In this document: positions 1 to 64,000 of the stretch, piece by piece | Layout of the letters: each line of letters starts with the position of its first letter | How positions within the stretch are numbered: position 1 is the stretch's first letter | Assembly (NCBI RefSeq): GCF_021168475.1 | Contig: NZ_JAJOZT010000001.1 | Location: forward strand, 1-64,000 | Direction of reading: 5' to 3' | Origin: Pseudoclavibacter sp. 13-3 | GTDB taxonomy: Bacteria > Actinomycetota > Actinomycetes > Actinomycetales > Microbacteriaceae | Length of the DNA stretch: 64,000 nucleotides | The notes under the pieces: model-generated | Seen by the model: only the letters and a program-made list of their open reading frames with translations | Told to the model about the DNA's origin: nothing | Database searches by the model: none | Position numbers and translations under genes: made by a program

Positions 1-1
1 C

Positions 2-94
2 ACCTACAACAGACGACGCAGACAACGAGCACTCGGAAAACTCACCCCACTCGAATACGAGATAACCTATCAACCCACTGCACAAGCAGCATAA
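2..94 (+). CDS. IS3-family transposase OrfB, C-terminal end only
   Basis: Frame 2 is open from the window edge to a TAA at 92-94 and ends with a tail typical of IS3-group rve integrase-domain transposases (YNRRRRQRALGKLTPLEY). Only about 30 codons are inside the window, so intactness cannot be judged. The IS right inverted repeat should lie in the following tens of bases, perhaps around gtcaaccaaagctgcag at 105-121, but without the left end it cannot be confirmed. It marks insertion-sequence activity at or near the left edge of the prophage. Confidence 0.75.
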   Translation, partial: TYNRRRRQRALGKLTPLEYEITYQPTAQAA

Positions 95-183
95 GGAAAA
101 CAGTCAACCAAAGCTGCAGCACACCCGTCAGCACCTCTATACGATGCCGCACCAGGTGACGCTGCTGGCAGTAGGCTCGTGGC

Positions 184-861
184 ATGTGCGGACGCATCGT
201 TCAAGCGAAGACGACTGACTACGTGGCCCTCTTCGGGGTGGCCGACGACTTGAGCGCGGGGTTCGAGCCGTCCTGGAATCTCAAACCCACACAAGACGCT
301 CTGATCGTCCTCGACGGAGACAAAGACGGCGTGCGCCGTCTCAGCCCCGCCCGATGGTCGCTAGTGCCAGCCTGGTCGAAAGAACTCAAGCTCAAGTTCC
401 CGACCTTCAACGCACGGATCGAGACCGCCGGCGAAAAACCAACGTTCAGGGCATCAGTGAAGCGACGCCGCTGCGTGTTCCCCATCGACGGCTACTACGA
501 ATGGCAGACCGACCCGGTCACGAAGACCAAGACTCCGTACTACGTGCACTCAACAACACCAATCGGCCTCGCAGGCCTCTACTCCTGGTGGCACGACCCG
601 GCCGCCGGAAACGACGACGGGTGGACACTCACCGCGACCATCCTCACCCAGGATGCAGCACCCGCCCTCGAATGGCTGCACGACCGCATGCCCGTCACCC
701 TCGACCGGAGCTTCCTCGACCCGTGGCTTGACCCGGACGTCGACGGCAACGACCTCACCGACGACGTGCGCAAAGCCAGCATCGCAGACACGGCCGGACT
801 CACCTGGCACGAAGTGGCACCGCTTCGAGGGAACAGCCCCGAGCTGATCGACCCGGACTGA
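184..861 (+). CDS. SOS response-associated peptidase (SRAP / YedK-HMCES family)
   Basis: SRAP proteins form a thiazolidine cross-link between Cys2 and abasic sites in single-stranded DNA, shielding them during replication. The 225-residue protein begins Met-Cys-Gly-Arg, so after Met removal Cys2 becomes the catalytic residue; this fixes the start. FNARIET carries the active-site Asn, GYYEW the Glu, and HDRMPV the conserved His. Length is normal for the family. It stands alone on the plus strand just after an IS3 transposase end and beside the prophage late region. Phage-borne SRAP genes are known, so it could be phage cargo, but host origin is not excluded. Confidence 0.93.
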   Translation: MCGRIVQAKTTDYVALFGVADDLSAGFEPSWNLKPTQDALIVLDGDKDGVRRLSPARWSLVPAWSKELKLKFPTFNARIETAGEKPTFRASVKRRRCVFPIDGYYEWQTDPVTKTKTPYYVHSTTPIGLAGLYSWWHDPAAGNDDGWTLTATILTQDAAPALEWLHDRMPVTLDRSFLDPWLDPDVDGNDLTDDVRKASIADTAGLTWHEVAPLRGNSPELIDPD

Positions 862-890
862 CGTCGCAGGTAGCGTCTAAGCTCGCGGTC

Positions 891-1226
891 ATGATCGATC
901 TGTTCTTGGTCATGAACGACACCTACACCGTCGTCGAAGTGCTCACAGCAGGCGACCAGCCCCACCGGCTCGCGTGGCTACGCCGCGTGCCCAACAGCAT
1001 TGGCGACTGGGAAGTATGGACCTCAGACGTCATCCCGGCAGACCGGCACATTCTCGAACGATTCCCAGACGTCGGAGCGGGATCAGCTCAATGGCGAGCA
1101 GTCGAATGGTGCCGCGTCCACTGGGAACAGCTCCTGACCGCCAGCGCACCTCACACGACACCCGAGTTCGTCGCCTGCAGCCAACGTGCCTCCATGATGG
1201 GCGTGCACGTCAGCGACATACACTGA
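891..1226 (+). CDS. Hypothetical protein
   Basis: A 111-residue ORF 29 bp after the SRAP gene on the same strand. The first half reads as alternating beta segments (IDLFLVMND, YTVVEVLTAG, WEVWTSDVIP), rich in Trp and acidic residues, without signal peptide or membrane segment. A strong hairpin lies 29 bp downstream, consistent with the end of a two-gene transcript. I do not recognise the family. Confidence 0.55.
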   Translation: MIDLFLVMNDTYTVVEVLTAGDQPHRLAWLRRVPNSIGDWEVWTSDVIPADRHILERFPDVGAGSAQWRAVEWCRVHWEQLLTASAPHTTPEFVACSQRASMMGVHVSDIH

Positions 1227-1254
1227 CACCGGGACATGCCCAGGCATGCAGCGA

Positions 1255-1292
1255 GCACCCCCGGCTGGCTCTCGGGAGCTGGCCGGGGGTGC
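1255..1292 (+). terminator. Strong hairpin terminator
   Basis: An 11-bp perfect stem (GCACCCCCGGC / GCCGGGGGTGC) continues through two G-U pairs into a second GCTC/GAGC stem closed by a TCGG tetraloop, giving about 17 paired positions in RNA. There is no T-tract, as is common in high-GC actinobacteria. It ends the SRAP/hypothetical transcript and insulates the glycosyltransferase. Confidence 0.8.
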
Positions 1293-1680
1293 GTTCTGCT
1301 CAGAATCGGCTAACCGCGATCCACGCACCAGCGATCGCCCCGCCGATCATCATCGCCAGCGCGGCACAGCGAGTGCTCGGGCTACTTCTCCGACGAGCGG
1401 TATCTCATCGAGAATCGTGGGTACTGCACTCGCCAGGAATCGTCCTACCATCATCCCGACTGCTGCTCCAACCATCATCTTTTTCAAAGGGTATTCCTCT
1501 CGATCACTTTTGCTTGACGGCGGGATCATGGCACACAGGCAGTGTGCAGCTGCTGGTCAGCTCCTGGTGATGTGCTCCGAGGGGCACACACCCCTGATGT
1601 GCTATGGAGACGCGGAAAGCCGCCCCGCACCCTCCGGAGAGGAATGCGAGGCGGAACTGTGCGCGGACTATGGTTATCTC
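1293..1680. other. Gene-free leader before the glycosyltransferase
   Basis: I see no convincing ORF here: the plus-strand frame that extends the glycosyltransferase upstream has no conserved start or ribosome site and runs through the terminator at 1255-1292. The stretch holds small hairpins (for example GTGC/GCAC arms near 1570-1586) and locally lower GC around 1470-1510, and presumably carries the promoter of the next gene. Confidence 0.4.
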
Positions 1681-2631
1681 ATGACTGTCTCGGTGATCAT
1701 CCGTACGTACAACCGTCCTGCGTTCTTACGCCGAGCACTCGCTGACATTGCTGCGCAGACGCGCCTGCCTGACGAGGTGATCATCGTCAACGACGGTGGG
1801 GCACGAGCAGACGTCGACGCTGCAGCGGCCACCGTGACACTTCCAGTCACCATCGTCGACGCCGGCCAGCAGCTCGGCCGAGCTGAAGCAGCCAACGCCG
1901 GGATCACGGCCGCGCAAAGTGACCTGGTCACCCTGCACGATGATGACGACACTTGGGATCCAGGCTTCCTTGAGCAGACAGCAGACTGGCTGGAGCAGCA
2001 CCCTGACGCTGACGCGCTTGTGACCAAGATCGACATCATCCGCGAGCGCGTTCTCGGTGATGGAGCGGTGGAGGTTCTTGAGCAGTTCCCGTTCGAGGGT
2101 CACCTTCGGGAGGTGACGTTGCTGGATCTGTTGCGGGTGAACAGGTTCACGCCGATCGGGTTTGTATACCGGCGGGCCTTGCATGAGCAGCTTGGTGTGT
2201 TCGATTCGCACTTGCCGGTCGTTGAGGACTGGGATTGGCACATGCGTGTTGCCGCACGGGGGTCGATCCCTGTTCTGCAGACGGATCATGCCCTGGCTTT
2301 CTGGAGGCAGAGGCCAGATGCTACAGGCTCTGACAGTAACAGCACCATCGCTGAGCAGGATCAGCATCGCAGGTTCGACGCGCTGAAGCGTGACGAGCTG
2401 CTGCGTTCAGACCCATCTGGGCTTGGTGGTCTCGTCTATCTGACACGGTTCATTGATGAGCGCGCGCACGACCTGCATATGCGGTTCGACGAGCAGCACG
2501 CCCAGGTCGACCGCCTCCAAGAGGATCTTCGAGAGACGACCGAGCAGATCGCTCGACTCGAGCAGACCATCTCTGACGCCAGTTTGGTCGCCTGGGCACG
2601 ACGCAGGTGGCGTCGTTTCAGGGGCCGCTAG
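1681..2631 (+). CDS. Family 2 glycosyltransferase with C-terminal coiled coil
   Basis: A GT-A-fold transferase expected to move a sugar from an activated donor to a cell-surface glycan. VSVIIRTYNR at the N terminus is the nucleotide-binding beta strand, the HDDDD cluster near residue 83 supplies the metal-binding DxD, and VEDWDWHMR near residue 182 resembles the ED catalytic motif. The last ~50 residues predict as coiled coil ending in a basic tail. The ATG at 1681 is chosen because the family fold starts there. It converges with the tail-fibre gene and its stop overlaps that gene's stop by 4 bp. Fits a lysogenic-conversion gene altering the phage receptor; inference only. Confidence 0.85.
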   Translation: MTVSVIIRTYNRPAFLRRALADIAAQTRLPDEVIIVNDGGARADVDAAAATVTLPVTIVDAGQQLGRAEAANAGITAAQSDLVTLHDDDDTWDPGFLEQTADWLEQHPDADALVTKIDIIRERVLGDGAVEVLEQFPFEGHLREVTLLDLLRVNRFTPIGFVYRRALHEQLGVFDSHLPVVEDWDWHMRVAARGSIPVLQTDHALAFWRQRPDATGSDSNSTIAEQDQHRRFDALKRDELLRSDPSGLGGLVYLTRFIDERAHDLHMRFDEQHAQVDRLQEDLRETTEQIARLEQTISDASLVAWARRRWRRFRGR

Positions 2632-4178
2632 ATCGAGCGGAGAGTCCACCAAGCACGCTGGAACCTCATCTTCGGGGACGCGCCTGACGCCGACCCGTGC
2701 ACTTGGAGCGACACTACGTCCCCTTCCTTCAGGTCTAAGAGCACTCCTGACGCGGTGTTCCCTTGTACATCGGTTGTGTCGCCCGCGGGCGACGACCCGT
2801 AGATCCAGTCTTCACCAGCCACGGTCGCGCCGTTGACAAGGGGCTGCAGCTCGAACCACCCTGTCGTCATGCCGGCCATGCCCACTGACCAGGAGAGTTC
2901 GTAGAGGCCGTCTGCCGGGACTCGAAGGCCACGCGTGGCTGTGTTGGAGGTGCCGCGCGTTGTGACGGCCTGCATGCCGCCGCGGGCCTTGGACGCATTC
3001 CAGTTCGTCAGTTCCACCCATGCGCTCTGCAATCCACACGGCACATCCGCGGTCACGACCCACCATGCCCCCGCGCACCGTTGTGGTCCACGGTTGAAGG
3101 CCGCCGCATTCCCGTTGCCGATGAGGGACACAACCGAGCAGTGCCGCATCGGGAGATCAATCGGTTTCAGCGGGGTGTGCGCCGTCAAGTCGGCGGAGAA
3201 GTCCGCGTAGAACATGCCGCCGTCAGTCTCGTATGCGCGTGTCGAGTCCGAGTATTGCAGGAAGCCACCACAGTCAACGAACAGTCTGATCCCACCGTTC
3301 GTGAGAGGTGCGTGCGTAGGCCCCTCACCACGCGCCCACGTCGAATCGACCGCTCCCATGTCTGACCAGGTGCCGAGCACCGAGGTCGCTTTGGCCTGCT
3401 TCACAGTGAAGTCGGGATCGCTGTAGAACGCCCGGTAATCGTTGGTGGCGAGCTTGACGATATGAGCGTCGATGCCCGTCGGGAATGACGGCAGTGCAGT
3501 CCGGGTGCTCCACGAGAGAGACGCGAGATTCGTGGACGCAGTTGACACATGGTAGGCCTTGAAATCCGACGTACCAGAGGTGGTCGTGGAGGCCGAGAAG
3601 ACCACACGCAGGATGCTGCCGTCGACGAGAACGTCGGGCGCCCAAACGCGCTTCACCCCACTGATCGTCGAGCAGTCGATGGCTGACCGCTGCGTCCAAT
3701 CACGGCCATTCGTGGAGGTTGCGACGCCGATCGTGGTGATCGTCCCCCACGCCCCGCCTCCCGCTGTCGTGGGACGGGTGTAGACCATCACCCATCCGCC
3801 AGCCCACTGCGCGATTGACGGATCTCGCACAGTCGAGTCGGACGGCGCGAAGCGGATGCCAGTCGGCGCAAAGTGAGCGCCATCCGTGGAGAACGCAAAG
3901 TTCGCCGTCTCATCCTTGCTGTAGAAATGCGACGCCAGCAGAGGGCCGGTATCGCCCTGCATCTGCGCAAGGACCTGCTGAGCAGACGTCACCGATTGCG
4001 CGGCGGCTGTCGCAGAAGATGCTGCAGCAGTCTTCGACGTGGCAGCGCCAGTTGCAGAGTTCGCAGCAGCAGCAGCCGATGCCGCCGCGGCAACCTTCGC
4101 TGCGAGCGCTTCGGGGGTGACGTCGCCTCTAGGGCCGGGGATTGCGATTGTGCGTTTGTCGCGGATCTGGTCGGTCAT
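2628..4178 (-). CDS. Tail fibre / receptor-binding protein, GH43-like propeller
   Basis: A 516-residue protein at the distal end of the late operon. Residues ~20-75 are an Ala-rich heptad stretch expected to trimerise the fibre. Residues ~85-380 look like a five-bladed propeller of the GH43/GH32 type (FAPSDSTVRDPSIAQWAGG, VWAPDVLVDG, paired RDP/APD motifs). Residues ~400-515 resemble a C1q/TNF-like jelly roll. Role inferred: binding or trimming host-surface glycans at adsorption. It lies 3 bp downstream of the preceding tail gene and converges with a glycosyltransferase. Whether the hydrolase site is active cannot be judged. Confidence 0.75.
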   Translation of the reverse strand: MTDQIRDKRTIAIPGPRGDVTPEALAAKVAAAASAAAAANSATGAATSKTAAASSATAAAQSVTSAQQVLAQMQGDTGPLLASHFYSKDETANFAFSTDGAHFAPTGIRFAPSDSTVRDPSIAQWAGGWVMVYTRPTTAGGGAWGTITTIGVATSTNGRDWTQRSAIDCSTISGVKRVWAPDVLVDGSILRVVFSASTTTSGTSDFKAYHVSTASTNLASLSWSTRTALPSFPTGIDAHIVKLATNDYRAFYSDPDFTVKQAKATSVLGTWSDMGAVDSTWARGEGPTHAPLTNGGIRLFVDCGGFLQYSDSTRAYETDGGMFYADFSADLTAHTPLKPIDLPMRHCSVVSLIGNGNAAAFNRGPQRCAGAWWVVTADVPCGLQSAWVELTNWNASKARGGMQAVTTRGTSNTATRGLRVPADGLYELSWSVGMAGMTTGWFELQPLVNGATVAGEDWIYGSSPAGDTTDVQGNTASGVLLDLKEGDVVSLQVHGSASGASPKMRFQRAWWTLRSI

Positions 4179-4181
4179 GGG

Positions 4182-4532
4182 TCAGTCCTCGATTCTGATC
4201 GTGCCTTCGCCGAGACGCTCGACGTGCCCGTCTGGGCTAGTGGCAGTGATGGTCCATGTGCCTCGTGGGCGGCCTGCCCACACGTCAGAGCTGGTCGTGG
4301 ATGCGGCGAGGTCGGCGATGGCGAGACCGTCGGAGGTGAGCTCGACGGGCTGCTCGAGCCACACGTCGCCATGCGGGGAGCTGACGCGGAGTGTGCCTGA
4401 CCAGGTCAGCAGGTCCACCGGCTGGAACCCGCTGCCGTCGTCCTGCTCCCAGAGCACGCCCCATCGAGCAGACACACCCCGCCGAATCAACACGTCCTGA
4501 CGTCCGACGGCCTGCGTGAGCACGCCCGGCAT
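4182..4532 (-). CDS. Beta-rich minor tail / fibre-associated protein
   Basis: A 116-residue, beta-strand-rich protein without signal peptide or membrane segment. Its start codon touches the stop of the holin gene and it ends 3 bp before the fibre gene, so it is translated as part of the late operon. The layout (LTQAVGRQDVLIRRGVSARW at the start, a central LTWSGTLRV strand, WTITATSPDG near the end) resembles small beta-sandwich proteins that sit next to fibres in Microbacterium-type siphophages. Role in the tail tip inferred from position. Confidence 0.6.
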   Translation of the reverse strand: MPGVLTQAVGRQDVLIRRGVSARWGVLWEQDDGSGFQPVDLLTWSGTLRVSSPHGDVWLEQPVELTSDGLAIADLAASTTSSDVWAGRPRGTWTITATSPDGHVERLGEGTIRIED

Positions 4533-4951
4533 CAGGCATCCTCCGCATGCTTGCCAGCAGTCGATTCGAGCTCGACGATGCGCTGCTCCAGCTCGGCGAG
4601 CCGTGCAGCCTCACTGTCATCGGGCACATCAACGTCGGTGGCCTGCGGTGCGATGGTCTTCGCCCCGACCTGCTCGGCCGCCGTGAAAGCGCCGGTCTTC
4701 TGCCACGCGACGAAGGCAGCCTGAGATGATGCGAAGACCAAGGCGACCGCACCCAGCCACGTGCCGGCGGATGACCAGTCGAGGCCGTCGAGCTGCCCGG
4801 AGGTCATAGCCGTGACCGTGCCGAGGACGACAGAGAAGACCACGGCGAGGATGACTTTCGCCCGAGATGACCATTCCGGGCGCTGCAGGAGCGCCTGCAC
4901 GATCGGGGCGAGCGACCCCAGGACAGGTGCGATGAGAGCGATCTGAGACAT
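4532..4951 (-). CDS. Holin
   Basis: A 139-residue protein with three hydrophobic segments at about residues 3-21, 33-50 and 65-85, followed by a charged C-terminal tail with a short coiled coil (RLAELEQRIVELES). This is the usual architecture of actinophage holins, which permeabilise the membrane so that endolysin reaches the cell wall. The Met at 4951 is chosen over the longer frame because upstream residues are basic and non-conserved and an AAGGAA-like ribosome site precedes it. It lies just downstream of the endolysin and a 31-residue membrane peptide. Confidence 0.75.
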   Translation of the reverse strand: MSQIALIAPVLGSLAPIVQALLQRPEWSSRAKVILAVVFSVVLGTVTAMTSGQLDGLDWSSAGTWLGAVALVFASSQAAFVAWQKTGAFTAAEQVGAKTIAPQATDVDVPDDSEAARLAELEQRIVELESTAGKHAEDA

Positions 4952-4965
4952 GAGATGTGTTCCTT

Positions 4966-5061
4966 TCAGAAGATGATGGAGAAGATGACGAGGGCCGCTG
5001 GGATCCCGCCGACAAGGGCGACGAGGACCAGCAGCCACAAGTAGGAGGCGGGGCCGCGCAT
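4966..5061 (-). CDS. 31-residue single-span membrane peptide in lysis cassette
   Basis: The ORF begins at an ATG overlapping the endolysin stop (TGATG) and encodes 31 residues that are almost entirely one hydrophobic helix (LWLLVLVALVGGIPAALVI). The start-stop overlap and position between endolysin and holin argue for a real translated peptide, either a second holin-like/antiholin factor or a small structural membrane protein. Too short for family assignment. Confidence 0.6.
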   Translation of the reverse strand: MRGPASYLWLLVLVALVGGIPAALVIFSIIF

Positions 5062-6410
5062 CACCGCACCCGGATTGTGCGGCCCGCGTAGATACGGTTC
5101 ACGTCGGTGATTCCGTTCCAGCGCTGCAGCTGCTGCACCCGAGTGCCGAACCGTGATGCGATGCCCGAGAGAGTGTCGCCAGCGCGGATCGTGTAGTAGC
5201 TCCCGGCAGCCGACGTGCCGGCGGCACCGGATCGCGTGGTCTTCAGTACCTGGCCTGGGTAGATCACGTACGGCGCACGGATGCCGTTCAGTGAGGCGAG
5301 TGTCTGCCAGGAGACTCCGACACGCTGGCCGATCTTCGACAGTGAATCGCCACGCACCACAGTGACCGTCGACCCGGTGCTCGTGCTGCTCGACGATGAT
5401 GCCTGCCCGTCCACACGCAACACCTGACCCGGGTAGATCCGATTCGGGTTCGAGATGCCGTTCGCCGCCGCGAGCACCGCGACAGTGGTGCCGTAGCGTG
5501 CAGCGATAGCGGAGAGGGTGTCGCCGGCCTTGACGACGTACGCTCCCCCGTTCGACGATCCCTGCCCGGTCGGGCCGGTGCCCTGCGACGGCTGCGCCGG
5601 CGGGCTGTAGGGCTCGACCTCGTCGCGCGTGTCGTTGTCCTCGTTCGCCTCCGGCGGCGCCGTGATCACCGTGCCCGGCGCGATCGGCTGATCCTGCAGC
5701 GTCGACGGGTTCAGGCCGGCCAGCGTGCCAGCGGAGACGCCGAGGATTGCCGCGAGCGCCGCGAGCGAGGCCACCCAGCCTTTCGTCTTGAACAGCTTCG
5801 AGGCGTTGGCGTATGCGGCCCAGGCGTTGCGATCGCCGTAGAAGACGTTCATGTCGAGGTTGCCCGCGTAGCCAGCGATCCGGCCGGTCGAGGTGTACTG
5901 CCACATGACGACGGTCCAGCCGTGGCCTGGCTTGTACGGACAGGCAGGAGTGGCCAGGTTGTTCGGTCGGTTGTTCGGGTAGCCGGCGATCCACAGACCA
6001 TAGTCTTTCGACACCGCTTCCCAGGCGTAGGTTGATGCGGGTGAGGCTGACATGTAGATCAGGGGGCGCACACCTGTGGTCGCGTAGACGCGGTCCAGGA
6101 AGGCCCGCGCCCATGCCACGTCGGCGACGCCGTCTTCCCAATCGAGCACGAGAAGCGCACGGCCGATGTAGCCCCGGATGTTCTTCACGAAGAAGTCGGC
6201 CTCGGCAGTAGCCGTGTTACGTCGGTTCCGGGCGAAGTGGTAGAGGCCGAGCAGTTTGCCCGATCCCAGTGCCTGCGAGACATGTGAGTTGCAGTACGGG
6301 TTCACATACCCGACTCCCTCCGTCGCTTTCACGATCACGAAGTCGAGCTGTGCTCCAGCCACGTTGAGTGTCGCCTGATACGACGAAGTATCGATGCCTG
6401 TTAGAGCCAT
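5061..6410 (-). CDS. Endolysin: GH25 lysozyme with three LysM repeats
   Basis: A 449-residue cell-wall hydrolase. Residues ~5-195 are a GH25 muramidase (GIDTSSYQ at the start, VKATEG, and LDWED carrying the catalytic acid), which cleaves the MurNAc-GlcNAc bond of peptidoglycan. A hydrophobic, Ala-rich linker follows, then a Pro-rich acidic hinge, then three LysM modules each with a GDTLS or GDSLS core and an IYPGQVL/IYAGRTI end. The start at 6410 fits the GH25 N terminus and a SD-like AGGAG. No signal peptide; holin-dependent export is implied by the adjacent holin. Confidence 0.93.
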
Positions 6411-6471
6411 GAGAGTTTTCTCCTTAAATGCGAAAGCCCCGCGCAGGACGGAGCTGGATGCTGGGCTTGTT

Positions 6472-6903
6472 CTATTCGTCGTGTGACGGGCAGCGGCGTG
6501 TGTCTCGCTCGACGGTGCGCATGCGCTCCGCGAGACCGTCGATGCGGTCGTGGGCTTCCTTGCGGTCGTCTCGGTTCTCCTGCTTGAGACCGCCGACATC
6601 TTTCTGCAGTGACCGCACGTTCGTGCCGATCATGCGGATCTGCCCTGTCATGGGCTGCACACGCTGGTCGAGCGTCTCGACCGCCGCGCGGATCCCGTCA
6701 AGGTCATCACGGAGATTCGTGTGATGCGTGTTCGTCGTCTGCTCTTTCGCGACCGCCGCATCCCGGCCTATCCGGTCAAGCTTCGAAGACACCTCACGCT
6801 GATGTGCACGCCCCTTGAGCAGAACGCCAGCGGCGGCCAGCAGCGCTGCCACAATCGGCGCCCCCACGTACTGGACAATGGCGATCAGGATGCTCTCAGT
6901 CAT
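6472..6903 (-). CDS. DUF2746-like membrane / coiled-coil phage protein
   Basis: A 143-residue protein with one N-terminal membrane helix ([20 protein letters not shown]) followed by a long charged helical region, the layout of the DUF2746 family of actinophages. Possible holin accessory or tail-tip membrane factor. A GTG at 6912 would overlap the upstream stop, but GAGGG sits ten bases before the ATG at 6903, so the latter is preferred. A weak hairpin (AAGCCC/GGGCTT, 6434-6468) lies between it and the endolysin. Confidence 0.65.
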
Positions 6904-6908
6904 CGGTC

Positions 6909-7484
6909 TCACACCCTCGAGTAGCCGGCGTAGATGGTGAGCACGGCACGGTTGATCTCCGACGCTGGGAAAGCCCCCGGTACGGTCGTGTTCATCTGCA
7001 AGGCGACCGTCACGGGGCCGACTTGGGGGGAGATCTCGGCGACGTCCGCTACTTGCAGTACCAGCGTCTGTGACCCGGCGCCACCGTCCCCGTATGCTGC
7101 GACCATCGACGTCGACGGGACACCGTTGATCAGGATGCGCCCGTTCAGATTCGGCTCATATGTCGTCGTCAAACCCTCGACGTTGGCCTGCGCCGATGCG
7201 GAAATCGCCACCGCTGGCAGGTCGTCGATCTTCGGCAGCGTCACCGACACCACCGTCGACCAGGCCGAGGACGACAGCCCGAAATTGGTCTTCACGTCCT
7301 TGCGTACCTGCACCTGCGGCATGCGGGCGATCAGATCGAGCACTTGCTGCACCAGGGCCGTCAATTTGCGCACGGCCTGCGCCACTTGGGTGCCCGCCGC
7401 AGTGAGCGCCGTGTCCGCCTTGCGCTGCACGCTGTCGAGTGTGTCCGCGAGCGCTTTGATCGGGTTTGCTGTTGGTCTGAGCAT
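6909..7484 (-). CDS. Minor tail / baseplate protein
   Basis: A 191-residue protein: an N-terminal helical segment (~residues 1-60) followed by ~120 residues of beta strands with VSVTLPKIDDLPAVAIS and VTVALQMNTTVPG, similar to jelly-roll appendage domains. It starts at the stop of the upstream tail gene, in the tail-tip block between Dit and lysis genes. Trimeric accessory tail-tip protein is a reasonable guess; no family is recognised. Confidence 0.6.
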   Translation of the reverse strand: MLRPTANPIKALADTLDSVQRKADTALTAAGTQVAQAVRKLTALVQQVLDLIARMPQVQVRKDVKTNFGLSSSAWSTVVSVTLPKIDDLPAVAISASAQANVEGLTTTYEPNLNGRILINGVPSTSMVAAYGDGGAGSQTLVLQVADVAEISPQVGPVTVALQMNTTVPGAFPASEINRAVLTIYAGYSRV

Positions 7485-8611
7485 CAGGCTCCTTGCGTGG
7501 CTGGGAAGAGGTCGCAGGTGACTGTGTCTGAGGTGAGGTCCGCGGTGACCTGCGAGATGACGCGGTCCTCGACTTCGCCGCCGAGGTAGGGGTCTTCGGT
7601 CTGCCGGTGGATGATGTCCCCCGGGCTCGGGCGCAGTGTAGCCGGCAGCGTCATCACCTCGTTCTCGGGCAGTGTGCTGCCGTCAGTGGTGTCCTGCTGA
7701 ACGTAGCCGCGCAGCGTGGAGAGATCCGTGACGGACGTGTGATCCTTGTTCGCCGCCTGCGTCAGTGGCCAGCCGGCCTCTTCGAGGGCGGTCTGCCGGT
7801 CCATTGCGACGAGCAGCAGGTCGTCGGCGCGCCCGCCGATGCCGAACACCTGGGACGCGATTGAATCGCCGTCTTCGTCAACTGAGGTGACAGCCGCGTG
7901 ATGGCCAGCGATAGATGTGTTCACTATGAACTCCCGCGGTGTCGGGTTCGCGACGTACTGTGCGTGGAGCACACCGTCGACCAGTCGTGCCGGCCAGGTG
8001 ATGTTGGGGCCGTTTCGCACCTCCGTAAGGTCCCGCAACGCATCGAAAACCCTGGGCAGCTCCCAGCACTTGTAGGTGCGGGTGTTCGACCCCTGTGGCA
8101 CCGTCGGTGTGTCGTACAGCACGGGTCCCCACTCGAGCGACTCCGCGATCACACCTGCGCCGATGCCTGCCAGAGTCGAGTTGATGGTCAGCGCCCAGTC
8201 AGGGCGCGGGTTATCCTCATCGATGAGCACCTCACCGTCGACCCATGAGTTCTTGAGCGCACGATTCAGAACGAGCCGCTTCTTCCAGAATGACCAGCCG
8301 TCACCGGCTGACAGCTGCAGCTGCTGCTCGGCAGGGTTCCACGCCGTTGACTTCAGCATGCCCCACGCCAGCACGGATCCGTCCTCGACGACAGCGAGTG
8401 CGTACTTCACTACTCGGGTCTTGTCCCGCAGGCCGAGCTTCTCGGCGAGATCCGACCAAGGCAGCGTGAATCGCATGGAGCCCTCGGCCGAGTACGGCGC
8501 CACCCAGTTCCCCGAGGTGACGGGAAGCACGTTGAGGCCGACGGGTGGCTGCCCGTCGAGCATCCGGTAGATGCGTACCTGCCGATCAGGTGCTGATGCA
8601 AGTGTTCTCAT
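7484..8611 (-). CDS. Minor tail protein (Tal/gp37-like tail-tip subunit)
   Basis: A 375-residue protein directly downstream of the Dit gene, the position of the tail-associated hub protein in siphophages. It begins with RQVRIYRMLDGQ and has the mixed alpha/beta composition and closing segment (PSPGDIIHRQTEDPY, then VTCDLFPATQGA) seen in ReqiPepy6/gp37-like tail proteins. It probably forms the central hub onto which fibres attach. No lytic or peptidase motif is visible. Confidence 0.7.
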   Translation of the reverse strand: MRTLASAPDRQVRIYRMLDGQPPVGLNVLPVTSGNWVAPYSAEGSMRFTLPWSDLAEKLGLRDKTRVVKYALAVVEDGSVLAWGMLKSTAWNPAEQQLQLSAGDGWSFWKKRLVLNRALKNSWVDGEVLIDEDNPRPDWALTINSTLAGIGAGVIAESLEWGPVLYDTPTVPQGSNTRTYKCWELPRVFDALRDLTEVRNGPNITWPARLVDGVLHAQYVANPTPREFIVNTSIAGHHAAVTSVDEDGDSIASQVFGIGGRADDLLLVAMDRQTALEEAGWPLTQAANKDHTSVTDLSTLRGYVQQDTTDGSTLPENEVMTLPATLRPSPGDIIHRQTEDPYLGGEVEDRVISQVTADLTSDTVTCDLFPATQGA

Positions 8612-8620
8612 GTCCGTCTC

Positions 8621-9394
8621 CTACTTCCAGCCCGGCCGAGCCTGCACAGTCGCGGCGGCCGCATCTGTCTGCACAGTCAGGACACTGCGCCCCGGCGGAA
8701 CCTCGATGCGGCCGGCATCGAGCAGGCGCCCCACCTGCTGCCCTGTGCCATCGAGGGGAATGCCCTCAGACATGTCGATCGACAGGCCGTTCGCCATGCC
8801 TGCCCACTCGAAAGTACGACCGCGATAGTCGGCAACCACCAGCGTGCGTGTGACACCGGTCGTGATGACCAGGGGCTGCGTGGCAGCCGTCGACGACCCG
8901 TTCATCTCCACCGTCGCGGCTCCACCCGTGACTGGGAATCTCACCCATTCTCCGTACTTCAGCGGGTCAGGGCAGGTGACCAGCAGAGTGAAGTCGATCT
9001 GATCCTCCGTGAACCGAGTCACCGTGCCCGTCGGGTCGGTGAGGTACCCGGTCACCCACCGCGGCCCGGCACCGTCTTCGATGCAGATCTCCAACGCCTG
9101 CGCGGCGAGCGCGTTGACCCGGTCGCGTGCCACGTGCGCCTGCAACGTCGACGAGTCGGCGAGGAAGAACCCTCGGATCGGGAAGACACGGTGCTTGAGG
9201 TTGATCGACGACGGCCAGAAGGCGCCGTCGGCGTTCGGCACCGATGTGTCCGGTAGCGCCTTCGGAGCAACCGATCCGAACCAGTCCGTGTCGAGCCCGT
9301 CATCAGCGTTCAGGAACCAGCCGTCAGACCCGTCCCACCAGGACTCCCCCAGCACGATCGTGTCCGTGCTCGAGGTGATCGTCACCCGCATCAC
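8621..9394 (-). CDS. Distal tail protein (Dit)
   Basis: A 257-residue protein immediately after the tape measure; its ATG overlaps the tape-measure TGA (ATGA). The N-terminal half (residues ~1-125, ending DFTLLVTCPDPLKYG) matches the phage-tail-component Dit fold, and the second half is a galectin-like beta domain (GRTFEWAGMANGLS, IEVPPGRSVLTV). Dit forms a hexameric ring at the tail end linking tube to hub. Confidence 0.8.
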   Translation of the reverse strand: MMRVTITSSTDTIVLGESWWDGSDGWFLNADDGLDTDWFGSVAPKALPDTSVPNADGAFWPSSINLKHRVFPIRGFFLADSSTLQAHVARDRVNALAAQALEICIEDGAGPRWVTGYLTDPTGTVTRFTEDQIDFTLLVTCPDPLKYGEWVRFPVTGGAATVEMNGSSTAATQPLVITTGVTRTLVVADYRGRTFEWAGMANGLSIDMSEGIPLDGTGQQVGRLLDAGRIEVPPGRSVLTVQTDAAAATVQARPGWK

Positions 9395-12081
9395 AGCCTC
9401 CTCACTCGTTCAGCGACGGCGGCCGCAGCCGCATCCGGGTCCGAGGTCTCCACGCTGATCGGCGCGTACACACGCGGCTGATCATCACCGGCAGTAGGTG
9501 CCTGCTGTGCAGCCTGCTGCTGACGCACCAGCTGCAGCGTCGCCGCCATCTGTGCATTCACCAGACCTGTGTCGACCACAGACTCGGCACGACCAGCCTC
9601 ACCTGCACGGATGAGCGTTCCGCCCGCAGTCGGGAGGATCGTCGCACCGAGCGCCAGAGACGGCACGTGCGGAATCTTCGGAATGCTCACACCGATCGCC
9701 GACGCGGCACCGGTGAGCCCGTTGATGCCATCGATGACCCCGTTGATCGGGGCGATCACGACATTCACGATGCCCTTGAAGATCGACGACAGCACAGACC
9801 CGATGCCACGGAAGATACCGACGATCGTGTCCCAGATGCCACCGAACGTGTTCTTAACGCCCTCCCACACTTGGGACCAATTGCCGGTGATGATGCCGGT
9901 CACCACCTGGATGATGCCCTGCACCGCGCGCATCGCACCCGACACGATCGACGCGAAAGCCCCGAACACGGCCGAGATGATCGGCAGCAGCGCACCGATC
10001 ATCTGCATCAGGATCGGCAGCACCGCCGCGATCAACGGAGTGATCGCCTGAATGACCGACGTGACCAACGAGATCGCCTGGACGATGACGGGCATCAGCG
10101 ACGTCATCAGACTCAGGATGACCGGCAGCACCGCTTGCACGATCGGCATCACAGCTGACACCACCGTCATAATGAGCGGCACCAGCGCACCGACCAAAGC
10201 CAGTAGTGGTGGGATGATCGCCTCCACGATCGGCATGAGCGCGACCATAATCTCCCCGATGATCTGGCCGATCATCATGAGCACTGGCGACAGTTGTGTG
10301 ATCAGCGACACCAGCGGAGGCAGCAGAGCCGACACGAGATTCATGAACACCGGCACGAGCAGGTTCAGCGCATCGAGCACAGGCTGCAGCGCCGGCATGA
10401 GTGCTGCGAGCGCGGTTGTGAGGACTGTGCCGAGGAGGTTCACGACGGGCACGAGCAGCTGCATGATCGGGGTGAGTGCCTGCGCGACGAGGGTGAGTAC
10501 CGGGCCGAGGACCCCACCGAGCTGTGCTGCGAGCGGGCCGACGACGCTCATGACTGAGCCGAGCAGCTGCCCGAGCGGTCCGAGCGCCGGAATGAGTGCC
10601 TGCAGACCCGCGCCGAGCCCGGTGATCATGTCTGTCAGCCCTGCGGAGACCATGGGCTGTGCCAGTGCGTCAGCGATGCCACCGAGCACTGCGCCGACCG
10701 TTTGACCGATCGTCGCGAGGCTCGTTGAGATCGCCGGTGCCAGTGCTGAGATCATCGACCCGATCGGGCCGAGCGCTGTGCCCAGCCCCTGTGCGCCCTG
10801 GGTGGCGCCCTGGAAGATGGTCATCAGCCCGGTCTGGAACACGGGGCCGGCGACGATCGTGGCGATCTGCTGCAGCATTGCCGCGAGTCCACCGAGGCCG
10901 GAGCCGGACGCGGAGAGAGTGCCGAACACGGAGCCGATGATCGACCCGAGCGACCCGAACGCGTCACCCAGATACCCGAGCTGTGTGAGAGCCCCGTCGA
11001 TCCACTGTGTGAGCTGCCCCGATGCGGCAGCAGCACCGATGAAGTCGTTGAAGCGCGTCGCGAGGTTCGCCAGTCCCGTGCCCATGGCGGGCAGGTAGGA
11101 AGATCCGACTGTGCCGAGCGTTGCAATGGTCTGCGCGAACGGTTCTGCGGCTGCACGGGTGTTCTGAATCGCGGTGCGCATGTTCTCGAACATGCCGAGC
11201 ATCGCGCCGTCGCCGAGCGACTTTGACAGGCCGTTCGCCAGGTCCCCGGTGAGCCCGCCGAGCGCCTGAGACACACCAGTGAAACCGAGCTTCAGCTGAG
11301 GCAGCAGCGACGTCACCATGTCAGTGATCGGCTTGCGGGCCGCATCCCAGTACCCGCTGCTGATCGTCGTCTGCAGCGACTGCATCGCCGGCTTCAGCGA
11401 CGCCAGCTGCGTGCCGGCATCCTTCCACGCGACAACCAGTGCCGTCATGCCGATAGCCGCAGACGCGAACACGGCAGGCAGCACAGCCGCGGCCGGGGCA
11501 ATGGCCAGCAAGCCGGCACCAACGTTGGCCAGCGACTGGACAGCCGTCAGCCCGACGCTGGCAAGAGACCCCACACCTGCCGTCACTGCAGCCAGACGAG
11601 GGATCGACCGGTCAAGGTTCGACAGCCCAGAGCTCAGCCCACTGAGAGCATCACCGAGCACGCGCGCACCGGACAAGGCTGCGAGCATCGTCGCCGCATT
11701 CGCCGCCGCAGTCTTGTTCACCTGCGGAAAGATGTCCACCGTACGTGAGCGGGCCAGCACAGCCAGCGACACTCGCGCCTTGCCAGTGTCTGCGTCAGCG
11801 TTGATCGTCGCGTCACGTGACTGGGACGCGTCCTTGATCCGCTTCGACGCATCCTTGGTGTCAGCGTCGACGTCGACCGTCGCGGCGAGTTTCGACGCGT
11901 CCTTCACGAGACGGTTGATCTGCACACGCGCCGGCCGGTCGTTCGCCTCGACGTCGATCGTCGCCCGGACGCTCCGTTCGATGCGCTGCAGAGCCTTCTT
12001 CAGATCATCACGGAACTTCGTGGTGTCCGGCAGGACACGAATCGAGACACGGCCCGCTGAGGCACCGCCTGGACCAGCCAT
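9391..12081 (-). CDS. Tail tape measure protein
   Basis: An 896-residue protein, the longest in the prophage, placed after the tail chaperones and before Dit as in other siphophages. The first ~130 residues are charged and helical (RVSIRVLPDTTKFRDDLKKA); the middle ~450 residues are very hydrophobic with regularly recurring PV, LGP and MIGQII-type segments, typical of tape measures that span the tube lumen and may enter the host membrane. Its length sets tail length. The C-terminal ~100 residues are hydrophilic and Gln-rich. No peptidase or transglycosylase motif is seen. Confidence 0.92.
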   Translation of the reverse strand: MAGPGGASAGRVSIRVLPDTTKFRDDLKKALQRIERSVRATIDVEANDRPARVQINRLVKDASKLAATVDVDADTKDASKRIKDASQSRDATINADADTGKARVSLAVLARSRTVDIFPQVNKTAAANAATMLAALSGARVLGDALSGLSSGLSNLDRSIPRLAAVTAGVGSLASVGLTAVQSLANVGAGLLAIAPAAAVLPAVFASAAIGMTALVVAWKDAGTQLASLKPAMQSLQTTISSGYWDAARKPITDMVTSLLPQLKLGFTGVSQALGGLTGDLANGLSKSLGDGAMLGMFENMRTAIQNTRAAAEPFAQTIATLGTVGSSYLPAMGTGLANLATRFNDFIGAAAASGQLTQWIDGALTQLGYLGDAFGSLGSIIGSVFGTLSASGSGLGGLAAMLQQIATIVAGPVFQTGLMTIFQGATQGAQGLGTALGPIGSMISALAPAISTSLATIGQTVGAVLGGIADALAQPMVSAGLTDMITGLGAGLQALIPALGPLGQLLGSVMSVVGPLAAQLGGVLGPVLTLVAQALTPIMQLLVPVVNLLGTVLTTALAALMPALQPVLDALNLLVPVFMNLVSALLPPLVSLITQLSPVLMMIGQIIGEIMVALMPIVEAIIPPLLALVGALVPLIMTVVSAVMPIVQAVLPVILSLMTSLMPVIVQAISLVTSVIQAITPLIAAVLPILMQMIGALLPIISAVFGAFASIVSGAMRAVQGIIQVVTGIITGNWSQVWEGVKNTFGGIWDTIVGIFRGIGSVLSSIFKGIVNVVIAPINGVIDGINGLTGAASAIGVSIPKIPHVPSLALGATILPTAGGTLIRAGEAGRAESVVDTGLVNAQMAATLQLVRQQQAAQQAPTAGDDQPRVYAPISVETSDPDAAAAAVAERVRRL

Positions 12082-12106
12082 CAGAGCGCCTCCTGGGAGC
12101 TTTGGT

Positions 12107-12583
12107 TCATCGCAGGAGTTGGAACATCTGCGTGAACTCGCGAATACTCGACGTCGTCACGACCGGTGACCGGTCAAGAGGCGTCGGCAGCGGCTTCGCC
12201 TTCTTCCCGGCGAGCGCTGCGGTGATGAGGTCTGCGATTGCTGTCAGCCGGGCGACCTCTGGCGTCCACCCCAGCCATGATGGCGGTGTGCCCGGCTGTG
12301 GTCGTGCCGGCGGTTCGTCTGTGAGCACAGCCGCCCGCCACCGAGACTGCGGCACCGCGTACAGCCCCTGGATGAGATCGAGGACGTGGGCGGGGCTGAC
12401 CAGCCCACGCCATACGTCCTCGATGTTCACGCCGAAGAACTGCTGCAGATCAGCGATCACCGGCACCCGGTGTGCCGCGAGCAGTTCGCAGACCCGGATT
12501 ATTCCCCCTCGGCCCTCACATAGTGCGAGACGAGGGCGAACGGGATCATGTACTCGTCTGTGCCAGACAGGGCCGTCGCCCAC
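12107..12583 (-). CDS. Tail assembly chaperone, frameshift-encoded part (gpT-like)
   Basis: This frame has no credible start of its own and overlaps the end of the upstream chaperone gene. It is expected to be made by -1 ribosomal slippage at GGGGGAA (12503-12509), two bases before the first gene's TAA (12499-12501), giving a fusion that reads VRAEGGIIRVCELL. The fusion spans 12107-12873, ~255 residues. In lambda-like phages such G and GT proteins coat the tape measure during tail assembly, and the gene order here is the same (major tail, G, GT, tape measure). Confidence 0.75.
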   Translation of the reverse strand: MGDGPVWHRRVHDPVRPRLALCEGRGGIIRVCELLAAHRVPVIADLQQFFGVNIEDVWRGLVSPAHVLDLIQGLYAVPQSRWRAAVLTDEPPARPQPGTPPSWLGWTPEVARLTAIADLITAALAGKKAKPLPTPLDRSPVVTTSSIREFTQMFQLLR

Positions 12584-12873
12584 TTGATGTACGCCTGCTT
12601 GTCGAGCGCGAGCGTGTAGAAGAAGTCGACAATCTCACCGCCGAGCAGCAGCGCGTCCTCTGCCGAAATCTCCCCGTGCGCGTCGGACATGTCAGCAGCC
12701 CGCGCGGCGAGCGCCTTCGGTTTCGCACGCTGGGTGCCCCAGAGCGCTGCAGGTGGCTTCAGTGAGGGGATACCCTCGAGCAGGGAGTCGTCGAAGCCGA
12801 TCTGTGCAGCCTGCTCACGCACCTCCTCGGGCTGGGGCTCCGCTGCGGGTTTCGTCTTTCGTGTTGCTGCCAT
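12499..12873 (-). CDS. Tail assembly chaperone (gpG-like)
   Basis: A 124-residue acidic/helical protein between the major tail gene and the tape measure. The C-terminal helical part (GGEIVDFFYTLALDKQ, DEYMIPFALVSHYV) resembles the G-type chaperones of siphophages. The slippery site GAGGGGGAATAA at its end allows a share of ribosomes to enter the downstream T frame. The first ~20 residues are Lys/Glu-rich. Acts in the cytoplasm on the tape measure protein; absent from mature virions in known phages. Confidence 0.78.
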   Translation of the reverse strand: MAATRKTKPAAEPQPEEVREQAAQIGFDDSLLEGIPSLKPPAALWGTQRAKPKALAARAADMSDAHGEISAEDALLLGGEIVDFFYTLALDKQAYIKWATALSGTDEYMIPFALVSHYVRAEGE

Positions 12874-12916
12874 GTGCCGTCCTCATTTCTGATGGTGCCG
12901 CCCTGTATCGAATGGG

Positions 12917-12956
12917 TCCGCGTGGGGCGGGGCGGCGAAACATCACCCCACGCGGA
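12917..12956 (-). terminator. Hairpin terminator after the major tail gene
   Basis: A perfect 11-bp GC-rich stem (TCCGCGTGGGG / CCCCACGCGGA) with an 18-base loop lies 34 bp after the major tail stop and before the chaperone start. It would lower transcription of chaperone and tape-measure genes relative to the abundant tail-tube protein. Confidence 0.7.
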
Positions 12957-12989
12957 GTCAGGAAGTGCGGCCGATGCGGCCGTACAAGA

Positions 12990-13829
12990 TCAGGGAGCAG
13001 TGACCGTGATGGCCTTGTCAGCCTTCACACTGCTGGCACCGGACACGGCCGACGTCGCGGTGATCGTCGCCGACCCTGCTGCGACACCCGTGACCAGACC
13101 CGTGGCAGAGACCGTGGCCTTCGACGGATCCGCCGAGGACCAGACCACCTCATTGCTCGCCTTCGACGGTGTCGCCGCCACAGACAGCTGCACAGTGGAG
13201 CCGACCTTCACCGACGTTGCGCCCGCAGGCGACACAGTCAGCGCGGTCGGTGCCGGCAGGAAATCCTCTGGCGTGAACCAGATGTAGAGCCCGGACAGAC
13301 CGGTCGCCGGGTCAGGCTCGATGATCTCGGGGTCAGCGTCCATGAACACGCCTTCGAAAGGCATCTCAAGGAAGTTCTCCGTGTCGATCTCCGTGCCATC
13401 CCCCGGCCCGAGGCTCCAGTTCGGGGAGTACCAGCCAGTCGAATCCGCACCATCACAGGCGAGCACGAAGACACTCATCTCTGTCGCAGTGACAGCTGCA
13501 GGGATCACCATGCCGCCCTTCGACCCCTGCCACGCGGACTGGATGCGCTGCAGCGTGCGGCGGGAGATCTCCACAGCGTTCGCCGTGATCGAGATCGTCT
13601 GATCGGCGTACTGGACACGCACATTGCGGTGCTCCCACGTGCGCTTGACCGTCTTGTCACCACCGTCCTTGTTGAACGACATGGTGTTCTCGTACGAGGT
13701 CTCCGCGAGCTGATCCCAGCCGTCAGGCACCGGGCCGTTCAGCGTGAACGCCGCCGGGCCAGCCGCGGGCATCGGGGTCGAAGGCGGGGCGCAGAAGAAC
13801 TTGCCGTCGCCCGGAATGATGAGTCGCAT
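12990..13829 (-). CDS. Major tail protein with C-terminal Ig-like (BIG2) domain
   Basis: A 279-residue tail-tube subunit. Residues ~1-195 form the tube domain (MRLIIPGDGKFF at the start, then NVRVQYADQTISITANAVE). Residues ~197-279 are a bacterial Ig-like group 2 domain with the usual VSPAGATSVKVGSTVQL opening and WSSADPSKATVSATGLVTG core. Such domains decorate many tail tubes and may bind cell-surface carbohydrate. It is flanked by a terminator downstream and by a hairpin plus U-tract just upstream of its ribosome site, suggesting its transcript is regulated or processed separately. Confidence 0.88.
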   Translation of the reverse strand: MRLIIPGDGKFFCAPPSTPMPAAGPAAFTLNGPVPDGWDQLAETSYENTMSFNKDGGDKTVKRTWEHRNVRVQYADQTISITANAVEISRRTLQRIQSAWQGSKGGMVIPAAVTATEMSVFVLACDGADSTGWYSPNWSLGPGDGTEIDTENFLEMPFEGVFMDADPEIIEPDPATGLSGLYIWFTPEDFLPAPTALTVSPAGATSVKVGSTVQLSVAATPSKASNEVVWSSADPSKATVSATGLVTGVAAGSATITATSAVSGASSVKADKAITVTAP

Positions 13830-13853
13830 GATTTGTCTCTCTCCTCAAAGAAA

Positions 13854-13873
13854 ACCACCGCGAGCGCGGTGGT
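13854..13873 (-). terminator. Compact hairpin with U-tract before major tail gene
   Basis: On the minus strand ACCACCGCG and CGCGGTGGT form a perfect 9-bp stem with a 2-base spacer, followed directly by TTTTCTTTG, a textbook intrinsic terminator. It overlaps the last base of the tail-terminator stop and lies only ~13 bp before the GAGGAGAG ribosome site of the major tail gene. It could also be an RNA-processing or mRNA-stabilising hairpin. Confidence 0.7.
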
Positions 13874-14277
13874 CAGTTGGTGATGGTTCGGCACAGCAGC
13901 CGCCAGCTGCCGCGGTAGGCGACAACCGGTTTACCGGCCGTGCTGCTCTGGTCTTGCAGTTCAGGGAGCTGCGTGTCTGTGACGGTGACGACGTGCCCGT
14001 GCGGTGACGAAGTGCCCTTCCAAGAGCGCACGCCTGCATAGACCGTCTTCACCAGGTCCTCGACCTGCTCGGCTGGTGCGAGGACCGTCACCCCGAGGTC
14101 AACAGTCCAACCGGTCGGGGCGTTGAGCACCTGCCCGCTTGAGGAGCAGTCGTAGAGAACGGCTGGGATCGGCATGTTCGCGGTGCGCTCCGGCGCGACG
14201 AACACTCCCGGCAGCAGGGCTCGTAGCCGCTCCCCGACCATCCCAGCCGGTTCAGGCATGACCGTGTCAGGGATCAT
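13873..14277 (-). CDS. Tail terminator protein
   Basis: A 134-residue protein directly upstream of the major tail gene, the standard position of the tail terminator, which caps the tube and joins it to the head connector. It has the expected opening (VGERLRALLPGVFVAPE) and alpha/beta pattern. The ATG at 14277 overlaps the preceding gene's stop (ATGA) and fits better than the longer frame. Confidence 0.72.
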   Translation of the reverse strand: MIPDTVMPEPAGMVGERLRALLPGVFVAPERTANMPIPAVLYDCSSSGQVLNAPTGWTVDLGVTVLAPAEQVEDLVKTVYAGVRSWKGTSSPHGHVVTVTDTQLPELQDQSSTAGKPVVAYRGSWRLLCRTITN

Positions 14278-14582
14278 CCAGTCACGTCCTGCGCGGCGTT
14301 TCGCATCACGTGCAGCCCGGCCACCCATGTCTCCGGGTTGCGGTTGTGGAAGTGCCCGAACTCAATGTTGCCCGCCTCCACGTGATCGAGTGTGACGAGC
14401 CGGTCAATGACGCCCTTCTTTCCAGGCGCCTTCGCGACACCGATGCGTGACGCGAGAGAACCGTGCCCTGCAGCGCGGGTCCGAGCAGCGCCAGCGATCT
14501 GGTCAGCCTTGGCTTGAAGCGCCTTCTGCACGGCCGCTGCTCGTGCCGCTTGCAGGGCAGCTGACTTGTTGATGACGACCAT
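14274..14582 (-). CDS. Head-tail connector / DUF5403-like protein
   Basis: A 102-residue basic protein with an Ala-rich N-terminal helix followed by short strands (GVIDRLVTLDHVEAGNIEFG, then ETWVAGLHVMRNAA). It sits between a head-tail stopper and the tail terminator, the slot of HK97 gp10-like or DUF5403 neck proteins. Overlaps the next gene by 4 bp. Function is inferred from position. Confidence 0.68.
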   Translation of the reverse strand: MVVINKSAALQAARAAAVQKALQAKADQIAGAARTRAAGHGSLASRIGVAKAPGKKGVIDRLVTLDHVEAGNIEFGHFHNRNPETWVAGLHVMRNAAQDVTG

Positions 14583-14584
14583 GA

Positions 14585-14920
14585 CTATCCCCTTCCCTGC
14601 TGGGTGCGCTTCAGACGCACCTCGAAGTGCGCGGTGCGGGCAGACCCGTCAAACCTGAGCGGGTCCCCGATGGGCTCGTACAGGGCGCCGTTCCAGGTGA
14701 TCAGGCTGTTGATGTCGCCCGGCCACGACCGGCAGATGAGTCGGTACACGGTGGTGGCCGTGACGCCCAGCGCCTCGGATTCCTCGGCGCTGAGCGCACG
14801 GATCGTGCACGGCACCGACAGCGGGGTGCCGTCATCCGCGTACAACGTTCCGTAATCGGACGGTGTCGCTGTGCGAGGCTGGACGGCCGCGACATGCTGC
14901 GGGCGGTCGAGGTACTTCAC
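14585..14920 (-). CDS. Head-to-tail stopper
   Basis: A 111-residue beta-barrel-type protein (YRLICRSWPGDINSLITWNG, then HFEVRLKRTQQG) in the stopper position of SPP1-type connectors, which closes the capsid exit before the tail docks. The GTG at 14920 overlaps the upstream stop (GTGA) and has AGGAG eight bases before it, so it is preferred to the longer frame. Confidence 0.68.
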   Translation of the reverse strand: MKYLDRPQHVAAVQPRTATPSDYGTLYADDGTPLSVPCTIRALSAEESEALGVTATTVYRLICRSWPGDINSLITWNGALYEPIGDPLRFDGSARTAHFEVRLKRTQQGRG

Positions 14921-15396
14921 AGCATGAGCTCCTGTGACATGCCACCACAGCCGGGCCACCCGTACTGGAATTGCTGGTCGGGAGGAATGCTCCCGAACCT
15001 CGCCCGTGCGTATCCGTCGAGCACGCCCGCAGAGGTACCGAATGCACCGCCGACGCCGAGCAGCTCCCAGTCCTCGTCAAGGACCCGGAGCCGCCCAGTC
15101 GCCACATCAAGATCGATGCGGTACGACACCACACCGTCGGCCTCGGAAACCATGCCCTCCGGGTTCCTCAGAACACGGGCGACCATTTCAGCCTCCACCG
15201 TGACCACGTTCGCTCTGAACGAAGTGTCAGTCTCAGCTCTGGTCCGCAGATCCTTGATCCGCGCCTGCAGCCTGTTCTGCGCCCACTCCAGCAGTTTCGG
15301 CGTCACCGTCGTTTCCGCTTCCGTCAGCTCCCTCAGCAGGCTCACCTGCACGTCGTCCGTGGTTGCCAGTGCGGACGGTTCCAGACTCTCGGTCAT
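14917..15396 (-). CDS. Head-tail adaptor (Gp15/Gp19-like)
   Basis: A 159-residue, N-terminally helical protein (TTDDVQVSLLRELTEAE, LLEWAQNRLQARI), typical of the adaptor that docks onto the portal. The C-terminal part is specific to Microbacterium-type phages (GVGGAFGTSAGVLDGYARA). It lies after the capsid gene, in the usual connector block. A same-strand small ORF overlaps its first ~160 bases. Confidence 0.72.
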   Translation of the reverse strand: MTESLEPSALATTDDVQVSLLRELTEAETTVTPKLLEWAQNRLQARIKDLRTRAETDTSFRANVVTVEAEMVARVLRNPEGMVSEADGVVSYRIDLDVATGRLRVLDEDWELLGVGGAFGTSAGVLDGYARARFGSIPPDQQFQYGWPGCGGMSQELML

Positions 15397-15490
15397 AGTC
15401 GACTTCCTTCCAGGCCTTGTCCTGCGCGAACGGGTGATCAGCGGCGACGTGCACGATCGGGGCGCCCTTCTTGCGTCTCAGGTATGGCAT
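15233..15490 (-). CDS. Small protein downstream of capsid, overlapping adaptor gene
   Basis: An 85-codon ORF whose ATG overlaps the capsid stop (TGATG). The first ~31 residues look genuine (MPYLRRKKGAPIVHVAADHP), while the part after the adaptor start is Gly/Ala/Glu-rich and looks like a shadow of the adaptor frame. Either the protein really extends into the overlap or an indel has removed its normal stop near 15397. Function unknown; possibly a head-decoration or assembly factor. Confidence 0.45.
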   Translation of the reverse strand: MPYLRRKKGAPIVHVAADHPFAQDKAWKEVDYDRESGTVRTGNHGRRAGEPAEGADGSGNDGDAETAGVGAEQAAGADQGSADQS

Positions 15491-16413
15491 CAGGCCTCCT
15501 CGTACGCGACGAACGACTTCGGGTCGGTAATGACCCAGCCGATGATCGCCTCCACCAGGTAGGCTTCGAGGTTCTGCTGCCACAGGTGGTAGGTGGTCTC
15601 GCCGTCGACGACGGTCGCCTGGTCACTGACCTTCAGAGTCAGGTTCTCCGCGAAGCCGTAGCGCAGCGCGCCCCAGTCACCGCCGAACGCACGCACCGTG
15701 CTCTCAGCCGATGCCCCGATGCGCCCGGAGACTGCCTTGCCGTAGGCGGTCGGCAGACCCAGAGTCGTGGCGATCGGCGACGACAGATCCGTCGGGTTCT
15801 GGTAGATCGGCCGGCCCTGCGCGTCGACCGCTCCGAGCAGCTTCGAACGGAATCGGGGGTCTGCCGCGAAACCAGTGAAGTCATCGTTGAGCTGGTTGCC
15901 GTTGACCACCAGGTCGTAGCCGGCGAGCAGGTCAGCGTTGATGCCACCATTCGCGACAGTCGCACTGCCCAGCTGGACGCGATTCGTGGTTGAGTTCACC
16001 GACTCCACACCCGGAATCGCAGCGCCGGTCTTGGCGTTGCGCCCGTAGAGCACCGCGAGGTCGAAGGCCCGCTGGATTGCGCCGGTGAGGTCAGACTGAA
16101 TGTTGTCGAGCACGTTCAGCGGGTTGCGCAGACGTACCTCTTTCGACTGCACGGTGATCGCGGCGATCTTGATCGGCTTGATCGTCTTCACCGCGTACGA
16201 CGTCTGGCCGACGGGCTTCGCTTCGCCTTCACCGACGACGCCAGCTTCGACGTGACCAGTCTGCACCGCGATGGCATTGCCTTCGAGTGCGATGGCTGTC
16301 GTGCCGGACAGGGTCTGCACGACAGACTGCTCGGCAGCCTTCGTGAGGATCTCCTGAGCGACAGGCTTGGGCACGAGGCCGGCGGCGTCGAGCCCTGCAA
16401 TAGTGGTTGACAT
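15490..16413 (-). CDS. Major capsid protein (HK97 fold)
   Basis: A 307-residue capsid subunit. It starts with a short N-arm without a large delta domain; VVGEGEAKPVGQTSYAVKT and IAAITVQSKEVRLR belong to the E-loop and spine helix, and ENLTLKVSDQATVVDGE near residue 260 to the P-domain end found in HK97-type capsids. A separate upstream scaffold gene agrees with the missing delta domain. It follows the scaffold by 12 bp, and the next ORF overlaps its stop. Confidence 0.9.
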   Translation of the reverse strand: MSTTIAGLDAAGLVPKPVAQEILTKAAEQSVVQTLSGTTAIALEGNAIAVQTGHVEAGVVGEGEAKPVGQTSYAVKTIKPIKIAAITVQSKEVRLRNPLNVLDNIQSDLTGAIQRAFDLAVLYGRNAKTGAAIPGVESVNSTTNRVQLGSATVANGGINADLLAGYDLVVNGNQLNDDFTGFAADPRFRSKLLGAVDAQGRPIYQNPTDLSSPIATTLGLPTAYGKAVSGRIGASAESTVRAFGGDWGALRYGFAENLTLKVSDQATVVDGETTYHLWQQNLEAYLVEAIIGWVITDPKSFVAYEEA

Positions 16414-16425
16414 GGATGTGTCTCC

Positions 16426-16944
16426 TTAGTTGTCGATGGTTGAGAAGAACGCGTCGGCGGCTGCCTGACGCTCGTCCACAGCAGGAAGCCCCTGCTGCGC
16501 CGCGTTCGGGACAAGCGGCGACTTGTCATCCGTTGAATCCGCCGGCGTGCGCAGAGCGGCGACAGCGTCGAAGGCTGCGGTCAGTGCGGCCTCGTCATCA
16601 CCGTTCACGAGGGCCGCGACCTCGAGCGGGATGCCTCGCTCGAGCGCCAGACGGTCACGAGTGCGACCGAGTGTTTCAGCCTGCAGCTGCTGCGCCGAAG
16701 TGGCGACCGTGCCCTCGAGCTGCTCCTTCTCGGCAGTCAGCGCGGTCACCTGACCCTGTAGCGTCGTGACTGCTGCCTCACCAGCTGCGGCCTTCTCCTG
16801 CAGCGCTGACAGACGTGCCTGCGCCCACTCGGGCAGAGCCGACACATCCTCCGCGGGGTCAGTGCCTGATACTGCAGCCTGCGCCTCGGGCTCAACGACA
16901 TGGCGCAGACGCCCATAGCGAGCGCGTGCTTTGTAGTACTTCAT
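16426..16944 (-). CDS. Capsid scaffolding protein
   Basis: A 172-residue, acidic, Ala/Glu/Gln-rich protein with a central coiled coil (ARLSALQEKAAAGEAAVTTL, then LTAEKEQLEGTV). It sits between the MuF-like gene and the capsid gene, the standard scaffold slot. Scaffolds guide procapsid assembly and are then lost. Start at 16944 is fixed by MKYYKARARYGRL and an AAGGAGAAA ribosome site. Confidence 0.8.
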   Translation of the reverse strand: MKYYKARARYGRLRHVVEPEAQAAVSGTDPAEDVSALPEWAQARLSALQEKAAAGEAAVTTLQGQVTALTAEKEQLEGTVATSAQQLQAETLGRTRDRLALERGIPLEVAALVNGDDEAALTAAFDAVAALRTPADSTDDKSPLVPNAAQQGLPAVDERQAAADAFFSTIDN

Positions 16945-16966
16945 TCGTTTCTCCTTGATCGATTGG

Positions 16967-17896
16967 TCACGGCAGCGAGCGGATCTGCTCGAGGAAGGCG
17001 AGCGCGTCCGTGTTCGATGCGAGGTATTTCCGCAGCTTCTGCAGCTGCGGCGGGGTGTTGCTGTTCGGAATGAGTTCGTCATCGCCGACCGCTTCTTGCG
17101 CGGCGTAGTAAACCGACGCGAGCTTCTCGTGCGTGTCCGCGCCAGGCCACGTCTTCGCGTTATAGACGGGCACCGCGATGCAGTCACAGGAGTCGTGGTA
17201 GCGGCGCTCGTCATCTGCAGAGTCATTGGTAGCGACCGCCGTGGTCTGCCGGTAGACGGGGCCGCGGCTGGCGAGCATGACGCAGAACGGGCAGTTGTCC
17301 GTGCCGGTGAGCATGCGCGCATACCCGAGCGCATACCGCACCGGGGTGCTCTTCGTCGGCACAGCGTCGACGAGTTCGTCACCGTCGAGCTCACGCAGCC
17401 CGGCAAGTGCAGCCGGCCGGAAGTCTTCTGCCTTCCACCCCTCCGGGGCGTCTTCCGCAGCACGGCGTACCGTGTCACGCGCGGCCGCCTCCGTGTGCCG
17501 CACAGTGACGTTCGCGACTCTCATCGCCACATCACGAGGTTTGAGCGACAGCAGATTCGTCCGCCCATCCAGCTCAGCCAGAGCCGACCTCAGCCCCTGA
17601 TCCGCGTACCCGTCGAGCGGCGGCTCATAGATACTCCCGCCGACGCCCTGGGCTTTCGCCTGGTCACCGAGAAAGCGCAGGGCCGCATCATGCGCCTGCA
17701 CGCGTGCATCCCTGACCACCGAGGCAAGACGCGAGACGATCTGATCGAGCTGCGCGGCCTTCTGCGCTTCCGCCCCGTCATCTTCAGGGTCAGGCCGACG
17801 CCACACCGAGAGCACAATTCGCAGCGTCTTCGCGACAACGATCTGAGAGACGCCATCGAGCAGACGACGATAGGCTGCAACCGTGAGCCTTTCCAT
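16967..17896 (-). CDS. MuF-like / minor head protein
   Basis: A 309-residue protein whose start overlaps the portal stop. The N-terminal ~200 residues are helical as in SPP1 gp7/MuF-type minor head proteins. Near residue 220 it has NCPFCVMLASRG and near residue 250 YHDSCDCIAVPV; these paired Cys/His motifs are shared by actinophage proteins annotated as MuF-like capsid maturation factors and could bind zinc. A few copies inside the capsid, bound to the portal, are likely. Protease activity is not demonstrable here. Confidence 0.78.
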   Translation of the reverse strand: MERLTVAAYRRLLDGVSQIVVAKTLRIVLSVWRRPDPEDDGAEAQKAAQLDQIVSRLASVVRDARVQAHDAALRFLGDQAKAQGVGGSIYEPPLDGYADQGLRSALAELDGRTNLLSLKPRDVAMRVANVTVRHTEAAARDTVRRAAEDAPEGWKAEDFRPAALAGLRELDGDELVDAVPTKSTPVRYALGYARMLTGTDNCPFCVMLASRGPVYRQTTAVATNDSADDERRYHDSCDCIAVPVYNAKTWPGADTHEKLASVYYAAQEAVGDDELIPNSNTPPQLQKLRKYLASNTDALAFLEQIRSLP

Positions 17897-19173
17897 CAGG
17901 CTCCGACCGCTCGGGCGAGGCCCTCGAATGACGCGTCGTACTCAGTGGCCATGCGCTTCTGCTCCGGGGTGAGCCCGACCATATCGCGACCCACCGCAGG
18001 TGGGATGATGCCCGCTCCGACAAGCTTGGCCGCAGCATCCGCCTTCGCCGCGATCGTCGGCGTTGCAGCGTCACGCCAACGAGTCTCCAACCGAGCGTTC
18101 TCCGGGGTATCGCGCCCCTCGATCTCGTCGGCAATGCGCATCACATCTTCCCAAGCCTCACCGAAGAAGACCTGCTTCTTCTCCGCCTTGCGCACATGAC
18201 GGTTGTCGATCGCGTTCAGAGCCTCCGCACTCGTCGGGTTCGCCTCGCTGGCGAACCCGAGCGTGTCCATCGACAGGCCCGTCGACGCCGACGTCAGCCC
18301 GGCGTACAAGCGCACCGTTGAGATCAGCTGTGCGAGATCCGCGCCATCGAACTGGCCAGCCTTCGCATCCCCCGGCCCAGTGAGCAGACGCCCGATGTAC
18401 GCCTCCCACTGGGTCACGGCTTTACCGTCGGAGCCGGTCATCATCTCTTTCGCCTTGTCCGAGAACAAGTAGCGCTGCGGCAGCGCGAGGATCTCCCCAG
18501 CCACCTGCAGCTGCGTCACCGACCGCGACGCCGCATCTGTGTAGCGCATCACGTCCAGCATCTCCGACCGGCCAAGGTGATCCCTGATTCGCGACCGGTT
18601 CAAGAACGGCACTACTGGCACCCTCGATGTTCCAGATGCCACAGCAGCGTCCTGCTTCCACACGCCGTGCACCTTGCCATAGCGCGTGTTCACCCCGGGC
18701 GCGTAGTGCATCGCCCACAGCGAGCCGTCAGCCTCTTTGAACCTCTGTACAGCCTCCGTGATCCGCCCAGTCCACGGGTCAACCACCGTCGCGAAGCCGA
18801 GCGCCGAATGAACAGTCACTTTCGCCCATTCGCCCGATGTCGGCGGGCCAACCACCGAGTATCCGACGCCCTGCACGAACGCCTCCGTGTGCACAAGCGG
18901 AGCCAGCATGTCGAGCCGATTCGCCTGCCACCGAGACCAGTAGTGATCGTCCGAGGCTTCCTCACCCGCGAGCGCGAAGCCCTCGACCGTGAGGCGCTCT
19001 TCGAGCGACTCCACTGTGATGCGCGGCCAATCGAGCACCAGCTCGAGTATGCGCACCTCCGGCGGCAGGCTGACGCCGATCGCATCCAGGCGGTGGGACC
19101 CCTCGAAGTATGCCTCGAGGCGTTGGAAATGCCGTGGTAGTGACGGTTTCTTCATGAGAGCGTCGAATGACAC
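17896..19173 (-). CDS. Portal protein
   Basis: A 425-residue portal of the SPP1 gp6-like family; twelve copies form the DNA entry channel at one capsid vertex. Recognisable blocks are VHTEAFVQGVGYSVVG in the wing, SEMLDVMRYTDAASRSVTQL in the clip/stem, and the C-terminal crown helix ADAAAKLVGAGIIPP. It lies 15 bp after the large terminase gene and overlaps the MuF-like gene by 1 bp. Confidence 0.9.
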   Translation of the reverse strand: MSFDALMKKPSLPRHFQRLEAYFEGSHRLDAIGVSLPPEVRILELVLDWPRITVESLEERLTVEGFALAGEEASDDHYWSRWQANRLDMLAPLVHTEAFVQGVGYSVVGPPTSGEWAKVTVHSALGFATVVDPWTGRITEAVQRFKEADGSLWAMHYAPGVNTRYGKVHGVWKQDAAVASGTSRVPVVPFLNRSRIRDHLGRSEMLDVMRYTDAASRSVTQLQVAGEILALPQRYLFSDKAKEMMTGSDGKAVTQWEAYIGRLLTGPGDAKAGQFDGADLAQLISTVRLYAGLTSASTGLSMDTLGFASEANPTSAEALNAIDNRHVRKAEKKQVFFGEAWEDVMRIADEIEGRDTPENARLETRWRDAATPTIAAKADAAAKLVGAGIIPPAVGRDMVGLTPEQKRMATEYDASFEGLARAVGA

Positions 19174-19188
19174 GTGCCACTCCTTTCC

Positions 19189-20904
19189 TCAGTTCCAGAC
19201 GACGAATCCGCTGTCTGAGTTACGGTCTTCCCAAGCGTCCGAGGCGAGCACGATGCGGCGCACCATGCGGGCGCCGATCGCGCACACGCCGGCGTCGATC
19301 TTCGACGATGACGAGTCCGAATCTTTCTTCGGGTACAGGTGCCCGCGAACTTCGCCGCGGCGAATGTTGCCGATGTGCCGGCTAAGATCCCAGTTCCCGT
19401 CGTGCGTGAAGGCGCCCTCTTGCACCTCGGTGAGGAACATCTCGGTCGCCTCGGCGAACTCGTACTTGTGTGAGCGCATGTCCCAAGCAATCGGCTGCCG
19501 GTCCTTGCCTTTCGGCACAGCCCACAGCACCAGGTCGTCTGCGAAGTCCTCCGGCCAGTGCACCTTCGTGAACGACTCCCATTCACGAACATCAGCGAAG
19601 AACGCCACGACCTTGAACCGGTCGAACGTCTGGTGCACGGTCACGTTCACGTCAGCGACGTTGACCGGGTGCTCAGGCGACGGCTCCCAGACCTTGACTG
19701 TGAACAGGTGCCCGTCTGACATGCGGCATCCGACGAGCGCCGTTGCGTCACGGCTCTTCGACCCGTCGAAGAACAGCACGACCTCGTCACCGTCGGCGAC
19801 GTGCGGGAACATCTCGTCATCCGTGGCCGTCGGGCCGAGCGCCGCCCAGTCTTCGAGCGTGAACATGGCATCCTCGGCCGCGTTCGGCTGGTTCAGGAAG
19901 AACCTGCGCGAGCGCGAGGCGGGGAACGTCGGGTTCCAGATTCGCTGCATGATGTCGCGGATCTTCACCCATGGCAGGCCTTCGTACACGAACTCTAGGG
20001 CCGTCTGGAGTGAATCCTGATCCGATAGATTCGTGTCATGAGGCGCAACACGCGCGTCGTAGAGAATCTGCTGTCTGGCCATGTTCAGCCGCTCCGGGTG
20101 CTCCGGGTCGTGCAACCATTCCTGCTGCTCGGCCCACGAATCGAACACCGTCTCCGCGACCGACCCGATACCTGGGATCCACGCATTGCAGGTCTCCATC
20201 AGCCGACCGCCGGTCTTCGCGAGATTCTGGTCGAGCGTCTCAGCGAGATCCGGGCCACCGTTGCCGGCCGTCCAGTGCTCAGTCTCATCAGCGACAGCAA
20301 ATGACAGCTCTGCTCCCTCGGCCGAGGTCGCAGACGAGGTGATCTGCTGCAGCCGTCCCCCCTCCGGGGTCTCAAGGTAGGTCTTTCCGACCTCGAGGTC
20401 GTACCGCCGCGCAAGCTTCGAGCGCTTGTTAGACATGGCACGCACCATGCGCATCGTGTTCGCTGTCTGGTCAAGTGATGTCGCCGCGACATTCACGAGC
20501 GGCATCTGCACTGGCACACCTCGACAGCCGCCGGGGATCTTCTCATCGAAGTCGAACAGGCGCGACGGGCCGAGCAGCTCATGCAACGCCAGCATCGCCG
20601 CGAACGGCGACTTTCCAGACCCCTTTGCCAGACGTCGAGACGCACGATTGAACAGCCAATGCCCGTCATCGTCGACAGCGTAGAACCAGAGCAAGAACTT
20701 CGCCTGCGACGGCATCAACGTCACTGGCCGGCCAGATCGTGGCCCGTTCGGCTGAATAAGGTTCGTCTCCATCCAGTCGATGGCCTCGAACCCGAGCGTC
20801 AGACGAGGCAGGCCGTGCTCGTCAACGAGGTGCGGCGGGAGCACCTCGGTGCCGAGAGTCACCAGACGCTCACGAGGAGCGGCTAGGAGAATCTGTTGCG
20901 CCAT
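19189..20904 (-). CDS. Terminase large subunit
   Basis: A 571-residue DNA-packaging motor. LAKGSGKSPF (Walker A, residues ~92-101) and SFAVADETEHW (Walker B with catalytic Glu) form the ATPase; FFDGSKSRDATALVG (residues ~373-387) begins the RNase H-like nuclease with its first metal-binding Asp. It overlaps the small terminase gene by 22 bp and precedes portal. Confidence 0.93.
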   Translation of the reverse strand: MAQQILLAAPRERLVTLGTEVLPPHLVDEHGLPRLTLGFEAIDWMETNLIQPNGPRSGRPVTLMPSQAKFLLWFYAVDDDGHWLFNRASRRLAKGSGKSPFAAMLALHELLGPSRLFDFDEKIPGGCRGVPVQMPLVNVAATSLDQTANTMRMVRAMSNKRSKLARRYDLEVGKTYLETPEGGRLQQITSSATSAEGAELSFAVADETEHWTAGNGGPDLAETLDQNLAKTGGRLMETCNAWIPGIGSVAETVFDSWAEQQEWLHDPEHPERLNMARQQILYDARVAPHDTNLSDQDSLQTALEFVYEGLPWVKIRDIMQRIWNPTFPASRSRRFFLNQPNAAEDAMFTLEDWAALGPTATDDEMFPHVADGDEVVLFFDGSKSRDATALVGCRMSDGHLFTVKVWEPSPEHPVNVADVNVTVHQTFDRFKVVAFFADVREWESFTKVHWPEDFADDLVLWAVPKGKDRQPIAWDMRSHKYEFAEATEMFLTEVQEGAFTHDGNWDLSRHIGNIRRGEVRGHLYPKKDSDSSSSKIDAGVCAIGARMVRRIVLASDAWEDRNSDSGFVVWN

Positions 20905-21305
20905 TCGCTCATGCGTGCGACCTTCTCCGAGTCCTCAGCCGTCGCTTCTTCAGGCCGCTCAAGCTCGATAGCCACTCGCCGACGATCCGCCTCGGTGAGC
21001 AACAGTGCAGACATCGCCTGATAGATCGCAGTCAGCATCTGCCCTGACCGCTTCGACGCCGTCTTGTAGTAGGTCAGATCGTCCATCAGCGAGTAAGCGA
21101 AGGCCCAGTCAGACGGCTCATAGAACTTCGCCTGGCCAGAGACCTTCATCGCAGTCCACAGACGCTTCGCCAATGGATGCCACGCCTTGTTCGCAATCGG
21201 CGGCCGCACACCGCGAGCGCCCTTGGCCTTGCGGACCGCGATCTCTGGCTCGTTGCGACGCTGCCGGTCTTCGGTGCGCTTCGGCACCGGTCCACGAGTT
21301 CCCAT
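20883..21305 (-). CDS. Terminase small subunit
   Basis: A 140-residue basic protein starting GTRGPVPKRTEDRQRRNEP, a signature opening of actinophage small terminases, followed by a helical core (FYEPSDWAFAYSLMDDLTYY). It recognises the packaging site and regulates the large subunit. First gene of the structural block; downstream gene overlaps its end by 22 bp. Confidence 0.85.
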   Translation of the reverse strand: MGTRGPVPKRTEDRQRRNEPEIAVRKAKGARGVRPPIANKAWHPLAKRLWTAMKVSGQAKFYEPSDWAFAYSLMDDLTYYKTASKRSGQMLTAIYQAMSALLLTEADRRRVAIELERPEEATAEDSEKVARMSEWRNRFS

Positions 21306-21416
21306 GAGCGACCGTCCTTCCTGCCAAACGACTTGAAAACCCGTACAGATTCGGAGGCGCTATACGCGAAGCGGTGAGGGCGGCCTCTTGGGGGTCTCTC
21401 CCCTGGGCGCATCTGG

Positions 21417-21887
21417 TCAGCTCAGCCCCGGATGATCGTGGACACGACTGATTCTGCCGCCGCGAGCACGACGAGAGAGTGCACGTGCACCCCAGTGCTG
21501 CGCGTACCAGCGAACGATGACCTCATCGACCTCTGGTGGCCGGCCGGCGGCGTGCGCACGCTCGATGCAGACCGCTCCACCCGGATCGCACAGATGCAGT
21601 TCGGCACCCAGCCGATCAGCTGCGGCGTCTCGCTCCGCAGGATCGCCGAGTGTTCGGATGACGAACGCGCGGCCGTGCTTCATCCGCTCGACGTGGCGCT
21701 CGAGCTCCATGCGTCGAGAGGATGCCGCGGTGCGAAAGCGCCGCTCATGGTCGTGCGTGCGAGGCGAGCCGGCCTCGACAGCCAGAGCGTCGAAGTCGAT
21801 CACCATGTCACCAGGGCGAGCATGCTGACGAACCCATGTGCTTTTCCCTGCGAGCGGCGGGCCGTAGACCAGGATCACCTGCCGCAT
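21417..21887 (-). CDS. P-loop kinase / ATPase-like protein
   Basis: A 156-residue protein with a clear Walker A at its start (VYGPPLAGKSTWVR) and VIDFDALAVEAG as the following strand, the layout of small phage nucleotide or polynucleotide kinases. No substrate-specific motif is recognised. Its ATG overlaps the HNH stop (TGATG), so the two are co-translated; the pair sits beside the terminase genes, where HNH enzymes often assist packaging. Confidence 0.7.
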   Translation of the reverse strand: MRQVILVYGPPLAGKSTWVRQHARPGDMVIDFDALAVEAGSPRTHDHERRFRTAASSRRMELERHVERMKHGRAFVIRTLGDPAERDAAADRLGAELHLCDPGGAVCIERAHAAGRPPEVDEVIVRWYAQHWGARALSRRARGGRISRVHDHPGLS

Positions 21888-22207
21888 CAGCACAGCCCCG
21901 GATGAGTCTCGGGCGGCCGAACGTTGCGAGCCTTGGCACGCCGATGCCCGCGCCTCACCGAACGACCACCCTCAGAGGAGGACTTCGCACGGTGATGCCG
22001 CTCGCACAACGCGCGAAGGTTCTGATCGTCGTCGCCGCCGTTCGGGTCGACATGATCAACCTGGTTCGCACGTGCACCACAGATGCCGCCGCCGACCGGC
22101 CACTGGCACATGCACTGGTCACGCCGAAGGATCCTCGGACGCACCCGTGTACCCCAGTCACGTGGTAGACGAGCCCGCCGATCCGATGACGACCACATGG
22201 TACTCAC
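21887..22207 (-). CDS. HNH endonuclease
   Basis: A 106-residue HNH nuclease. DHVDPNGGDDDQNLRALC followed by HHRAKSS gives the His-Asn-His metal site, and CQWPVGGGICG supplies half of the structural zinc ribbon. HNH proteins encoded beside terminase are needed for cos-site cleavage in several phages, which fits this position, but generic nuclease activity is all the sequence shows. Confidence 0.88.
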   Translation of the reverse strand: MSTMWSSSDRRARLPRDWGTRVRPRILRRDQCMCQWPVGGGICGARANQVDHVDPNGGDDDQNLRALCERHHRAKSSSEGGRSVRRGHRRAKARNVRPPETHPGLC

Positions 22208-22342
22208 CTCGCGCCGTGAACTTGACTAGACGAATCGCGCGTTGTCGAGTCGCGCCCCTCGGCTGGCCCGGCGGTTGCGCTCGACGGGCCGCGTGCTGCG
22301 GGAGACCACCTCACCGCGACACGCACCATCACGGCTAACCAG

Positions 22343-22375
22343 AGCGGGCCCCGCATCAATGATGCGAGGCCCGCT
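22343..22375 (-). terminator. Hairpin terminator between early block and packaging genes
   Basis: AGCGGGCC/GGCCCGCT flank a second CGCATC/GATGCG stem with one C-A mismatch and a 3-base loop, about 14 pairs in all. It lies 27 bp after the stop of the zinc-ribbon gene and separates the small-gene block from the HNH-terminase operon. Confidence 0.75.
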
Positions 22376-22401
22376 AGGCACACTTGTGGTGAGTGGTTCC
22401 A

Positions 22402-23118
22402 TTATGGACCTTCAACCGCTCGCTGCGCAACAAGACCTGACAACGGCCCACACCCCAGTGCAGCGGCTAGCAACACGAACTGGTCGCGCCGCCACGAGGC
22501 ACCACAATCAGGATTCCGACACTGGATGCCGGTCGGCCTGCCGTCGAGCGTCTTCACCACCTGCAGCACCCACGACCTCACCTCTTCACCAGCAGCCGAC
22601 GTCGTGACGACGTGCGTCTGGCCACACGCCGGACAACGCACACCAGTGATCTCCTCCGTGCGCACCGGGTTGAGACATGACTCGATCTGCTCAACGAGGT
22701 GCTCGACGAAACCGAGCGCCGTGTACTGGACCCCCGCATGCTCATCCCCCACCACAACCAGATCAGAATCAGAGAACACAGCAGCAGCCCACTCGCGCAG
22801 GCGCGGCCCAGGATCACCGAACGGCACAACAGCATCCGGCCGAACCTGCGCATACCGCCATGCCTGCGAGATCTCGTGGTTCAACCGCTCAAACAGTTCC
22901 ATCGCCAGCGCGTTCACGGGCAGAGGTGAGAACTGCGCAGCCCCACCTGACATCCCCCGCCCAGGCAGCACCGACGATTCCAGCTGCTCAAGCAGACCAG
23001 GCACACGCACGAACCGCGAGCGCTGCCCCGTGTCGAGTCGGATCGGTTCGTGACCTGCCGGCAACACCTCGACGTGCTCGGCCGAGAGTTTGTCGACCAG
23101 CTCCCAGAAGTCAGACAT
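22402..23118 (-). CDS. Zinc-ribbon protein of unknown function
   Basis: A 238-residue protein, last of the leftward small-gene block. The N-terminal ~150 residues are helical (FWELVDKLSAEHVEVLPAG, LAMELFERLNHEISQAWRY) and the C-terminal part has two Cys pairs (VRCPACGQTH and CRNPDCGASW) forming a probable zinc ribbon followed by a short helix. Similar proteins occur in Microbacterium and Gordonia phages without assigned roles. Start at 23118 chosen for overlap with the upstream gene. Confidence 0.7.
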   Translation of the reverse strand: MSDFWELVDKLSAEHVEVLPAGHEPIRLDTGQRSRFVRVPGLLEQLESSVLPGRGMSGGAAQFSPLPVNALAMELFERLNHEISQAWRYAQVRPDAVVPFGDPGPRLREWAAAVFSDSDLVVVGDEHAGVQYTALGFVEHLVEQIESCLNPVRTEEITGVRCPACGQTHVVTTSAAGEEVRSWVLQVVKTLDGRPTGIQCRNPDCGASWRRDQFVLLAAALGCGPLSGLVAQRAVEGP

Positions 23119-23314
23119 GACGCTCCTCTTCGTTGTCTCGATGGCACCAGCACTCACACACAGTCAGCCCGTCAGCGTCGTCATCCCACGCCGCACCATC
23201 ACACGCCCGGTGCTTCCCCACCCGACAATCCGGCGAGTACCGGTACTGCAGCTGAGCTGCGATCACGTCATCCCACGACACGTGCACATCATCACGATCA
23301 ATCAACGAAATCAC
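23111..23314 (-). CDS. Small Cys/His-rich protein
   Basis: A 67-residue ORF from a GTG at 23314 that overlaps the upstream stop; its own stop lies inside the start of the next gene. CRVGKHRACDG and CECWCH suggest a zinc-binding knuckle. The tight overlaps on both sides argue that it is real. Function unknown. Confidence 0.6.
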   Translation of the reverse strand: MISLIDRDDVHVSWDDVIAAQLQYRYSPDCRVGKHRACDGAAWDDDADGLTVCECWCHRDNEEERHV

Positions 23315-23762
23315 CACCCAGACGCGCCACCAGAGCACGCGCCTCACCAATCGCGCCCACCAGAGCATCCCCGGCCTTCGTCGCATCAGCACCGGTCGAG
23401 TGGAAGCGCACCACCGCATCGACCGGCACCCGCTCGAGATACCCATCCGGCAACTGACGACACCATCCCCGACGACCCAGCCCGTCATACCGCCACACCG
23501 GCCACACCGCAGGATCACCCCACGACGGCACGAGATAGCCGAGCAGACGAGCGCTCGCAGGATGCGCGTGCACCCACCCGTGCACACCAGTCGTGCCCGT
23601 GCCCTGCAGCAGCACCAGCGTCTCCGGGTTGTCGACGCCGCCCTGCGAGCGCAGCACGCGGTGATGATACGAGTGCTGCGTCTGCGGGCCGCAGTAGAGT
23701 CGGGTCAGAGCGCAGCGCTCGTCGTCACGACCAGACACCGTCATGCGCACGTGATCAGTCAT
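23298..23762 (-). CDS. HNH-like protein
   Basis: A 154-residue protein whose first half has the outline of an actinophage HNH domain: CALTRLYCG, then HHRVLRSQGGVDNPETLVL and GVHGWVHAHPASARLLG. The spacing of His-His, Asn and His-Gly-x-x-His fits HNH, although the second Cys pair is missing. Possibly an early DNA-processing nuclease. Overlaps both neighbours. Confidence 0.65.
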   Translation of the reverse strand: MTDHVRMTVSGRDDERCALTRLYCGPQTQHSYHHRVLRSQGGVDNPETLVLLQGTGTTGVHGWVHAHPASARLLGYLVPSWGDPAVWPVWRYDGLGRRGWCRQLPDGYLERVPVDAVVRFHSTGADATKAGDALVGAIGEARALVARLGGDFVD

Positions 23763-23880
23763 CGCACTCACCCACCTGGGCGCCGTCATCAGGCGAACAG
23801 CAGAACACCGCGCCCGGCTGGCCCAGCAGAGCGTGCGTCGTCGGGATCACCGTCACAGTCGTGTGCTCTTGCTCACTCAT
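23755..23880 (-). CDS. 41-residue hypothetical protein
   Basis: A short ORF from an ATG at 23880 that overlaps the upstream stop, and ending inside the start of the next gene. No motif beyond two adjacent Cys (VFCCSP) and a Cys near the end. Supported only by the overlapping-gene pattern. Confidence 0.5.
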   Translation of the reverse strand: MSEQEHTTVTVIPTTHALLGQPGAVFCCSPDDGAQVGECDD

Positions 23881-24130
23881 CGATGTCACCGACCTCCAGG
23901 CGCAGATAGACGCCAAGCTCACGCAGCAGAGACTCGGCCGTCGGGAAGTTCTCACTGTTCAGGGCCTCGATCGCTCGATCGACCTTGTACGCGGCGATAC
24001 CAGCCACGTCGCCTCGTAGCGGCCCATCGACGTAGCCGACGAACCCGGCGAGCGTCCATGAGCGCATCTCGCACGGCGCGCCATCATCGCCACGATTGTC
24101 GACATCCTGCAGAACGTAGTACTCACTCAT
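23873..24130 (-). CDS. Hypothetical protein
   Basis: An 85-residue acidic protein (YYVLQDVDNRGDDGAPCEMR at the start, helical end with LRELGVYLRLEVG) without membrane segments. Eight-base overlaps with both neighbours place it in a translationally coupled early operon. I do not recognise it. Confidence 0.6.
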   Translation of the reverse strand: MSEYYVLQDVDNRGDDGAPCEMRSWTLAGFVGYVDGPLRGDVAGIAAYKVDRAIEALNSENFPTAESLLRELGVYLRLEVGDIDE

Positions 24131-24428
24131 GCTGCTGCTCCTGTTCGACTCCTGCGCCCGGCCGGGCGACTCTCACACCACGCACCAGGTCGTGCCGCTT
24201 GCACTGACACTCCCCTAGAGACCTGCGGTGACAATCCGGGTCCGTGCAATGACCAGGCACACCGTGAACGTCGCGGCACTCCAGCGACGCACGATCGATC
24301 AACAGGAGCTCCTGCCGTAGACCGTCTACCTCCACGACCATCGACTGAGGCGGGGTGATACCAGGAGCCGCATACAACATCGCCACTCGACGCTGACCCG
24401 GCACCCCATACGTGTGACTCACATCCAT
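24123..24428 (-). CDS. Cys/His-rich hypothetical protein
   Basis: A 101-residue protein with beta-rich first half (AMLYAAPGITPP, MVVEVDGLRQELLLI) and a Cys/His cluster (HCTDPDCHRRSLGECQCKRH) that could hold one zinc ion. Overlaps the next gene by 8 bp. Function unknown. Confidence 0.62.
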   Translation of the reverse strand: MDVSHTYGVPGQRRVAMLYAAPGITPPQSMVVEVDGLRQELLLIDRASLECRDVHGVPGHCTDPDCHRRSLGECQCKRHDLVRGVRVARPGAGVEQEQQHE

Positions 24429-24440
24429 GTCTGACCCTCC

Positions 24441-25193
24441 CTAGACCGCTGTATCCCAGTGATTCCCCCACCGACGCACGTACTCGACCCGGTAGAGCTT
24501 CCGCTGACGAGCCGCCGTACCGCACGGCCCGCACTCCTCCGTGACCGTGTTGTTCGGATGCCGTGGGCAGCCCATCGGCGGCGGGTCGTAGGGCGGGCGA
24601 TCGCCAGGCTGCGGCACCTCCTCGGCGTCGCGCACGCTCTCGCGCTCTCGCTCGCCCGCACCCTCTCGCTCTCTCCATGCCAGAACTTTCGGAGCCGAGG
24701 CCGGAACATCGGTCGGAGGCTCCTCGAAGCGCGGAGGGCTGCAGCATGAGCCCGCCTGCCACCGATCCGCCACCGAGGGCTCTGGATCCCACGCATGACA
24801 CCACTCCTCGTCGACCAGGGCATCCGTCGGAGTCGGAGTCGGAGCGGACCGGGCCGCAGTCGGCGGGGCGGGCAAAGGCGACGGCTTCCCGTGCTCCTCC
24901 CGAGCAGGCCGGCTCAGCTGCAGCAGAGTGGTGTGCGGGTCCGCCGGGTCTGCGTACAGCGTCAGGAACCCGATCTCGTCCAACGTCAGCAGGTGCACCT
25001 CCACATCCGCCGGCGACGCTGTCGGATCGTCGCCCCAAATCTCCCTGTGCAACAACGTCAGAGACACCACAGTGCGACCATCCCGATCCACCAGCTGCAT
25101 CAGACCCATCGCCGTGTACCGCACCGGCAACGGCTGACGCCGCAACAGATCGTCCTTCCACACACTCGGAGGAATGATCTTCGACCGGCTCAT
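24441..25193 (-). CDS. Winged-helix DNA-binding / replication-initiation-like protein
   Basis: A 250-residue protein. Residues ~1-85 resemble the winged-helix head of phage replication initiators (PPSVWKDDLLRRQPLPVR, then VVSLTLLHREIWG). The middle is Pro/Ala-rich and low-complexity, and the C terminus has CPRHPNNTVTEECGPCG, a likely zinc ribbon. Position in the early block agrees with a replication or regulatory role. The ATG at 25193 follows a GGATG overlap with the preceding ORF. Confidence 0.65.
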   Translation of the reverse strand: MSRSKIIPPSVWKDDLLRRQPLPVRYTAMGLMQLVDRDGRTVVSLTLLHREIWGDDPTASPADVEVHLLTLDEIGFLTLYADPADPHTTLLQLSRPAREEHGKPSPLPAPPTAARSAPTPTPTDALVDEEWCHAWDPEPSVADRWQAGSCCSPPRFEEPPTDVPASAPKVLAWREREGAGERERESVRDAEEVPQPGDRPPYDPPPMGCPRHPNNTVTEECGPCGTAARQRKLYRVEYVRRWGNHWDTAV

Positions 25194-25551
25194 CCCAGTC
25201 CTGGACGCCATACGCGCACACCCCATCAATCAGATCCTGCAGAAACGCCTGCACCGGCCGGCCATCCAGCAGAAAGCACTCAGAGAACCCACGGCCACCA
25301 GGCAGCAACGCGCGGCCCTCGTCCTCAGACGTGAACGCCCGCCGCCACCTGCCGCGAATGTTCTTCAACGCGGCCTGCTCCCACTGCGACGGCACAAAGT
25401 CCATCCGTTCGATCAGCTGCGCACCACGCTCAACCAGCGCCCTCAGACGCCCCAGAGAGAAACACCGGCCGACCTTCACCACGCCCGACTCCGGCCACAG
25501 CACCGCATACACCAGCGCGACCTGCGGCATCTTCCCCCTGATCACGACCAC
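25192..25551 (-). CDS. GIY-YIG/MUG113-like protein; frame continues unusually to 24127
   Basis: The N-terminal ~120 codons encode a compact domain (VALVYAVLWPESGVVKVGRC, then IERMDFVPSQWEQAALK and FSECFLLDG) like the T5orf172/MUG113 branch of GIY-YIG nucleases. The conserved part ends near 25192, exactly where the winged-helix gene starts, but the reading frame stays open to a stop at 24127, through three other genes. I give only the part that looks coding. An indel that removed the normal stop is possible. Confidence 0.55.
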
Positions 25552-25991
25552 GCCTCCCCATCGACGCTGAGCCCAAGGAAATCAGCGAACTCCAGAGGGT
25601 CATCGACCGAGCCGCCTCGAGCGAAGAACACGATCGCCCAGGCCTGTAACGTCGGCGCCATGATCGTCGGCCGACGACGCGTGCCCTCCTGCACGTTCCA
25701 CGCCACCGCGAGCGCAGCAGCATGCCCCTGGTCGAAACCGAGCGAGCGCAGGTCTGCTGCGTCAGCATCGATGCGGCGGGTTCGTTCGAGAGCCCTCTCA
25801 AGCGCGCGTACTGGCGCCGCGAACGCTGCAGCGAGCTGATTGAACGCACCATTGATGCCCGCGACGACTTCAGAGACCAGTGCTGGCAGAGCGCGAGCAT
25901 CGCGCATCGCGCGCCGCAGACGGCGAGCGCGACCACGCACCTTCATCCGGGGGAAGAACTCACGTGTCCTCGGGCGCTGACCGGAACTCAT
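25542..25991 (-). CDS. Hypothetical helical protein
   Basis: A 149-residue protein with a very basic N terminus (MKVRGRARRLRRAMRDARAL) and a long amphipathic, Ala-rich helix (GAFNQLAAAFAAPVRALERA), ending in FADFLGLSVDGEAWS. Start and stop both overlap neighbours by 4-10 bp. The basic region could bind nucleic acid. No family recognised. Confidence 0.6.
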   Translation of the reverse strand: MSSGQRPRTREFFPRMKVRGRARRLRRAMRDARALPALVSEVVAGINGAFNQLAAAFAAPVRALERALERTRRIDADAADLRSLGFDQGHAAALAVAWNVQEGTRRRPTIMAPTLQAWAIVFFARGGSVDDPLEFADFLGLSVDGEAWS

Positions 25992-26164
25992 CGGATCACC
26001 CCGTTCGCGTGGAGTTTCGGGTGCAGACGCTCGTATCGTGTGAGCTGGCCCCAACGCCACACAGCGTGCTTGATCACAGCGACACGCAGGTGATGCATCC
26101 ACGTCCGCAGCTCGACCGGGCGGTCGACGTGAACGGTGAGTGTCGCTTGTGTCTTCGTAGGCAT
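25988..26164 (-). CDS. 58-residue basic hypothetical protein
   Basis: A short ORF ending with an ATGA overlap onto the next gene. Contains TLTVHVDRPVELRTWMHHLR and several His residues. No function can be assigned. Confidence 0.55.
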   Translation of the reverse strand: MPTKTQATLTVHVDRPVELRTWMHHLRVAVIKHAVWRWGQLTRYERLHPKLHANGVIR

Positions 26165-26196
26165 GCATTGCTCGATTGGCCATGCGGTCGGGAGAC

Positions 26197-26598
26197 TCAC
26201 TTGTCGATCTCTTTCCGCCCGGCGCAGGCGTCGACCACGTCGCGGAGCAGGGCCGCTGCGGTGGCAACATAGTCGCGCGGCTCACCGCCGGCAGCGAGCA
26301 GGTCAGCGGCACGCAACGTGCGGCCGAGACGCTCCACCAGCGGCAGGTCGGGGAAGAGCAGCTCGCTCGGGGTGATCAGGCGGCGCACACGACCAGCGAG
26401 CACCGCCTGGTGCAGATCCACGAGGGTTGTGCGCATTGCGACCAGGTCGACCGAGTTCTCCCCGACCCAGACGATGTGCGTCGCACCGCCCTGGGCTTTC
26501 CACTCCCACCAGCCCGGCTGCAGACGATCCAGCACCTGCAGCAGCATGGACCGATACGGCGCGTGCTCCGCGGCGCCCTCGAGGTCATGATCAGTCAT
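26197..26598 (-). CDS. Hypothetical protein
   Basis: A 133-residue mostly helical protein (YRSMLLQVLDRLQPGWWEW, TLVDLHQAVLAGRVRRLIT) with a Glu-Leu-Leu-Phe-Pro turn in the middle. Overlaps the upstream gene by 8 bp. Unknown; possibly specific to this phage group. Confidence 0.6.
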   Translation of the reverse strand: MTDHDLEGAAEHAPYRSMLLQVLDRLQPGWWEWKAQGGATHIVWVGENSVDLVAMRTTLVDLHQAVLAGRVRRLITPSELLFPDLPLVERLGRTLRAADLLAAGGEPRDYVATAAALLRDVVDACAGRKEIDK

Positions 26599-26872
26599 CG
26601 GCCTTCCCCTTCTCTTCATGGCCCGCGAGGGCGGCGAGCGCGGCGCGCAGACGGTTGTCGTCGACCGGCGCCGTCAGACGCTCATACTCGGCGCGCACCC
26701 GCTCGAGCAGCGTGCGCGCTGCGGTCGGCCGACCTCCGCGCACGATCGGGCCGAGATGCCGCCCGTTGTGGTCCTTCCGGCGCCACATCCCTGGTGCCGA
26801 GAAATCACGGGCGATCCACCCGACCACATGCCAGTCAGGAGCCGTCACCGGTTTCCAGGTCAGAGCCGTCAT
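26591..26872 (-). CDS. Hypothetical protein
   Basis: A 93-residue protein with a Trp-rich beta start (LTWKPVTAPDWHVVGWIARD) and a helical end. The layout resembles small host-take-over or DNA-mimic-type phage proteins only loosely; no function assigned. Overlaps both neighbours. Confidence 0.6.
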   Translation of the reverse strand: MTALTWKPVTAPDWHVVGWIARDFSAPGMWRRKDHNGRHLGPIVRGGRPTAARTLLERVRAEYERLTAPVDDNRLRAALAALAGHEEKGKADD

Positions 26873-27087
26873 GCTTCGCTCCCGTCATCCCGCAGCCTGA
26901 GCGCATTCGTGTCAAAACGCACCCTGGTCAGATATCGCGCTTCCAGAGCCTCACGTTCACGGTCCCGAGCGAACGCCGGCACATACGACCGCCAGAACCG
27001 GCGCGCACGCTCCGCGTGCTCAGCACGCATCCGAGCATCAGCAGGCGACCCTGGCCGCTCACCGCCCAGCTCCTGCACAGCGGTCAT
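26869..27087 (-). CDS. Hypothetical protein
   Basis: A 72-residue, Arg/Ala-rich helical protein (ARMRAEHAERARRFWRSYV). Start at 27087 overlaps the ParB-like gene stop; end overlaps the following start. Possibly an accessory to the ParB-like protein, by position only. Confidence 0.58.
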   Translation of the reverse strand: MTAVQELGGERPGSPADARMRAEHAERARRFWRSYVPAFARDREREALEARYLTRVRFDTNALRLRDDGSEA

Positions 27088-28445
27088 CACTTGCCTTCCT
27101 GCTCGATCGTCGACGCCTGATAGCCCCATGCCGTCAGACGCTCGATCTGCGCCTTGCATGACTCCGTCTCATACCCGTCCTGCTCGAACGCCTGATCGGC
27201 CTCCACGTGCGCCAGGGCGGACGCAAGCAGCAGGCACTGCTGCCGGTGCGGAGTCGTCGCCCACTCCTTGAGCGCACGGATATTCGCCCACGCCGACGGC
27301 TCGCCCTCCTTGACCGACTTCGCGCCGACCCACCAGCCGACAAGCACCGTCTGACGTGGGCTCAACGAGTTCTCCCCGATCAGATCCACCACGGCATCGA
27401 TCCACCCCGACGGCAGGCGTTTCTGCTGAAGCAGCTCACCGATGAACTCGCGGCGCACCACCGTCGCCGCACGCCACTGCTTGCGCAGATTCCGCCGGCG
27501 GGCCTTCTCCGCTTTCTCCCGCTCCTCACGCACCGGGTCCGGCGTCGACGCTGACGCAACACCCCAGGAAAAGAGGCCTTGGTCGGCCCACCCACGAATC
27601 CCGTGCACATCACCGGACACGTACTTCCCCGTCTTGTAATCCCATGCGCGACGGCGCCACACGACACGACCCTCGAAACGCACCGCGGCCTCCACCGTCA
27701 ACGGTTCATTCATCGCCTCATCCACGAACAAGCGTGAGAGCGCCCTGATCGCGTCATCACTATGCGACGGCGCATCATCAAGCGGCTCCCACCCCGCAGC
27801 ACGCTGAGCGGCCTCCCACTCAGCACGCTCACGCCGAGCTGTCAGATCCTGTCGAGCCTGCTCAACCGCATGCGCAGCGGGTGTGCCCTGGGAGATGCCC
27901 GCCTTCGCGAGCTCCACCGCCTCCGGCTCGACCTCCTCCAGCTCAGCCAACGCCAACGCATCATCAAACGTCAGCTCACCCGCCTCAAGCCCAGCCTGCG
28001 CATCAGTGTGCTCCGCGATCTTCAACGCAGCCCGAGTGCTCGCCCGCTTCGCCCCCGTGCGCTTCGCAATCCGGTCAGCTCCGACACCGAGCAGCGACAA
28101 CTGCTTGAACGCAGCCACCCGGTCACCGTCCGACAGCGGCGTGCGGGCGTCGTTCTCCACGATCTGGTCGACCAGCAGCTGGTCGGCCGCGCGCTCCGGG
28201 ACGACGAGCACCGGGATCTCTGTGGCGCCGGCCTCGATCGATGCGAGCGTGCGGCGCTGCCCCGTGATGACATGCAGGCCGTCCGCGCGTTCCACGACCG
28301 TGGGCGGCTGCAGCACCCCGTTCTCACGGATCGACGACACGAACGATGGGTCAAGCACCGCGTCCCGGCGCACATTCTTCTCAAACAACAGTGACTCCGG
28401 CGCAACATCTCTCAGCTCCGGACGAACCGCAGTTTCCTCAGCCAT
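27087..28445 (-). CDS. ParB-like N-terminal nuclease-domain protein
   Basis: A 452-residue protein. Residues ~10-95 form a ParB/Srx-type domain (ENGVLQPPTVVERADGLHV, ITGQRRTLASIEAG), with the GQRR box of CTP-binding ParB proteins; residues ~105-150 contain a helix-turn-helix (LLGVGADRIAKRTGAKRAS). The rest is long, helical and charged. There is no parA neighbour, so chromosome-type partitioning is unlikely; such orphan proteins in phages serve as transcription regulators or DNA-modifying helpers. First gene of the overlapping leftward block. Confidence 0.82.
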   Translation of the reverse strand: MAEETAVRPELRDVAPESLLFEKNVRRDAVLDPSFVSSIRENGVLQPPTVVERADGLHVITGQRRTLASIEAGATEIPVLVVPERAADQLLVDQIVENDARTPLSDGDRVAAFKQLSLLGVGADRIAKRTGAKRASTRAALKIAEHTDAQAGLEAGELTFDDALALAELEEVEPEAVELAKAGISQGTPAAHAVEQARQDLTARRERAEWEAAQRAAGWEPLDDAPSHSDDAIRALSRLFVDEAMNEPLTVEAAVRFEGRVVWRRRAWDYKTGKYVSGDVHGIRGWADQGLFSWGVASASTPDPVREEREKAEKARRRNLRKQWRAATVVRREFIGELLQQKRLPSGWIDAVVDLIGENSLSPRQTVLVGWWVGAKSVKEGEPSAWANIRALKEWATTPHRQQCLLLASALAHVEADQAFEQDGYETESCKAQIERLTAWGYQASTIEQEGK

Positions 28446-28484
28446 GGTGGTCTCCTTCGTGATGGCAATGAATTGGTGATGAGT

Positions 28485-28530
28485 AGGGCTGGCGGGAGTC
28501 GAACCCGCGGCCAGCGATCACAATCAGACG
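28485..28530 (-). other. tRNA-like 3' half (T-arm plus acceptor strand)
   Basis: The minus strand reads GCGGGTTCGACTCCCGC, a perfect T-arm with the invariant TTCGA, followed by CAGCCCT as acceptor 3' strand. No D-arm or anticodon arm fits a 73-90 nt tRNA; the only complementary GGGGCTG lies too far away (102 nt in total). It is probably a relic or a captured tRNA 3' end, as found in attP sites, located just upstream of the ParB-like gene. Confidence 0.45.
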
Positions 28531-28616
28531 AAAGGGGGATCAAACGGTGAGATGGTGATCGGCGCTGGCATCCGCACAGCAGCCCCGTGACGCAGCACCC
28601 GCAGGTGCCACGCAGG

Positions 28617-28940
28617 TCAAACGCTGGGGCTCCCCTCGACCAGGGCACGGGCGAGAGCCGCGTCACCATGCACCAGCGGAGAAGAACGAGGGCCACGAGT
28701 CAGGAACCCATGCGCCCACGACAGCAGTGCAGGAGAGTCAACGGGTGCGGCCGAACGCTCCAACACCTCCAGCGAAGCCAGCGGAGCGACGAGGATCAGG
28801 GCCGGGTCATCCAGGCTGTGCAGCACAGCAGTGAGCCCAAGATCCACATGCACAGTCACACGATGCACCGTGCAGCGGTGCCCCGCATGCACGACGACAT
28901 CGCCAGGGCGAGCGACCAGCGACTGAGGTGCGGGGCTCAT
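28617..28940 (-). CDS. Hypothetical protein
   Basis: A 107-residue protein beginning with SH3-like beta strands (VARPGDVVVHAGHRCTVHRV) and followed by a helical part. Overlaps the upstream membrane-protein gene by 4 bp. Unknown function. About 170 bp separate it from the ParB-like gene; that gap holds the tRNA-like element. Confidence 0.58.
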   Translation of the reverse strand: MSPAPQSLVARPGDVVVHAGHRCTVHRVTVHVDLGLTAVLHSLDDPALILVAPLASLEVLERSAAPVDSPALLSWAHGFLTRGPRSSPLVHGDAALARALVEGSPSV

Positions 28941-29239
28941 GCTGCAGCCCTCCGCCCATGACCGGACGCCACGACCCGCACCTCACGCGACGACTCGACC
29001 GCCGGCAGCGCGTCCGGGTCAGGCATCAGCAGCAGCTCCCGGAACACCGAGAAAGTGAAACGAGCCAGCACCACCGCACCCACAACGAACGCAGTGACAG
29101 CCAGAGCCTTCCACGTCCAGGCCGGCAACGGCGCCCCCAGAGGAGCAGCAACCAGCGCAGCAAGCACGGCCAGAAGCCAGAGCACTGACGTAGTCCAGCA
29201 ATTGAAGATCAGAGCCAGTGCCCTGCGGAATGTGATCAT
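28937..29239 (-). CDS. Small two-span membrane protein
   Basis: A 100-residue protein with two hydrophobic segments (~17-38, VLWLLAVLAALVAAPLG, and ~47-68, LAVTAFVVGAVVLARFTF) and a hydrophilic C-terminal tail. Both ends agree with a real gene: overlap downstream, and a GGGAGACC-like site before the ATG at 29239. Membrane accessory protein of unknown role. Confidence 0.6.
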   Translation of the reverse strand: MITFRRALALIFNCWTTSVLWLLAVLAALVAAPLGAPLPAWTWKALAVTAFVVGAVVLARFTFSVFRELLLMPDPDALPAVESSREVRVVASGHGRRAAA

Positions 29240-29268
29240 GGTGGTCTCCCTGTAGTGATCGGTGATGG

Positions 29269-29523
29269 TTATCGAACGAGGTGGAGCCGGCGTCCGGGCT
29301 GCACGGGAGTATCCCCGGCCACCCAGGCGTCGACTGCAGATCTGCGCATGCGGTAGTGGCCGCGAGCGCCGTGGCGTGACGCGGTGAGATCGCCGGCCGC
29401 GATGGCGCGGCGGACGGTGACGATGTGATAGCCGGTGTAGTCAGCGGCTGCGCGTGCGGAGAGCCATGGGTCGGCGTCTGGCACGGGCACCTGGAGTGAC
29501 GCTGTTAGTCTTTGAGATGGCAT
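29269..29523 (-). CDS. Excisionase-type helix-turn-helix protein
   Basis: An 84-residue MerR-like winged-helix protein: DPWLSARAAADYTGYHIVTV forms the helix-turn-helix, HYRMRRSAVDAWVAG the wing and end. This is the excisionase/AlpA layout. The ATG at 29523 starts the conserved domain; the longer frame upstream is not credible. It may act as directionality factor for the integrase at the right end or as regulator of the leftward block. Divergent from the next plus-strand gene. Confidence 0.78.
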   Translation of the reverse strand: MPSQRLTASLQVPVPDADPWLSARAAADYTGYHIVTVRRAIAAGDLTASRHGARGHYRMRRSAVDAWVAGDTPVQPGRRLHLVR

Positions 29524-29597
29524 TCGTATGCCTTTCTGATGTGCTGCTGTGCGATGCAGCGTTTCCTGCTGGTCTTGAGGAATGGGGAATTCGGCCG

Positions 29598-30245
29598 ATG
29601 AGAATATCTGTGCGAACTCGGGCGTTTGGGTGGTTGAGCCATGCGGCTCAGCGCATGGATCCGGCAGTTTGGAAGGATCCTGGCGCGAACGACAGGATGT
29701 ATCGCTTGGTGCGGGCACGGCCCGTGTTTTTCCCGGATCAGGATGCTCTGGCAAATCTCATACGCGGATTGCAAAGTCGTGATGACATCGACGCGGTTCG
29801 GGTCAACAGATTCGGTCAGGATTTCGAGGGCACAACCGCAGACGAAATTGCGGAAGCCGTAGCGCGACAGTCGAAACCTGCTCGTGACAGCATCCAAGTC
29901 GTTATCGAGACTCAGGACGGCCAAGCGCAAGTGGTCTTCGAGAATGCCCGCAGGGGAGGCAAAGCCACTACCGCCATTAGTGGCGGTCCGGATAGTCTCT
30001 GCTCCCTGTTCCCTGGAGCTGTCGATGATAACTGCGAAGAGATGCCCCACGCTCGGCGCAGGGCTCCCTTGATTGAGCCGATCCACGCGCACGACGAAAG
30101 CGCGGCAAGGCTCGCACTCGCAGCGTCCAACAAAGCTGCCCGCATCGGTGGTCTGTGGGGATTTCTCGCCGGCATAGTCAGCGGACTCATACCACTGGCT
30201 CTCCAGCTCATAATCAGCGCGCACGGTACCACTCCGATCCCGTAA
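29598..30245 (+). CDS. Tail-anchored membrane protein of unknown function
   Basis: A 215-residue protein with a mixed alpha/beta cytosolic part (FFPDQDALANLIRGLQSRDD, then QVVIETQDGQAQVVFENA) and one C-terminal membrane helix (GGLWGFLAGIVSGLIPLALQ). The ATG at 29598 is the first that does not overlap the divergent excisionase gene. An equally long ORF on the other strand is rejected because it lacks membrane or domain character. Single plus-strand gene in an otherwise leftward region, so probably expressed in the lysogen. No family recognised. Confidence 0.6.
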   Translation: MRISVRTRAFGWLSHAAQRMDPAVWKDPGANDRMYRLVRARPVFFPDQDALANLIRGLQSRDDIDAVRVNRFGQDFEGTTADEIAEAVARQSKPARDSIQVVIETQDGQAQVVFENARRGGKATTAISGGPDSLCSLFPGAVDDNCEEMPHARRRAPLIEPIHAHDESAARLALAASNKAARIGGLWGFLAGIVSGLIPLALQLIISAHGTTPIP

Positions 30246-30534
30246 ACGCTGGGGCACTCTCAATCTCGGAAACCGCACGGGCAACATCGAGCCCACCCTG
30301 GCGAGTCACAATCTCAACCGCTCGATACTCAGAGACTCCCCGCGACACCGCATAGGCGATCAAGTCCGCACACAACACTCCCTGCTGACTCCGCCCCCTC
30401 GCGATCCACGCAAAGACCTGCAGCGCACGCTTAGTCCTACGTCCTACGCCATACGGAGCGCCGTTACAGACAACAGCCGTAGCAACTCCCGCGGTCAAAG
30501 CCACGGTCACAACGGCGACGACTAAGGCGATCAT
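30214..30534 (-). CDS. Small membrane protein
   Basis: A 106-residue protein with one N-terminal hydrophobic helix (MIALVVAVVTVALTAGVATA), then a basic cytosolic domain. Its ATG overlaps the stop of a 42-residue ORF (ATGA) and its end overlaps the convergent plus-strand gene by 32 bp. Unknown function. Confidence 0.55.
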   Translation of the reverse strand: MIALVVAVVTVALTAGVATAVVCNGAPYGVGRRTKRALQVFAWIARGRSQQGVLCADLIAYAVSRGVSEYRAVEIVTRQGGLDVARAVSEIESAPAFTGSEWYRAR

Positions 30535-30659
30535 GCTTCACCGCCCATCAACGAATGCTCATCGCGCCCACGGAGGAACTCATCACCCTCCGCGACCACC
30601 CCGTCAACTAACCGGGCAGTCTCAGCCAGGCCCACACGTAAGTTCCTTCGAACACTCAT
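30531..30659 (-). CDS. 42-residue leader protein coupled to the membrane protein
   Basis: An ORF from an ATG at 30659 with AGAAGGG eight bases upstream, ending in an ATGA overlap with the next start. It is helical and acidic (ETARLVDGVVAEGDEFLRG). The good ribosome site and coupling make translation likely. The pair sits between two plus-strand genes. Confidence 0.5.
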   Translation of the reverse strand: MSVRRNLRVGLAETARLVDGVVAEGDEFLRGRDEHSLMGGEA

Positions 30660-30795
30660 GCTGCATCGCCCTTCTGCACGGGCGCATGAGCGATTCCCGC
30701 GAATCAGACGGGCTGGTATCGTTGGCGAGGTGTCGCCGAAACTATTGCGGGCCGTATGGTGCGCTAGGTTGAATCGGCGTTCTCGGGACGTGAGG

Positions 30796-31326
30796 ATGCA
30801 TGTGATTGACGGGTGGGGAGCTATCACAGTCGCTTTGCCGTATTTCTTTTCGATTGCGGCATTCTTGTTCGCACTGCGCGCTGATCGACGAGCAAAAGAG
30901 AAAGTGGCTCTTGAGACTGAGACCGAGTGGTCCGTGGAATTGACCACCGGAGACGACGCTGGATACGCTGAACTTTTGTTTTGGTGTCGCGGGCCGCGTG
31001 TAATTGAGGAAGCTTGGTTCGTTATCGAGCGGATGATCTCACCACTCAATCGTCCGCACATTATCGCAGCACACCAAGCGTTCCACCTCTTGGACGGTGA
31101 AAACATCGCGCTCTGGCTCGACACCCTCGATGACGTCATAGCGCTCCCCGACCACGTGACGATCGAGTGGACGTATCAGACGACGAAATCCAGTCGCGCG
31201 CTGCGCCGGATTCGGTACTTGACTGTGCAGCAGAGGCGAATCGACGCGATTCACTACGCGAACGTTTCGCTGACCGACGTGAAGAAGCAGATCCACGCGC
31301 TTCGCGAATCTCAATCATCACATTGA
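30796..31326 (+). CDS. Membrane-anchored protein of unknown function
   Basis: A 176-residue protein starting at an ATG with TGAGGA before it. One N-terminal membrane helix (WGAITVALPYFFSIAAFLFA) is followed by a soluble domain with beta strands (TEWSVELTTGDDAGYAELLF, HVTIEWTYQTTKSSRALRR). The in-frame extension to 30658 lacks a ribosome site. Its stop lies 60 bp from the stop of the convergent HTH gene. A membrane protein expressed next to the immunity region is a candidate superinfection-exclusion factor; inference from position only. Confidence 0.6.
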   Translation: MHVIDGWGAITVALPYFFSIAAFLFALRADRRAKEKVALETETEWSVELTTGDDAGYAELLFWCRGPRVIEEAWFVIERMISPLNRPHIIAAHQAFHLLDGENIALWLDTLDDVIALPDHVTIEWTYQTTKSSRALRRIRYLTVQQRRIDAIHYANVSLTDVKKQIHALRESQSSH

Positions 31327-31386
31327 CGTACACCGTGTAGATCATGGCTGCAGCACTCAAGATGACAGCTCCACTCTCCCAGGTCA

Positions 31387-31707
31387 TCATGCTGACCTCC
31401 GATCCACTGCGAGCGCAGGAGACGCCACATCGACCTTCTCAACGGATTCCCGCGTATGCCGATCGTGCGCGTCTGCAGAGTCTCGGAAAACCGGGGGCGT
31501 GAACACTGCAGGTTCCACTCCCAGCACAGCTGCGATGACGAAAAGCTCACTGAAATTAAATTCTCCGAACCCTCCAAGCTTGCGATAGAGGGTCGCCCGT
31601 GGAATTCCTGTTCTGTCAGACAGCGTCTTTTTCGGCATTCCACTCGCATCAAGTGCCCGTAAGACCGCCGAGGCGACTGTCTCAATAACCTGCTCGCGTG
31701 TGCTCAT
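31387..31707 (-). CDS. HTH regulator (Cro/CopG-type role)
   Basis: A 106-residue protein with an XRE-type helix-turn-helix in its first half (TLSDRTGIPRATLYRKLGG) and a short tail with acidic and basic clusters. It is transcribed divergently from the XRE/ImmA pair and is the likely opposing regulator of the switch. TTGCGT-17-TAGTGT ends six bases before its ATG and there is no SD, so its mRNA is probably leaderless. AACGACTCGTT, a palindrome inside that spacer, is a plausible operator. Confidence 0.78.
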   Translation of the reverse strand: MSTREQVIETVASAVLRALDASGMPKKTLSDRTGIPRATLYRKLGGFGEFNFSELFVIAAVLGVEPAVFTPPVFRDSADAHDRHTRESVEKVDVASPALAVDRRSA

Positions 31708-31801
31708 ATGAACACACTAACGACTCGTTCGCGTACACGCAAGCGTAATGTGTGTTGATATGGCTACACATTGTGTTGATATTGCATCTATAGTGATCTA
31801 C
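31708..31801. promoter_or_regulatory. Divergent immunity control region with operator repeats
   Basis: For the minus gene: -35 at 31737-31742 and -10 at 31714-31719 (17-bp spacer), with palindrome AACGA-C-TCGTT at 31719-31729. For the plus gene: -10 TATAGT at 31789-31794, seven bases before the ATG. Two direct copies of TGTGTTGATAT (31751-31761, 31772-31782) are 21 bp apart, two helical turns, and AATGTGT/ACACATT arms enclose the first copy (31747-31753, 31766-31772). These are likely repressor sites. Confidence 0.7.
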
Positions 31802-32185
31802 ATGGACACAGCAGCCGAGCGATTCAATCGGGCAGTAGGTGCGCAGATTCGCGCCGAGATCGCGGCCCACGGTGACACGGTGAAAGGTGTCAGCGAGAAG
31901 ACAGGCATCTCCCGCAGCAGTCTGGTCAAGTATCTAGACGGCGAGCGACACATCCCAGTGAGCAGTGTCTATCGCATCAGTTCACTGTGGGCTTTGCCAC
32001 CCGAGGTCATAGTTGAACGAGCCTCAGAACGCTACTTCCTGGATGAGTCTCAGCGACGCAGTCCGGCCACTGTGACGGACTTGTCGTCCCGTCGCCATGA
32101 TGCTCCGCCTTTCGAGGTCCATGAGGAACGTGGTGCCGCGTACGACCAGGCTGACGGTGAAGTCAGCGATCCCGAAGAACCGTAG
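31802..32185 (+). CDS. XRE-family phage repressor
   Basis: A 127-residue protein with a helix-turn-helix near residues 24-55 (TVKGVSEKTGISRSSLVKYL, HIPVSSVYRISSLW) and a charged C-terminal tail. The ATG at 31802 lies seven bases after a TATAGT -10 box and has no SD, so a leaderless transcript is likely, as for lambda cI from PRM. It is followed by an ImmA/IrrE metallopeptidase gene, the arrangement of ICEBs1-type ImmR-ImmA immunity modules. Probable lysogeny repressor. Confidence 0.82.
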   Translation: MDTAAERFNRAVGAQIRAEIAAHGDTVKGVSEKTGISRSSLVKYLDGERHIPVSSVYRISSLWALPPEVIVERASERYFLDESQRRSPATVTDLSSRRHDAPPFEVHEERGAAYDQADGEVSDPEEP

Positions 32186-32198
32186 AAGAGAGCATCAC

Positions 32199-32570
32199 GT
32201 GGGGGCATACGATCCTTGGGAGCACGCCGAGCAACTCGGCATCCCCGTCTACCGGTATCCGCTGAAGACCGCACCAGGCATGTGGGTGCCAGACCAGCGC
32301 GCCATCCTCATGCGCCCAGACTTGCGAATGTTCGAAGAGATCTGCGTACTGGCACACGAACTCGTCCACGCCGAATACAACGACCCCGCCGGGCACGACG
32401 GCAAAGCCGAACGACGAGCACACCGCATCGCAGCACACCGACTCATCGACCAACGCGAACTGCGAGCGCTCGGCCGTCTCTACGGGCACGTCGACGACCG
32501 TCTCTGTCACGAGCTCGGCGTCACACGCGAGATTCTCACCGCAGCACTTCAGGAACAAGTGGCATCATGA
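32199..32570 (+). CDS. ImmA/IrrE-family metallopeptidase
   Basis: A 123-residue gluzincin-type peptidase with HELVHAEYND (residues ~60-69) providing the two zinc-binding His and catalytic Glu, and AERRAHRIAAHRL containing the following helix. GTG start at 32199 is supported by AGAAGAGAG eight bases upstream. ImmA cleaves its partner repressor to induce the prophage; the adjacent XRE gene is the likely substrate. Confidence 0.85.
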   Translation: MGAYDPWEHAEQLGIPVYRYPLKTAPGMWVPDQRAILMRPDLRMFEEICVLAHELVHAEYNDPAGHDGKAERRAHRIAAHRLIDQRELRALGRLYGHVDDRLCHELGVTREILTAALQEQVAS

Positions 32571-32667
32571 GGTACAGACTTCCATGCGCCGCTTGTCCGC
32601 TTTCGCTGCGCTATGCTCGCCTTTGGGCGGATGCGGTGAGAGTTCTGTGTCCAGTGGGGAGAACATT

Positions 32668-33240
32668 TTGATACCGGCTCTGAACAGCGATGGGCATTTG
32701 CCACCAGGTAGATACCGAACGACCTTGGACGAGATCAAGCAGGAGTTCGTCGATCACCGCCGCTTCGCCGCTTCCACCACTCGAGCCGACGTATGGGACG
32801 GTTTCTCTAACTACCTGGCAGCATGGGCCGCAGCAGAGCACAACTTAGGTGTCGACTTCCTGAAGGCGATCTGGATCGCCGGAAGTTTCACGTCGTCCGA
32901 GATTGACCCCAACGATATCGATATCAGCCCGTTCTATGACAGCTCGCTCATCGAGCAAGTCAAGGGGAAACCAGGTGTGGGACAGCTCAAGAACCTATTC
33001 GAGCAACGATCGCGTGTTGTCGAAGAGTTCAAAGTAGAGCCGTTCGCAGTTCCGTGGCGCCCGGTGATTTCAACACTCTTGCCCTCTAGACTTACTGAAC
33101 CAGAGCGTTCATACTTGGCCAACCGAGGCGGACTCGACGATTGGTGGCAACGCACACGGCCAGGAGGCAAGGACGAGCCACCGACGCTCGACGGCATCGC
33201 GGCGCGACGCGGGTATTTGGAGGTGATGGTGCGTGATTGA
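32668..33240 (+). CDS. DUF6932-like nucleotidyltransferase-fold protein
   Basis: A 190-residue protein. The conserved part begins LIPALNSDGHLPPGRYRTTL and includes IAGSFTSSEIDPNDIDIS (residues ~72-89), matching the minimal nucleotidyltransferase signature (GS, ~9 residues, DxD). I place the start at TTG 32668, seven bases after GGGGAG, where related proteins start; the longer frame from 32584 adds a spurious lipobox-like leader. The next gene overlaps it by 8 bp. The cassette lies between immunity genes and integrase, where prophages carry lysogen-expressed cargo. Possible antitoxin or defence enzyme; unproven. Confidence 0.7.
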   Translation: MIPALNSDGHLPPGRYRTTLDEIKQEFVDHRRFAASTTRADVWDGFSNYLAAWAAAEHNLGVDFLKAIWIAGSFTSSEIDPNDIDISPFYDSSLIEQVKGKPGVGQLKNLFEQRSRVVEEFKVEPFAVPWRPVISTLLPSRLTEPERSYLANRGGLDDWWQRTRPGGKDEPPTLDGIAARRGYLEVMVRD

Positions 33241-34189
33241 TCCCTACTACGAGAGACTCCGCCATGACTCCCGAGCATGCTCTGAAGCGAGCAAGTGGCT
33301 AGATAGTCTCCCCGTCACGGCGCTTCCGCTCGATGAGGTTCTCTTCGAGGCGCAGCTGCAGGCCGCTGAGCGTTTCGATGCCTCCATCTCTCGGCATGCA
33401 CACGAGTACATCGTCCGACTCTCAGGCCCTGACGTTGAAGCCGGAGTTCTACCAGACTCCATCAACGATGAAGTGGTACCCCGGATTACACGAGAGATCG
33501 CCGCATCCGCTGAAATCGACAATGCGAACGTCAAGTTCGGTCTCGCGGGAATTGGGCAAGGCAGCATCGTCCTGTACTTCAAGCCACTGGACGATGATGC
33601 CGCGTACTCATCGACCTCAGAAGACCAATTCGAACAGCGTATTTCAATCATCGACAACGCCATCGAACGAATCAATACGTTGCATGGGCTCATCGAGAAC
33701 GAAGCCAGCGCCAACGAGATCCAGGCGCGCTTCCACTCGACTCGAGAACGTCAACTGCTTCACGCGGCGGGCAAACTCGTCGAAGCGTTGGACTCCCACA
33801 GCCTTGACTTCACCTCACGATGGCGGGGTCCAGGAGGCAGACGCACGTTAGGCATGATCTCCGAACGAGGCAGAGCCTACGCTCAGACGCTTTTCCACGA
33901 GAGCGAGCAATCTGAAGAACGCCCATTCAGCGGGAAGATCCAGGCACTCGACTTGGAAGGGTCCGTGACCATCGCTTCAGGGAAGAGGAACTCTCGTCGA
34001 GTCGCGAGTATCGACCCCAAGCTGATCCCCGGGCTTAGGCTGGGCGACCCCATTCACGTAATCCTCCGAATCGTCAAGAACAATGACGCGGTGCGATCAC
34101 ATACCTCCGGCGTGCAGCCAAAATACTCGGTCGTCAGGCTCCTCGAACGCGACACTCCCGCTGACTCAATACACCCCGCCTCGAGCTAA
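33233..34189 (+). CDS. Partner protein of the nucleotidyltransferase cassette
   Basis: A 318-residue soluble protein from a GTG with GGAGGTGAT upstream, overlapping the previous stop. Residues ~90-115 (NVKFGLAGIGQGSIVLYFKP) are beta-rich, ~130-190 helical with RERQLLH (Arg-x5-His, a spacing seen in HEPN nucleases but not diagnostic), and ~225-310 an OB/SH3-like beta domain (FSGKIQALDLEGSVTI, DPIHVILRIVKNND). I do not recognise the family. Coupling to the NTase-like gene means the two probably act together. Confidence 0.7.
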   Translation: MIDPYYERLRHDSRACSEASKWLDSLPVTALPLDEVLFEAQLQAAERFDASISRHAHEYIVRLSGPDVEAGVLPDSINDEVVPRITREIAASAEIDNANVKFGLAGIGQGSIVLYFKPLDDDAAYSSTSEDQFEQRISIIDNAIERINTLHGLIENEASANEIQARFHSTRERQLLHAAGKLVEALDSHSLDFTSRWRGPGGRRTLGMISERGRAYAQTLFHESEQSEERPFSGKIQALDLEGSVTIASGKRNSRRVASIDPKLIPGLRLGDPIHVILRIVKNNDAVRSHTSGVQPKYSVVRLLERDTPADSIHPASS

Positions 34190-34283
34190 ACGCCTCTGCT
34201 CCCGATGCTCGGCACGGTGACCCCGGAGGGCCACCACAGTGGAGACGAGCTCGAGGCGGCGCTGAGGCACACTGATCCAGACG

Positions 34284-34394
34284 GTGCTCTCGGCCACCGA
34301 TGACTGGGATCGCATCTCGGATGCGCTCTCGATCACGCATGAGCTGGTCGAAGCACTGATTCCTGACCACCAGACGGCGAAGATCGCCGTCTGA
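34284..34394 (+). CDS. Possible 36-residue ORF, perhaps a remnant
   Basis: A short GTG-started frame reading DDWDRISDALSITHELVEAL, an amphipathic helix, in the 255-bp gap before the integrase. No convincing ribosome site; upstream frame closed by TGA just before. It may be the remains of a longer gene. Low support. Confidence 0.25.
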   Translation: MLSATDDWDRISDALSITHELVEALIPDHQTAKIAV

Positions 34395-34509
34395 CCGGCA
34401 CGCAGCGCGTCGGTGACCCATCCCACAATGGAAAGGAGGCCGGCATGGCTACACGATCAGACGCCCATCCGGACGCTATCAAGGGGCGTACAGAACCCCC
34501 GACGGCAAG

Positions 34510-35607
34510 GTGCACTCAGTCGGCACATTCGCTCTGAAATCCGAGGCACGCCGAGCGGCAGTCAAAGCCGAGTCGAAAGTACTGCGGCCAGACTGGACAG
34601 ACCCCTCGATCGCCAAGATGACCTGGGGCGACTGGTGCGAACGATGGTGGCCGACACGGCGAATAGAAGCCAGCACAGCAGCCAACGAAGAAGCCATGGT
34701 GCAGAAGCACATCAGCCCACAGTGGATCGACGTGCAGCTCGGGCAGATCCGACGCGGCCACGTGCAAGGCTGGGTGAACAAGCTCGTCAGCGACGGCACG
34801 CTCAAAGCGTCGAGCGTGAGACGAGTGCTCAACGTCTTCGTCTCATCACTGACCCCATCCGTCGCCGAGGGCATCCTCGAAGCAAACCCAGCAGCCGGCG
34901 TCTCCATCACCCTCGAAGACCCAGAGCACGTCTTCCTCACCCGTGAACAGTTCAAGGCACTCATCGAGAGCGTCGGCACCGACAAAGTGCCACGCAGCAA
35001 GCGCAGGAAGCCATTCGAGCCCGACTATCACGCCCAGGCGGTGATCAGCTTCCTCGTCGCCACAGGCCTGCGCTGGGGTGAACTAGCGGGCCTGCACTGG
35101 GAACAGCTCACCGAGACCAGCGTCACCGTCAAGAACGTCGTCTCCGCCGGAGAAATCAAGCCCTACCCGAAAGGCAAGAAACAACGAGTCGTGCCCCTGC
35201 CTGGATGGGCACGCCGACTCATAACCTGGGAAGATGACGGAGCGCAGCCACTTCCCTACCGCACCGGCATGCGACGCCCGAAGACCGGCCTCGTGTTCAC
35301 CGGGCCCACCGGCGCCGCGCTCGACGACAGAAACTTCACCAGGCAGAAGCTCAACCCCGCACTCAAACGAGCCGAGCTCGCTCACCTCGGCTTCACCTTG
35401 CATGACCTGCGCCACACATACGCATCCTGGCTCATCCAAGACGGCGTGAGGCTCGAACAGATCTCCGCTCTCCTGGGCCACGCCAGCTGGAAAACCACCC
35501 AGATCTACGCGCACCTCGTGCCCGGGCAAGACGAGAACCTCAGCAAAGCGCTCAGAGACCCCTTCGCGCCGGAACTAACCGTGCTCGAGGGCGGCGCCGC
35601 AGGATGA
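34510..35607 (+). CDS. Tyrosine recombinase (phage integrase), N terminus apparently frameshifted
   Basis: Integrates and excises the prophage. The catalytic domain shows ATGLRWGELAGL (Arg I), LHDLRHTYASWL (His-x-x-Arg) and LLGHASWKTTQIYAH with the nucleophile Tyr; an arm/core-binding domain precedes it (MTWGDWCERWWPTRRIEAST). The frame contains typical N-terminal residues RRPSGRYQGAYRTPDGKVHS upstream of GTG 34510, but no start codon lies in that frame; an ATG with AAAGGAGG (34445) is one base out. A one-base loss after ATG-GC would explain this. If real, the protein from 34510 lacks ~22 residues. Confidence 0.85.
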   Translation: MHSVGTFALKSEARRAAVKAESKVLRPDWTDPSIAKMTWGDWCERWWPTRRIEASTAANEEAMVQKHISPQWIDVQLGQIRRGHVQGWVNKLVSDGTLKASSVRRVLNVFVSSLTPSVAEGILEANPAAGVSITLEDPEHVFLTREQFKALIESVGTDKVPRSKRRKPFEPDYHAQAVISFLVATGLRWGELAGLHWEQLTETSVTVKNVVSAGEIKPYPKGKKQRVVPLPGWARRLITWEDDGAQPLPYRTGMRRPKTGLVFTGPTGAALDDRNFTRQKLNPALKRAELAHLGFTLHDLRHTYASWLIQDGVRLEQISALLGHASWKTTQIYAHLVPGQDENLSKALRDPFAPELTVLEGGAAG

Positions 35608-35649
35608 CCCAAAACACCCGAGAACGAGTCACGGCGAGTGACGCGTGAC

Positions 35650-35676
35650 TCAAGTCTGCTATCCGTTTGCTATCCG
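35650..35676 (+). repeat. Putative integrase arm-type repeats
   Basis: TGCTATCCG occurs twice in direct orientation (35657-35665 and 35668-35676), 11 bp apart, one helical turn. The first belongs to TCAAGTCTGCTATC (35650-35663), which is an exact 14-bp inverted copy of the tRNA-Val T-arm/acceptor region at 35745-35758. Its place between integrase and tRNA suggests arm or core binding sites. Confidence 0.5.
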
Positions 35677-35691
35677 CGACTTAAACGAAGA

Positions 35692-35730
35692 AGGCCCGGA
35701 ATCCCGCGTCTTCCGCGTGATTCCGGGCCT
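35692..35730. terminator. Bidirectional hairpin between integrase and tRNA-Val
   Basis: AGGCCCGGAATC and GATTCCGGGCCT form a perfect 12-bp stem, extended by four further pairs. It can end both the rightward integrase mRNA and the leftward tRNA operon transcript, seven bases from the tRNA CCA end. Confidence 0.85.
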
Positions 35731-35736
35731 ATCCCG

Positions 35737-35758
35737 TGGTGGGCGATAGCAGACTTGA
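35737..35758. other. Probable prophage attachment site at tRNA-Val 3' end
   Basis: The integrase ends 130 bp away and the prophage abuts the tRNA 3' end, so recombination presumably took place within the T-arm/acceptor region and restored an intact tRNA. The core length cannot be fixed because the other attachment site is outside the window. Confidence 0.6.
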
Positions 35759-35813
35759 ACTGCTGACCTCTTCCGTGTCAGGGAAGCGCGCTACCAGACT
35801 GCGCCAATCGCCC
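35737..35813 (-). tRNA. tRNA-Val (GAC)
   Basis: On the minus strand GGGCGAT and ATCGCCC form the acceptor stem, the anticodon loop CTGACAC gives GAC, the T-loop is TTCAAGT, and CCA is encoded (35737-35739). Last of three tRNAs in a leftward operon and likely phage integration target. Confidence 0.96.
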
Positions 35814-35869
35814 GTACTCGAACCGTCGAGTGCGTCTGTCGACTTTCGTCGACTCCGGCCGAAGCCGGT

Positions 35870-35943
35870 TGGAGGTGGAGACGGGAGTCGAACCCGCGTA
35901 TACGGCTTTGCAGGCCGCTGCCTCGCCACTCGGCCACTCCACC
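35870..35943 (-). tRNA. tRNA-Cys (GCA)
   Basis: Acceptor GGTGGAG/CTCCACC, anticodon loop CTGCAAA giving GCA, T-loop TTCGACT, discriminator U73 as expected for Cys, and encoded CCA. Middle gene of the Gly-Cys-Val cluster. Confidence 0.96.
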
Positions 35944-36042
35944 ATGCCAGACTTCGCCGATTCTGAGTGCATCATTGCCGGTGAAGCAGCCCCTGTGAAG
36001 CGGGGCCTGTGGCAGGTCTTTCACAAGTGAAAGAACCCTCCG

Positions 36043-36115
36043 AGCGGATGACGAGATTCGAACTCGCGACCCCCACCATGGCAAGGTGGTGCTCTACCAA
36101 CTGAGCCACATCCGC
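36043..36115 (-). tRNA. tRNA-Gly (GCC)
   Basis: Acceptor GCGGATG/CATCCGC, anticodon loop TTGCCAT giving GCC, T-loop TTCGAAT; CCA is not encoded. First gene of the tRNA operon. Confidence 0.96.
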
Positions 36116-36170
36116 ATGTTGATCAGCTTGACGCTGTTCAACGTTGCCGCCGTGTTCCGGCGACTTGAAT

Positions 36171-36198
36171 AATGTACCGTACCTGCGCGCGAATGCAA
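36171..36198 (-). promoter_or_regulatory. Promoter of the Gly-Cys-Val tRNA operon
   Basis: On the minus strand TTGCAT and TACATT are separated by 16 bp, upstream of tRNA-Gly with ~55 bp leader, and agree with sigma-70-type consensus at four of six positions each. Confidence 0.5.
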
Positions 36199-36361
36199 AA
36201 TCGGAGTGAACAGAACCCTGCATCGCGGGCGTGTCGAGCCTCTCGATCCCAGCGATATCGCGGGTTCAGCCGACTGTCAGAAGGTACTGAGAAGCGCCTC
36301 CCCCTCGTCGACGCATGCCTCAGTCAACGACCGGGGAGGCGAATGCGGTGGGGACACAGAT

Positions 36362-36406
36362 GTGGAGAGGGTGCGGAGCCTGTGACGGCTGCCGCACCCT
36401 CTCCAC
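36362..36406 (-). terminator. Terminator of the ammonium transporter gene
   Basis: GTGGAGAGGGTGCGG and CCGCACCCTCTCCAC form a perfect 15-bp stem with a further AGCC/GGCT pairing inside, 60 bp after the amt stop. A second stem (GCCTCCCC/GGGGAGGC, 36296-36340) follows. Confidence 0.85.
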
Positions 36407-36465
36407 GTGTCGAAGCGCTGCGTTGTTCACCTCTGCCGCTCAGGAGCGGCAGTCAGATACCTGCC

Positions 36466-37683
36466 TCAGTTCTGCAGGGCGTAGCCCGACTCACCGTGCA
36501 CGCGCAGGTCGATGCCGGCCACTTCGTCCTCGTTCTTGACGCGGAACCCGATGGTCTTGTCGATGACCTTGCCGATGATGAATGCGATGACGAACGAGTA
36601 GACCGCGACCGGAACCGAGCCGACGATCTGAGCGCCGAGCTGTCCCCAGCCGTAGCCGTAGAACAGCCCCGAGTCATTGGCGAAGAAGCCGAGGTAGATG
36701 CAGCCGATGAGGCCGCCGACCAGGTGCACTCCGACGACGTCGAGGGAGTCATCGTAGCCGAGCACCCACTTCGCGTTGACGGCAAGGGCGCAGAGGCCGC
36801 CGACGATCAGGCCCAGGAGAATCGCCGCCCCAGGGGTGAGCTGGTCGCATGCCGGGGTGATGCCCACGAGGCCGGCCACGGCGCCGGTGCCGGCGCCGAC
36901 AGCGGTCGCCTTGCCCGTCTTGATCTTCTCGACGACGAGCCAGGCCAGAATCGCGGCAGCAGGGGTCACCATGGTGTTCAGGTAGATGAGGCCGGCGGTG
37001 GCGTCATCGGTGGCAGCTCCGCCGTTGAAGCCGAACCAGCCGAACCACAGCACCGAGGCGCCGATCAGCACCAGCGGCACGTTGTGCGGCTTGGCGATGC
37101 CCTTGTCCAGGCCGATACGACGGCCGAGAACAATCGCGAGGGCCAGAGCCGCCGCACCGGAGTTGATGTGCACGACTGTGCCGCCGGCGAAGTCGAGCAC
37201 ACCGTCGACGCCGAACCACTCAGGCACCACGGTGCCGATCCAGCCGCCTCCCCAGACCCAGGCTGCGACGGGGAAGTACGACAGGGTGGCCCAGAGGCCG
37301 GCGAAGATCATCCACGAGCCGAACTTCGCACGGTCGGCGATGGCTCCTGAGATGAGTGCGACGGTGATGATGGCGAAGGTTGATCCGTAGACGGTCGATA
37401 CGAGGTCTTCGCCGCTGACTCCGCTGAGCCCGAATGCCGAGAACGGATTGCCGGCGAACGACCACGGGCTGGCGTCTTCGCTGATCGACGTCATGTTCGC
37501 GCCGTAGAGCACCCAGAGGACTCCCACGAGCCCCATCGAGCCGAAGCTGAGCATCAGCATGCTCACAACGGACTTCGCCCGCACGAGGCCGCCATAGAAG
37601 AAGGCGACGCCTGGGGTCATGAACAACACCAGCGCGGTCGACACCAGCAGCCATATGGTGCCGGTCGTGACTGTCTCTGTCAT
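36466..37683 (-). CDS. amt: Ammonium transporter (Amt family)
   Basis: A 405-residue membrane protein with about eleven helices; imports ammonium through trimeric pores. GGTVVHINSGAAAL and VGVHLVGGLIG carry the twin pore histidines, FFYGGLVRAKS and GFNGGAATDD are family signatures. An unusual feature is the absence of glnK/glnD next to it; it is followed by a terminator and the tRNA operon. Two GlnR-like boxes lie upstream, so induction by nitrogen limitation is likely. Confidence 0.96.
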   Translation of the reverse strand: MTETVTTGTIWLLVSTALVLFMTPGVAFFYGGLVRAKSVVSMLMLSFGSMGLVGVLWVLYGANMTSISEDASPWSFAGNPFSAFGLSGVSGEDLVSTVYGSTFAIITVALISGAIADRAKFGSWMIFAGLWATLSYFPVAAWVWGGGWIGTVVPEWFGVDGVLDFAGGTVVHINSGAAALALAIVLGRRIGLDKGIAKPHNVPLVLIGASVLWFGWFGFNGGAATDDATAGLIYLNTMVTPAAAILAWLVVEKIKTGKATAVGAGTGAVAGLVGITPACDQLTPGAAILLGLIVGGLCALAVNAKWVLGYDDSLDVVGVHLVGGLIGCIYLGFFANDSGLFYGYGWGQLGAQIVGSVPVAVYSFVIAFIIGKVIDKTIGFRVKNEDEVAGIDLRVHGESGYALQN

Positions 37684-37798
37684 GGTGGAACCTCTCTCGA
37701 ACTGATCACGGGGTCACGATCGCGCATCAGGATGCGCTGCGCTGATCGCGAACTGAGTTCAGTCTCGGGTGCAGAGATTTCGCACAATATGCGCCGCA

Positions 37799-37845
37799 GT
37801 TACAGCGCTGTTACACAACTGAGGCCGCTGTTACGGCAATGTTTC
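37799..37845 (-). promoter_or_regulatory. Two GlnR-like operator boxes upstream of amt
   Basis: On the minus strand GAAAC-6-GTAAC (37830-37845) and GTAAC-6-GTAAC (37799-37814) match the half-site pattern and 6-bp spacing of actinobacterial GlnR boxes, with centres 31 bp apart. They lie 116-162 bp before the amt start. GlnR itself is not in the window. Confidence 0.65.
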
Positions 37846-37857
37846 CGAGGTGGTCGG

Positions 37858-38898
37858 TCAGGCTGAGGCCGCGTCGTAGGTCTCGTGTGCCAGAGTGGTG
37901 AGGGCGTCGAGTCGCGAGACGCAGCGCAGATACTTCTTGCGGTACCCTCCGTCGATCATCTCCTGGCTGAAGACCTCGGTCAGCGGTAGGCCCGCGGCGA
38001 CGATCGGCTTCTGCGCGTCATAGAGACGGTCGATGAGCGCCACGAGACGCAGCGCGTCGTCCTGTCTGGTCAAGCGCCCGACACCTGACCAGACGAAGGT
38101 GTCGGCCGAGCGTGCGAGGGCGAAGTACTGCACCGGATGCAGCGTCGAGATGTGGTCGATGACATCGGCGAAGGCGTCCTGCGAGAGGCGCAGGTCGTCC
38201 GACTCGTGCTGCGAGACGAGCCGATCGATCTCGTCGTGCTCCCAGGGCACCGCCTCACTGTCGACGTCGCGTCGACGGTAGTCCTGGCCGTCGATGCGCA
38301 GCGCCTGGAAGATCGAGGCGAGCGACTGAATCTCGCGCATGAAGTCTGAGGCGGCGAACCGCCCCTCGCCCAGTGCGTTCGGCGGAGTGTTCGACGTGGC
38401 CACGATCGAGGTGCCGGTCGCCGCGAGCTCCTTGAGCAGACGGGTCATGATCATCGTGTCGCCGGGGTCGTCGAGCTCGAACTCGTCGATGCACAGCAGT
38501 GAGTAGCCGCGCAGCTTGGCGACGGCGTTCTCGAAGCCGAGTGCGCCGACCAGCGACGTGTACTCCAGGAAAGTGCCGTAGGCCTTGGGCTGCGGAGCGG
38601 TGTTCCACAGTGCTGCCAGCAGGTGGGACTTGCCGACGCCGAAGCCGCCGTCGAGATAGATGCCGCTTGCTTGCTTCGCCGCCTTCTTGTGGCGTCCGAA
38701 GAGGCTGCGCCGTTTCACTGCAGTCCAGCGACCGGCGAACTCGCACAGGGCGTCGACTGCCTCCTGCTGCGACGGGAAGTCGGCGCTCGGCTCGTAACTC
38801 TCGAACGACACGCTCTGAAAGAGCGGCGGCGGCACGAGATTCGCGACGAGCTCGTCGGGATCGAGATTCGGGTGCACATCGACGATATGCGAGATCAT
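37858..38898 (-). CDS. zapE: Cell division protein ZapE / AFG1-like ATPase
   Basis: A 346-residue AAA-type ATPase: GGFGVGKSHLLAALW (Walker A, about residue 75-90), LLCIDEFELDDPGD (Walker B), and IVATSNTPP (sensor 1). In Enterobacteria ZapE acts on the Z ring; in actinobacteria the role is inferred from homology. Start at 38898 preceded by AGAGAGGAA. Diverges from the rhodanese gene and sits head-to-tail with amt. Confidence 0.9.
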   Translation of the reverse strand: MISHIVDVHPNLDPDELVANLVPPPLFQSVSFESYEPSADFPSQQEAVDALCEFAGRWTAVKRRSLFGRHKKAAKQASGIYLDGGFGVGKSHLLAALWNTAPQPKAYGTFLEYTSLVGALGFENAVAKLRGYSLLCIDEFELDDPGDTMIMTRLLKELAATGTSIVATSNTPPNALGEGRFAASDFMREIQSLASIFQALRIDGQDYRRRDVDSEAVPWEHDEIDRLVSQHESDDLRLSQDAFADVIDHISTLHPVQYFALARSADTFVWSGVGRLTRQDDALRLVALIDRLYDAQKPIVAAGLPLTEVFSQEMIDGGYRKKYLRCVSRLDALTTLAHETYDAASA

Positions 38899-39144
38899 GC
38901 GTTCCTCTCTGGCGGCGTCAGTGCACGCGTGGGTTGCGGTGGCCGAATCGCGGCGTCCCGGGGCGAGCATCGTGATGCGGATGCGCGGGCGCGAGAGCCA
39001 GCGCGGCACCCTGTTCACTGTAGCGGGTTCGCAGACCCGCACATGACCTGCTGTTGCAGATCGACTGCCGCAGTCGAGTCGTGTGCAGTATCGTGATCGA
39101 CACCAGCCAGACTCAAACGAGTCGGTGCAACGAAGGAGAACGTC

Positions 39145-40053
39145 ATGACTGTCGCCGTCGACTCGTCAGATCCGAAGACCGCGGGCTACGCGCACCCCGA
39201 GCGCCTGGTCAGCACCGAGTGGCTGGCCGAGCACCTGGGCGAGCCGGGACTCGTCGTCGTCGAGAGCGACGAAGACGTGCTGCTGTACGAGACCGGGCAC
39301 ATCCCCGGGGCGGTCAAGATCGACTGGCACACCGATCTCAACGACCCGGTCGTGCGCGACTACGTCGACGGAGCCGGTTTCGCGAAGCTGCTCAGTGAGA
39401 AGGGCATCGACCGTGACGACACCGTGGTGATCTACGGCGACAAGAACAACTGGTGGGCGGCCTATGCCCTCTGGGTGTTCACGCTCTTCGGCCACGAAGA
39501 CGTGCGCCTGCTCAACGGCAGCCGGTCGAAGTGGATCGCGGAGGGGCGCGATCTGACGCGCGAGGTTCCCACCCGCGCCGCGACCCGCTATCCGGTGGTC
39601 GCACGCGATGACGCGCCGATCCGCGCCTACCGTGACGACGTGCTTGCGGCGATCGGCACTGAGCACCTCGTCGACGTGCGCTCGGCGCCCGAATACATCG
39701 GTGAGCGCACCACGGCTCCCGACTACCCCGAAGAGGGGGCGCTGCGGGCCGGTCACATCCCCACCGCGCAGAACGTGCCGTGGGCCAGGGCCGTCGCTGA
39801 CGACGGCACCTTCAAGACCGCCGACGAGCTGCGCGACATCTACGAGGCCGGCGGTGCCGGTCTGCGCGAGGGCGATGACGTGATCGCCTACTGCCGCATC
39901 GGCGAGCGGTCGAGCCACACCTGGTTCGTGCTGAAGTATCTGCTCGGCTTCGAGAACGTGCGCAACTACGACGGCTCGTGGACTGAATGGGGGTCGTCGG
40001 TGCGGGTGCCCGTTGTCACCGGTGCACAACCCGGCATCGCGCCGGCGCGCTGA
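39145..40053 (+). CDS. Thiosulfate sulfurtransferase (tandem rhodanese)
   Basis: A 302-residue two-domain rhodanese moving sulfane sulfur from thiosulfate to thiol acceptors or cyanide. The first domain ([19 protein letters not shown]) lacks the active Cys; the second has the loop [10 protein letters not shown] with the catalytic Cys. ATG preceded by CGAAGGAGAA. Followed by sufE, suggesting shared work in sulfur delivery. Confidence 0.93.
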
Positions 40054-40140
40054 ACCGCCTCAAGCGCATCAGAGGCGTTCATGAGCGGTGTCGTCCGCTG
40101 GCCTCGGGCGAGGTGCCCCAGCAGCGTAGACTCGTAGCTC

Positions 40141-40638
40141 ATGAGCACCTCTGACTCTCACTCGTCGCACCTGTTCGGCGCGCCCCACGAACTCGACGCG
40201 CTGCACCTGCCGGCCCGTCTCATCGAGACGGCCGAAGACTTCAACGCCCTCGGCGAACGAGACCGGCTGCAGCTGCTGCTGGAGTTCGCCGACGCGCTGC
40301 CCGAGCTGCCGGAACGCTACCGCGACGACCCCGATCTGCTCGAGCCCGTGCCAGAGTGCCAATCCCCCGTCTTTCTGAAAGTCGACGTCGACGGCGACAG
40401 AGTGCATCCGCACGTCACCGCTCCGCGTGAGGCGCCCACCACTCGCGGGTTCGCCTCGATTCTGGTCCAGGGACTCGACGGCGAGAGCGTGCAGCAGGTG
40501 CTCGACGTGCCCAGCGACTACCCGTTCGAACTCGGCCTCGCTCGCGCGGTGTCGCCGCTGCGTCTGCGCGGTATGACCGGCATTCTCGAGCGCATCAAGG
40601 CGCAGGTGCGCCGTCAGATCGTCGAACGCGACGCCTGA
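40141..40638 (+). CDS. sufE: SufE-type cysteine desulfurase activator
   Basis: A 165-residue SufE protein that accepts sulfur from SufS-type desulfurase for Fe-S assembly. PVPECQSPVFL contains the acceptor Cys; RGFASILVQGLDGES and SPLRLRGMTGILERI are family blocks. 87 bp after the rhodanese on the same strand, probable operon. No sufS in the window. Confidence 0.92.
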   Translation: MSTSDSHSSHLFGAPHELDALHLPARLIETAEDFNALGERDRLQLLLEFADALPELPERYRDDPDLLEPVPECQSPVFLKVDVDGDRVHPHVTAPREAPTTRGFASILVQGLDGESVQQVLDVPSDYPFELGLARAVSPLRLRGMTGILERIKAQVRRQIVERDA

Positions 40639-40650
40639 ACAGACACGGGT

Positions 40651-42015
40651 TCAGCGCCGCTGGGTCCGTGAGGTCGCGGTCGTCGCCAGGCGCTCGGTCA
40701 GCCAGTCGCTCACGCTGCTCTCCCACAGCTCCCGATCGTGATTCCACAGTTTGCAGTGGCGTGCCGTCTTGAACGGCACGAAGGTCACCAGATCTGGGCG
40801 TGCCGCAGCCAGCTCGCGTGATGGGCCGCTCGGCACGAAACCGTCATCGTCGCTGTGCATGAGCAGCACCGGTTTGCGCAGCTCTCCCGCACGTGCGACC
40901 CAGTTCAACGCATCGAGGTCGATGGGGCTCTCCAAACCCGTCGCCGGCGTGGCCCACCGTCGACCCAAGAGCGTCAGCGCGAATTCACGCACCGGGGCGG
41001 GCACGCTCGACGCATCCGCCTGATACGCCAGAGCGTCGCCCCAGTCGACCACAGGCGATTCGAGCAGCACTCCCCCGATGCGGCGGGCATGCCGCGTTCG
41101 GGCCAGAGCCTGCAGCACGATGGCTCCGCCCATCGACCAGCCGAAGAGAAAGACCTTCTTGGCGCCATGCGCGATCGCATAGTCGATCGCCGCCTCGACG
41201 TCCTCCCATTCGGTCTCGCCGAGCGCGTAGCGATTGTCAGCGCTGGGCGTCGCCTCGCCGTCGTTGCGGTAGGTCACGACCAGCGACGTCAGCCCGAGCC
41301 GCTGCACCGCTCCGAGACCGCGGATGACCTCTGGTCGGGCCGAGGCTCGCCCGTGCACGTGGATGACCCATGTCTGCGACCGGTCGGCCGGAGCCCCGGG
41401 CGCTTCGCGAGATGCCTCGATCGCTTCGGCCGAATGCTCCGGTGCACCCGCGTCGGTCGCGTCAGGGCGATCGATGGCGTAGGTGGGACGGCCACTGGGG
41501 GCTGCCGCTACCAGCCAGGCCGGATTCGGGCCGAGCGGACCGTCGATGAGGACGTTCTGGGCGTCGAAGCCGGCCGACTTCGGCGTAAGCCAGACCCAGC
41601 CGTTGACGCGTCCCCGGCGAACGCGACCGTCGAGCACGCCGAAGTCGACGCGAAGCACGCGTCGGGTGATGCTGTCCCATGTCTGATCGACGATCTCGCC
41701 GATGACGGCATGCCCTCGGCTCTCGTCGAACCAGAAGCTGTATTCGCCCGGCACGCCGGCGAGCCGGGAGTCACGAGTCGACTTGAGCGTCACCAAGAGG
41801 CCCTGCGCGTCTGACCACACCGCCTGCACACTGACGTCTTCGGAGTGACGCCTCGGCGGCGTCACCACTTCGCGAGCGACATGTGCGCTCGCGGCCGCTC
41901 CGGCGGCGACCACGGCTGCGGCCGCACCGGTCACTCCGGCGACCACGCCCAGCAACGAGAGCCCCCTGCCGGAACGCCGCGGTGCCTCTGAACGGTTGTC
42001 TCTGTGCTCGGGCAT
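40651..42015 (-). CDS. Alpha/beta hydrolase, membrane-anchored
   Basis: A 454-residue protein: an N-terminal hydrophobic helix (SLLGVVAGVTGAAAAVVAAG) preceded by a basic stretch, a beta-rich ~150-residue region, then an alpha/beta hydrolase domain with GWSMGGA (nucleophile Ser), HSDDDGFVPSG (Asp) and ARHCKLWN (His). Substrate unknown. Start at 42015 has GAGAGGATC upstream. Convergent with sufE, divergent from DUF3000 gene. Confidence 0.85.
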   Translation of the reverse strand: MPEHRDNRSEAPRRSGRGLSLLGVVAGVTGAAAAVVAAGAAASAHVAREVVTPPRRHSEDVSVQAVWSDAQGLLVTLKSTRDSRLAGVPGEYSFWFDESRGHAVIGEIVDQTWDSITRRVLRVDFGVLDGRVRRGRVNGWVWLTPKSAGFDAQNVLIDGPLGPNPAWLVAAAPSGRPTYAIDRPDATDAGAPEHSAEAIEASREAPGAPADRSQTWVIHVHGRASARPEVIRGLGAVQRLGLTSLVVTYRNDGEATPSADNRYALGETEWEDVEAAIDYAIAHGAKKVFLFGWSMGGAIVLQALARTRHARRIGGVLLESPVVDWGDALAYQADASSVPAPVREFALTLLGRRWATPATGLESPIDLDALNWVARAGELRKPVLLMHSDDDGFVPSGPSRELAAARPDLVTFVPFKTARHCKLWNHDRELWESSVSDWLTERLATTATSRTQRR

Positions 42016-42078
42016 GTGATCCTCTCCAGCCCGGCGAGTCTGACGCCAGTCTGTCATCGGTCATTTTAGTCTGCTTGC

Positions 42079-42702
42079 GTGACCGAAGCGCGCAGAGACG
42101 AAGAGATGAGCCCGGAGTTCGCGAACCTCCTGCGCGAGCTCTCTGCCGTGCGTCATCGCTCCGACATCGTGCTCGAGCGCATCGACGCTCCGTCGCACAT
42201 CGCACCTGAGGCCGTCGCCTTCGCCGTCGAGGTCGACACCCGGTCGACCTTTGTGCACTCGCGCGCCAGCGCACGGTTCGTGCTGCTGCACAACCCCGAG
42301 CCGCCTGACGGCTGGGGGTCGACGCTGCGCGTGATCGCGTATCTCAAAGCCCCGCTCGAGGCCGATCTCGGTCTTGACCCCTTCGTGGCGGGAGTGGTCT
42401 GGTCGTGGCTCGAAGACGGGCTTCACCAGGAGCACGCGCACTACCACAGCATCTCGGGCACAGTCACCAAGACGATCAATTCCGGCTTCGGCGCGCTGAG
42501 CACCGAGACCGACGGCACTGAGATCGAGCTGCGGGCCTCGTGGTCGGCCGAGGGCGATCAGCCGGTGACCCCGCATCTGCTGGCCTGGATCGATCTCATC
42601 AGCGAGGCGGCGAGTCTGCCCCCGGTGCCGGGCGAGATCTCGGTGCTGCTGCCCACACTCACCGACCCGCACTCGTATGCGAAAGGCTCATCCACGCTGT
42701 GA
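42079..42702 (+). CDS. DUF3000 family protein
   Basis: A 207-residue actinobacterial protein of unknown function, usually found directly before rnd as here. GTG start; the stop overlaps the rnd start (GTGA), so the two are co-translated. Recognisable blocks: EFANLLRELSAVRHRSDIVL, VLLHNPEPPDGWGSTLR. No catalytic motif evident. Confidence 0.88.
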   Translation: MTEARRDEEMSPEFANLLRELSAVRHRSDIVLERIDAPSHIAPEAVAFAVEVDTRSTFVHSRASARFVLLHNPEPPDGWGSTLRVIAYLKAPLEADLGLDPFVAGVVWSWLEDGLHQEHAHYHSISGTVTKTINSGFGALSTETDGTEIELRASWSAEGDQPVTPHLLAWIDLISEAASLPPVPGEISVLLPTLTDPHSYAKGSSTL

Positions 42703-43919
42703 ACGTCGAAGACCATCCCTCACATCTCGTCGTGCGTCCGGCAGACGGCATTCCACCGGTGGTGGCGACCCCGAGCGGGCTTGAAGACGCGATGAGTCGG
42801 CTGGAGGGAGCCGATGGGCCGCTGGCGCTCGACACTGAACGGGCCAGCGGGTTCCGCTATCACGACAACGCCTATCTGGTGCAGATGCGCCGCGGCGACG
42901 AGCCGGCGGTGCTGCTCGATCCGATCGCCTTCGACGGCGAGGCCATGGCCGAGCTGCAGAGCGTCATCGGCCGACAGGAATGGGTGCTGCACGCGGCGAC
43001 CCAAGACCTCCCCTCGCTCCACGAGCTCGGTCTCTCCCCTGCCGCCCTCTTCGACACCGAGCTGGGCGCACGACTGCTGAATCTGCCCCACGTCGGCCTC
43101 GGCGGTCTGCTCGACGATCTCTTCGGCATCCACCTGAAGAAAGAGCACTCGGCCGCTGACTGGTCACGACGTCCGCTGCCCGAGGACTGGCTCGCGTATG
43201 CGGCACTCGACGTGGAGTATCTCGTCGAGCTGCGAGACGAGGTCGAGCGTCTCCTGGCCGATCAGGGCAAGCTCGAGATCGCTCGGCAGGAGTTCGCCGC
43301 CGAGATGGACTTCGAACCGCGGCAGAAGCCCGGCGAGCCCTGGCGCCGCACCAGCGGAATCACCGCCGCTCGCACGCCCCGGCAGCTGCGCATCGTGCGC
43401 GAGCTCTGGAATCAGCGCGACGCGCTGGCACAGCAGCGCGATCTCTCGCCGCACCGGCTCATCCCGGATCGCGCCATCATGGCCGCGGCCACCAACCCGG
43501 TGCGCAACGAGCACGAGCTGCTGGCGCTGCGCGAGTTCAACGGGCGCGGCGCGCATTCCGATCTGCGGCACTGGTGGGCGGCCGTGCAGCGCGCCCGAGC
43601 CAGCCGGGAGCCGGTCGATGTGCGCGTACCGCACGAGGGCATCCCGCATCACCGCTCGTGGGGGCGCCAGCATCCCGAGGCAGATCGGCGCCTGCGTACG
43701 GCCAGGTCGACGCTGATCGCGATCGCCGACGAGCACGATCTGCCGGTCGAGAACCTGCTGCAGCCGCGAGTGCTGCGTGAGCTGGCCTGGGAGACCACTG
43801 AGCCGGTCGGCGTCGCCGAGACCGCCGAACGCCTTGCGCAGCTCGGGGCTCGACCGTGGCAGATTGAACTCACCGCCGCTCCGATCGACGAGGCCTTCCG
43901 CGAGGCCGCCTCGGCGTAG
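42699..43919 (+). CDS. rnd: Ribonuclease D
   Basis: A 406-residue 3'-5' exoribonuclease for tRNA/RNA processing. PLALDTERASGFRY (DxE), ATQDLPSLHELG (Asp) and WLAYAALDVEYLVEL (YxxxD) supply the DEDD metal site; a helical HRDC domain follows around residues 215-300. GTG start overlaps the DUF3000 stop. Ends 25 bp before the convergent dxs stop. Confidence 0.93.
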   Translation: MNVEDHPSHLVVRPADGIPPVVATPSGLEDAMSRLEGADGPLALDTERASGFRYHDNAYLVQMRRGDEPAVLLDPIAFDGEAMAELQSVIGRQEWVLHAATQDLPSLHELGLSPAALFDTELGARLLNLPHVGLGGLLDDLFGIHLKKEHSAADWSRRPLPEDWLAYAALDVEYLVELRDEVERLLADQGKLEIARQEFAAEMDFEPRQKPGEPWRRTSGITAARTPRQLRIVRELWNQRDALAQQRDLSPHRLIPDRAIMAAATNPVRNEHELLALREFNGRGAHSDLRHWWAAVQRARASREPVDVRVPHEGIPHHRSWGRQHPEADRRLRTARSTLIAIADEHDLPVENLLQPRVLRELAWETTEPVGVAETAERLAQLGARPWQIELTAAPIDEAFREAASA

Positions 43920-43944
43920 ACCTCCGCAGGCCGCCGTGATCGGC

Positions 43945-45987
43945 TCAGCGACCGTCGGATGACGCGCGGCGATCTGGCACATCGAAGTGGCTCGACTCTG
44001 GAGCATGCTCGGGGCGCGCCCCGCGAGCGTTGGGCACGCGTGTGCCGAGCACCATCTGGATGACCTGGTCGCTGATCGCAGCCGCGTCGAGCCCCGAGTC
44101 GTGCAGCAGCTGGTCGCGGGTGGCATGCGGGAAGAACTCGTCGGGCAGGCCGAACTCGGTGAGCCCGGTGTCGATGCCGGCGTCGCGCATGTCCTGCCTG
44201 ATGCGCGTGCCGATGCCGCCGACGCGCAGGCCGTCTTCGATGGTGACGATCAGTCGATGCCTGGCCGCTCGGGTGAGCACGGAGTGCGGCACCGGCACGA
44301 CCCACCGCGGATCGATCACGGTCGCACCGATGCCCTGCTCGTGCAGTCGACGTGCGACCTCGAGGGCGGTCGGGGCCATCGCGCCGATCGCGACGATCAG
44401 CACGTCGCGGCTGGTCGACCGAAAGAGCACATCGACGCCGTCGGTCGACCGGCTGAGCGCGGGCAGCGGTTCGTTCACCGCGCCCTTCGGGTAGCGCAGC
44501 ACGGTCGGGCCGTCTGAGACGTCGAGGGCCTCGCTGAGCTCTTCGCGCAGCGTCGCGGCGTCGCGGGGTGCGGCGATGCGGATGCCGGGCACCAGCTGCA
44601 GCGTGGAGAGATCGCATTGTCCGTTGTGGCTGGCGCCGTCGGGGCCGGTCACTCCGGCTCGATCGAGGACGAAGGTGACGCCGGCGCGGTGCAGGGCGAC
44701 GTCCATGAGCACCTGGTCGAAGGCACGGTTGAGGAAGGTCGCATAGAGCGCGACAACCGGGTGTGCGCCGCCGAAGGCCAGGCCGGCAGCTGAGGCCACG
44801 GCGTGCTCTTCGGCGATGCCCACGTCGATGACCCGATCGGGAAAGGCCTGCGACATCGCGTCGAGCCCGACTGGCAGCCGCATGGCTGCGGTGATGCCCA
44901 CGACCTCGGGCCGCCGACGGGCCTGATCGAGCATTTCGTCTGAGAAGACCGCAGTCCAGGTGATCGACTTCACCGTCGAGATGGGCTGGCCGGTGTCGGG
45001 GTCGATGCGGCCGATGGCATGGAACTGGTCGGCAGTGTCGGCACGCGCTGGTTCGTAGCCGTGCCCCTTGTGCGTCACCGCGTGCACGATCACCGGGTGC
45101 CCGAAGCGCTTGGCCTGACGCAGGGCGACCTCCATGGCCTCGATGTCGTGGCCGTCGACCGGGCCGATGTACTTGATGTCGAGGTTCGAGAAGAGGGCGT
45201 AGTCCTCGCCGGTCTGCGCCCGCAGCAGGCCGTAGAGGCCGCCGCGCACGCTGTTGAACAGAAACCTGCCGGGGCGCCCGAGCCGGTAGAAGAAACGACG
45301 GCTGGCCTTGTAGGCGCGATCGTAGCCGACGTGCGTGCGCAGCTCGTTCATGTAGCGGGCCATGCCGCCGATCGTGGGCGCGTAGGAGCGTCCGTTGTCG
45401 TTGACCACGATCACCAGATGACGGTCGTTCTGGTCAGAGATGTTGTTGATGGCCTCCCAGACCATGCCACCGGTCAGAGCGCCGTCGCCGATCACCGCCA
45501 CGACGGTTCGATCTGTCTCGCCGCGCAGCGTGAGCGCACGCGAGATGCCGTCGGCCCACGAGAGCGAGGAGGACGCATGCGAGCTCTCGACGATGTCGTG
45601 CGGGCTCTCGGAACGCTGCGGGTAGCCGGCGAGGCCGCCGCGCTGGCGCAGATGCGAGAAGTCCTGGCGGCCGGTCAGCAGTTTGTGCACATACGTCTGG
45701 TGCCCCGTGTCGAAGACGATCGGGTCATGCGGCGAGTCGAACACCCGATGCAGCGCGATGGTGATCTCGACGACGCCCAGGTTCGGCCCGAGATGCCCTC
45801 CGGTGCGTGCCACGGAGGTGATCAGAAACTCGCGGATCTCGTCGGCGAGCTCGCGCAGCTGTGCGGTCGAGAGCTGGTCGAGATCACGTGGGCCGTGGAC
45901 GCCGGAGAGCAGACCGCCCGGAGCGTCTGCCTGCGCCTCGTGAATCGAGGCCGAGGATGCTCGTTCAATGTCTCTGTGCTCTGCCAT
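43945..45987 (-). CDS. dxs: 1-deoxy-D-xylulose-5-phosphate synthase
   Basis: A 680-residue thiamine-diphosphate enzyme condensing pyruvate and glyceraldehyde 3-phosphate, first step of the MEP isoprenoid pathway. TPP-binding motif VIGDGALTGGMVWEAINN, active-site FDTGHQTYVHKLLTGR, and transketolase central domain DVGIAEEHAVASAAGLA. The N terminus has an extra ~30 residues before LSTAQLRELADEIREFL. Separated from acnA by a terminator. Confidence 0.96.
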   Translation of the reverse strand: MAEHRDIERASSASIHEAQADAPGGLLSGVHGPRDLDQLSTAQLRELADEIREFLITSVARTGGHLGPNLGVVEITIALHRVFDSPHDPIVFDTGHQTYVHKLLTGRQDFSHLRQRGGLAGYPQRSESPHDIVESSHASSSLSWADGISRALTLRGETDRTVVAVIGDGALTGGMVWEAINNISDQNDRHLVIVVNDNGRSYAPTIGGMARYMNELRTHVGYDRAYKASRRFFYRLGRPGRFLFNSVRGGLYGLLRAQTGEDYALFSNLDIKYIGPVDGHDIEAMEVALRQAKRFGHPVIVHAVTHKGHGYEPARADTADQFHAIGRIDPDTGQPISTVKSITWTAVFSDEMLDQARRRPEVVGITAAMRLPVGLDAMSQAFPDRVIDVGIAEEHAVASAAGLAFGGAHPVVALYATFLNRAFDQVLMDVALHRAGVTFVLDRAGVTGPDGASHNGQCDLSTLQLVPGIRIAAPRDAATLREELSEALDVSDGPTVLRYPKGAVNEPLPALSRSTDGVDVLFRSTSRDVLIVAIGAMAPTALEVARRLHEQGIGATVIDPRWVVPVPHSVLTRAARHRLIVTIEDGLRVGGIGTRIRQDMRDAGIDTGLTEFGLPDEFFPHATRDQLLHDSGLDAAAISDQVIQMVLGTRVPNARGARPEHAPESSHFDVPDRRASSDGR

Positions 45988-46040
45988 GCGTATGCTGACC
46001 TCTCAGTGCTTGGACTCATGCTACGTGCTCCGACTGTGCG

Positions 46041-46082
46041 AAAGGGCCCGCGCCACTCGGTTCGAGTGGGCGCGAGCCCTTT
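46041..46082 (-). terminator. Terminator between acnA and dxs
   Basis: AAAGGGC/GCCCTTT enclose a second CGCGC...GCGCG and CACTC/GAGTG stem with a short loop; about 17 pairs with one bulge, 70 bp after the acnA stop. Confidence 0.85.
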
Positions 46083-46151
46083 CATCGGAATCTGCCTCAG
46101 ACTGCTGATGCTTCGACGAGTGACGTCTCAGCGGTGTCTCAGGCCGACAGG

Positions 46152-48836
46152 CTACGCAGCGAGCTGACGCAGCACATACTGCAGGATTCCGCCGTTGCGG
46201 TAGTAGTTCGCCTCGCCGGGGGTGTCGATGCGCACCACGGCCTCGAAGGTCACCGGCTGCTTGCCCTCGGCCGAGAACTCGCTCGGAGTCGCCGTGACAG
46301 TGACCGTGGCCGGGGTCTCGCCGTCGTTCAGTCGTTCGATGCCAGAGAACGAGAAGATCTCGGTGCCGTCGATGCCCAGCGACTCGTACGACTCGCCGGC
46401 CGGGAACTGCAGCGGGATGACGCCCATGCCGATCAGGTTCGAGCGGTGGATGCGCTCGAAGCTCTCGGCGATGACCGCCTTGACGCCCAGCAGACGCGTG
46501 CCCTTCGCAGCCCAGTCGCGACTGGAGCCTGTGCCGTACTCTTTGCCGGCGAGCACGACCAGCGGAGTCTGGCTCTTCTGGTAGTTCTCAGCGGCGTCGT
46601 AGATGAACGACTGCGGGCCGTCCTCCTGCGTGAAGTCGCGGGTGTAACCGCCCTCGACGCCGTCGAGCAGCAGGTTCTTGAGGCGGATGTTCGCGAACGT
46701 GCCGCGGATCATGACCTCGTGGTTGCCACGTCGAGAACCCAGCGAGTTGAAGCTGCGGCGCTCGACGCCCTTGCTCAACAGGTACTTGCCAGCCGGAGTG
46801 TCTGCCTTGATCGAACCGGCCGGCGAGATGTGGTCGGTGGTCACCGAGTCGCCCAGCTTGGCCAGCACACGTGCGCCGCTGATGTCGCTGACCGGTGTCG
46901 GCTCCTTCGACATGCCGTCGAAGTACGGAGGGTTGCGCACGTAGGTCGAGTTGTCGTCCCACTCGAAGAGCTTGCCCTCGGGCGTCGGCAGGCCGCGCCA
47001 CTTCTCGTCGCCTTCGAACACTGATGCGTACTTCGACGTGAACATGTCACGGTCGATCGACGAATCGATGGTCTGCTGAACCTCTTCTGCAGTCGGCCAG
47101 ATGTCTTTCAGATAGACGTCTGCGCCGTCTCCGTCCTGGCCGAGCGGCTGAGTCTCGAAGTCGAAGTCCATCGTGCCGGCCAACGCGTAGGCGATCACCA
47201 GCGGCGGGCTGGCGAGGTAGTTCATCTTCACGTCGGGGCTGATGCGACCCTCGAAGTTGCGGTTGCCTGAGAGCACGGCGGTGACGGCGAGATCATTCTC
47301 GTTGATCGCCTCGCTGATCGGTTCGGGCAGCGGACCGGTGTTGCCGATGCACACGGTGCAGCCATAGCCGGTGGTGTAGAAGCCGACGCCTTCAAGGTAT
47401 GGGGTGAGCCCCGACTTGTCGTAGTAGTCGGTGACGACCTTCGACCCGGGAGCCAGCGAGGTCTTCACCCAGGGCTTCTGCTTGAGCCCCTTCTCGACAG
47501 CCTTCTTGGCCACGAGGCCGGCGGCGATCATGACCGACGGATTCGAGGTGTTGGTGCACGAGGTGATCGCGGCAACCGCGACGGCGCCGTTCTTCAGATC
47601 GAAGCTCTGGCCTGCGTACTCGACCGGGACCTCGCTCGTCTCACCGGCGTAGGTCGGCAGCGTCTTCTCGAACGACTGCTTCGACTCACTGAGCTTGATG
47701 CGGTCTTGGGGGCGCTTCGGGCCGGCGATCGACGGCACGACGGTCGAGAGGTCGAGCTCCATGTACTCCGAGAAGTGCGGCTCGTGCTCGGGATCGTGCC
47801 AGAGGCCCTGCTCTTTGGCGTAGGCCTCGACCAGTGCCACCCGCTCGTCGCTGCGACCGGTCAGACGCAGGTAGTCGAGGGTCACGTCGTCGATCGGGAA
47901 GATCGCGGCGGTCGAGCCGAACTCGGGGCTCATGTTGCCGATGGTGGCACGGTTCGCCAGTGGCACGCTGGCAACACCCTTGCCGTAGAACTCGACGAAC
48001 TTGCCGACCACGCCGTGATCGCGGAGCATTTCGGTGATGGTGAGCACGACGTCGGTCGCGGTCACGCCGGCGGGGATCTCGCCGCTCAGCTTGAAGCCGA
48101 CCACGCGCGGGATGAGCATGGAGACCGGCTGGCCCAGCATGGCCGCCTCGGCTTCGATGCCGCCGACGCCCCAGCCGAGCACGCCGATGCCGTTCACCAT
48201 CGTGGTGTGCGAGTCGGTGCCGACGCAGGTGTCGGGGTATGCCTGCACCGTGCCGTCTTCGAGCTGCTTGTCGAAGACCACGCGGGCGAGGTACTCGATG
48301 TTCACCTGGTGGATGATGCCGGTGCCCGGCGGAACCACCTTGAAGTTGTCGAAGGCCTGCTGGCCCCAACGCAGGAACTGATAGCGTTCGCCGTTGCGCT
48401 CGTACTCGATCTCAACGTTGCGCTGCACGGCGTCGGACTGACCGAAGACGTCGACGATGACGGAGTGGTCGATCACGAGCTCGGCAGGGGCGAGCGGGTT
48501 GATTTTGGCGGGGTCGCCGCCCAGGTTCTTCATCGCCTCACGCATCGTCGTCAGATCGACGATGCAGGGAACGCCGGTGAAGTCCTGCATGACCACGCGA
48601 GCCGGAGTGAACTGGATCTCGGTGTCGGGCTGAGCGTCGGGATCCCAACTGCCGAGTGCCTTGATGTGCTCGGCAGTGATGTTGGCACCATCTTCGGTGC
48701 GCAGCAGATTCTCGAGCAGTACCTTCAGGCTGTATGGCAGCACCTCATGGCCGGGGACTTTGTCCAACCGGTAGATCTCGTAGTCCTGGCCGCCGACGGT
48801 CAGTGTGTCGCGAGCACCGAAACTGTTTACGGACAT
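46152..48836 (-). CDS. acnA: Aconitate hydratase A
   Basis: An 894-residue [4Fe-4S] enzyme isomerising citrate to isocitrate in the TCA cycle. [18 protein letters not shown] and [13 protein letters not shown] carry the cluster cysteines; [19 protein letters not shown] and [13 protein letters not shown] are substrate-site blocks. IRP1/AcnA type by length and domain order. Monocistronic between terminator and DUF3159 gene. Confidence 0.97.
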
Positions 48837-48926
48837 GCTGCCCCTCTCATCATTGAAATTCTTCTTTAGAATGGTCCGATTCGCAGTGTGAATTCCAGTA
48901 AGGATGTCCTCACTTCTTGTCGATGA

Positions 48927-49646
48927 TCACGCTTGCGCATCGGCATCGGCATCGGCATCGGCATCGGCATCGGCATCGGGGTGGGTGCTCTCTGCCTCAC
49001 GACGCGTGATCTCGTCCAGGGCGACGATGACGGGCCGCAGCAGCAGCCACGTCAGCAGCACCCCGACGGCGAGCAGCGGCAGCCCCATCGCCAGTTTCAC
49101 GACGCCGAGCGCGACGATGTCGTCGTCAGCGCGGGACTGCAGATAGAGCGGCACCTGCACGGCGAGACGCACCAGTGCGATCGCGGCCCAGACGCCGGTC
49201 GCCAGCGCACCCGCTCGAAGCAGCAGTCGATTCTCATGCGCGAGCGTCGCATCCCCGCGCATCGCGCCGACGGCCACCCCGACCAGCGGCCAGCGCACCA
49301 GCAGCGAGACCAGCAGCACGGTCGCGCTGACCGCATTGACGATCAGCCCGGGAAGATAGTTCTCGGAGGCACGGCCGGTGACCAGGGCGAGCACCGCGCC
49401 GAGAGCCACGCCGAAGAGCCCTGCGAACGCAGACTGCAGCGATTCGTGCCGGACCAGACGCCAGACGACGAAGACCGCGACCAGCACCAGGCTGGCGCCC
49501 ACCGACCAGGGCAGCTGCCGGGTGACGGTCTGGATCAGAATGAAGACGAAGCCGGGCAGCGCGGATTCTGCCAGGCCTCGCACTCCGCCGAGCGAGGCCC
49601 AGACGGTCTTGGCATCGAGGCTGTCCTGGTCGAGCAGGTCACGCAT
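48927..49646 (-). CDS. DUF3159 membrane protein
   Basis: A 239-residue protein with about five to six hydrophobic segments (PGFVFILIQTVTRQLPWSVG, FVVWRLVRH, LVSLLVRWPLVGVAVG, LLAVGVLLTWLLLRPVIVAL), the DUF3159 layout. Its end is an Asp-Ala dipeptide run encoded by a hexanucleotide repeat. Starts inside the end of the DUF3710 gene (8-bp overlap). Function unknown. Confidence 0.9.
   Translation of the reverse strand: MRDLLDQDSLDAKTVWASLGGVRGLAESALPGFVFILIQTVTRQLPWSVGASLVLVAVFVVWRLVRHESLQSAFAGLFGVALGAVLALVTGRASENYLPGLIVNAVSATVLLVSLLVRWPLVGVAVGAMRGDATLAHENRLLLRAGALATGVWAAIALVRLAVQVPLYLQSRADDDIVALGVVKLAMGLPLLAVGVLLTWLLLRPVIVALDEITRREAESTHPDADADADADADADAQA
48937..48978 (+). repeat. Seven-copy gcatcg hexanucleotide repeat
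   Basis: Seven perfect tandem copies of gcatcg encode the (Asp-Ala) run at the C terminus of the DUF3159 protein. Copy-number change would lengthen or shorten the tail by two residues without a frameshift. Confidence 0.9.
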
Positions 49647-50370
49647 CTGCCGGCACGGAGTCTGCGGCGTTCTGCTGGGGCAGGCTCAGCGGCAGCAGCT
49701 CGCGTGGGGCACGAGGTTCGGCACCGCGGCGCACCACGATAGAGCGGAAGAGCGCATTCATCCGCTCGGCGGTCTCTTCATTGTCGAGACCCGCGCCTGA
49801 GACGACGCCGCGCAGGAACCAGCGCGGACCGTCAACGCCGAGGAAGCGCACGACCTGGGTGCCGTTCGGCGTCTGCACGGCTGCGTGCACCTCGAGACCG
49901 AGCTCGCCCTGGAACTCGCGGTGGGCGGCCTTCTGCACACCCAGCTGCTGAGTGATCTGCTCGCGCACCTCGTGCCAGAGACCTTCGCTGCGCGGAGCGG
50001 CGAACGCCTGGACCTGCAGCTGGGTGCCCTCGTCTTCGAACGTGACGGCAACCGGGCGCTTCGAGGGCTCTTCGACCTCGACGCGGATGGTGAGTCCGGG
50101 TTTGGGCGGCAGCAGGATCGACCCGAAGTCGATCAGCGGCTGCGAAGCGGTGAACTCCCCGAAGTCGAACGGCCCCTGCTCGTCGCGGCCCTCGAGCAGC
50201 TCTTTGGGCTCGACGGTCTCGTCGGCGTCGCCGTCGGACGGCGCGGCTGCAGCGGCCGCGGTGTCTGCGTCGTGCTGGTCAGCCGACTCGTCGACGGCCT
50301 CTTGCGCATCGGCTGCGTCTGCGGTCTGCTGGTCGTCGTGCCGATCGGCGCGTGACTTTCTTCCGAACAC
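49639..50370 (-). CDS. DUF3710 family protein
   Basis: A 243-residue soluble actinobacterial protein with an acidic, Ala/Asp-rich N terminus (~residues 10-55) and a conserved core (GPFDFGEF, DFGSILLPPKPGLTIRVEV, RWFLRGVVSGAG). Commonly lies between dut and DUF3159 as here. Function unknown. Confidence 0.9.
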   Translation of the reverse strand: MFGRKSRADRHDDQQTADAADAQEAVDESADQHDADTAAAAAAPSDGDADETVEPKELLEGRDEQGPFDFGEFTASQPLIDFGSILLPPKPGLTIRVEVEEPSKRPVAVTFEDEGTQLQVQAFAAPRSEGLWHEVREQITQQLGVQKAAHREFQGELGLEVHAAVQTPNGTQVVRFLGVDGPRWFLRGVVSGAGLDNEETAERMNALFRSIVVRRGAEPRAPRELLPLSLPQQNAADSVPADA

Positions 50371-50423
50371 GTTCGGATCCTTTCAATTCAGGTGGCTGAG
50401 GGTGAGCTCGCGGAGATTCGCGT

Positions 50424-50852
50424 TCAGACGCCGGTCGAGCCGAAGCCCTGCGACGCTCGTGCACTGCCTGGCAGTCGTTCGACCTCGACGAACTCTGCCC
50501 GCTCGAAGCGCTGCACGACGAGTTGCGCGATGCGATCACCCGGTCTGATGGTGAAGTCCTGGTCTGAGGTGTTGAACAGAATGACTTTGATCTCGCCACG
50601 GTAGCCCGCATCGATGGTGCCGGGCGTGTTGAGCACTGTGATTCCGCTGTGGAGTGCAAGACCGCTGCGCGGGTGCACGAGCCCGACGAATCCGTCAGGC
50701 AGGGCGATTGACAGGCCGGTGCCGACGATCGCCCGCTGACCGGCGGGCACGGTCGTCGATTCGTTGGCGCAGAGATCTGCTCCGGCGTCGCCGGGGCGTG
50801 CATAGACGGGCGCGGCTGCTCCGGTGAAGAGCACTTGGACGTTAGAATTCAC
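50424..50852 (-). CDS. dut: dUTP diphosphatase
   Basis: A 142-residue trimeric dUTPase producing dUMP and keeping uracil out of DNA. All five motifs are visible: PGDAGADL, HPRSGLAL, GTIDAGYRGEIKVIL, RIAQLVV, and C-terminal GFGSTGV. Confidence 0.96.
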   Translation of the reverse strand: MNSNVQVLFTGAAAPVYARPGDAGADLCANESTTVPAGQRAIVGTGLSIALPDGFVGLVHPRSGLALHSGITVLNTPGTIDAGYRGEIKVILFNTSDQDFTIRPGDRIAQLVVQRFERAEFVEVERLPGSARASQGFGSTGV

Positions 50853-50910
50853 GGTGTCCAGCCTACATGCCCGAGTGCGTGTGGATCAGCGTACGAAGAA
50901 CCGGTGACTG

Positions 50911-51384
50911 ATGATCTATCGAGAACGTCTGCGACCTCATGGTGGGGCCTATATCGCATTGCTGTTGATCATTCCCGCCTTCGCGACGGTCTTCTACAAA
51001 GTGAGCCCCGTCACCGGCTTCATCGTCGGTCCCGTGCTCTTCGTGCTCTTCGCGTCCATCAGCTGGCTGGCCTCTCCCCTGATCACGCTCGCCTCCGACC
51101 GGCTGCGGGTCGGCCGTGCGAGCATTCCGCTCGCGGCGCTGGGAGATCCCGTGGTCTATCGCAGAGGCGACGAGGCGCTCGAACAGATACGCGGGCAGCT
51201 CGACCTGCGTGCCTTCGTGGCCTTCCGGGGCGGAGTCGATCTCATCCGCATCCCGGTGATCGATCCCGAAGACCCGACGCCCTACTGGCTGATCGGATCT
51301 CGGCATGCAGACGAGCTGGCCGCCGAGATCCGGCTGGCTCAGGCGGCGCAGTCCTTGCAGACCGGTCCGAGCGAGCTCTCGTGA
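50911..51384 (+). CDS. DUF3093 membrane protein
   Basis: A 157-residue protein with two N-terminal membrane helices (AYIALLLIIPAFATVFY, GFIVGPVLFVLFASISWLA) and a cytosolic PH-like beta domain (DRLRVGRASIPLAAL, TPYWLIGSRHADELA). Typical DUF3093 position next to dut. Divergent from dut; its end overlaps the convergent DUF4193 gene by 46 bp. Confidence 0.9.
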   Translation: MIYRERLRPHGGAYIALLLIIPAFATVFYKVSPVTGFIVGPVLFVLFASISWLASPLITLASDRLRVGRASIPLAALGDPVVYRRGDEALEQIRGQLDLRAFVAFRGGVDLIRIPVIDPEDPTPYWLIGSRHADELAAEIRLAQAAQSLQTGPSELS

Positions 51385-51629
51385 TCGAACTGTGTGCGGT
51401 GCTTCACCAGAAAGCACTCCACGCAGGTGAACTCGTTCTCCTGCGGAGGCAGCACGACGACGTCGAGTTCGGCGTCTGACAGATCTGGTCCGTCGGCCAG
51501 AGCGTACTCGCTCGTGTCGTTCTCGTCGTCGGCGGTCGCCTTCGGCTTCGAGGGGATGCTCTGCTTCAGTGCGTCGAGCGAATCGGATTCGTCCTCTTGT
51601 CGCCGAGGCGCGTCATAGTCTGTGGCCAT
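51339..51629 (-). CDS. DUF4193 family protein
   Basis: A 96-residue acidic protein with the family's C-terminal zinc-type motif FTCVECFLVKHRTQF followed by VCKDC. The ATG at 51629 opens with the conserved MATDYDAPR. Probably abundant and small, function unknown. Convergent overlap with DUF3093, divergent from sepH. Confidence 0.9.
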   Translation of the reverse strand: MATDYDAPRRQEDESDSLDALKQSIPSKPKATADDENDTSEYALADGPDLSDAELDVVVLPPQENEFTCVECFLVKHRTQFDHESSLGPVCKDCAA

Positions 51630-51811
51630 GTCTGTGTCCGTTCTGCTTGCTGTGGCGCAGATAGCATGCATCATTGTCTGACGTTTCGCAAACCGTGCGA
51701 TTTTATTCGGGGTTCCGCACTGCTCGCGAGAAAACACGGCAAGCCTGCAGATCTCGGGCCGGTGCAGGTGGCAAGATGTCAGAGACAGTGATGAGAGATC
51801 GCGAGGAGGCC

Positions 51812-52978
51812 ATGGTGCGCGAGCTGAAATTCGTCGGAACCGAGGACGATCGGCTGCTGCTGGTCGATCCCCAGGGCGAGCAGTTCGCCGTGCCGGTGAC
51901 GCCCGAGCTGAGACAGGCCATTCGAGTGCGGCGCCCCCTGCCGTCTGCCGCACCTCGCAGTGCACTGCCGGCACCGCGTGAGGTGCAGCAGCTCCTGCGA
52001 TCCGGGCTCACCAGCGAACAGGTCGCCGATCACTTCGGCGTCGAAGCCGAGTACATCGCCAAGTTCGAGGCGCCGGTGATCGCTGAGCTCGAGCATATGG
52101 TCGACATGGCCCAAGAGGTTCCCCTGCACTTCAACGAAGAGGGCGCAGAGACGTCGACCTTCGGGCACATCATCGCGCATCGACTGGTCAACCGCGGCGC
52201 CGAGCACACGATGTGGTCCAGCTGGCGCGAAGACGACGGACGCTGGACCGTGCAGGTGGCATACACTGCAGATGACGCCGATCGGGCCGCACGCTGGTTC
52301 TTCGACCCGCGGCGTCGCCAGCTGACGCCGGCGAACGAAGAGGCAGATCAGCTCTCGAGCGCACAGGACCTCGAGCCGGTGAAGCCGGTGCGGCTGCGCC
52401 TGGTCGACGCGGCGACGACCGTCGACACCTTCCCGCTGGAGAGCAGTGAAGAAGAGGACGCCGCCGCAGCACCGTCTTCGACTCAGATCCCAGACCCGGC
52501 CACTGCCCGCGCCGACGGTGCCCGACTGTGGGAGAACGCGCTGCGCGCCCGCCATGGCCAGCATGATGATCGCTCCGAGGCAGACGCCTCCTCGCCTGCC
52601 CGCGACACGACTCCCGACACGTCGGCACGACCAGGCCGTGTGACACCGACCGACCACGTCGTGCGCACTGCTCCCGACGGACTCCGCGGTGAGCGGCCGA
52701 AGGTGCACAGCGAGACCGAAGACCTGCTCCAGGCCCTGCGTCGTCGGCATGACGCCGAGAAGAAGCCAGAGTCCGATGAGCAGGCGGGCCTGCGTCCGGC
52801 ATCCCCAGCGCGACTGCACGTCGTTCCCGAGCAACTGCCCGAGGCGGCCGAGCCGGCGGCCGACCATCCCGGTCAGAGCGCTTCGGCTTCTGACGCCGCG
52901 GCTCCGCGCAAGGGGCGGCCGAGCCTGCCGAGCTGGGACGAGATCGTGTTCGGCACCAAACCGCACGACGAGAAGTAG
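51812..52978 (+). CDS. sepH: Cell division protein SepH (septation protein)
   Basis: A 388-residue protein that in Streptomyces and Mycobacterium stimulates FtsZ assembly. The conserved N-terminal domain (RELKFVGTEDDRLLLVD, then LTSEQVADHFGVEAEYIAKF, the helix-turn-helix that binds FtsZ) is followed by a long disordered acidic/Pro region and a short conserved C-terminal tail (SLPSWDEIVFG). ATG 51812 fits the domain start. Expressed towards the convergent phosphatase gene. Confidence 0.92.
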   Translation: MVRELKFVGTEDDRLLLVDPQGEQFAVPVTPELRQAIRVRRPLPSAAPRSALPAPREVQQLLRSGLTSEQVADHFGVEAEYIAKFEAPVIAELEHMVDMAQEVPLHFNEEGAETSTFGHIIAHRLVNRGAEHTMWSSWREDDGRWTVQVAYTADDADRAARWFFDPRRRQLTPANEEADQLSSAQDLEPVKPVRLRLVDAATTVDTFPLESSEEEDAAAAPSSTQIPDPATARADGARLWENALRARHGQHDDRSEADASSPARDTTPDTSARPGRVTPTDHVVRTAPDGLRGERPKVHSETEDLLQALRRRHDAEKKPESDEQAGLRPASPARLHVVPEQLPEAAEPAADHPGQSASASDAAAPRKGRPSLPSWDEIVFGTKPHDEK

Positions 52979-52982
52979 CCTC

Positions 52983-54131
52983 TCACCAGCGGATCAGCGG
53001 CACCTCGCGCTCCCAGCTGCTGAAGCCGCCGTGCTGGCCGATCATGCGGCGCGAGGCCTCGTCTGCCTGCAGCCCGCGATAGAGGGCGGCGCGTTTGCCC
53101 ACAGCAACCACGGCGATGTCTCCGAGACGGTGCCGAGCCATCGCATCCACCGGAGAGCCGAGCAGCCCGCTGTCGCACAGCTCGCCGCGCGTGCACGTCA
53201 CGAACTCGTCGACGCCTGCAGCTTCGTCGAGATGGCGCTGCAGATCGGCCGCCACCGCGTCGTGATCGGCCGCGCCGTCGAGCACCAGCTGCACACAGCG
53301 CGGCTCCCCAGCGGTCGCCAGAATGGCCTCGGCGCCCGACCATTCGGAGAGCAGCACGTGATCGCCCTCGGCGATGTCGAGCATGCCGTGGTCGCCGGTC
53401 AGCACCGTGCTGCAGCCGCCGCGGTCGAGCCGGGCGCCTGCCATCGCCGCGTCGATCTGCTCGAGCATCGCCGACCATCGAGGCGACTCCCAGCCCCGCC
53501 GGTGGCCGATCTTGTCGAGCTCCGGCACATACACCTGGACGAGCGAACGCGTGGCGTGGCGGCGGATGTCTGCGAGTGCGGCGAAGCGGTCGTCGAGAGC
53601 GTCGGCCGCGACGTAGCGCGCCCCACGCAGAGTCGCCTCGCTGAACCCGCTGTGCTCGTAGTCGGCCGGACCGACGGCGAAGGCCTCGACGCCGAGGCTG
53701 CTCGCGCGTTCGAACAGGGTGGGGTGCGGCTGCCAGGTCGCCGGTGACATCTCTGGCCCCCAGCCGCTCAGCTGGTTGCGCACGGTCGCGGCATCGCGAT
53801 CGTAGACGCTGTAGCCGACGATGCCGTGCGCCGCCGGGGCGAGGCCGGTCGCCAGCGAGGTGAGCGACGCTGCGGTCGTGGTGGGCAGGCGGGCGCTGAG
53901 GGTGCGATGCGGATGCCGGCGGTCGGCCTGCAGCAGATGCCGCGCGTACCCGGAGCGGGCCTGGAGATTGTGCCGGCCCAACCCGTCGACGAGCACGATG
54001 GCGAAGTGATCGCAGGCAGGCAGCTCGAGCGACGAGCGGGTGCGTTGGCCCACCACGGCTTCGAGGCCTTCTCGCGCCACGTCCTCGATGAACGCGGTGT
54101 TGTCGGTGGGGGCGGGTAGAATCCGAGTCAC
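52983..54131 (-). CDS. Alkaline phosphatase superfamily / nucleotide pyrophosphatase-type hydrolase
   Basis: A 382-residue metal-dependent phosphodiesterase/phosphatase. VLVDGLG provides the first metal ligand Asp, PTTTAASLTSLATG the nucleophile Thr, VLTGDHGMLDI the second metal site. Cytoplasmic by lack of a signal peptide. Divergent from parC, stop 4 bp from sepH stop. Substrate unknown. Confidence 0.9.
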   Translation of the reverse strand: MTRILPAPTDNTAFIEDVAREGLEAVVGQRTRSSLELPACDHFAIVLVDGLGRHNLQARSGYARHLLQADRRHPHRTLSARLPTTTAASLTSLATGLAPAAHGIVGYSVYDRDAATVRNQLSGWGPEMSPATWQPHPTLFERASSLGVEAFAVGPADYEHSGFSEATLRGARYVAADALDDRFAALADIRRHATRSLVQVYVPELDKIGHRRGWESPRWSAMLEQIDAAMAGARLDRGGCSTVLTGDHGMLDIAEGDHVLLSEWSGAEAILATAGEPRCVQLVLDGAADHDAVAADLQRHLDEAAGVDEFVTCTRGELCDSGLLGSPVDAMARHRLGDIAVVAVGKRAALYRGLQADEASRRMIGQHGGFSSWEREVPLIRW

Positions 54132-54199
54132 CGGTACAGTCTCGCACAGCAGGCGGATGACCCCAGGCCGGTGCAGACCGAGCAGGCAGACTGGAGACC

Positions 54200-56701
54200 A
54201 TGAGCAGCACCGCGACCGATCAGCCGAAGCAGCGCATCGAAGACATCGACGTCACGACCGAGATGCAGCGCAGCTACGTCGAGTACGCGATGTCGGTGAT
54301 TCACTCGCGCGCGCTCCCCGACGCCCGCGACGGGTTGAAGCCCGTGCAGCGGCGCATCCTCTACATGATGCGTGAGATGGGCCTCTCCCCCGACAAGGGG
54401 CACGTGAAGTCGGCCCGCGTGGTCGGTGAGGTCATGGGCAAACTGCACCCGCACGGCGACTCCGCGATCTACGACGCACTGGTGCGTCTCTCGCGCGACT
54501 TCGCGATGGAGGTGCCGCTGGTCGACGGCCACGGGAACTTCGGTTCGCTGGACGACGGCCCGGCGGCATCACGATACACTGAGGCCCGACTGACCGCTGC
54601 GGCCATGCTGATGACCGACAGCCTCGACGAGAACGTCGTCGACTTCGTGCCCAACTATGACAATCAGCTGCAGCAGCCCAGTGTGCTGCCCTCGCCCTTT
54701 CCGAACCTGCTGATCAACGGCACGAGCGGCATCGCGGTCGGCATGGCGACGAACATGGCGCCGCACAACCCTCGCGAGGCGATCGCTGCCGCCGTGCACC
54801 TGCTCCGGCATCCGCACGCCACTGTCGACGACCTGATGCGCCTGCTGCCCGGCCCAGACCTGCCCAGCGGCGGCAGCATCGTCGGTCTCGACGGCGTGCA
54901 CGACGCCTACGAACGCGGCCGCGGCATCTTCACGATGCGCGCCAAAGCCTCGATCGAGCGGGTCAGCCCACGGCGCCAGGGCATCGTCATCACCGAGCTG
55001 CCGTACATGGTCGGCCCCGAGTCGGTCATCCAGAAGATCAAAGACGGTGTCACGGCGAAGAAGCTGCAGGGCATCTCGAACGTGCACGACCTCACCGATC
55101 GCAACAACGGGCTGCGTCTGATCATCGACGTCAAAAACGGATTCTCTCCCGAGGCCGTGCTCTCATCGCTCTACCGGCACACGCCGCTCGAGACGAACTT
55201 CGGCATCAACAACGTCGTGCTGGTCGACGGTCGGCCGCGCACGGTCGGGCTCGTCGAACTGCTGAGCGTCTACAATGCGCACCGCATCGAGGTCGTTCGT
55301 CGCCGCAGCCAGCATCGTCTCGACCGGGCGCAGGAACGCCTGCATCTGGTCGAGGGGCTGCTGATCGCGATCGTCGACATCGACGAGGTCATCGCGTTGA
55401 TCCGCTCGAGCGACGACACCGAGACAGCGCGCGGTCGTCTGATGAGCGTCTTCGACCTCAGCCAGCCGCAGGCAGACTACATCCTCGAGCTGCGGCTGCG
55501 TCGCCTGACGAAGTTCAGCCAGATCGAGCTCGAGAGCGAGCGCGACGACCTGCGCAGGCGCATCAAGACGCTCACCGAGCTGTTGGGCAGCGAACGTCGC
55601 CTGCGCGACCAGGTGGCCCGCGAACTCGACGAGGTCGCCGAGGCGCTGAGCCAGCCTCGCCGCACCGTGCTGCTGACCGAAGACGCCCGCACCGTCGCTG
55701 CCGATGTGCCTCTCGAGATTCCAGATGAGCCCTGCGCGGTGCTCTTGGGCGCCAACGGCAGACTGGTGCGTCAGTCGATCGACGAGGCGCAGACGGCCGA
55801 ACGTGCACCAGCTGACGGGCAGCCGACCCGCGTCGAGGCCCCGCCGGCGCTGCAGGTCGGCGATCAACTCGATACCGGTCGACGGCGCAGGTCAGACGGG
55901 CTCGCCGCAAGCATCCAGACGACCACGCGGGCCGAGCTCGGCGTCGTCACCGACCACGGTCGCATGCTGCGGGCGTCGGTGCTGGGCATCCCCGCCGGTG
56001 CTCCCGGCCTCGTGCAGTTCTCCGGAGGCGTGCACCCTGAGACCCTGGTCTCGCTCGACGACGGAGAGCGGGTCGTGACAGTGGTGTCTCTCGACGATCC
56101 ACGTCCGCTGGCCGTCGGCACGTCATCCGGCGTGGTCAAGCGCGTGCAGCATGACGTGCCCGACAAACCCGACTGGGAGGTCATCGCGCTCAAGAAGGGC
56201 GACCGCATCGTCGGTGCGGCACCAGCGGCTGACGACGATGAACTCGTCTTCGTCTCGCGTCAGGCTCAGCTGTTGCACTATCCGGCGAGCAGCGTGCGCC
56301 CCCAGGGACGCAGCGCGCAGGGCATGGCCGGCATGCGGCTGGGCGCCGACGACGAGATCGTGTGGTTCGGCGTCGTTCCGAAGGCGGCGCTGTCGGCCGG
56401 GCAGGTCGCCGTGCTGACCATCGCCAACGACTCGACCGCCTTCGCCGACATCGTGCCGGGGTCGGCCAAGATCTCTCCGTTCAGCGAGTTTCCGGCCAAG
56501 GGGCGCGGCACCGGTGGTGTGCGTGCACAGCGGATGCTGAAAGGCGAAGACCAGCTCGCGCGCGCGTGGGTGGGCGCCGGCGCTCCGCTGGCCTCTGGCG
56601 TGAAGGGAATCGCAGTCGAACTGCCCAGCACCCTCGTTCGGCGAGACGCGTCGGGCGAAGTTCTGGCCGCTCCCGTGCTCACTGTGGGCGGTCGCTGCTG
56701 A
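54200..56701 (+). CDS. parC: DNA topoisomerase IV subunit A (GyrA/ParC type)
   Basis: An 833-residue cleavage subunit of a type IIA topoisomerase. Winged-helix region HGDSAIYDALVRLSRDF is the quinolone-resistance-determining segment; SRYTEARL holds the catalytic Tyr (~residue 126). The C-terminal beta-pinwheel (~residues 540-833) is present without the GyrA-box typical of gyrase, which supports ParC-type function. Convergent with parE, an unusual split of the two subunits. Confidence 0.92.
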   Translation: MSSTATDQPKQRIEDIDVTTEMQRSYVEYAMSVIHSRALPDARDGLKPVQRRILYMMREMGLSPDKGHVKSARVVGEVMGKLHPHGDSAIYDALVRLSRDFAMEVPLVDGHGNFGSLDDGPAASRYTEARLTAAAMLMTDSLDENVVDFVPNYDNQLQQPSVLPSPFPNLLINGTSGIAVGMATNMAPHNPREAIAAAVHLLRHPHATVDDLMRLLPGPDLPSGGSIVGLDGVHDAYERGRGIFTMRAKASIERVSPRRQGIVITELPYMVGPESVIQKIKDGVTAKKLQGISNVHDLTDRNNGLRLIIDVKNGFSPEAVLSSLYRHTPLETNFGINNVVLVDGRPRTVGLVELLSVYNAHRIEVVRRRSQHRLDRAQERLHLVEGLLIAIVDIDEVIALIRSSDDTETARGRLMSVFDLSQPQADYILELRLRRLTKFSQIELESERDDLRRRIKTLTELLGSERRLRDQVARELDEVAEALSQPRRTVLLTEDARTVAADVPLEIPDEPCAVLLGANGRLVRQSIDEAQTAERAPADGQPTRVEAPPALQVGDQLDTGRRRRSDGLAASIQTTTRAELGVVTDHGRMLRASVLGIPAGAPGLVQFSGGVHPETLVSLDDGERVVTVVSLDDPRPLAVGTSSGVVKRVQHDVPDKPDWEVIALKKGDRIVGAAPAADDDELVFVSRQAQLLHYPASSVRPQGRSAQGMAGMRLGADDEIVWFGVVPKAALSAGQVAVLTIANDSTAFADIVPGSAKISPFSEFPAKGRGTGGVRAQRMLKGEDQLARAWVGAGAPLASGVKGIAVELPSTLVRRDASGEVLAAPVLTVGGRC

Positions 56702-56712
56702 CGAGTGCAGGC

Positions 56713-58803
56713 TCAGGCATCGATGCGGTCGCGGTCGATCTCGCCGCTGGCCTCCATGATGAACTCGCGACGAGGGGTCACCTCTGAGCCCATCAGCACG
56801 TTGAAGACGCCTTCGGCGGCGTGCAGGTCGCTCAGGTTGACTCGGCGCAGCAGGCGGTGCTGAGGATCCATCGTCGTCTCGGCGAGCTGGTCGGAGTCCA
56901 TCTCGCCCAGGCCCTTGTACCGCTGGATGGGCTCTTTGTAGGTGCGGCCCTGCTTGCGCAGCATCGCGATCTTCTCGTGCAGCTCGTCTTCAGAGTACGT
57001 GTAGATCGTCTCGCCGGGGCGCTTGCCCTTGCGCGGCACGACGAGGCGGTGCAGCGGCGGCACCGCGGCGAAGACGCGTCCCGCCTCGACCATCGGACGC
57101 ATATAGCGAAAGAAGAGCGTGAGGAGCAGAGTGCGGATGTGCGCGCCGTCGACGTCGGCGTCGCTCATCATGATGATGCGTTCGTAGCGTGCCTGATCGG
57201 GGTCGAAGGTGCGCCCAGAGCCGGCGCCGACCACCTGGATGATGTTGGCGCACTCGGCATTGTTCAGCATCTCGGCGACGCTGGCCTTCTGCACGTTGAG
57301 GATCTTACCTCTGATCGGCAGCAGCGCCTGGAACTCGCTGTTGCGCGCCATCTTCGCGGTGCCCAGCGCCGAGTCGCCCTCGACGATGAAGAGCTCGGTC
57401 TGATCGGACTCGTTCGACCGGCAGTCGACCAGCTTGGCCGGCAGGCTCGACGACTCCAGTGCGTTCTTGCGGCGCAGCGTCTCTTTGTGGGTGCGTGCCG
57501 AGATGCGCGACTTCATCTCGGCGACGACCTTCTCGAGCAGCAGGTACGACTGCGCCTTGTCGTCGCGCTTCTTCGACGTGAAACGCTCGGTCAGCCCCTT
57601 CGAGACGATGCGGCTGACGATCTGGCGCACGGCCGGTGTGCCGAGCACCTCTTTGGTCTGACCCTCGAACTGCGGCTCGGGCACGCGCACCGTCACCACA
57701 GCGGTGAGCCCGGCGAGCACGTCGTCTTTCTCGACCTTGTCTGAGCCTGCTTTGAGGCGGCGAGAGTTCGTGGTGACCTGTGCGCGCAGCGTCTTCAGCA
57801 GCGCCTGCTCGAAGCCGGTCTGATGGGTGCCGCCCTTGGGCGTCGCGATGATGTTCACGAACGACTTGACCGTGGTGTCGTAGCCGGTGCCCCACCGCAG
57901 TGCCACGTCGACGTGGCAGGTGCGCTCGACCTCAGTGTCGACCATCTCGCCGCCGTCGCCGAGCACAGGAACAGTCTCGGTGAAGTCGCCGTCGCCCTCG
58001 ATGCGCCAGGTGTCGGTCACCGCGGTGTCAGCACCGAGGTACTCGACGAACTCGCTGATGCCGCCGTCGAAGCGGAAGCGCTCCTCGGCCACCTCCTCGC
58101 TGCGCTCGTCGTTCAGCGCGAGTTCGAGTCCGGGCACCAGGAACGCGGTCTGCCGCGCGCGTGCCTCGAGGTCGGCGAGACTGAATCGCGATCCTCTGGT
58201 GAAGATCTGCGGATCCGCCCAATACCGAATGCGCGTGCCGGTGACTCCCTTGCGCACCTTGCCGACGACACGCAGGCGGTCTGCCGAGGCAGCATCCGCC
58301 AACGGGGTGAACGGCGACTTCGGGCCGACGCCCCGAGCGTCGTCGAAGAAGCCGGGAGCACCCCGATGAAACGAGAGCTGCCAAGTCTTGCCGTCTCGGT
58401 CGACCTGGACGTCGAGGCGTTCGCTCAGCGCGTTGACCACTGAGGCGCCCACGCCGTGCAGGCCTCCAGAGCTGGCGTACGATCCGCCGCCGAACTTGCC
58501 GCCGGCATGCAGCTTGGTGAGCACGACCTCGACGCCGCTCAGGCCGGTCTTGGGCTCGATGTCGACCGGGATGCCGCGGCCGTGGTCGCGCACCTCGATG
58601 CTCTCGTCGTCGTGCACGACGATCTCGATCGATTCGCCGAACCCGCCGAGCGCCTCGTCGACCGAGTTGTCGATGATCTCCCAGAGGCAGTGCATGAGAC
58701 CGCGTGAGTCGGTCGAGCCGATGTACATGCCGGGCCGCTTGCGAACGGCCTCGAGACCTTCGAGAACTGAGAGCTGACTGGCCGAGTAGGCTGCCGTCGC
58801 CAC
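56713..58803 (-). CDS. parE: DNA topoisomerase IV subunit B (GyrB/ParE type)
   Basis: A 696-residue ATPase subunit. GHKL motifs: IIDNSVDEALGGF, DHGRGIPVD, GLHGVGASVVNALS; TOPRIM: FIVEGDSALGTAKM and MSDADVDGAHIRTLL. It starts 4 bp after the sigA stop, so it is read in an operon with sigA. Stop is 11 bp from the convergent parC stop. Confidence 0.93.
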   Translation of the reverse strand: MATAAYSASQLSVLEGLEAVRKRPGMYIGSTDSRGLMHCLWEIIDNSVDEALGGFGESIEIVVHDDESIEVRDHGRGIPVDIEPKTGLSGVEVVLTKLHAGGKFGGGSYASSGGLHGVGASVVNALSERLDVQVDRDGKTWQLSFHRGAPGFFDDARGVGPKSPFTPLADAASADRLRVVGKVRKGVTGTRIRYWADPQIFTRGSRFSLADLEARARQTAFLVPGLELALNDERSEEVAEERFRFDGGISEFVEYLGADTAVTDTWRIEGDGDFTETVPVLGDGGEMVDTEVERTCHVDVALRWGTGYDTTVKSFVNIIATPKGGTHQTGFEQALLKTLRAQVTTNSRRLKAGSDKVEKDDVLAGLTAVVTVRVPEPQFEGQTKEVLGTPAVRQIVSRIVSKGLTERFTSKKRDDKAQSYLLLEKVVAEMKSRISARTHKETLRRKNALESSSLPAKLVDCRSNESDQTELFIVEGDSALGTAKMARNSEFQALLPIRGKILNVQKASVAEMLNNAECANIIQVVGAGSGRTFDPDQARYERIIMMSDADVDGAHIRTLLLTLFFRYMRPMVEAGRVFAAVPPLHRLVVPRKGKRPGETIYTYSEDELHEKIAMLRKQGRTYKEPIQRYKGLGEMDSDQLAETTMDPQHRLLRRVNLSDLHAAEGVFNVLMGSEVTPRREFIMEASGEIDRDRIDA

Positions 58804-58807
58804 CGAT

Positions 58808-60181
<1,374 letters not shown>

Positions 60182-60389
60182 TGGCTTCGAACCTTCCTGA
60201 TCAACGCGCAATCGAACAACCCATTATCGCACGGGTTCGTCAGCAGGCATGTATCCCCGCCGATTGTGTACAACATCATGCCGACCACCGGTATTCCCCG
60301 GCGCTGGCCCCAGGCGGAAAGCGAGAATCGTGATGCTTTCGTGACTCGACACCGGGGCCTGCGCACGGCGTCGCGTCACGGGTCTTGGG

Positions 60390-60403
60390 TACAATCGACG
60401 TCG
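60390..60403 (+). promoter_or_regulatory. -10 box for a leaderless SDR transcript
   Basis: TACAAT (60390-60395) lies seven bases before the GTG start at 60403, and no SD precedes it, so the transcript most likely begins at the start codon. No clear -35 is seen. Confidence 0.55.
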
Positions 60404-61272
60404 TGACCTCGAAGACCACTCAGCCTGCCACAGCACTCATCACCGGCGCCGACGCCGGGGTGGGGCGCAGCGCGGCTGCAGCGCTCGTCGGGGCCGGATT
60501 CTCCGTGACGCTCGCGGGCCGGTCCAAGACTCGACTCGACCGTGCCGCAGACGAGATTCGCGAGCAGACGCCGAATGCTGAGATCGATGTGCTCGAGTTC
60601 GATCTGGCCTCGATCAGCGAGATCAAAGAGGCCGCAGCCGAGTACTTGGTCAGACACGATCCGTGGAGCGCCCTGCTGAACCTGGCCGAGGTCTCTGGCA
60701 TCAGCAGGCGTGTGCTCACCGAAGACGGCTTCGAATGGAACTTCGGCGTGAACTACCTGGGCCACTTCGCGCTGACCGGACTGCTCCTACCCGGAGCCGC
60801 CAAGCAAGCCAAGGTCGTCTCGCTGACGTCTGCGCACTATCGCTCGTCGAGCATCCGCTTTCACGACCTGCGATTCGACCACGGCTATACCGGCGTGCGA
60901 GCCTTCGCTCAGAGCAAGCGCGCCCACCTGCTCTTCGCCCGCGAGCTCGATCGGCGCTGTCGCAGCACCCGCGCACGACAGTATCCGCATGGCGTGCGCT
61001 CGGTCGCTCTGCAGCGTGAGCCGCTGCTCGTGAATCGGCTGACGCATCCGCTGCGCCGTTTCGGCCCTTCGCTCGACGCGATCGCGGGCCAAGCCGCCGC
61101 GCAGCTGATCGTCGACGATCACGGAGCCGGCGGCGAGCTGTTCGCTCCGGCAGTCGCAGCCGATCACTCCGGCTACCCGGTGCGGGTGACCGGTCTGCAG
61201 CTGCCCGAAGAGCAGACCGAGGCCAAACGCCTCTGGCGCATCTCTGATCAGCTGACCCGCGTGACCTGGTGA
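60403..61272 (+). CDS. Short-chain dehydrogenase-like protein with altered active site
   Basis: A 289-residue Rossmann-fold SDR. LITGADAGVGRSAAAALV is the cofactor loop, and VNYLGHFALTGLLL and SLTSAHYRSSS are family blocks. The catalytic Tyr of YxxxK is Phe here (codon 60904-60906, FAQSK), and the NNAG motif reads NLAEVSG. It is therefore perhaps non-catalytic or has a different function. Divergent from sigA. Confidence 0.85.
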   Translation: MTSKTTQPATALITGADAGVGRSAAAALVGAGFSVTLAGRSKTRLDRAADEIREQTPNAEIDVLEFDLASISEIKEAAAEYLVRHDPWSALLNLAEVSGISRRVLTEDGFEWNFGVNYLGHFALTGLLLPGAAKQAKVVSLTSAHYRSSSIRFHDLRFDHGYTGVRAFAQSKRAHLLFARELDRRCRSTRARQYPHGVRSVALQREPLLVNRLTHPLRRFGPSLDAIAGQAAAQLIVDDHGAGGELFAPAVAADHSGYPVRVTGLQLPEEQTEAKRLWRISDQLTRVTW

Positions 61273-61327
61273 TCGCGCAAGGCGCAGCCACTGCCGGCTG
61301 AGCGCGCGATGACTCGGCGATCGGCGA

Positions 61328-62275
61328 TCAGACCATCGGCGGCAAGCCGTTGTCAGAGCCGTCGCCGTCGTTCGGGCGCTTGCCGCCGTCCTGGTGTCTC
61401 GCGAGGAAGCTCTCGAACTCGGCGCCGATCTCGTCTGCGCTGGGCACGTCGGTCTGATCGAGCGTCGGCGCGCGCGAGGCGAGATACTCGTCGTGCCGTT
61501 CTTCGAGGTTCTGCACCATGGTCTGCAGCTCGTCGCTTTCGCTCACCTGCTCGTCGAGCTTTGTGAGGAACTCTTTGGAGTGGTCGCGCAGCTCGTCGGT
61601 CGGCAATGCGAGACCTGTGGCCACGGCGACGCGCTCGGTCGCGGCAACGGCGGCCGGCGGGCATTCGGTCTCGGCCAGGTAGTGCGGCGTAAGCATGACG
61701 AAGCCGGTCACGTCGTAGCCTGCTTCGCTGAGGCGATGCTCAAGCATGTGCAGCGCGCTCGCGGGCATCGTCGTGGTGGGCTGCCAGACGCCGAACTGAT
61801 CGATCATGTCGCGTCGGGTGCCAGACACGGCGGTGCCGATCGGTCGTGTGTGCGGTACAGGCATGGGAATCGAGTGCACCCAAGTGACCTCTGAGACCTC
61901 GAGGTCGTCGAGCAGCGCCACCAAGTCGTCGAGGAACGCCAGCCAGCGGAAGTCGGGCTCGAAGCCGCGCAGCAGATAGAACGGAGCGCCCGTCTGGTCG
62001 TGCATAAGCTCCAGGGTGAGCGACGGCACCGTGATCTCGGTGATGTGGTCGACCACCAGCTGGGCGACGGGGCGTCGTGACCGGTAGTCGAGCAGATCGT
62101 CGGGATCGAACTCGACGACCGTCTCTGGGTGCAGTCGCGACATCAGGTTCTCGGCGAACACCTCGACGACTGAGCCCGCGTCGGCATACCCCTTGAGTGC
62201 TGCGACGAGCGGGATGCCACGGGGCAGATCCTGCAACTGGGCGCGCAGCGTATAGAGAGGGTGGCGGAAAGGCAT
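61328..62275 (-). CDS. PAC2-family protein
   Basis: A 315-residue protein of the PAC2 (proteasome-assembly-chaperone-like) family common in actinobacteria: GYADAGSVVEVFAENL, PFYLLRGFEPDFRW and SGTRRDMIDQFGVW. The acidic C terminus (~residues 235-315) is helical. Cytosolic; precise role unknown. Stop 56 bp from the convergent SDR stop. Confidence 0.9.
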   Translation of the reverse strand: MPFRHPLYTLRAQLQDLPRGIPLVAALKGYADAGSVVEVFAENLMSRLHPETVVEFDPDDLLDYRSRRPVAQLVVDHITEITVPSLTLELMHDQTGAPFYLLRGFEPDFRWLAFLDDLVALLDDLEVSEVTWVHSIPMPVPHTRPIGTAVSGTRRDMIDQFGVWQPTTTMPASALHMLEHRLSEAGYDVTGFVMLTPHYLAETECPPAAVAATERVAVATGLALPTDELRDHSKEFLTKLDEQVSESDELQTMVQNLEERHDEYLASRAPTLDQTDVPSADEIGAEFESFLARHQDGGKRPNDGDGSDNGLPPMV

Positions 62276-62503
62276 GTGGCGATTCTACCGGCTGACGGGC
62301 TCCGAACGGCCGCTCAGATGTTCGCCAGCAGCGCACGACACCCGATGATGCGAGGTCGCATCAGTCTCGGTTCGACTCGGCATCGAATACGACTGGTCGC
62401 CGGGCTGCGTCGTGTTCTGCGAGGCGCAACGCTCGTAGTAGGCTCGATCCAGGATGCGTACAGCGCCTCCCCCTTCAACACGGTGGAACGCAAGGAGCGA
62501 AAC

Positions 62504-63877
62504 TTGTCTGAGCATGAATTTGACCTCGTGGTTCTCGGCGGTGGCAGTGGCGGTTACGCCGCAGCCCTGCGGGCACGTGAACTGGGCAGCACAGTTGCCC
62601 TCATCGAGAAGGACAAGCTCGGCGGAACCTGTCTGCATCGCGGCTGTGTGCCGACGAAGGCGCTGCTGCACACCGCTGAGATCGCCGACGAGGTGCGCAC
62701 CGCGGGCAAGTACGGCATCGAGGCCGCACTGCAGGGTGTCGACATCCAGGGTGTCAACTCATTCCGCGAGGGCATCATCTCTTCCAAGTTCAAGGGGCTG
62801 CAGGGGCTGGTCCGGGCTCGAGGCGTCGAAGTCGTCGCCGGTGAGGGTCGTCTGACCAGCGAGAACACAGTCGCGGTCGGCTCTGAGACCTATCGGGGCA
62901 AGAACGTCGTTCTCGCCACCGGCTCGTACTCGAAGTCGCTTCCCGGTCTCGAGATCGGCGGACGCATCATCACCTCGGAGCAGGCCCTGGCGCTCACCGA
63001 GATTCCCAAGCGCGTGATCGTGCTCGGCGGTGGCGTGATCGGGGTCGAGTTCGCGAGCGTGTGGAACTCCTGGGGTGCCGACGTCACGATCGTCGAGGGG
63101 TTCGACCACTTAGTGCCCAACGAAGAGCTCTCGATCAGCAAGTACCTCGAGCGCATCTACAAGCAGCGCGGCATCAAGCAGCACCTCGGCGTGCGCTTCA
63201 AGCAGGCCACGCAGACCGCCACCGGAGTCACCGTGGCGCTCGAAGACGGCACCTCGCTCGACGCTGACTACCTGCTCGTGGCGGTCGGCCGCGGTCCGGT
63301 CACCCAGGGCATGGGCTTCGAAGAGGTCGGGGTCACCCTCGATCGCGGATTCGTCCCAGTCGACGCGACGCTGCAGACCAGCGTCGCGGGGGTCTATGCC
63401 GTCGGCGACATCGTCCCCGGACTCCAACTCGCACATCGCGCCTATCAGCAGGGCATCTTCGTCGCCGAGCAGATCGCGGGTCTCAACCCGATTCCGATCG
63501 CCGATGTCAATGTGCCCAAGGTCACCTACTGCGAGCCTCAGGTCTTCTCGGTCGGACTGACCGAGGCGAAGGCCAAGGCCGAGTTCGGCGAAGACCAGGT
63601 CAGCGCCTATGAGTACAACCTCGCGGGCAACGCCAAGAGCTCGATCCTCGGAACCGGCGGCTTCGTCAAGCTCGTTCGTCGTGTCGACGGCCCGATCGTG
63701 GGTGTGCACGGCATCGGCGGGCGCCTCGGCGAGCTGGTCGGCGAGGCGCAGCTGATCGTAAACTGGGAGGCCTACCCTGAAGACGTCGCGCAACTCATCC
63801 ACGCGCACCCCACGCAGACCGAGACCATCGGTGAGGCGGCCCTGTACCTGGCCGGCAAACCACTGCACGCCATCTAG
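62504..63877 (+). CDS. lpdA: Dihydrolipoyl dehydrogenase (E3)
   Basis: A 457-residue FAD/NAD disulfide oxidoreductase that reoxidises lipoyl groups of 2-oxoacid dehydrogenases. FAD site VVLGGGSGGYAAALRA, redox disulfide GGTCLHRGCVPTKALL, NAD site VIVLGGGVIGVEFAS, and C-terminal HAHPTQTETIGEA with the catalytic His-Glu. TTG start at 62504 preceded by AAGGAG, chosen over the longer frame. Followed 35 bp later by the E2 gene. Confidence 0.95.
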   Translation: MSEHEFDLVVLGGGSGGYAAALRARELGSTVALIEKDKLGGTCLHRGCVPTKALLHTAEIADEVRTAGKYGIEAALQGVDIQGVNSFREGIISSKFKGLQGLVRARGVEVVAGEGRLTSENTVAVGSETYRGKNVVLATGSYSKSLPGLEIGGRIITSEQALALTEIPKRVIVLGGGVIGVEFASVWNSWGADVTIVEGFDHLVPNEELSISKYLERIYKQRGIKQHLGVRFKQATQTATGVTVALEDGTSLDADYLLVAVGRGPVTQGMGFEEVGVTLDRGFVPVDATLQTSVAGVYAVGDIVPGLQLAHRAYQQGIFVAEQIAGLNPIPIADVNVPKVTYCEPQVFSVGLTEAKAKAEFGEDQVSAYEYNLAGNAKSSILGTGGFVKLVRRVDGPIVGVHGIGGRLGELVGEAQLIVNWEAYPEDVAQLIHAHPTQTETIGEAALYLAGKPLHAI

Positions 63878-63912
63878 ACTGATCGACCAGAACCAACAAG
63901 GAGACACCACAT

Positions 63913-64000
63913 ATGAGTGAGCAGATCGTACTTCCGGCTCTGGGCGAGTCGGTCACCGAGGGCACCGTCACCCGCTGGCTGAAGCAGGTCGGCGATCACG
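63913..64000 (+). CDS. sucB: 2-oxoglutarate dehydrogenase E2 (lipoyl domain start, partial)
   Basis: The first 29 residues ([20 protein letters not shown]) open a lipoyl domain of a dihydrolipoamide acyltransferase; the gene runs off the window. AAGGAG lies upstream. The [11 protein letters not shown] start fits 2-oxoglutarate-type E2 of actinobacteria, but pyruvate-type E2 cannot be excluded from this fragment. Probable operon with lpdA. Confidence 0.88.

Follow-up and report, generated by a model that had tools for sequence, protein, structure and literature searches.

The window, a 64,000-nucleotide stretch of the Pseudoclavibacter sp. 13-3 genome, carries two overlapping genes, here called A and B, whose family placement is firm: judged by their sequences, they are a divergent relative of PDC-M63, a candidate family of the PADLOC collection. 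We tentatively read the pair, with confidence falling a little short of even, as a toxin-antitoxin (TA)-like two-gene module of lysogens, in which A is the likely effector and B the likely antitoxin or sensor, and which would block phage or arrest the cell. An anonymous pair of prophage genes thereby becomes a testable module in the classic exclusion slot of lambdoid phages.

To the left of the pair, at 2.6-21 kb of the window, lie genes for the terminase, the portal, the major capsid protein, the tape measure and the tail; its surroundings are thus a siphovirus-type prophage (Table 1). A preliminary description of this DNA had set the pair after the repressor/ImmA genes and before the integrase, as the Pfam matches of the neighbours bear out, and had given A a 318-residue partner with an 8-bp overlap, which the open reading frames confirm. 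A starts at a TTG codon; several relatives begin at the same 'MIPxL', and GGGGAG lies upstream of that codon in the window. As for an attachment site, comparison of 35600-36150 with the leftmost 5.2 kb of the window showed no direct repeat of at least 11 bp. A 17-bp stretch of the tRNA-Cys gene is repeated exactly just upstream of the gene for a phage ParB-like protein (window 35882-35898 and 28493-28509); the repeat seems longer than chance would give and makes no obvious attachment site.

Table 1. Features of the A-B locus in the window, followed by the loci in which a B-like gene precedes a PIN gene (positions within each locus)
Feature	Position	Strand	Basis
XRE-type HTH protein, likely prophage repressor	31748..32185	+	HTH_3 E=5e-4, below Pfam cut-off
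M78/ImmA peptidase, start codon chosen by us	32199..32570	+	PF06114 E=1.9e-8
Gene A, DUF6932 nucleotidyltransferase-like, 190 aa, TTG start	32668..33240	+	ORF, Pfam, model
Gly72-Ser73 of the GS motif in A	32881..32886	+	sequence, alignment
D83-I84-D85, putative catalytic pair of A	32914..32922	+	sequence, alignment
E124, third acid of A, on model strand 123-125	33037..33039	+	alignment, model
Conserved C-terminal RGYLEV tail of A, model strand 182-187	33208..33225	+	alignment, model
Overlap of A end and B start, 8 bp	33233..33240	+	ORFs
Gene B, 318 aa, GTG start, without Pfam family	33233..34189	+	ORF, model
Predicted C-terminal OB fold of B, residues 224-309	33902..34159	+	structural alignment of model
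Tyrosine integrase	34510..35607	+	PF00589 E=1.4e-22
tRNA-Val, adjoins integrase	35737-35813
B-like and PIN genes, L098	1555-2828
B-like and PIN genes, L103	1489-2783
B-like and PIN genes, L104	1459-2711
B-like and PIN genes, L058	275-1652

Gene A had been called DUF6932-like from its letters alone, and its Pfam match stands well above the cut-off (PF22014; E=5.4e-21, 75.9 bits against 27). The PADLOC model PDC-M63A (PDLC04744) also matches it (E=4.9e-12). The minimal nucleotidyltransferase signature is as first described: G72-S73, nine residues, then D83-I84-D85. Alignment and model add E124 as the third acid, so that the triad of the window's own A is intact. In the AlphaFold2 model (mean pLDDT 89.4), one strand precedes G72-S73, D83 and D85 open the next, and E124 lies on a third. 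In the PDB, Foldseek matched nothing to this model at an E of 0.001 or below; its top entry (E=0.018) was a small nucleotidyltransferase (2rff), to which a second structural alignment gave Z 6.5 and an rmsd of 4.2 A over 100 residues, the tool's safe level being Z 8. AadA reached Z 5.3, and MNT antitoxins came lower in the list. This second tool (VIA-align) ranks Foldseek's own candidates only, and a family absent from its list may still be related. A search for sequence relatives of known structure gave nothing convincing: the best for A was a short stretch of an M protein (E 0.062), and none was found for B. We conclude that A has a predicted nucleotidyltransferase core, without a close relative of known structure.

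The partner had been left without a family, and B indeed has no Pfam family at E up to 5. PHROG gave weak matches only (E 0.011 and 0.037). Against PADLOC, the window's B had no PDC-M63B match at E up to 5, in a search where HMMER's filters drop most weak matches. When the partner proteins of seven relatives were scanned, PDC-M63B matched those of L009, L011 and L012 (6.9e-5, 2.2e-7 and 1.2e-7) and did not match those of L014, L013, L006 and L008. We conclude from these profile searches that the window's B is related to PDC-M63B only through B's relatives. As single sequences, A found 1 GenBank phage, 14 PLSDB plasmids and 0 IMG/VR contigs; B found nothing in these three collections and, among 99 relatives, only its own genome, which points to a patchy distribution.

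The AlphaFold2 model of B (mean pLDDT 80.7) opens with helices, continues with an alpha/beta part and a helical middle, and closes with an OB fold at residues 224-309. The end that had been described as OB/SH3-like is, by alignment of the model, an OB fold: it superimposes on the N-terminal region of RuvA with Z 9.1 and an rmsd of 1.7 over 63 residues, and SSB and PriB match it with Z of about 8-9. OB folds usually bind nucleic acid or protein. For the whole fold of B, Foldseek matched nothing in the PDB at an E of 0.001 or below; the alignments of the second tool cover the OB part only. The best viral fold match is a DUF6575 phage protein (E=2.5e-11, TM 0.48, rmsd 7.1, 293 alignment columns), a likeness of the predicted model only, as Pfam gave no match of B to DUF6575 (PF20215) at E up to 5. 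A PF20215 search of 178 genomes of the phylum produced no signal anywhere, and the controls were equally silent.

Conservation gives few hints of an active site in B. Across 24 aligned proteins, M1, G65, G110, S111 and G234 are invariant, R62 is kept in 88% and W197 in 83%, a pattern in which no catalytic site stands out. The Arg-x5-His element that had been noticed in the helical middle is present (R171-H177), but it does not hold up as a conserved HEPN-like feature, since H177 occurs in 1 of the 24 proteins, the window's own. B was therefore rejected as a HEPN protein.

Do the two genes travel together elsewhere? They do, in genomes, plasmids and phages. Related A-B pairs were found in Actinobacteria, on mycobacterial plasmids, in a streptococcal phage satellite and in lambdoid phages of E. 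coli and Erwinia. Within the order (248 genomes) there are nine DUF6932 loci; a B relative follows A in eight, the window included, and the ninth ends with its contig. Within the class (394 genomes), 20 loci lie above the cut-off, among them the window and L004, and L076, below the Pfam cut-off, is not counted. A B relative is present in 16 of these, the three weakest scoring 18.5, 23.9 and 24.7 bits with the B profile, and the other four have an Xre-type partner in place of B (at most 0.5 bits). Overlaps between A and B are mostly 4-17 bp, lengths that depend on choosing the start codon nearest A's stop. A search of genome contigs found B in 21/21 loci, and in one viral contig besides, a count biased by a search motif that came from the window's branch. 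It includes L035, whose A, a frame without the usual tail, is left out of the A alignment and the active-site table. Near the L035 pair lies an MmeI-type restriction-modification gene (2767-5484), with a tyrosine-recombinase match on the opposite side. Among plasmids, 4 of the 14 records with A were examined; three have B, and the remaining one, cyanobacterial, has a 175-aa partner with an HTH match below the Pfam cut-off. Streptococcus phage MissE1 carries an intact-looking DUF6932 gene without B (L019, 4986-5626); within the lysogeny module, a 55-aa ORF and ImmA come after it.

Counted by genome, a Pfam match to A occurs in 9, a B-profile match in 7 and both in 6 of the 248 (P=2e-9); the corresponding figures for the class are 19, 16 and 10 of 394 (P=3e-11), relatedness being ignored in both tests. 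The order has one B match without A (L058), and it is of the B-like kind described below. Six genomes of the class have a B match without an A match: in L091, A survives as remnants and B is frameshifted; L096 has a cut B next to a frame that resembles a transposase; and L098-L101 carry the other, B-like kind. By these counts, A-B is a conserved pair, beyond what chance would give.

The B proteins also make up one family, to judge from a chain of links. The window's B connects to L007 (E=4e-40) and L007 to L009 (6e-9 to 9e-8); weaker links run from the window to L012 (0.007) and from L012 to Javan304 (about 9e-5). With a B profile built without the lambdoid rows, the B proteins of the three lambdoid phages reached 48-57 bits, and that of Javan304 reached 28. 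For 45 pairs, distances in the A and B trees were correlated at 0.68, a value reached by 0 of 2000 permutations, with relatedness not removed; the near-identical L004, L007 and L009 had been dropped beforehand, and loci with Xre-type partners are not in the trees.

The active site of A varies across the same 45 paired proteins. D-x-D is found in 28, of which 24 have D and 4 have E as the third residue of the triad, and N-x-D in 15, with Ser (14) or Thr (1) there. Position 73 is Ser in 35 and Gly in 7, and R, Q and E occur once each. The 15 N-x-D proteins, from Streptomyces, Arthrobacter, Intrasporangium, Ruania, Microtetraspora and Corynebacterium, form one clade of the A tree (FastTree support 0.875), which adjoins the window and L020; all 17 group together with support 0.996. 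Their partners follow: 14 of the 15 cluster in the B tree (0.926), with L068 outside, and the group of 17 holds (0.981). The N-x-D state therefore probably reflects a single loss. The mycobacterial-type loci L011 and L071, in which both acids of D-x-D and the GS serine are gone while the third Asp and partner B are kept, make, by their motif, a second and separate loss. As the N-x-D clade lacks two of the three acids and keeps B, the pair can persist without the normal triad. Taken together, the clade and L011/L071 indicate that some pairs do without catalysis, an odd trait if the toxin is an enzyme.

Both genes are also found with other partners. A second set of B-like proteins was recovered by the B profile and by a profile of that set. 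Alignments of the two sets match in hhalign at 97.6% (E=3.4e-12 over 216 columns), a figure that is not fully independent because the B-like set had been picked by profile matches. Directly after the B-like gene comes a PIN gene (PF01850, above the cut-off) in 4 of 7 loci (L058, L098, L103 and L104), with overlaps of 4 or 11 bp; the L104 frame is short, at 106 aa. L100 and L101 continue into broken-looking PIN frames (by eye), and L099 has none. The B-like profile gave 5 matches; L102 is the same place as L099, and in L105 and L106 the profile matched part of a long frame. Beside the B-like/PIN pairs of L098 and L103 lie type I restriction-like genes, identified by eye. A, for its part, is followed by an Xre-type partner in L059, L060, L061 and L062, and Pfam confirmed the HTH in L059 and L061, the two that were scanned. 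The L061 partner has a long C-terminal extension in which we saw an HExxH-type segment by eye, without a Pfam peptidase match.

Where does the pair sit? In all three lambdoid phages examined (mEpX1, PhiR30_1 and Erwinia phage 59), it is directly downstream of cI, and in both E. coli chromosomes examined, from 115 matches, it is directly downstream of a repressor-type gene. Searches with B of mEpX1, PhiR30_1 or Javan304 yielded 17 viral contigs, every one of them with A. Immediately upstream of the pair, 16 have a repressor-type gene, recognised by eye in L083; the remaining contig, L051, begins at A. The mEpX1 allele of B recurs in nine contigs at 99-100% identity, and the repressors ahead of it belong to six groups (50% identity cut); the pair hence moves independently of immunity type. 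In Javan304 it is flanked by an HTH gene and, with one gene in between, by the integrase. Accessory loci such as rexAB are commonly located between the repressor and n, according to PMC7067206; identity of the ST64B genes downstream of CI, from that paper, with the A-B pair was not established. Home-made profiles found a recombinase within about 6 kb in 5 of the 21 genome-contig loci, in one of them weakly, which argues that the module is not confined to prophages. The position in a lysogeny module that had been described is supported; the label 'prophage cargo' is too narrow. Searched in 5426 complete E. coli genomes, two alleles had 18 and 97 carriers, at most about 2%, the overlap between the two sets not being subtracted.

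Perhaps the pair serves lysogeny itself? The OB fold might let B bind DNA or RNA and, together with A, tune the repressor, induction or superinfection immunity of the carrying phage, defence being absent or incidental. Such a role would suit the place of the pair next to repressors of unrelated phages, the absence of defence in the published account of an E. coli relative (PMC12409345, as far as its section on that locus goes) and the catalytic degeneracy of A in one clade. Against it, a near-identical pair that occurs behind six repressor groups does not belong to any single immunity system, 16 of the 21 genome-contig loci have no recombinase nearby by the home-made profiles, and the PIN-paired loci L098 and L103 have restriction-like neighbours. 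We consider control of lysogeny unlikely, if by no means far-fetched.

The TA-like reading draws on the exchange of partners. Partner swapping is usual in TA biology (PMC10440598, PMC2701414), and a conserved two-gene operon with partner swapping, which type II TA systems are expected to show, is what we observe. Since the B-like gene comes before PIN and A before an Xre-type gene, B takes the antitoxin's place and A the toxin's; it is from this swapping that we infer A to be the toxin and B the antitoxin. Gene order is A-B in the window and, conversely, B-PIN in the PIN loci. With A in front, the putative toxin gene would come first, as it does in HigBA. A narrow search of open-licence PubMed Central found no OB-fold antitoxin beside PIN.

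Could the polarity be the other way round? According to PDB entry titles, the nucleotidyltransferase is the antitoxin in MNT-HEPN, and the polarity of A-B could therefore be reversed, with A a neutraliser that modifies or masks a toxic or effector B. That A is a minimal nucleotidyltransferase with MNT antitoxins and AadA among its structure matches agrees with this, and a masking role would suit the loss of catalysis in one clade; yet B shows little that looks catalytic and no HEPN motif, and its relatives occupy the usual antitoxin position ahead of PIN genes. Reversed polarity accordingly seems to us distinctly unlikely. Highly improbable is inactivation of an antibiotic or small molecule by an AadA/ANT-like A with B as accessory: the better structure matches of A do include AadA and ANT enzymes (Z about 4-5), but these are weak and cover the common core only, and the conserved partner, the repressor slot and the triad-less clade are left unexplained.

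We therefore return to the TA-like module. A defence or TA role had been proposed at the outset as an inference, and it remains one: the PADLOC candidate family and the swapping with PIN and Xre-type partners favour it, and the published deletion without a detected defence effect, in the portion of PMC12409345 that deals with it, does not. Further points in favour of the TA-like reading are the adjacency of the two genes, their correlated trees, the slot shared with rex and the DUF6575 fold match of B. Also counted against it are the triad-less clade, A without B in MissE1, the B-PIN gene order, the 5/21 recombinases, the weak fold matches of A and the DUF6575 rmsd of 7.1. If it is right, the module might work as follows. 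Lying beside the lysogenic repressor and carried by temperate phages and satellites, A and B could be made in the quiet lysogen, where we presume they are expressed. B would keep A silent, sense infection-made nucleic acid through its OB fold, or both. A, once released, may transfer a nucleotide to tRNA or protein, and growth would stop. The module would most likely block the incoming phage or arrest the infected cell.

A wider proposal, which we regard as possible but doubtful, is that B represents a new class of antitoxin or sensor of about 300 aa, made up of an alpha/beta core, a helical middle and an OB fold. It would be paired with unrelated toxins, a PIN nuclease and a DUF6932 nucleotidyltransferase, would have spread across phyla into the repressor slot of temperate phages and satellites, would accompany a dead nucleotidyltransferase in one clade, and would have infection sensing by the OB fold as a common trigger. 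Were B such a promiscuous antitoxin or sensor, this would help explain how the pair persists with a triad-less nucleotidyltransferase and would offer a first mechanism for PDC-M63. The common B family already links this candidate defence family to PIN-paired loci. New here are the correlated trees of A and B, the sister clade that lacks two acids and is still paired, the occurrence of the B family with PIN and of the A family with Xre-type genes, and the OB-fold end and DUF6575 fold match of B.

How does the pair compare with known systems? PDC-M63 is the nearest: A matches PDC-M63A, the adjacent two-gene layout is alike and some B relatives match PDC-M63B, whereas the window's B does not. Deletion of PDC-M63AB from E. 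coli NILS69 revealed no defence against 10 phages, as the relevant part of PMC12409345 has it. Apart from that paper, our search of open-licence PubMed Central for DUF6932, PDC-M63 and the like turned up none, and no proven function for the candidate. With lambda rexAB the pair shares the slot, which is directly downstream of cI in the lambdoid relatives, whereas in the window an ImmA gene intervenes. B is dissimilar to lambda RexA (hhalign probability 0.1%) and was rejected as its homologue. RexB is a membrane protein, whereas A has a predicted nucleotidyltransferase-like fold. MNT-HEPN is alike in coupling a minimal nucleotidyltransferase to a second gene; B differs in having no conserved HEPN motif and in ending in a predicted OB fold. 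DUF6575 is among the domains listed for the E. coli anti-phage systems that PMC9519451 tested; the text of that paper, in the part on these systems, leaves the DUF6575 system unnamed. The window's B has no PADLOC match. One of the systems in the same account, PD-T4-10, consists, as A-B does, of two overlapping genes; these have no predicted function, were shown to be a TA system and protect against T-even phages (PMC9519451).
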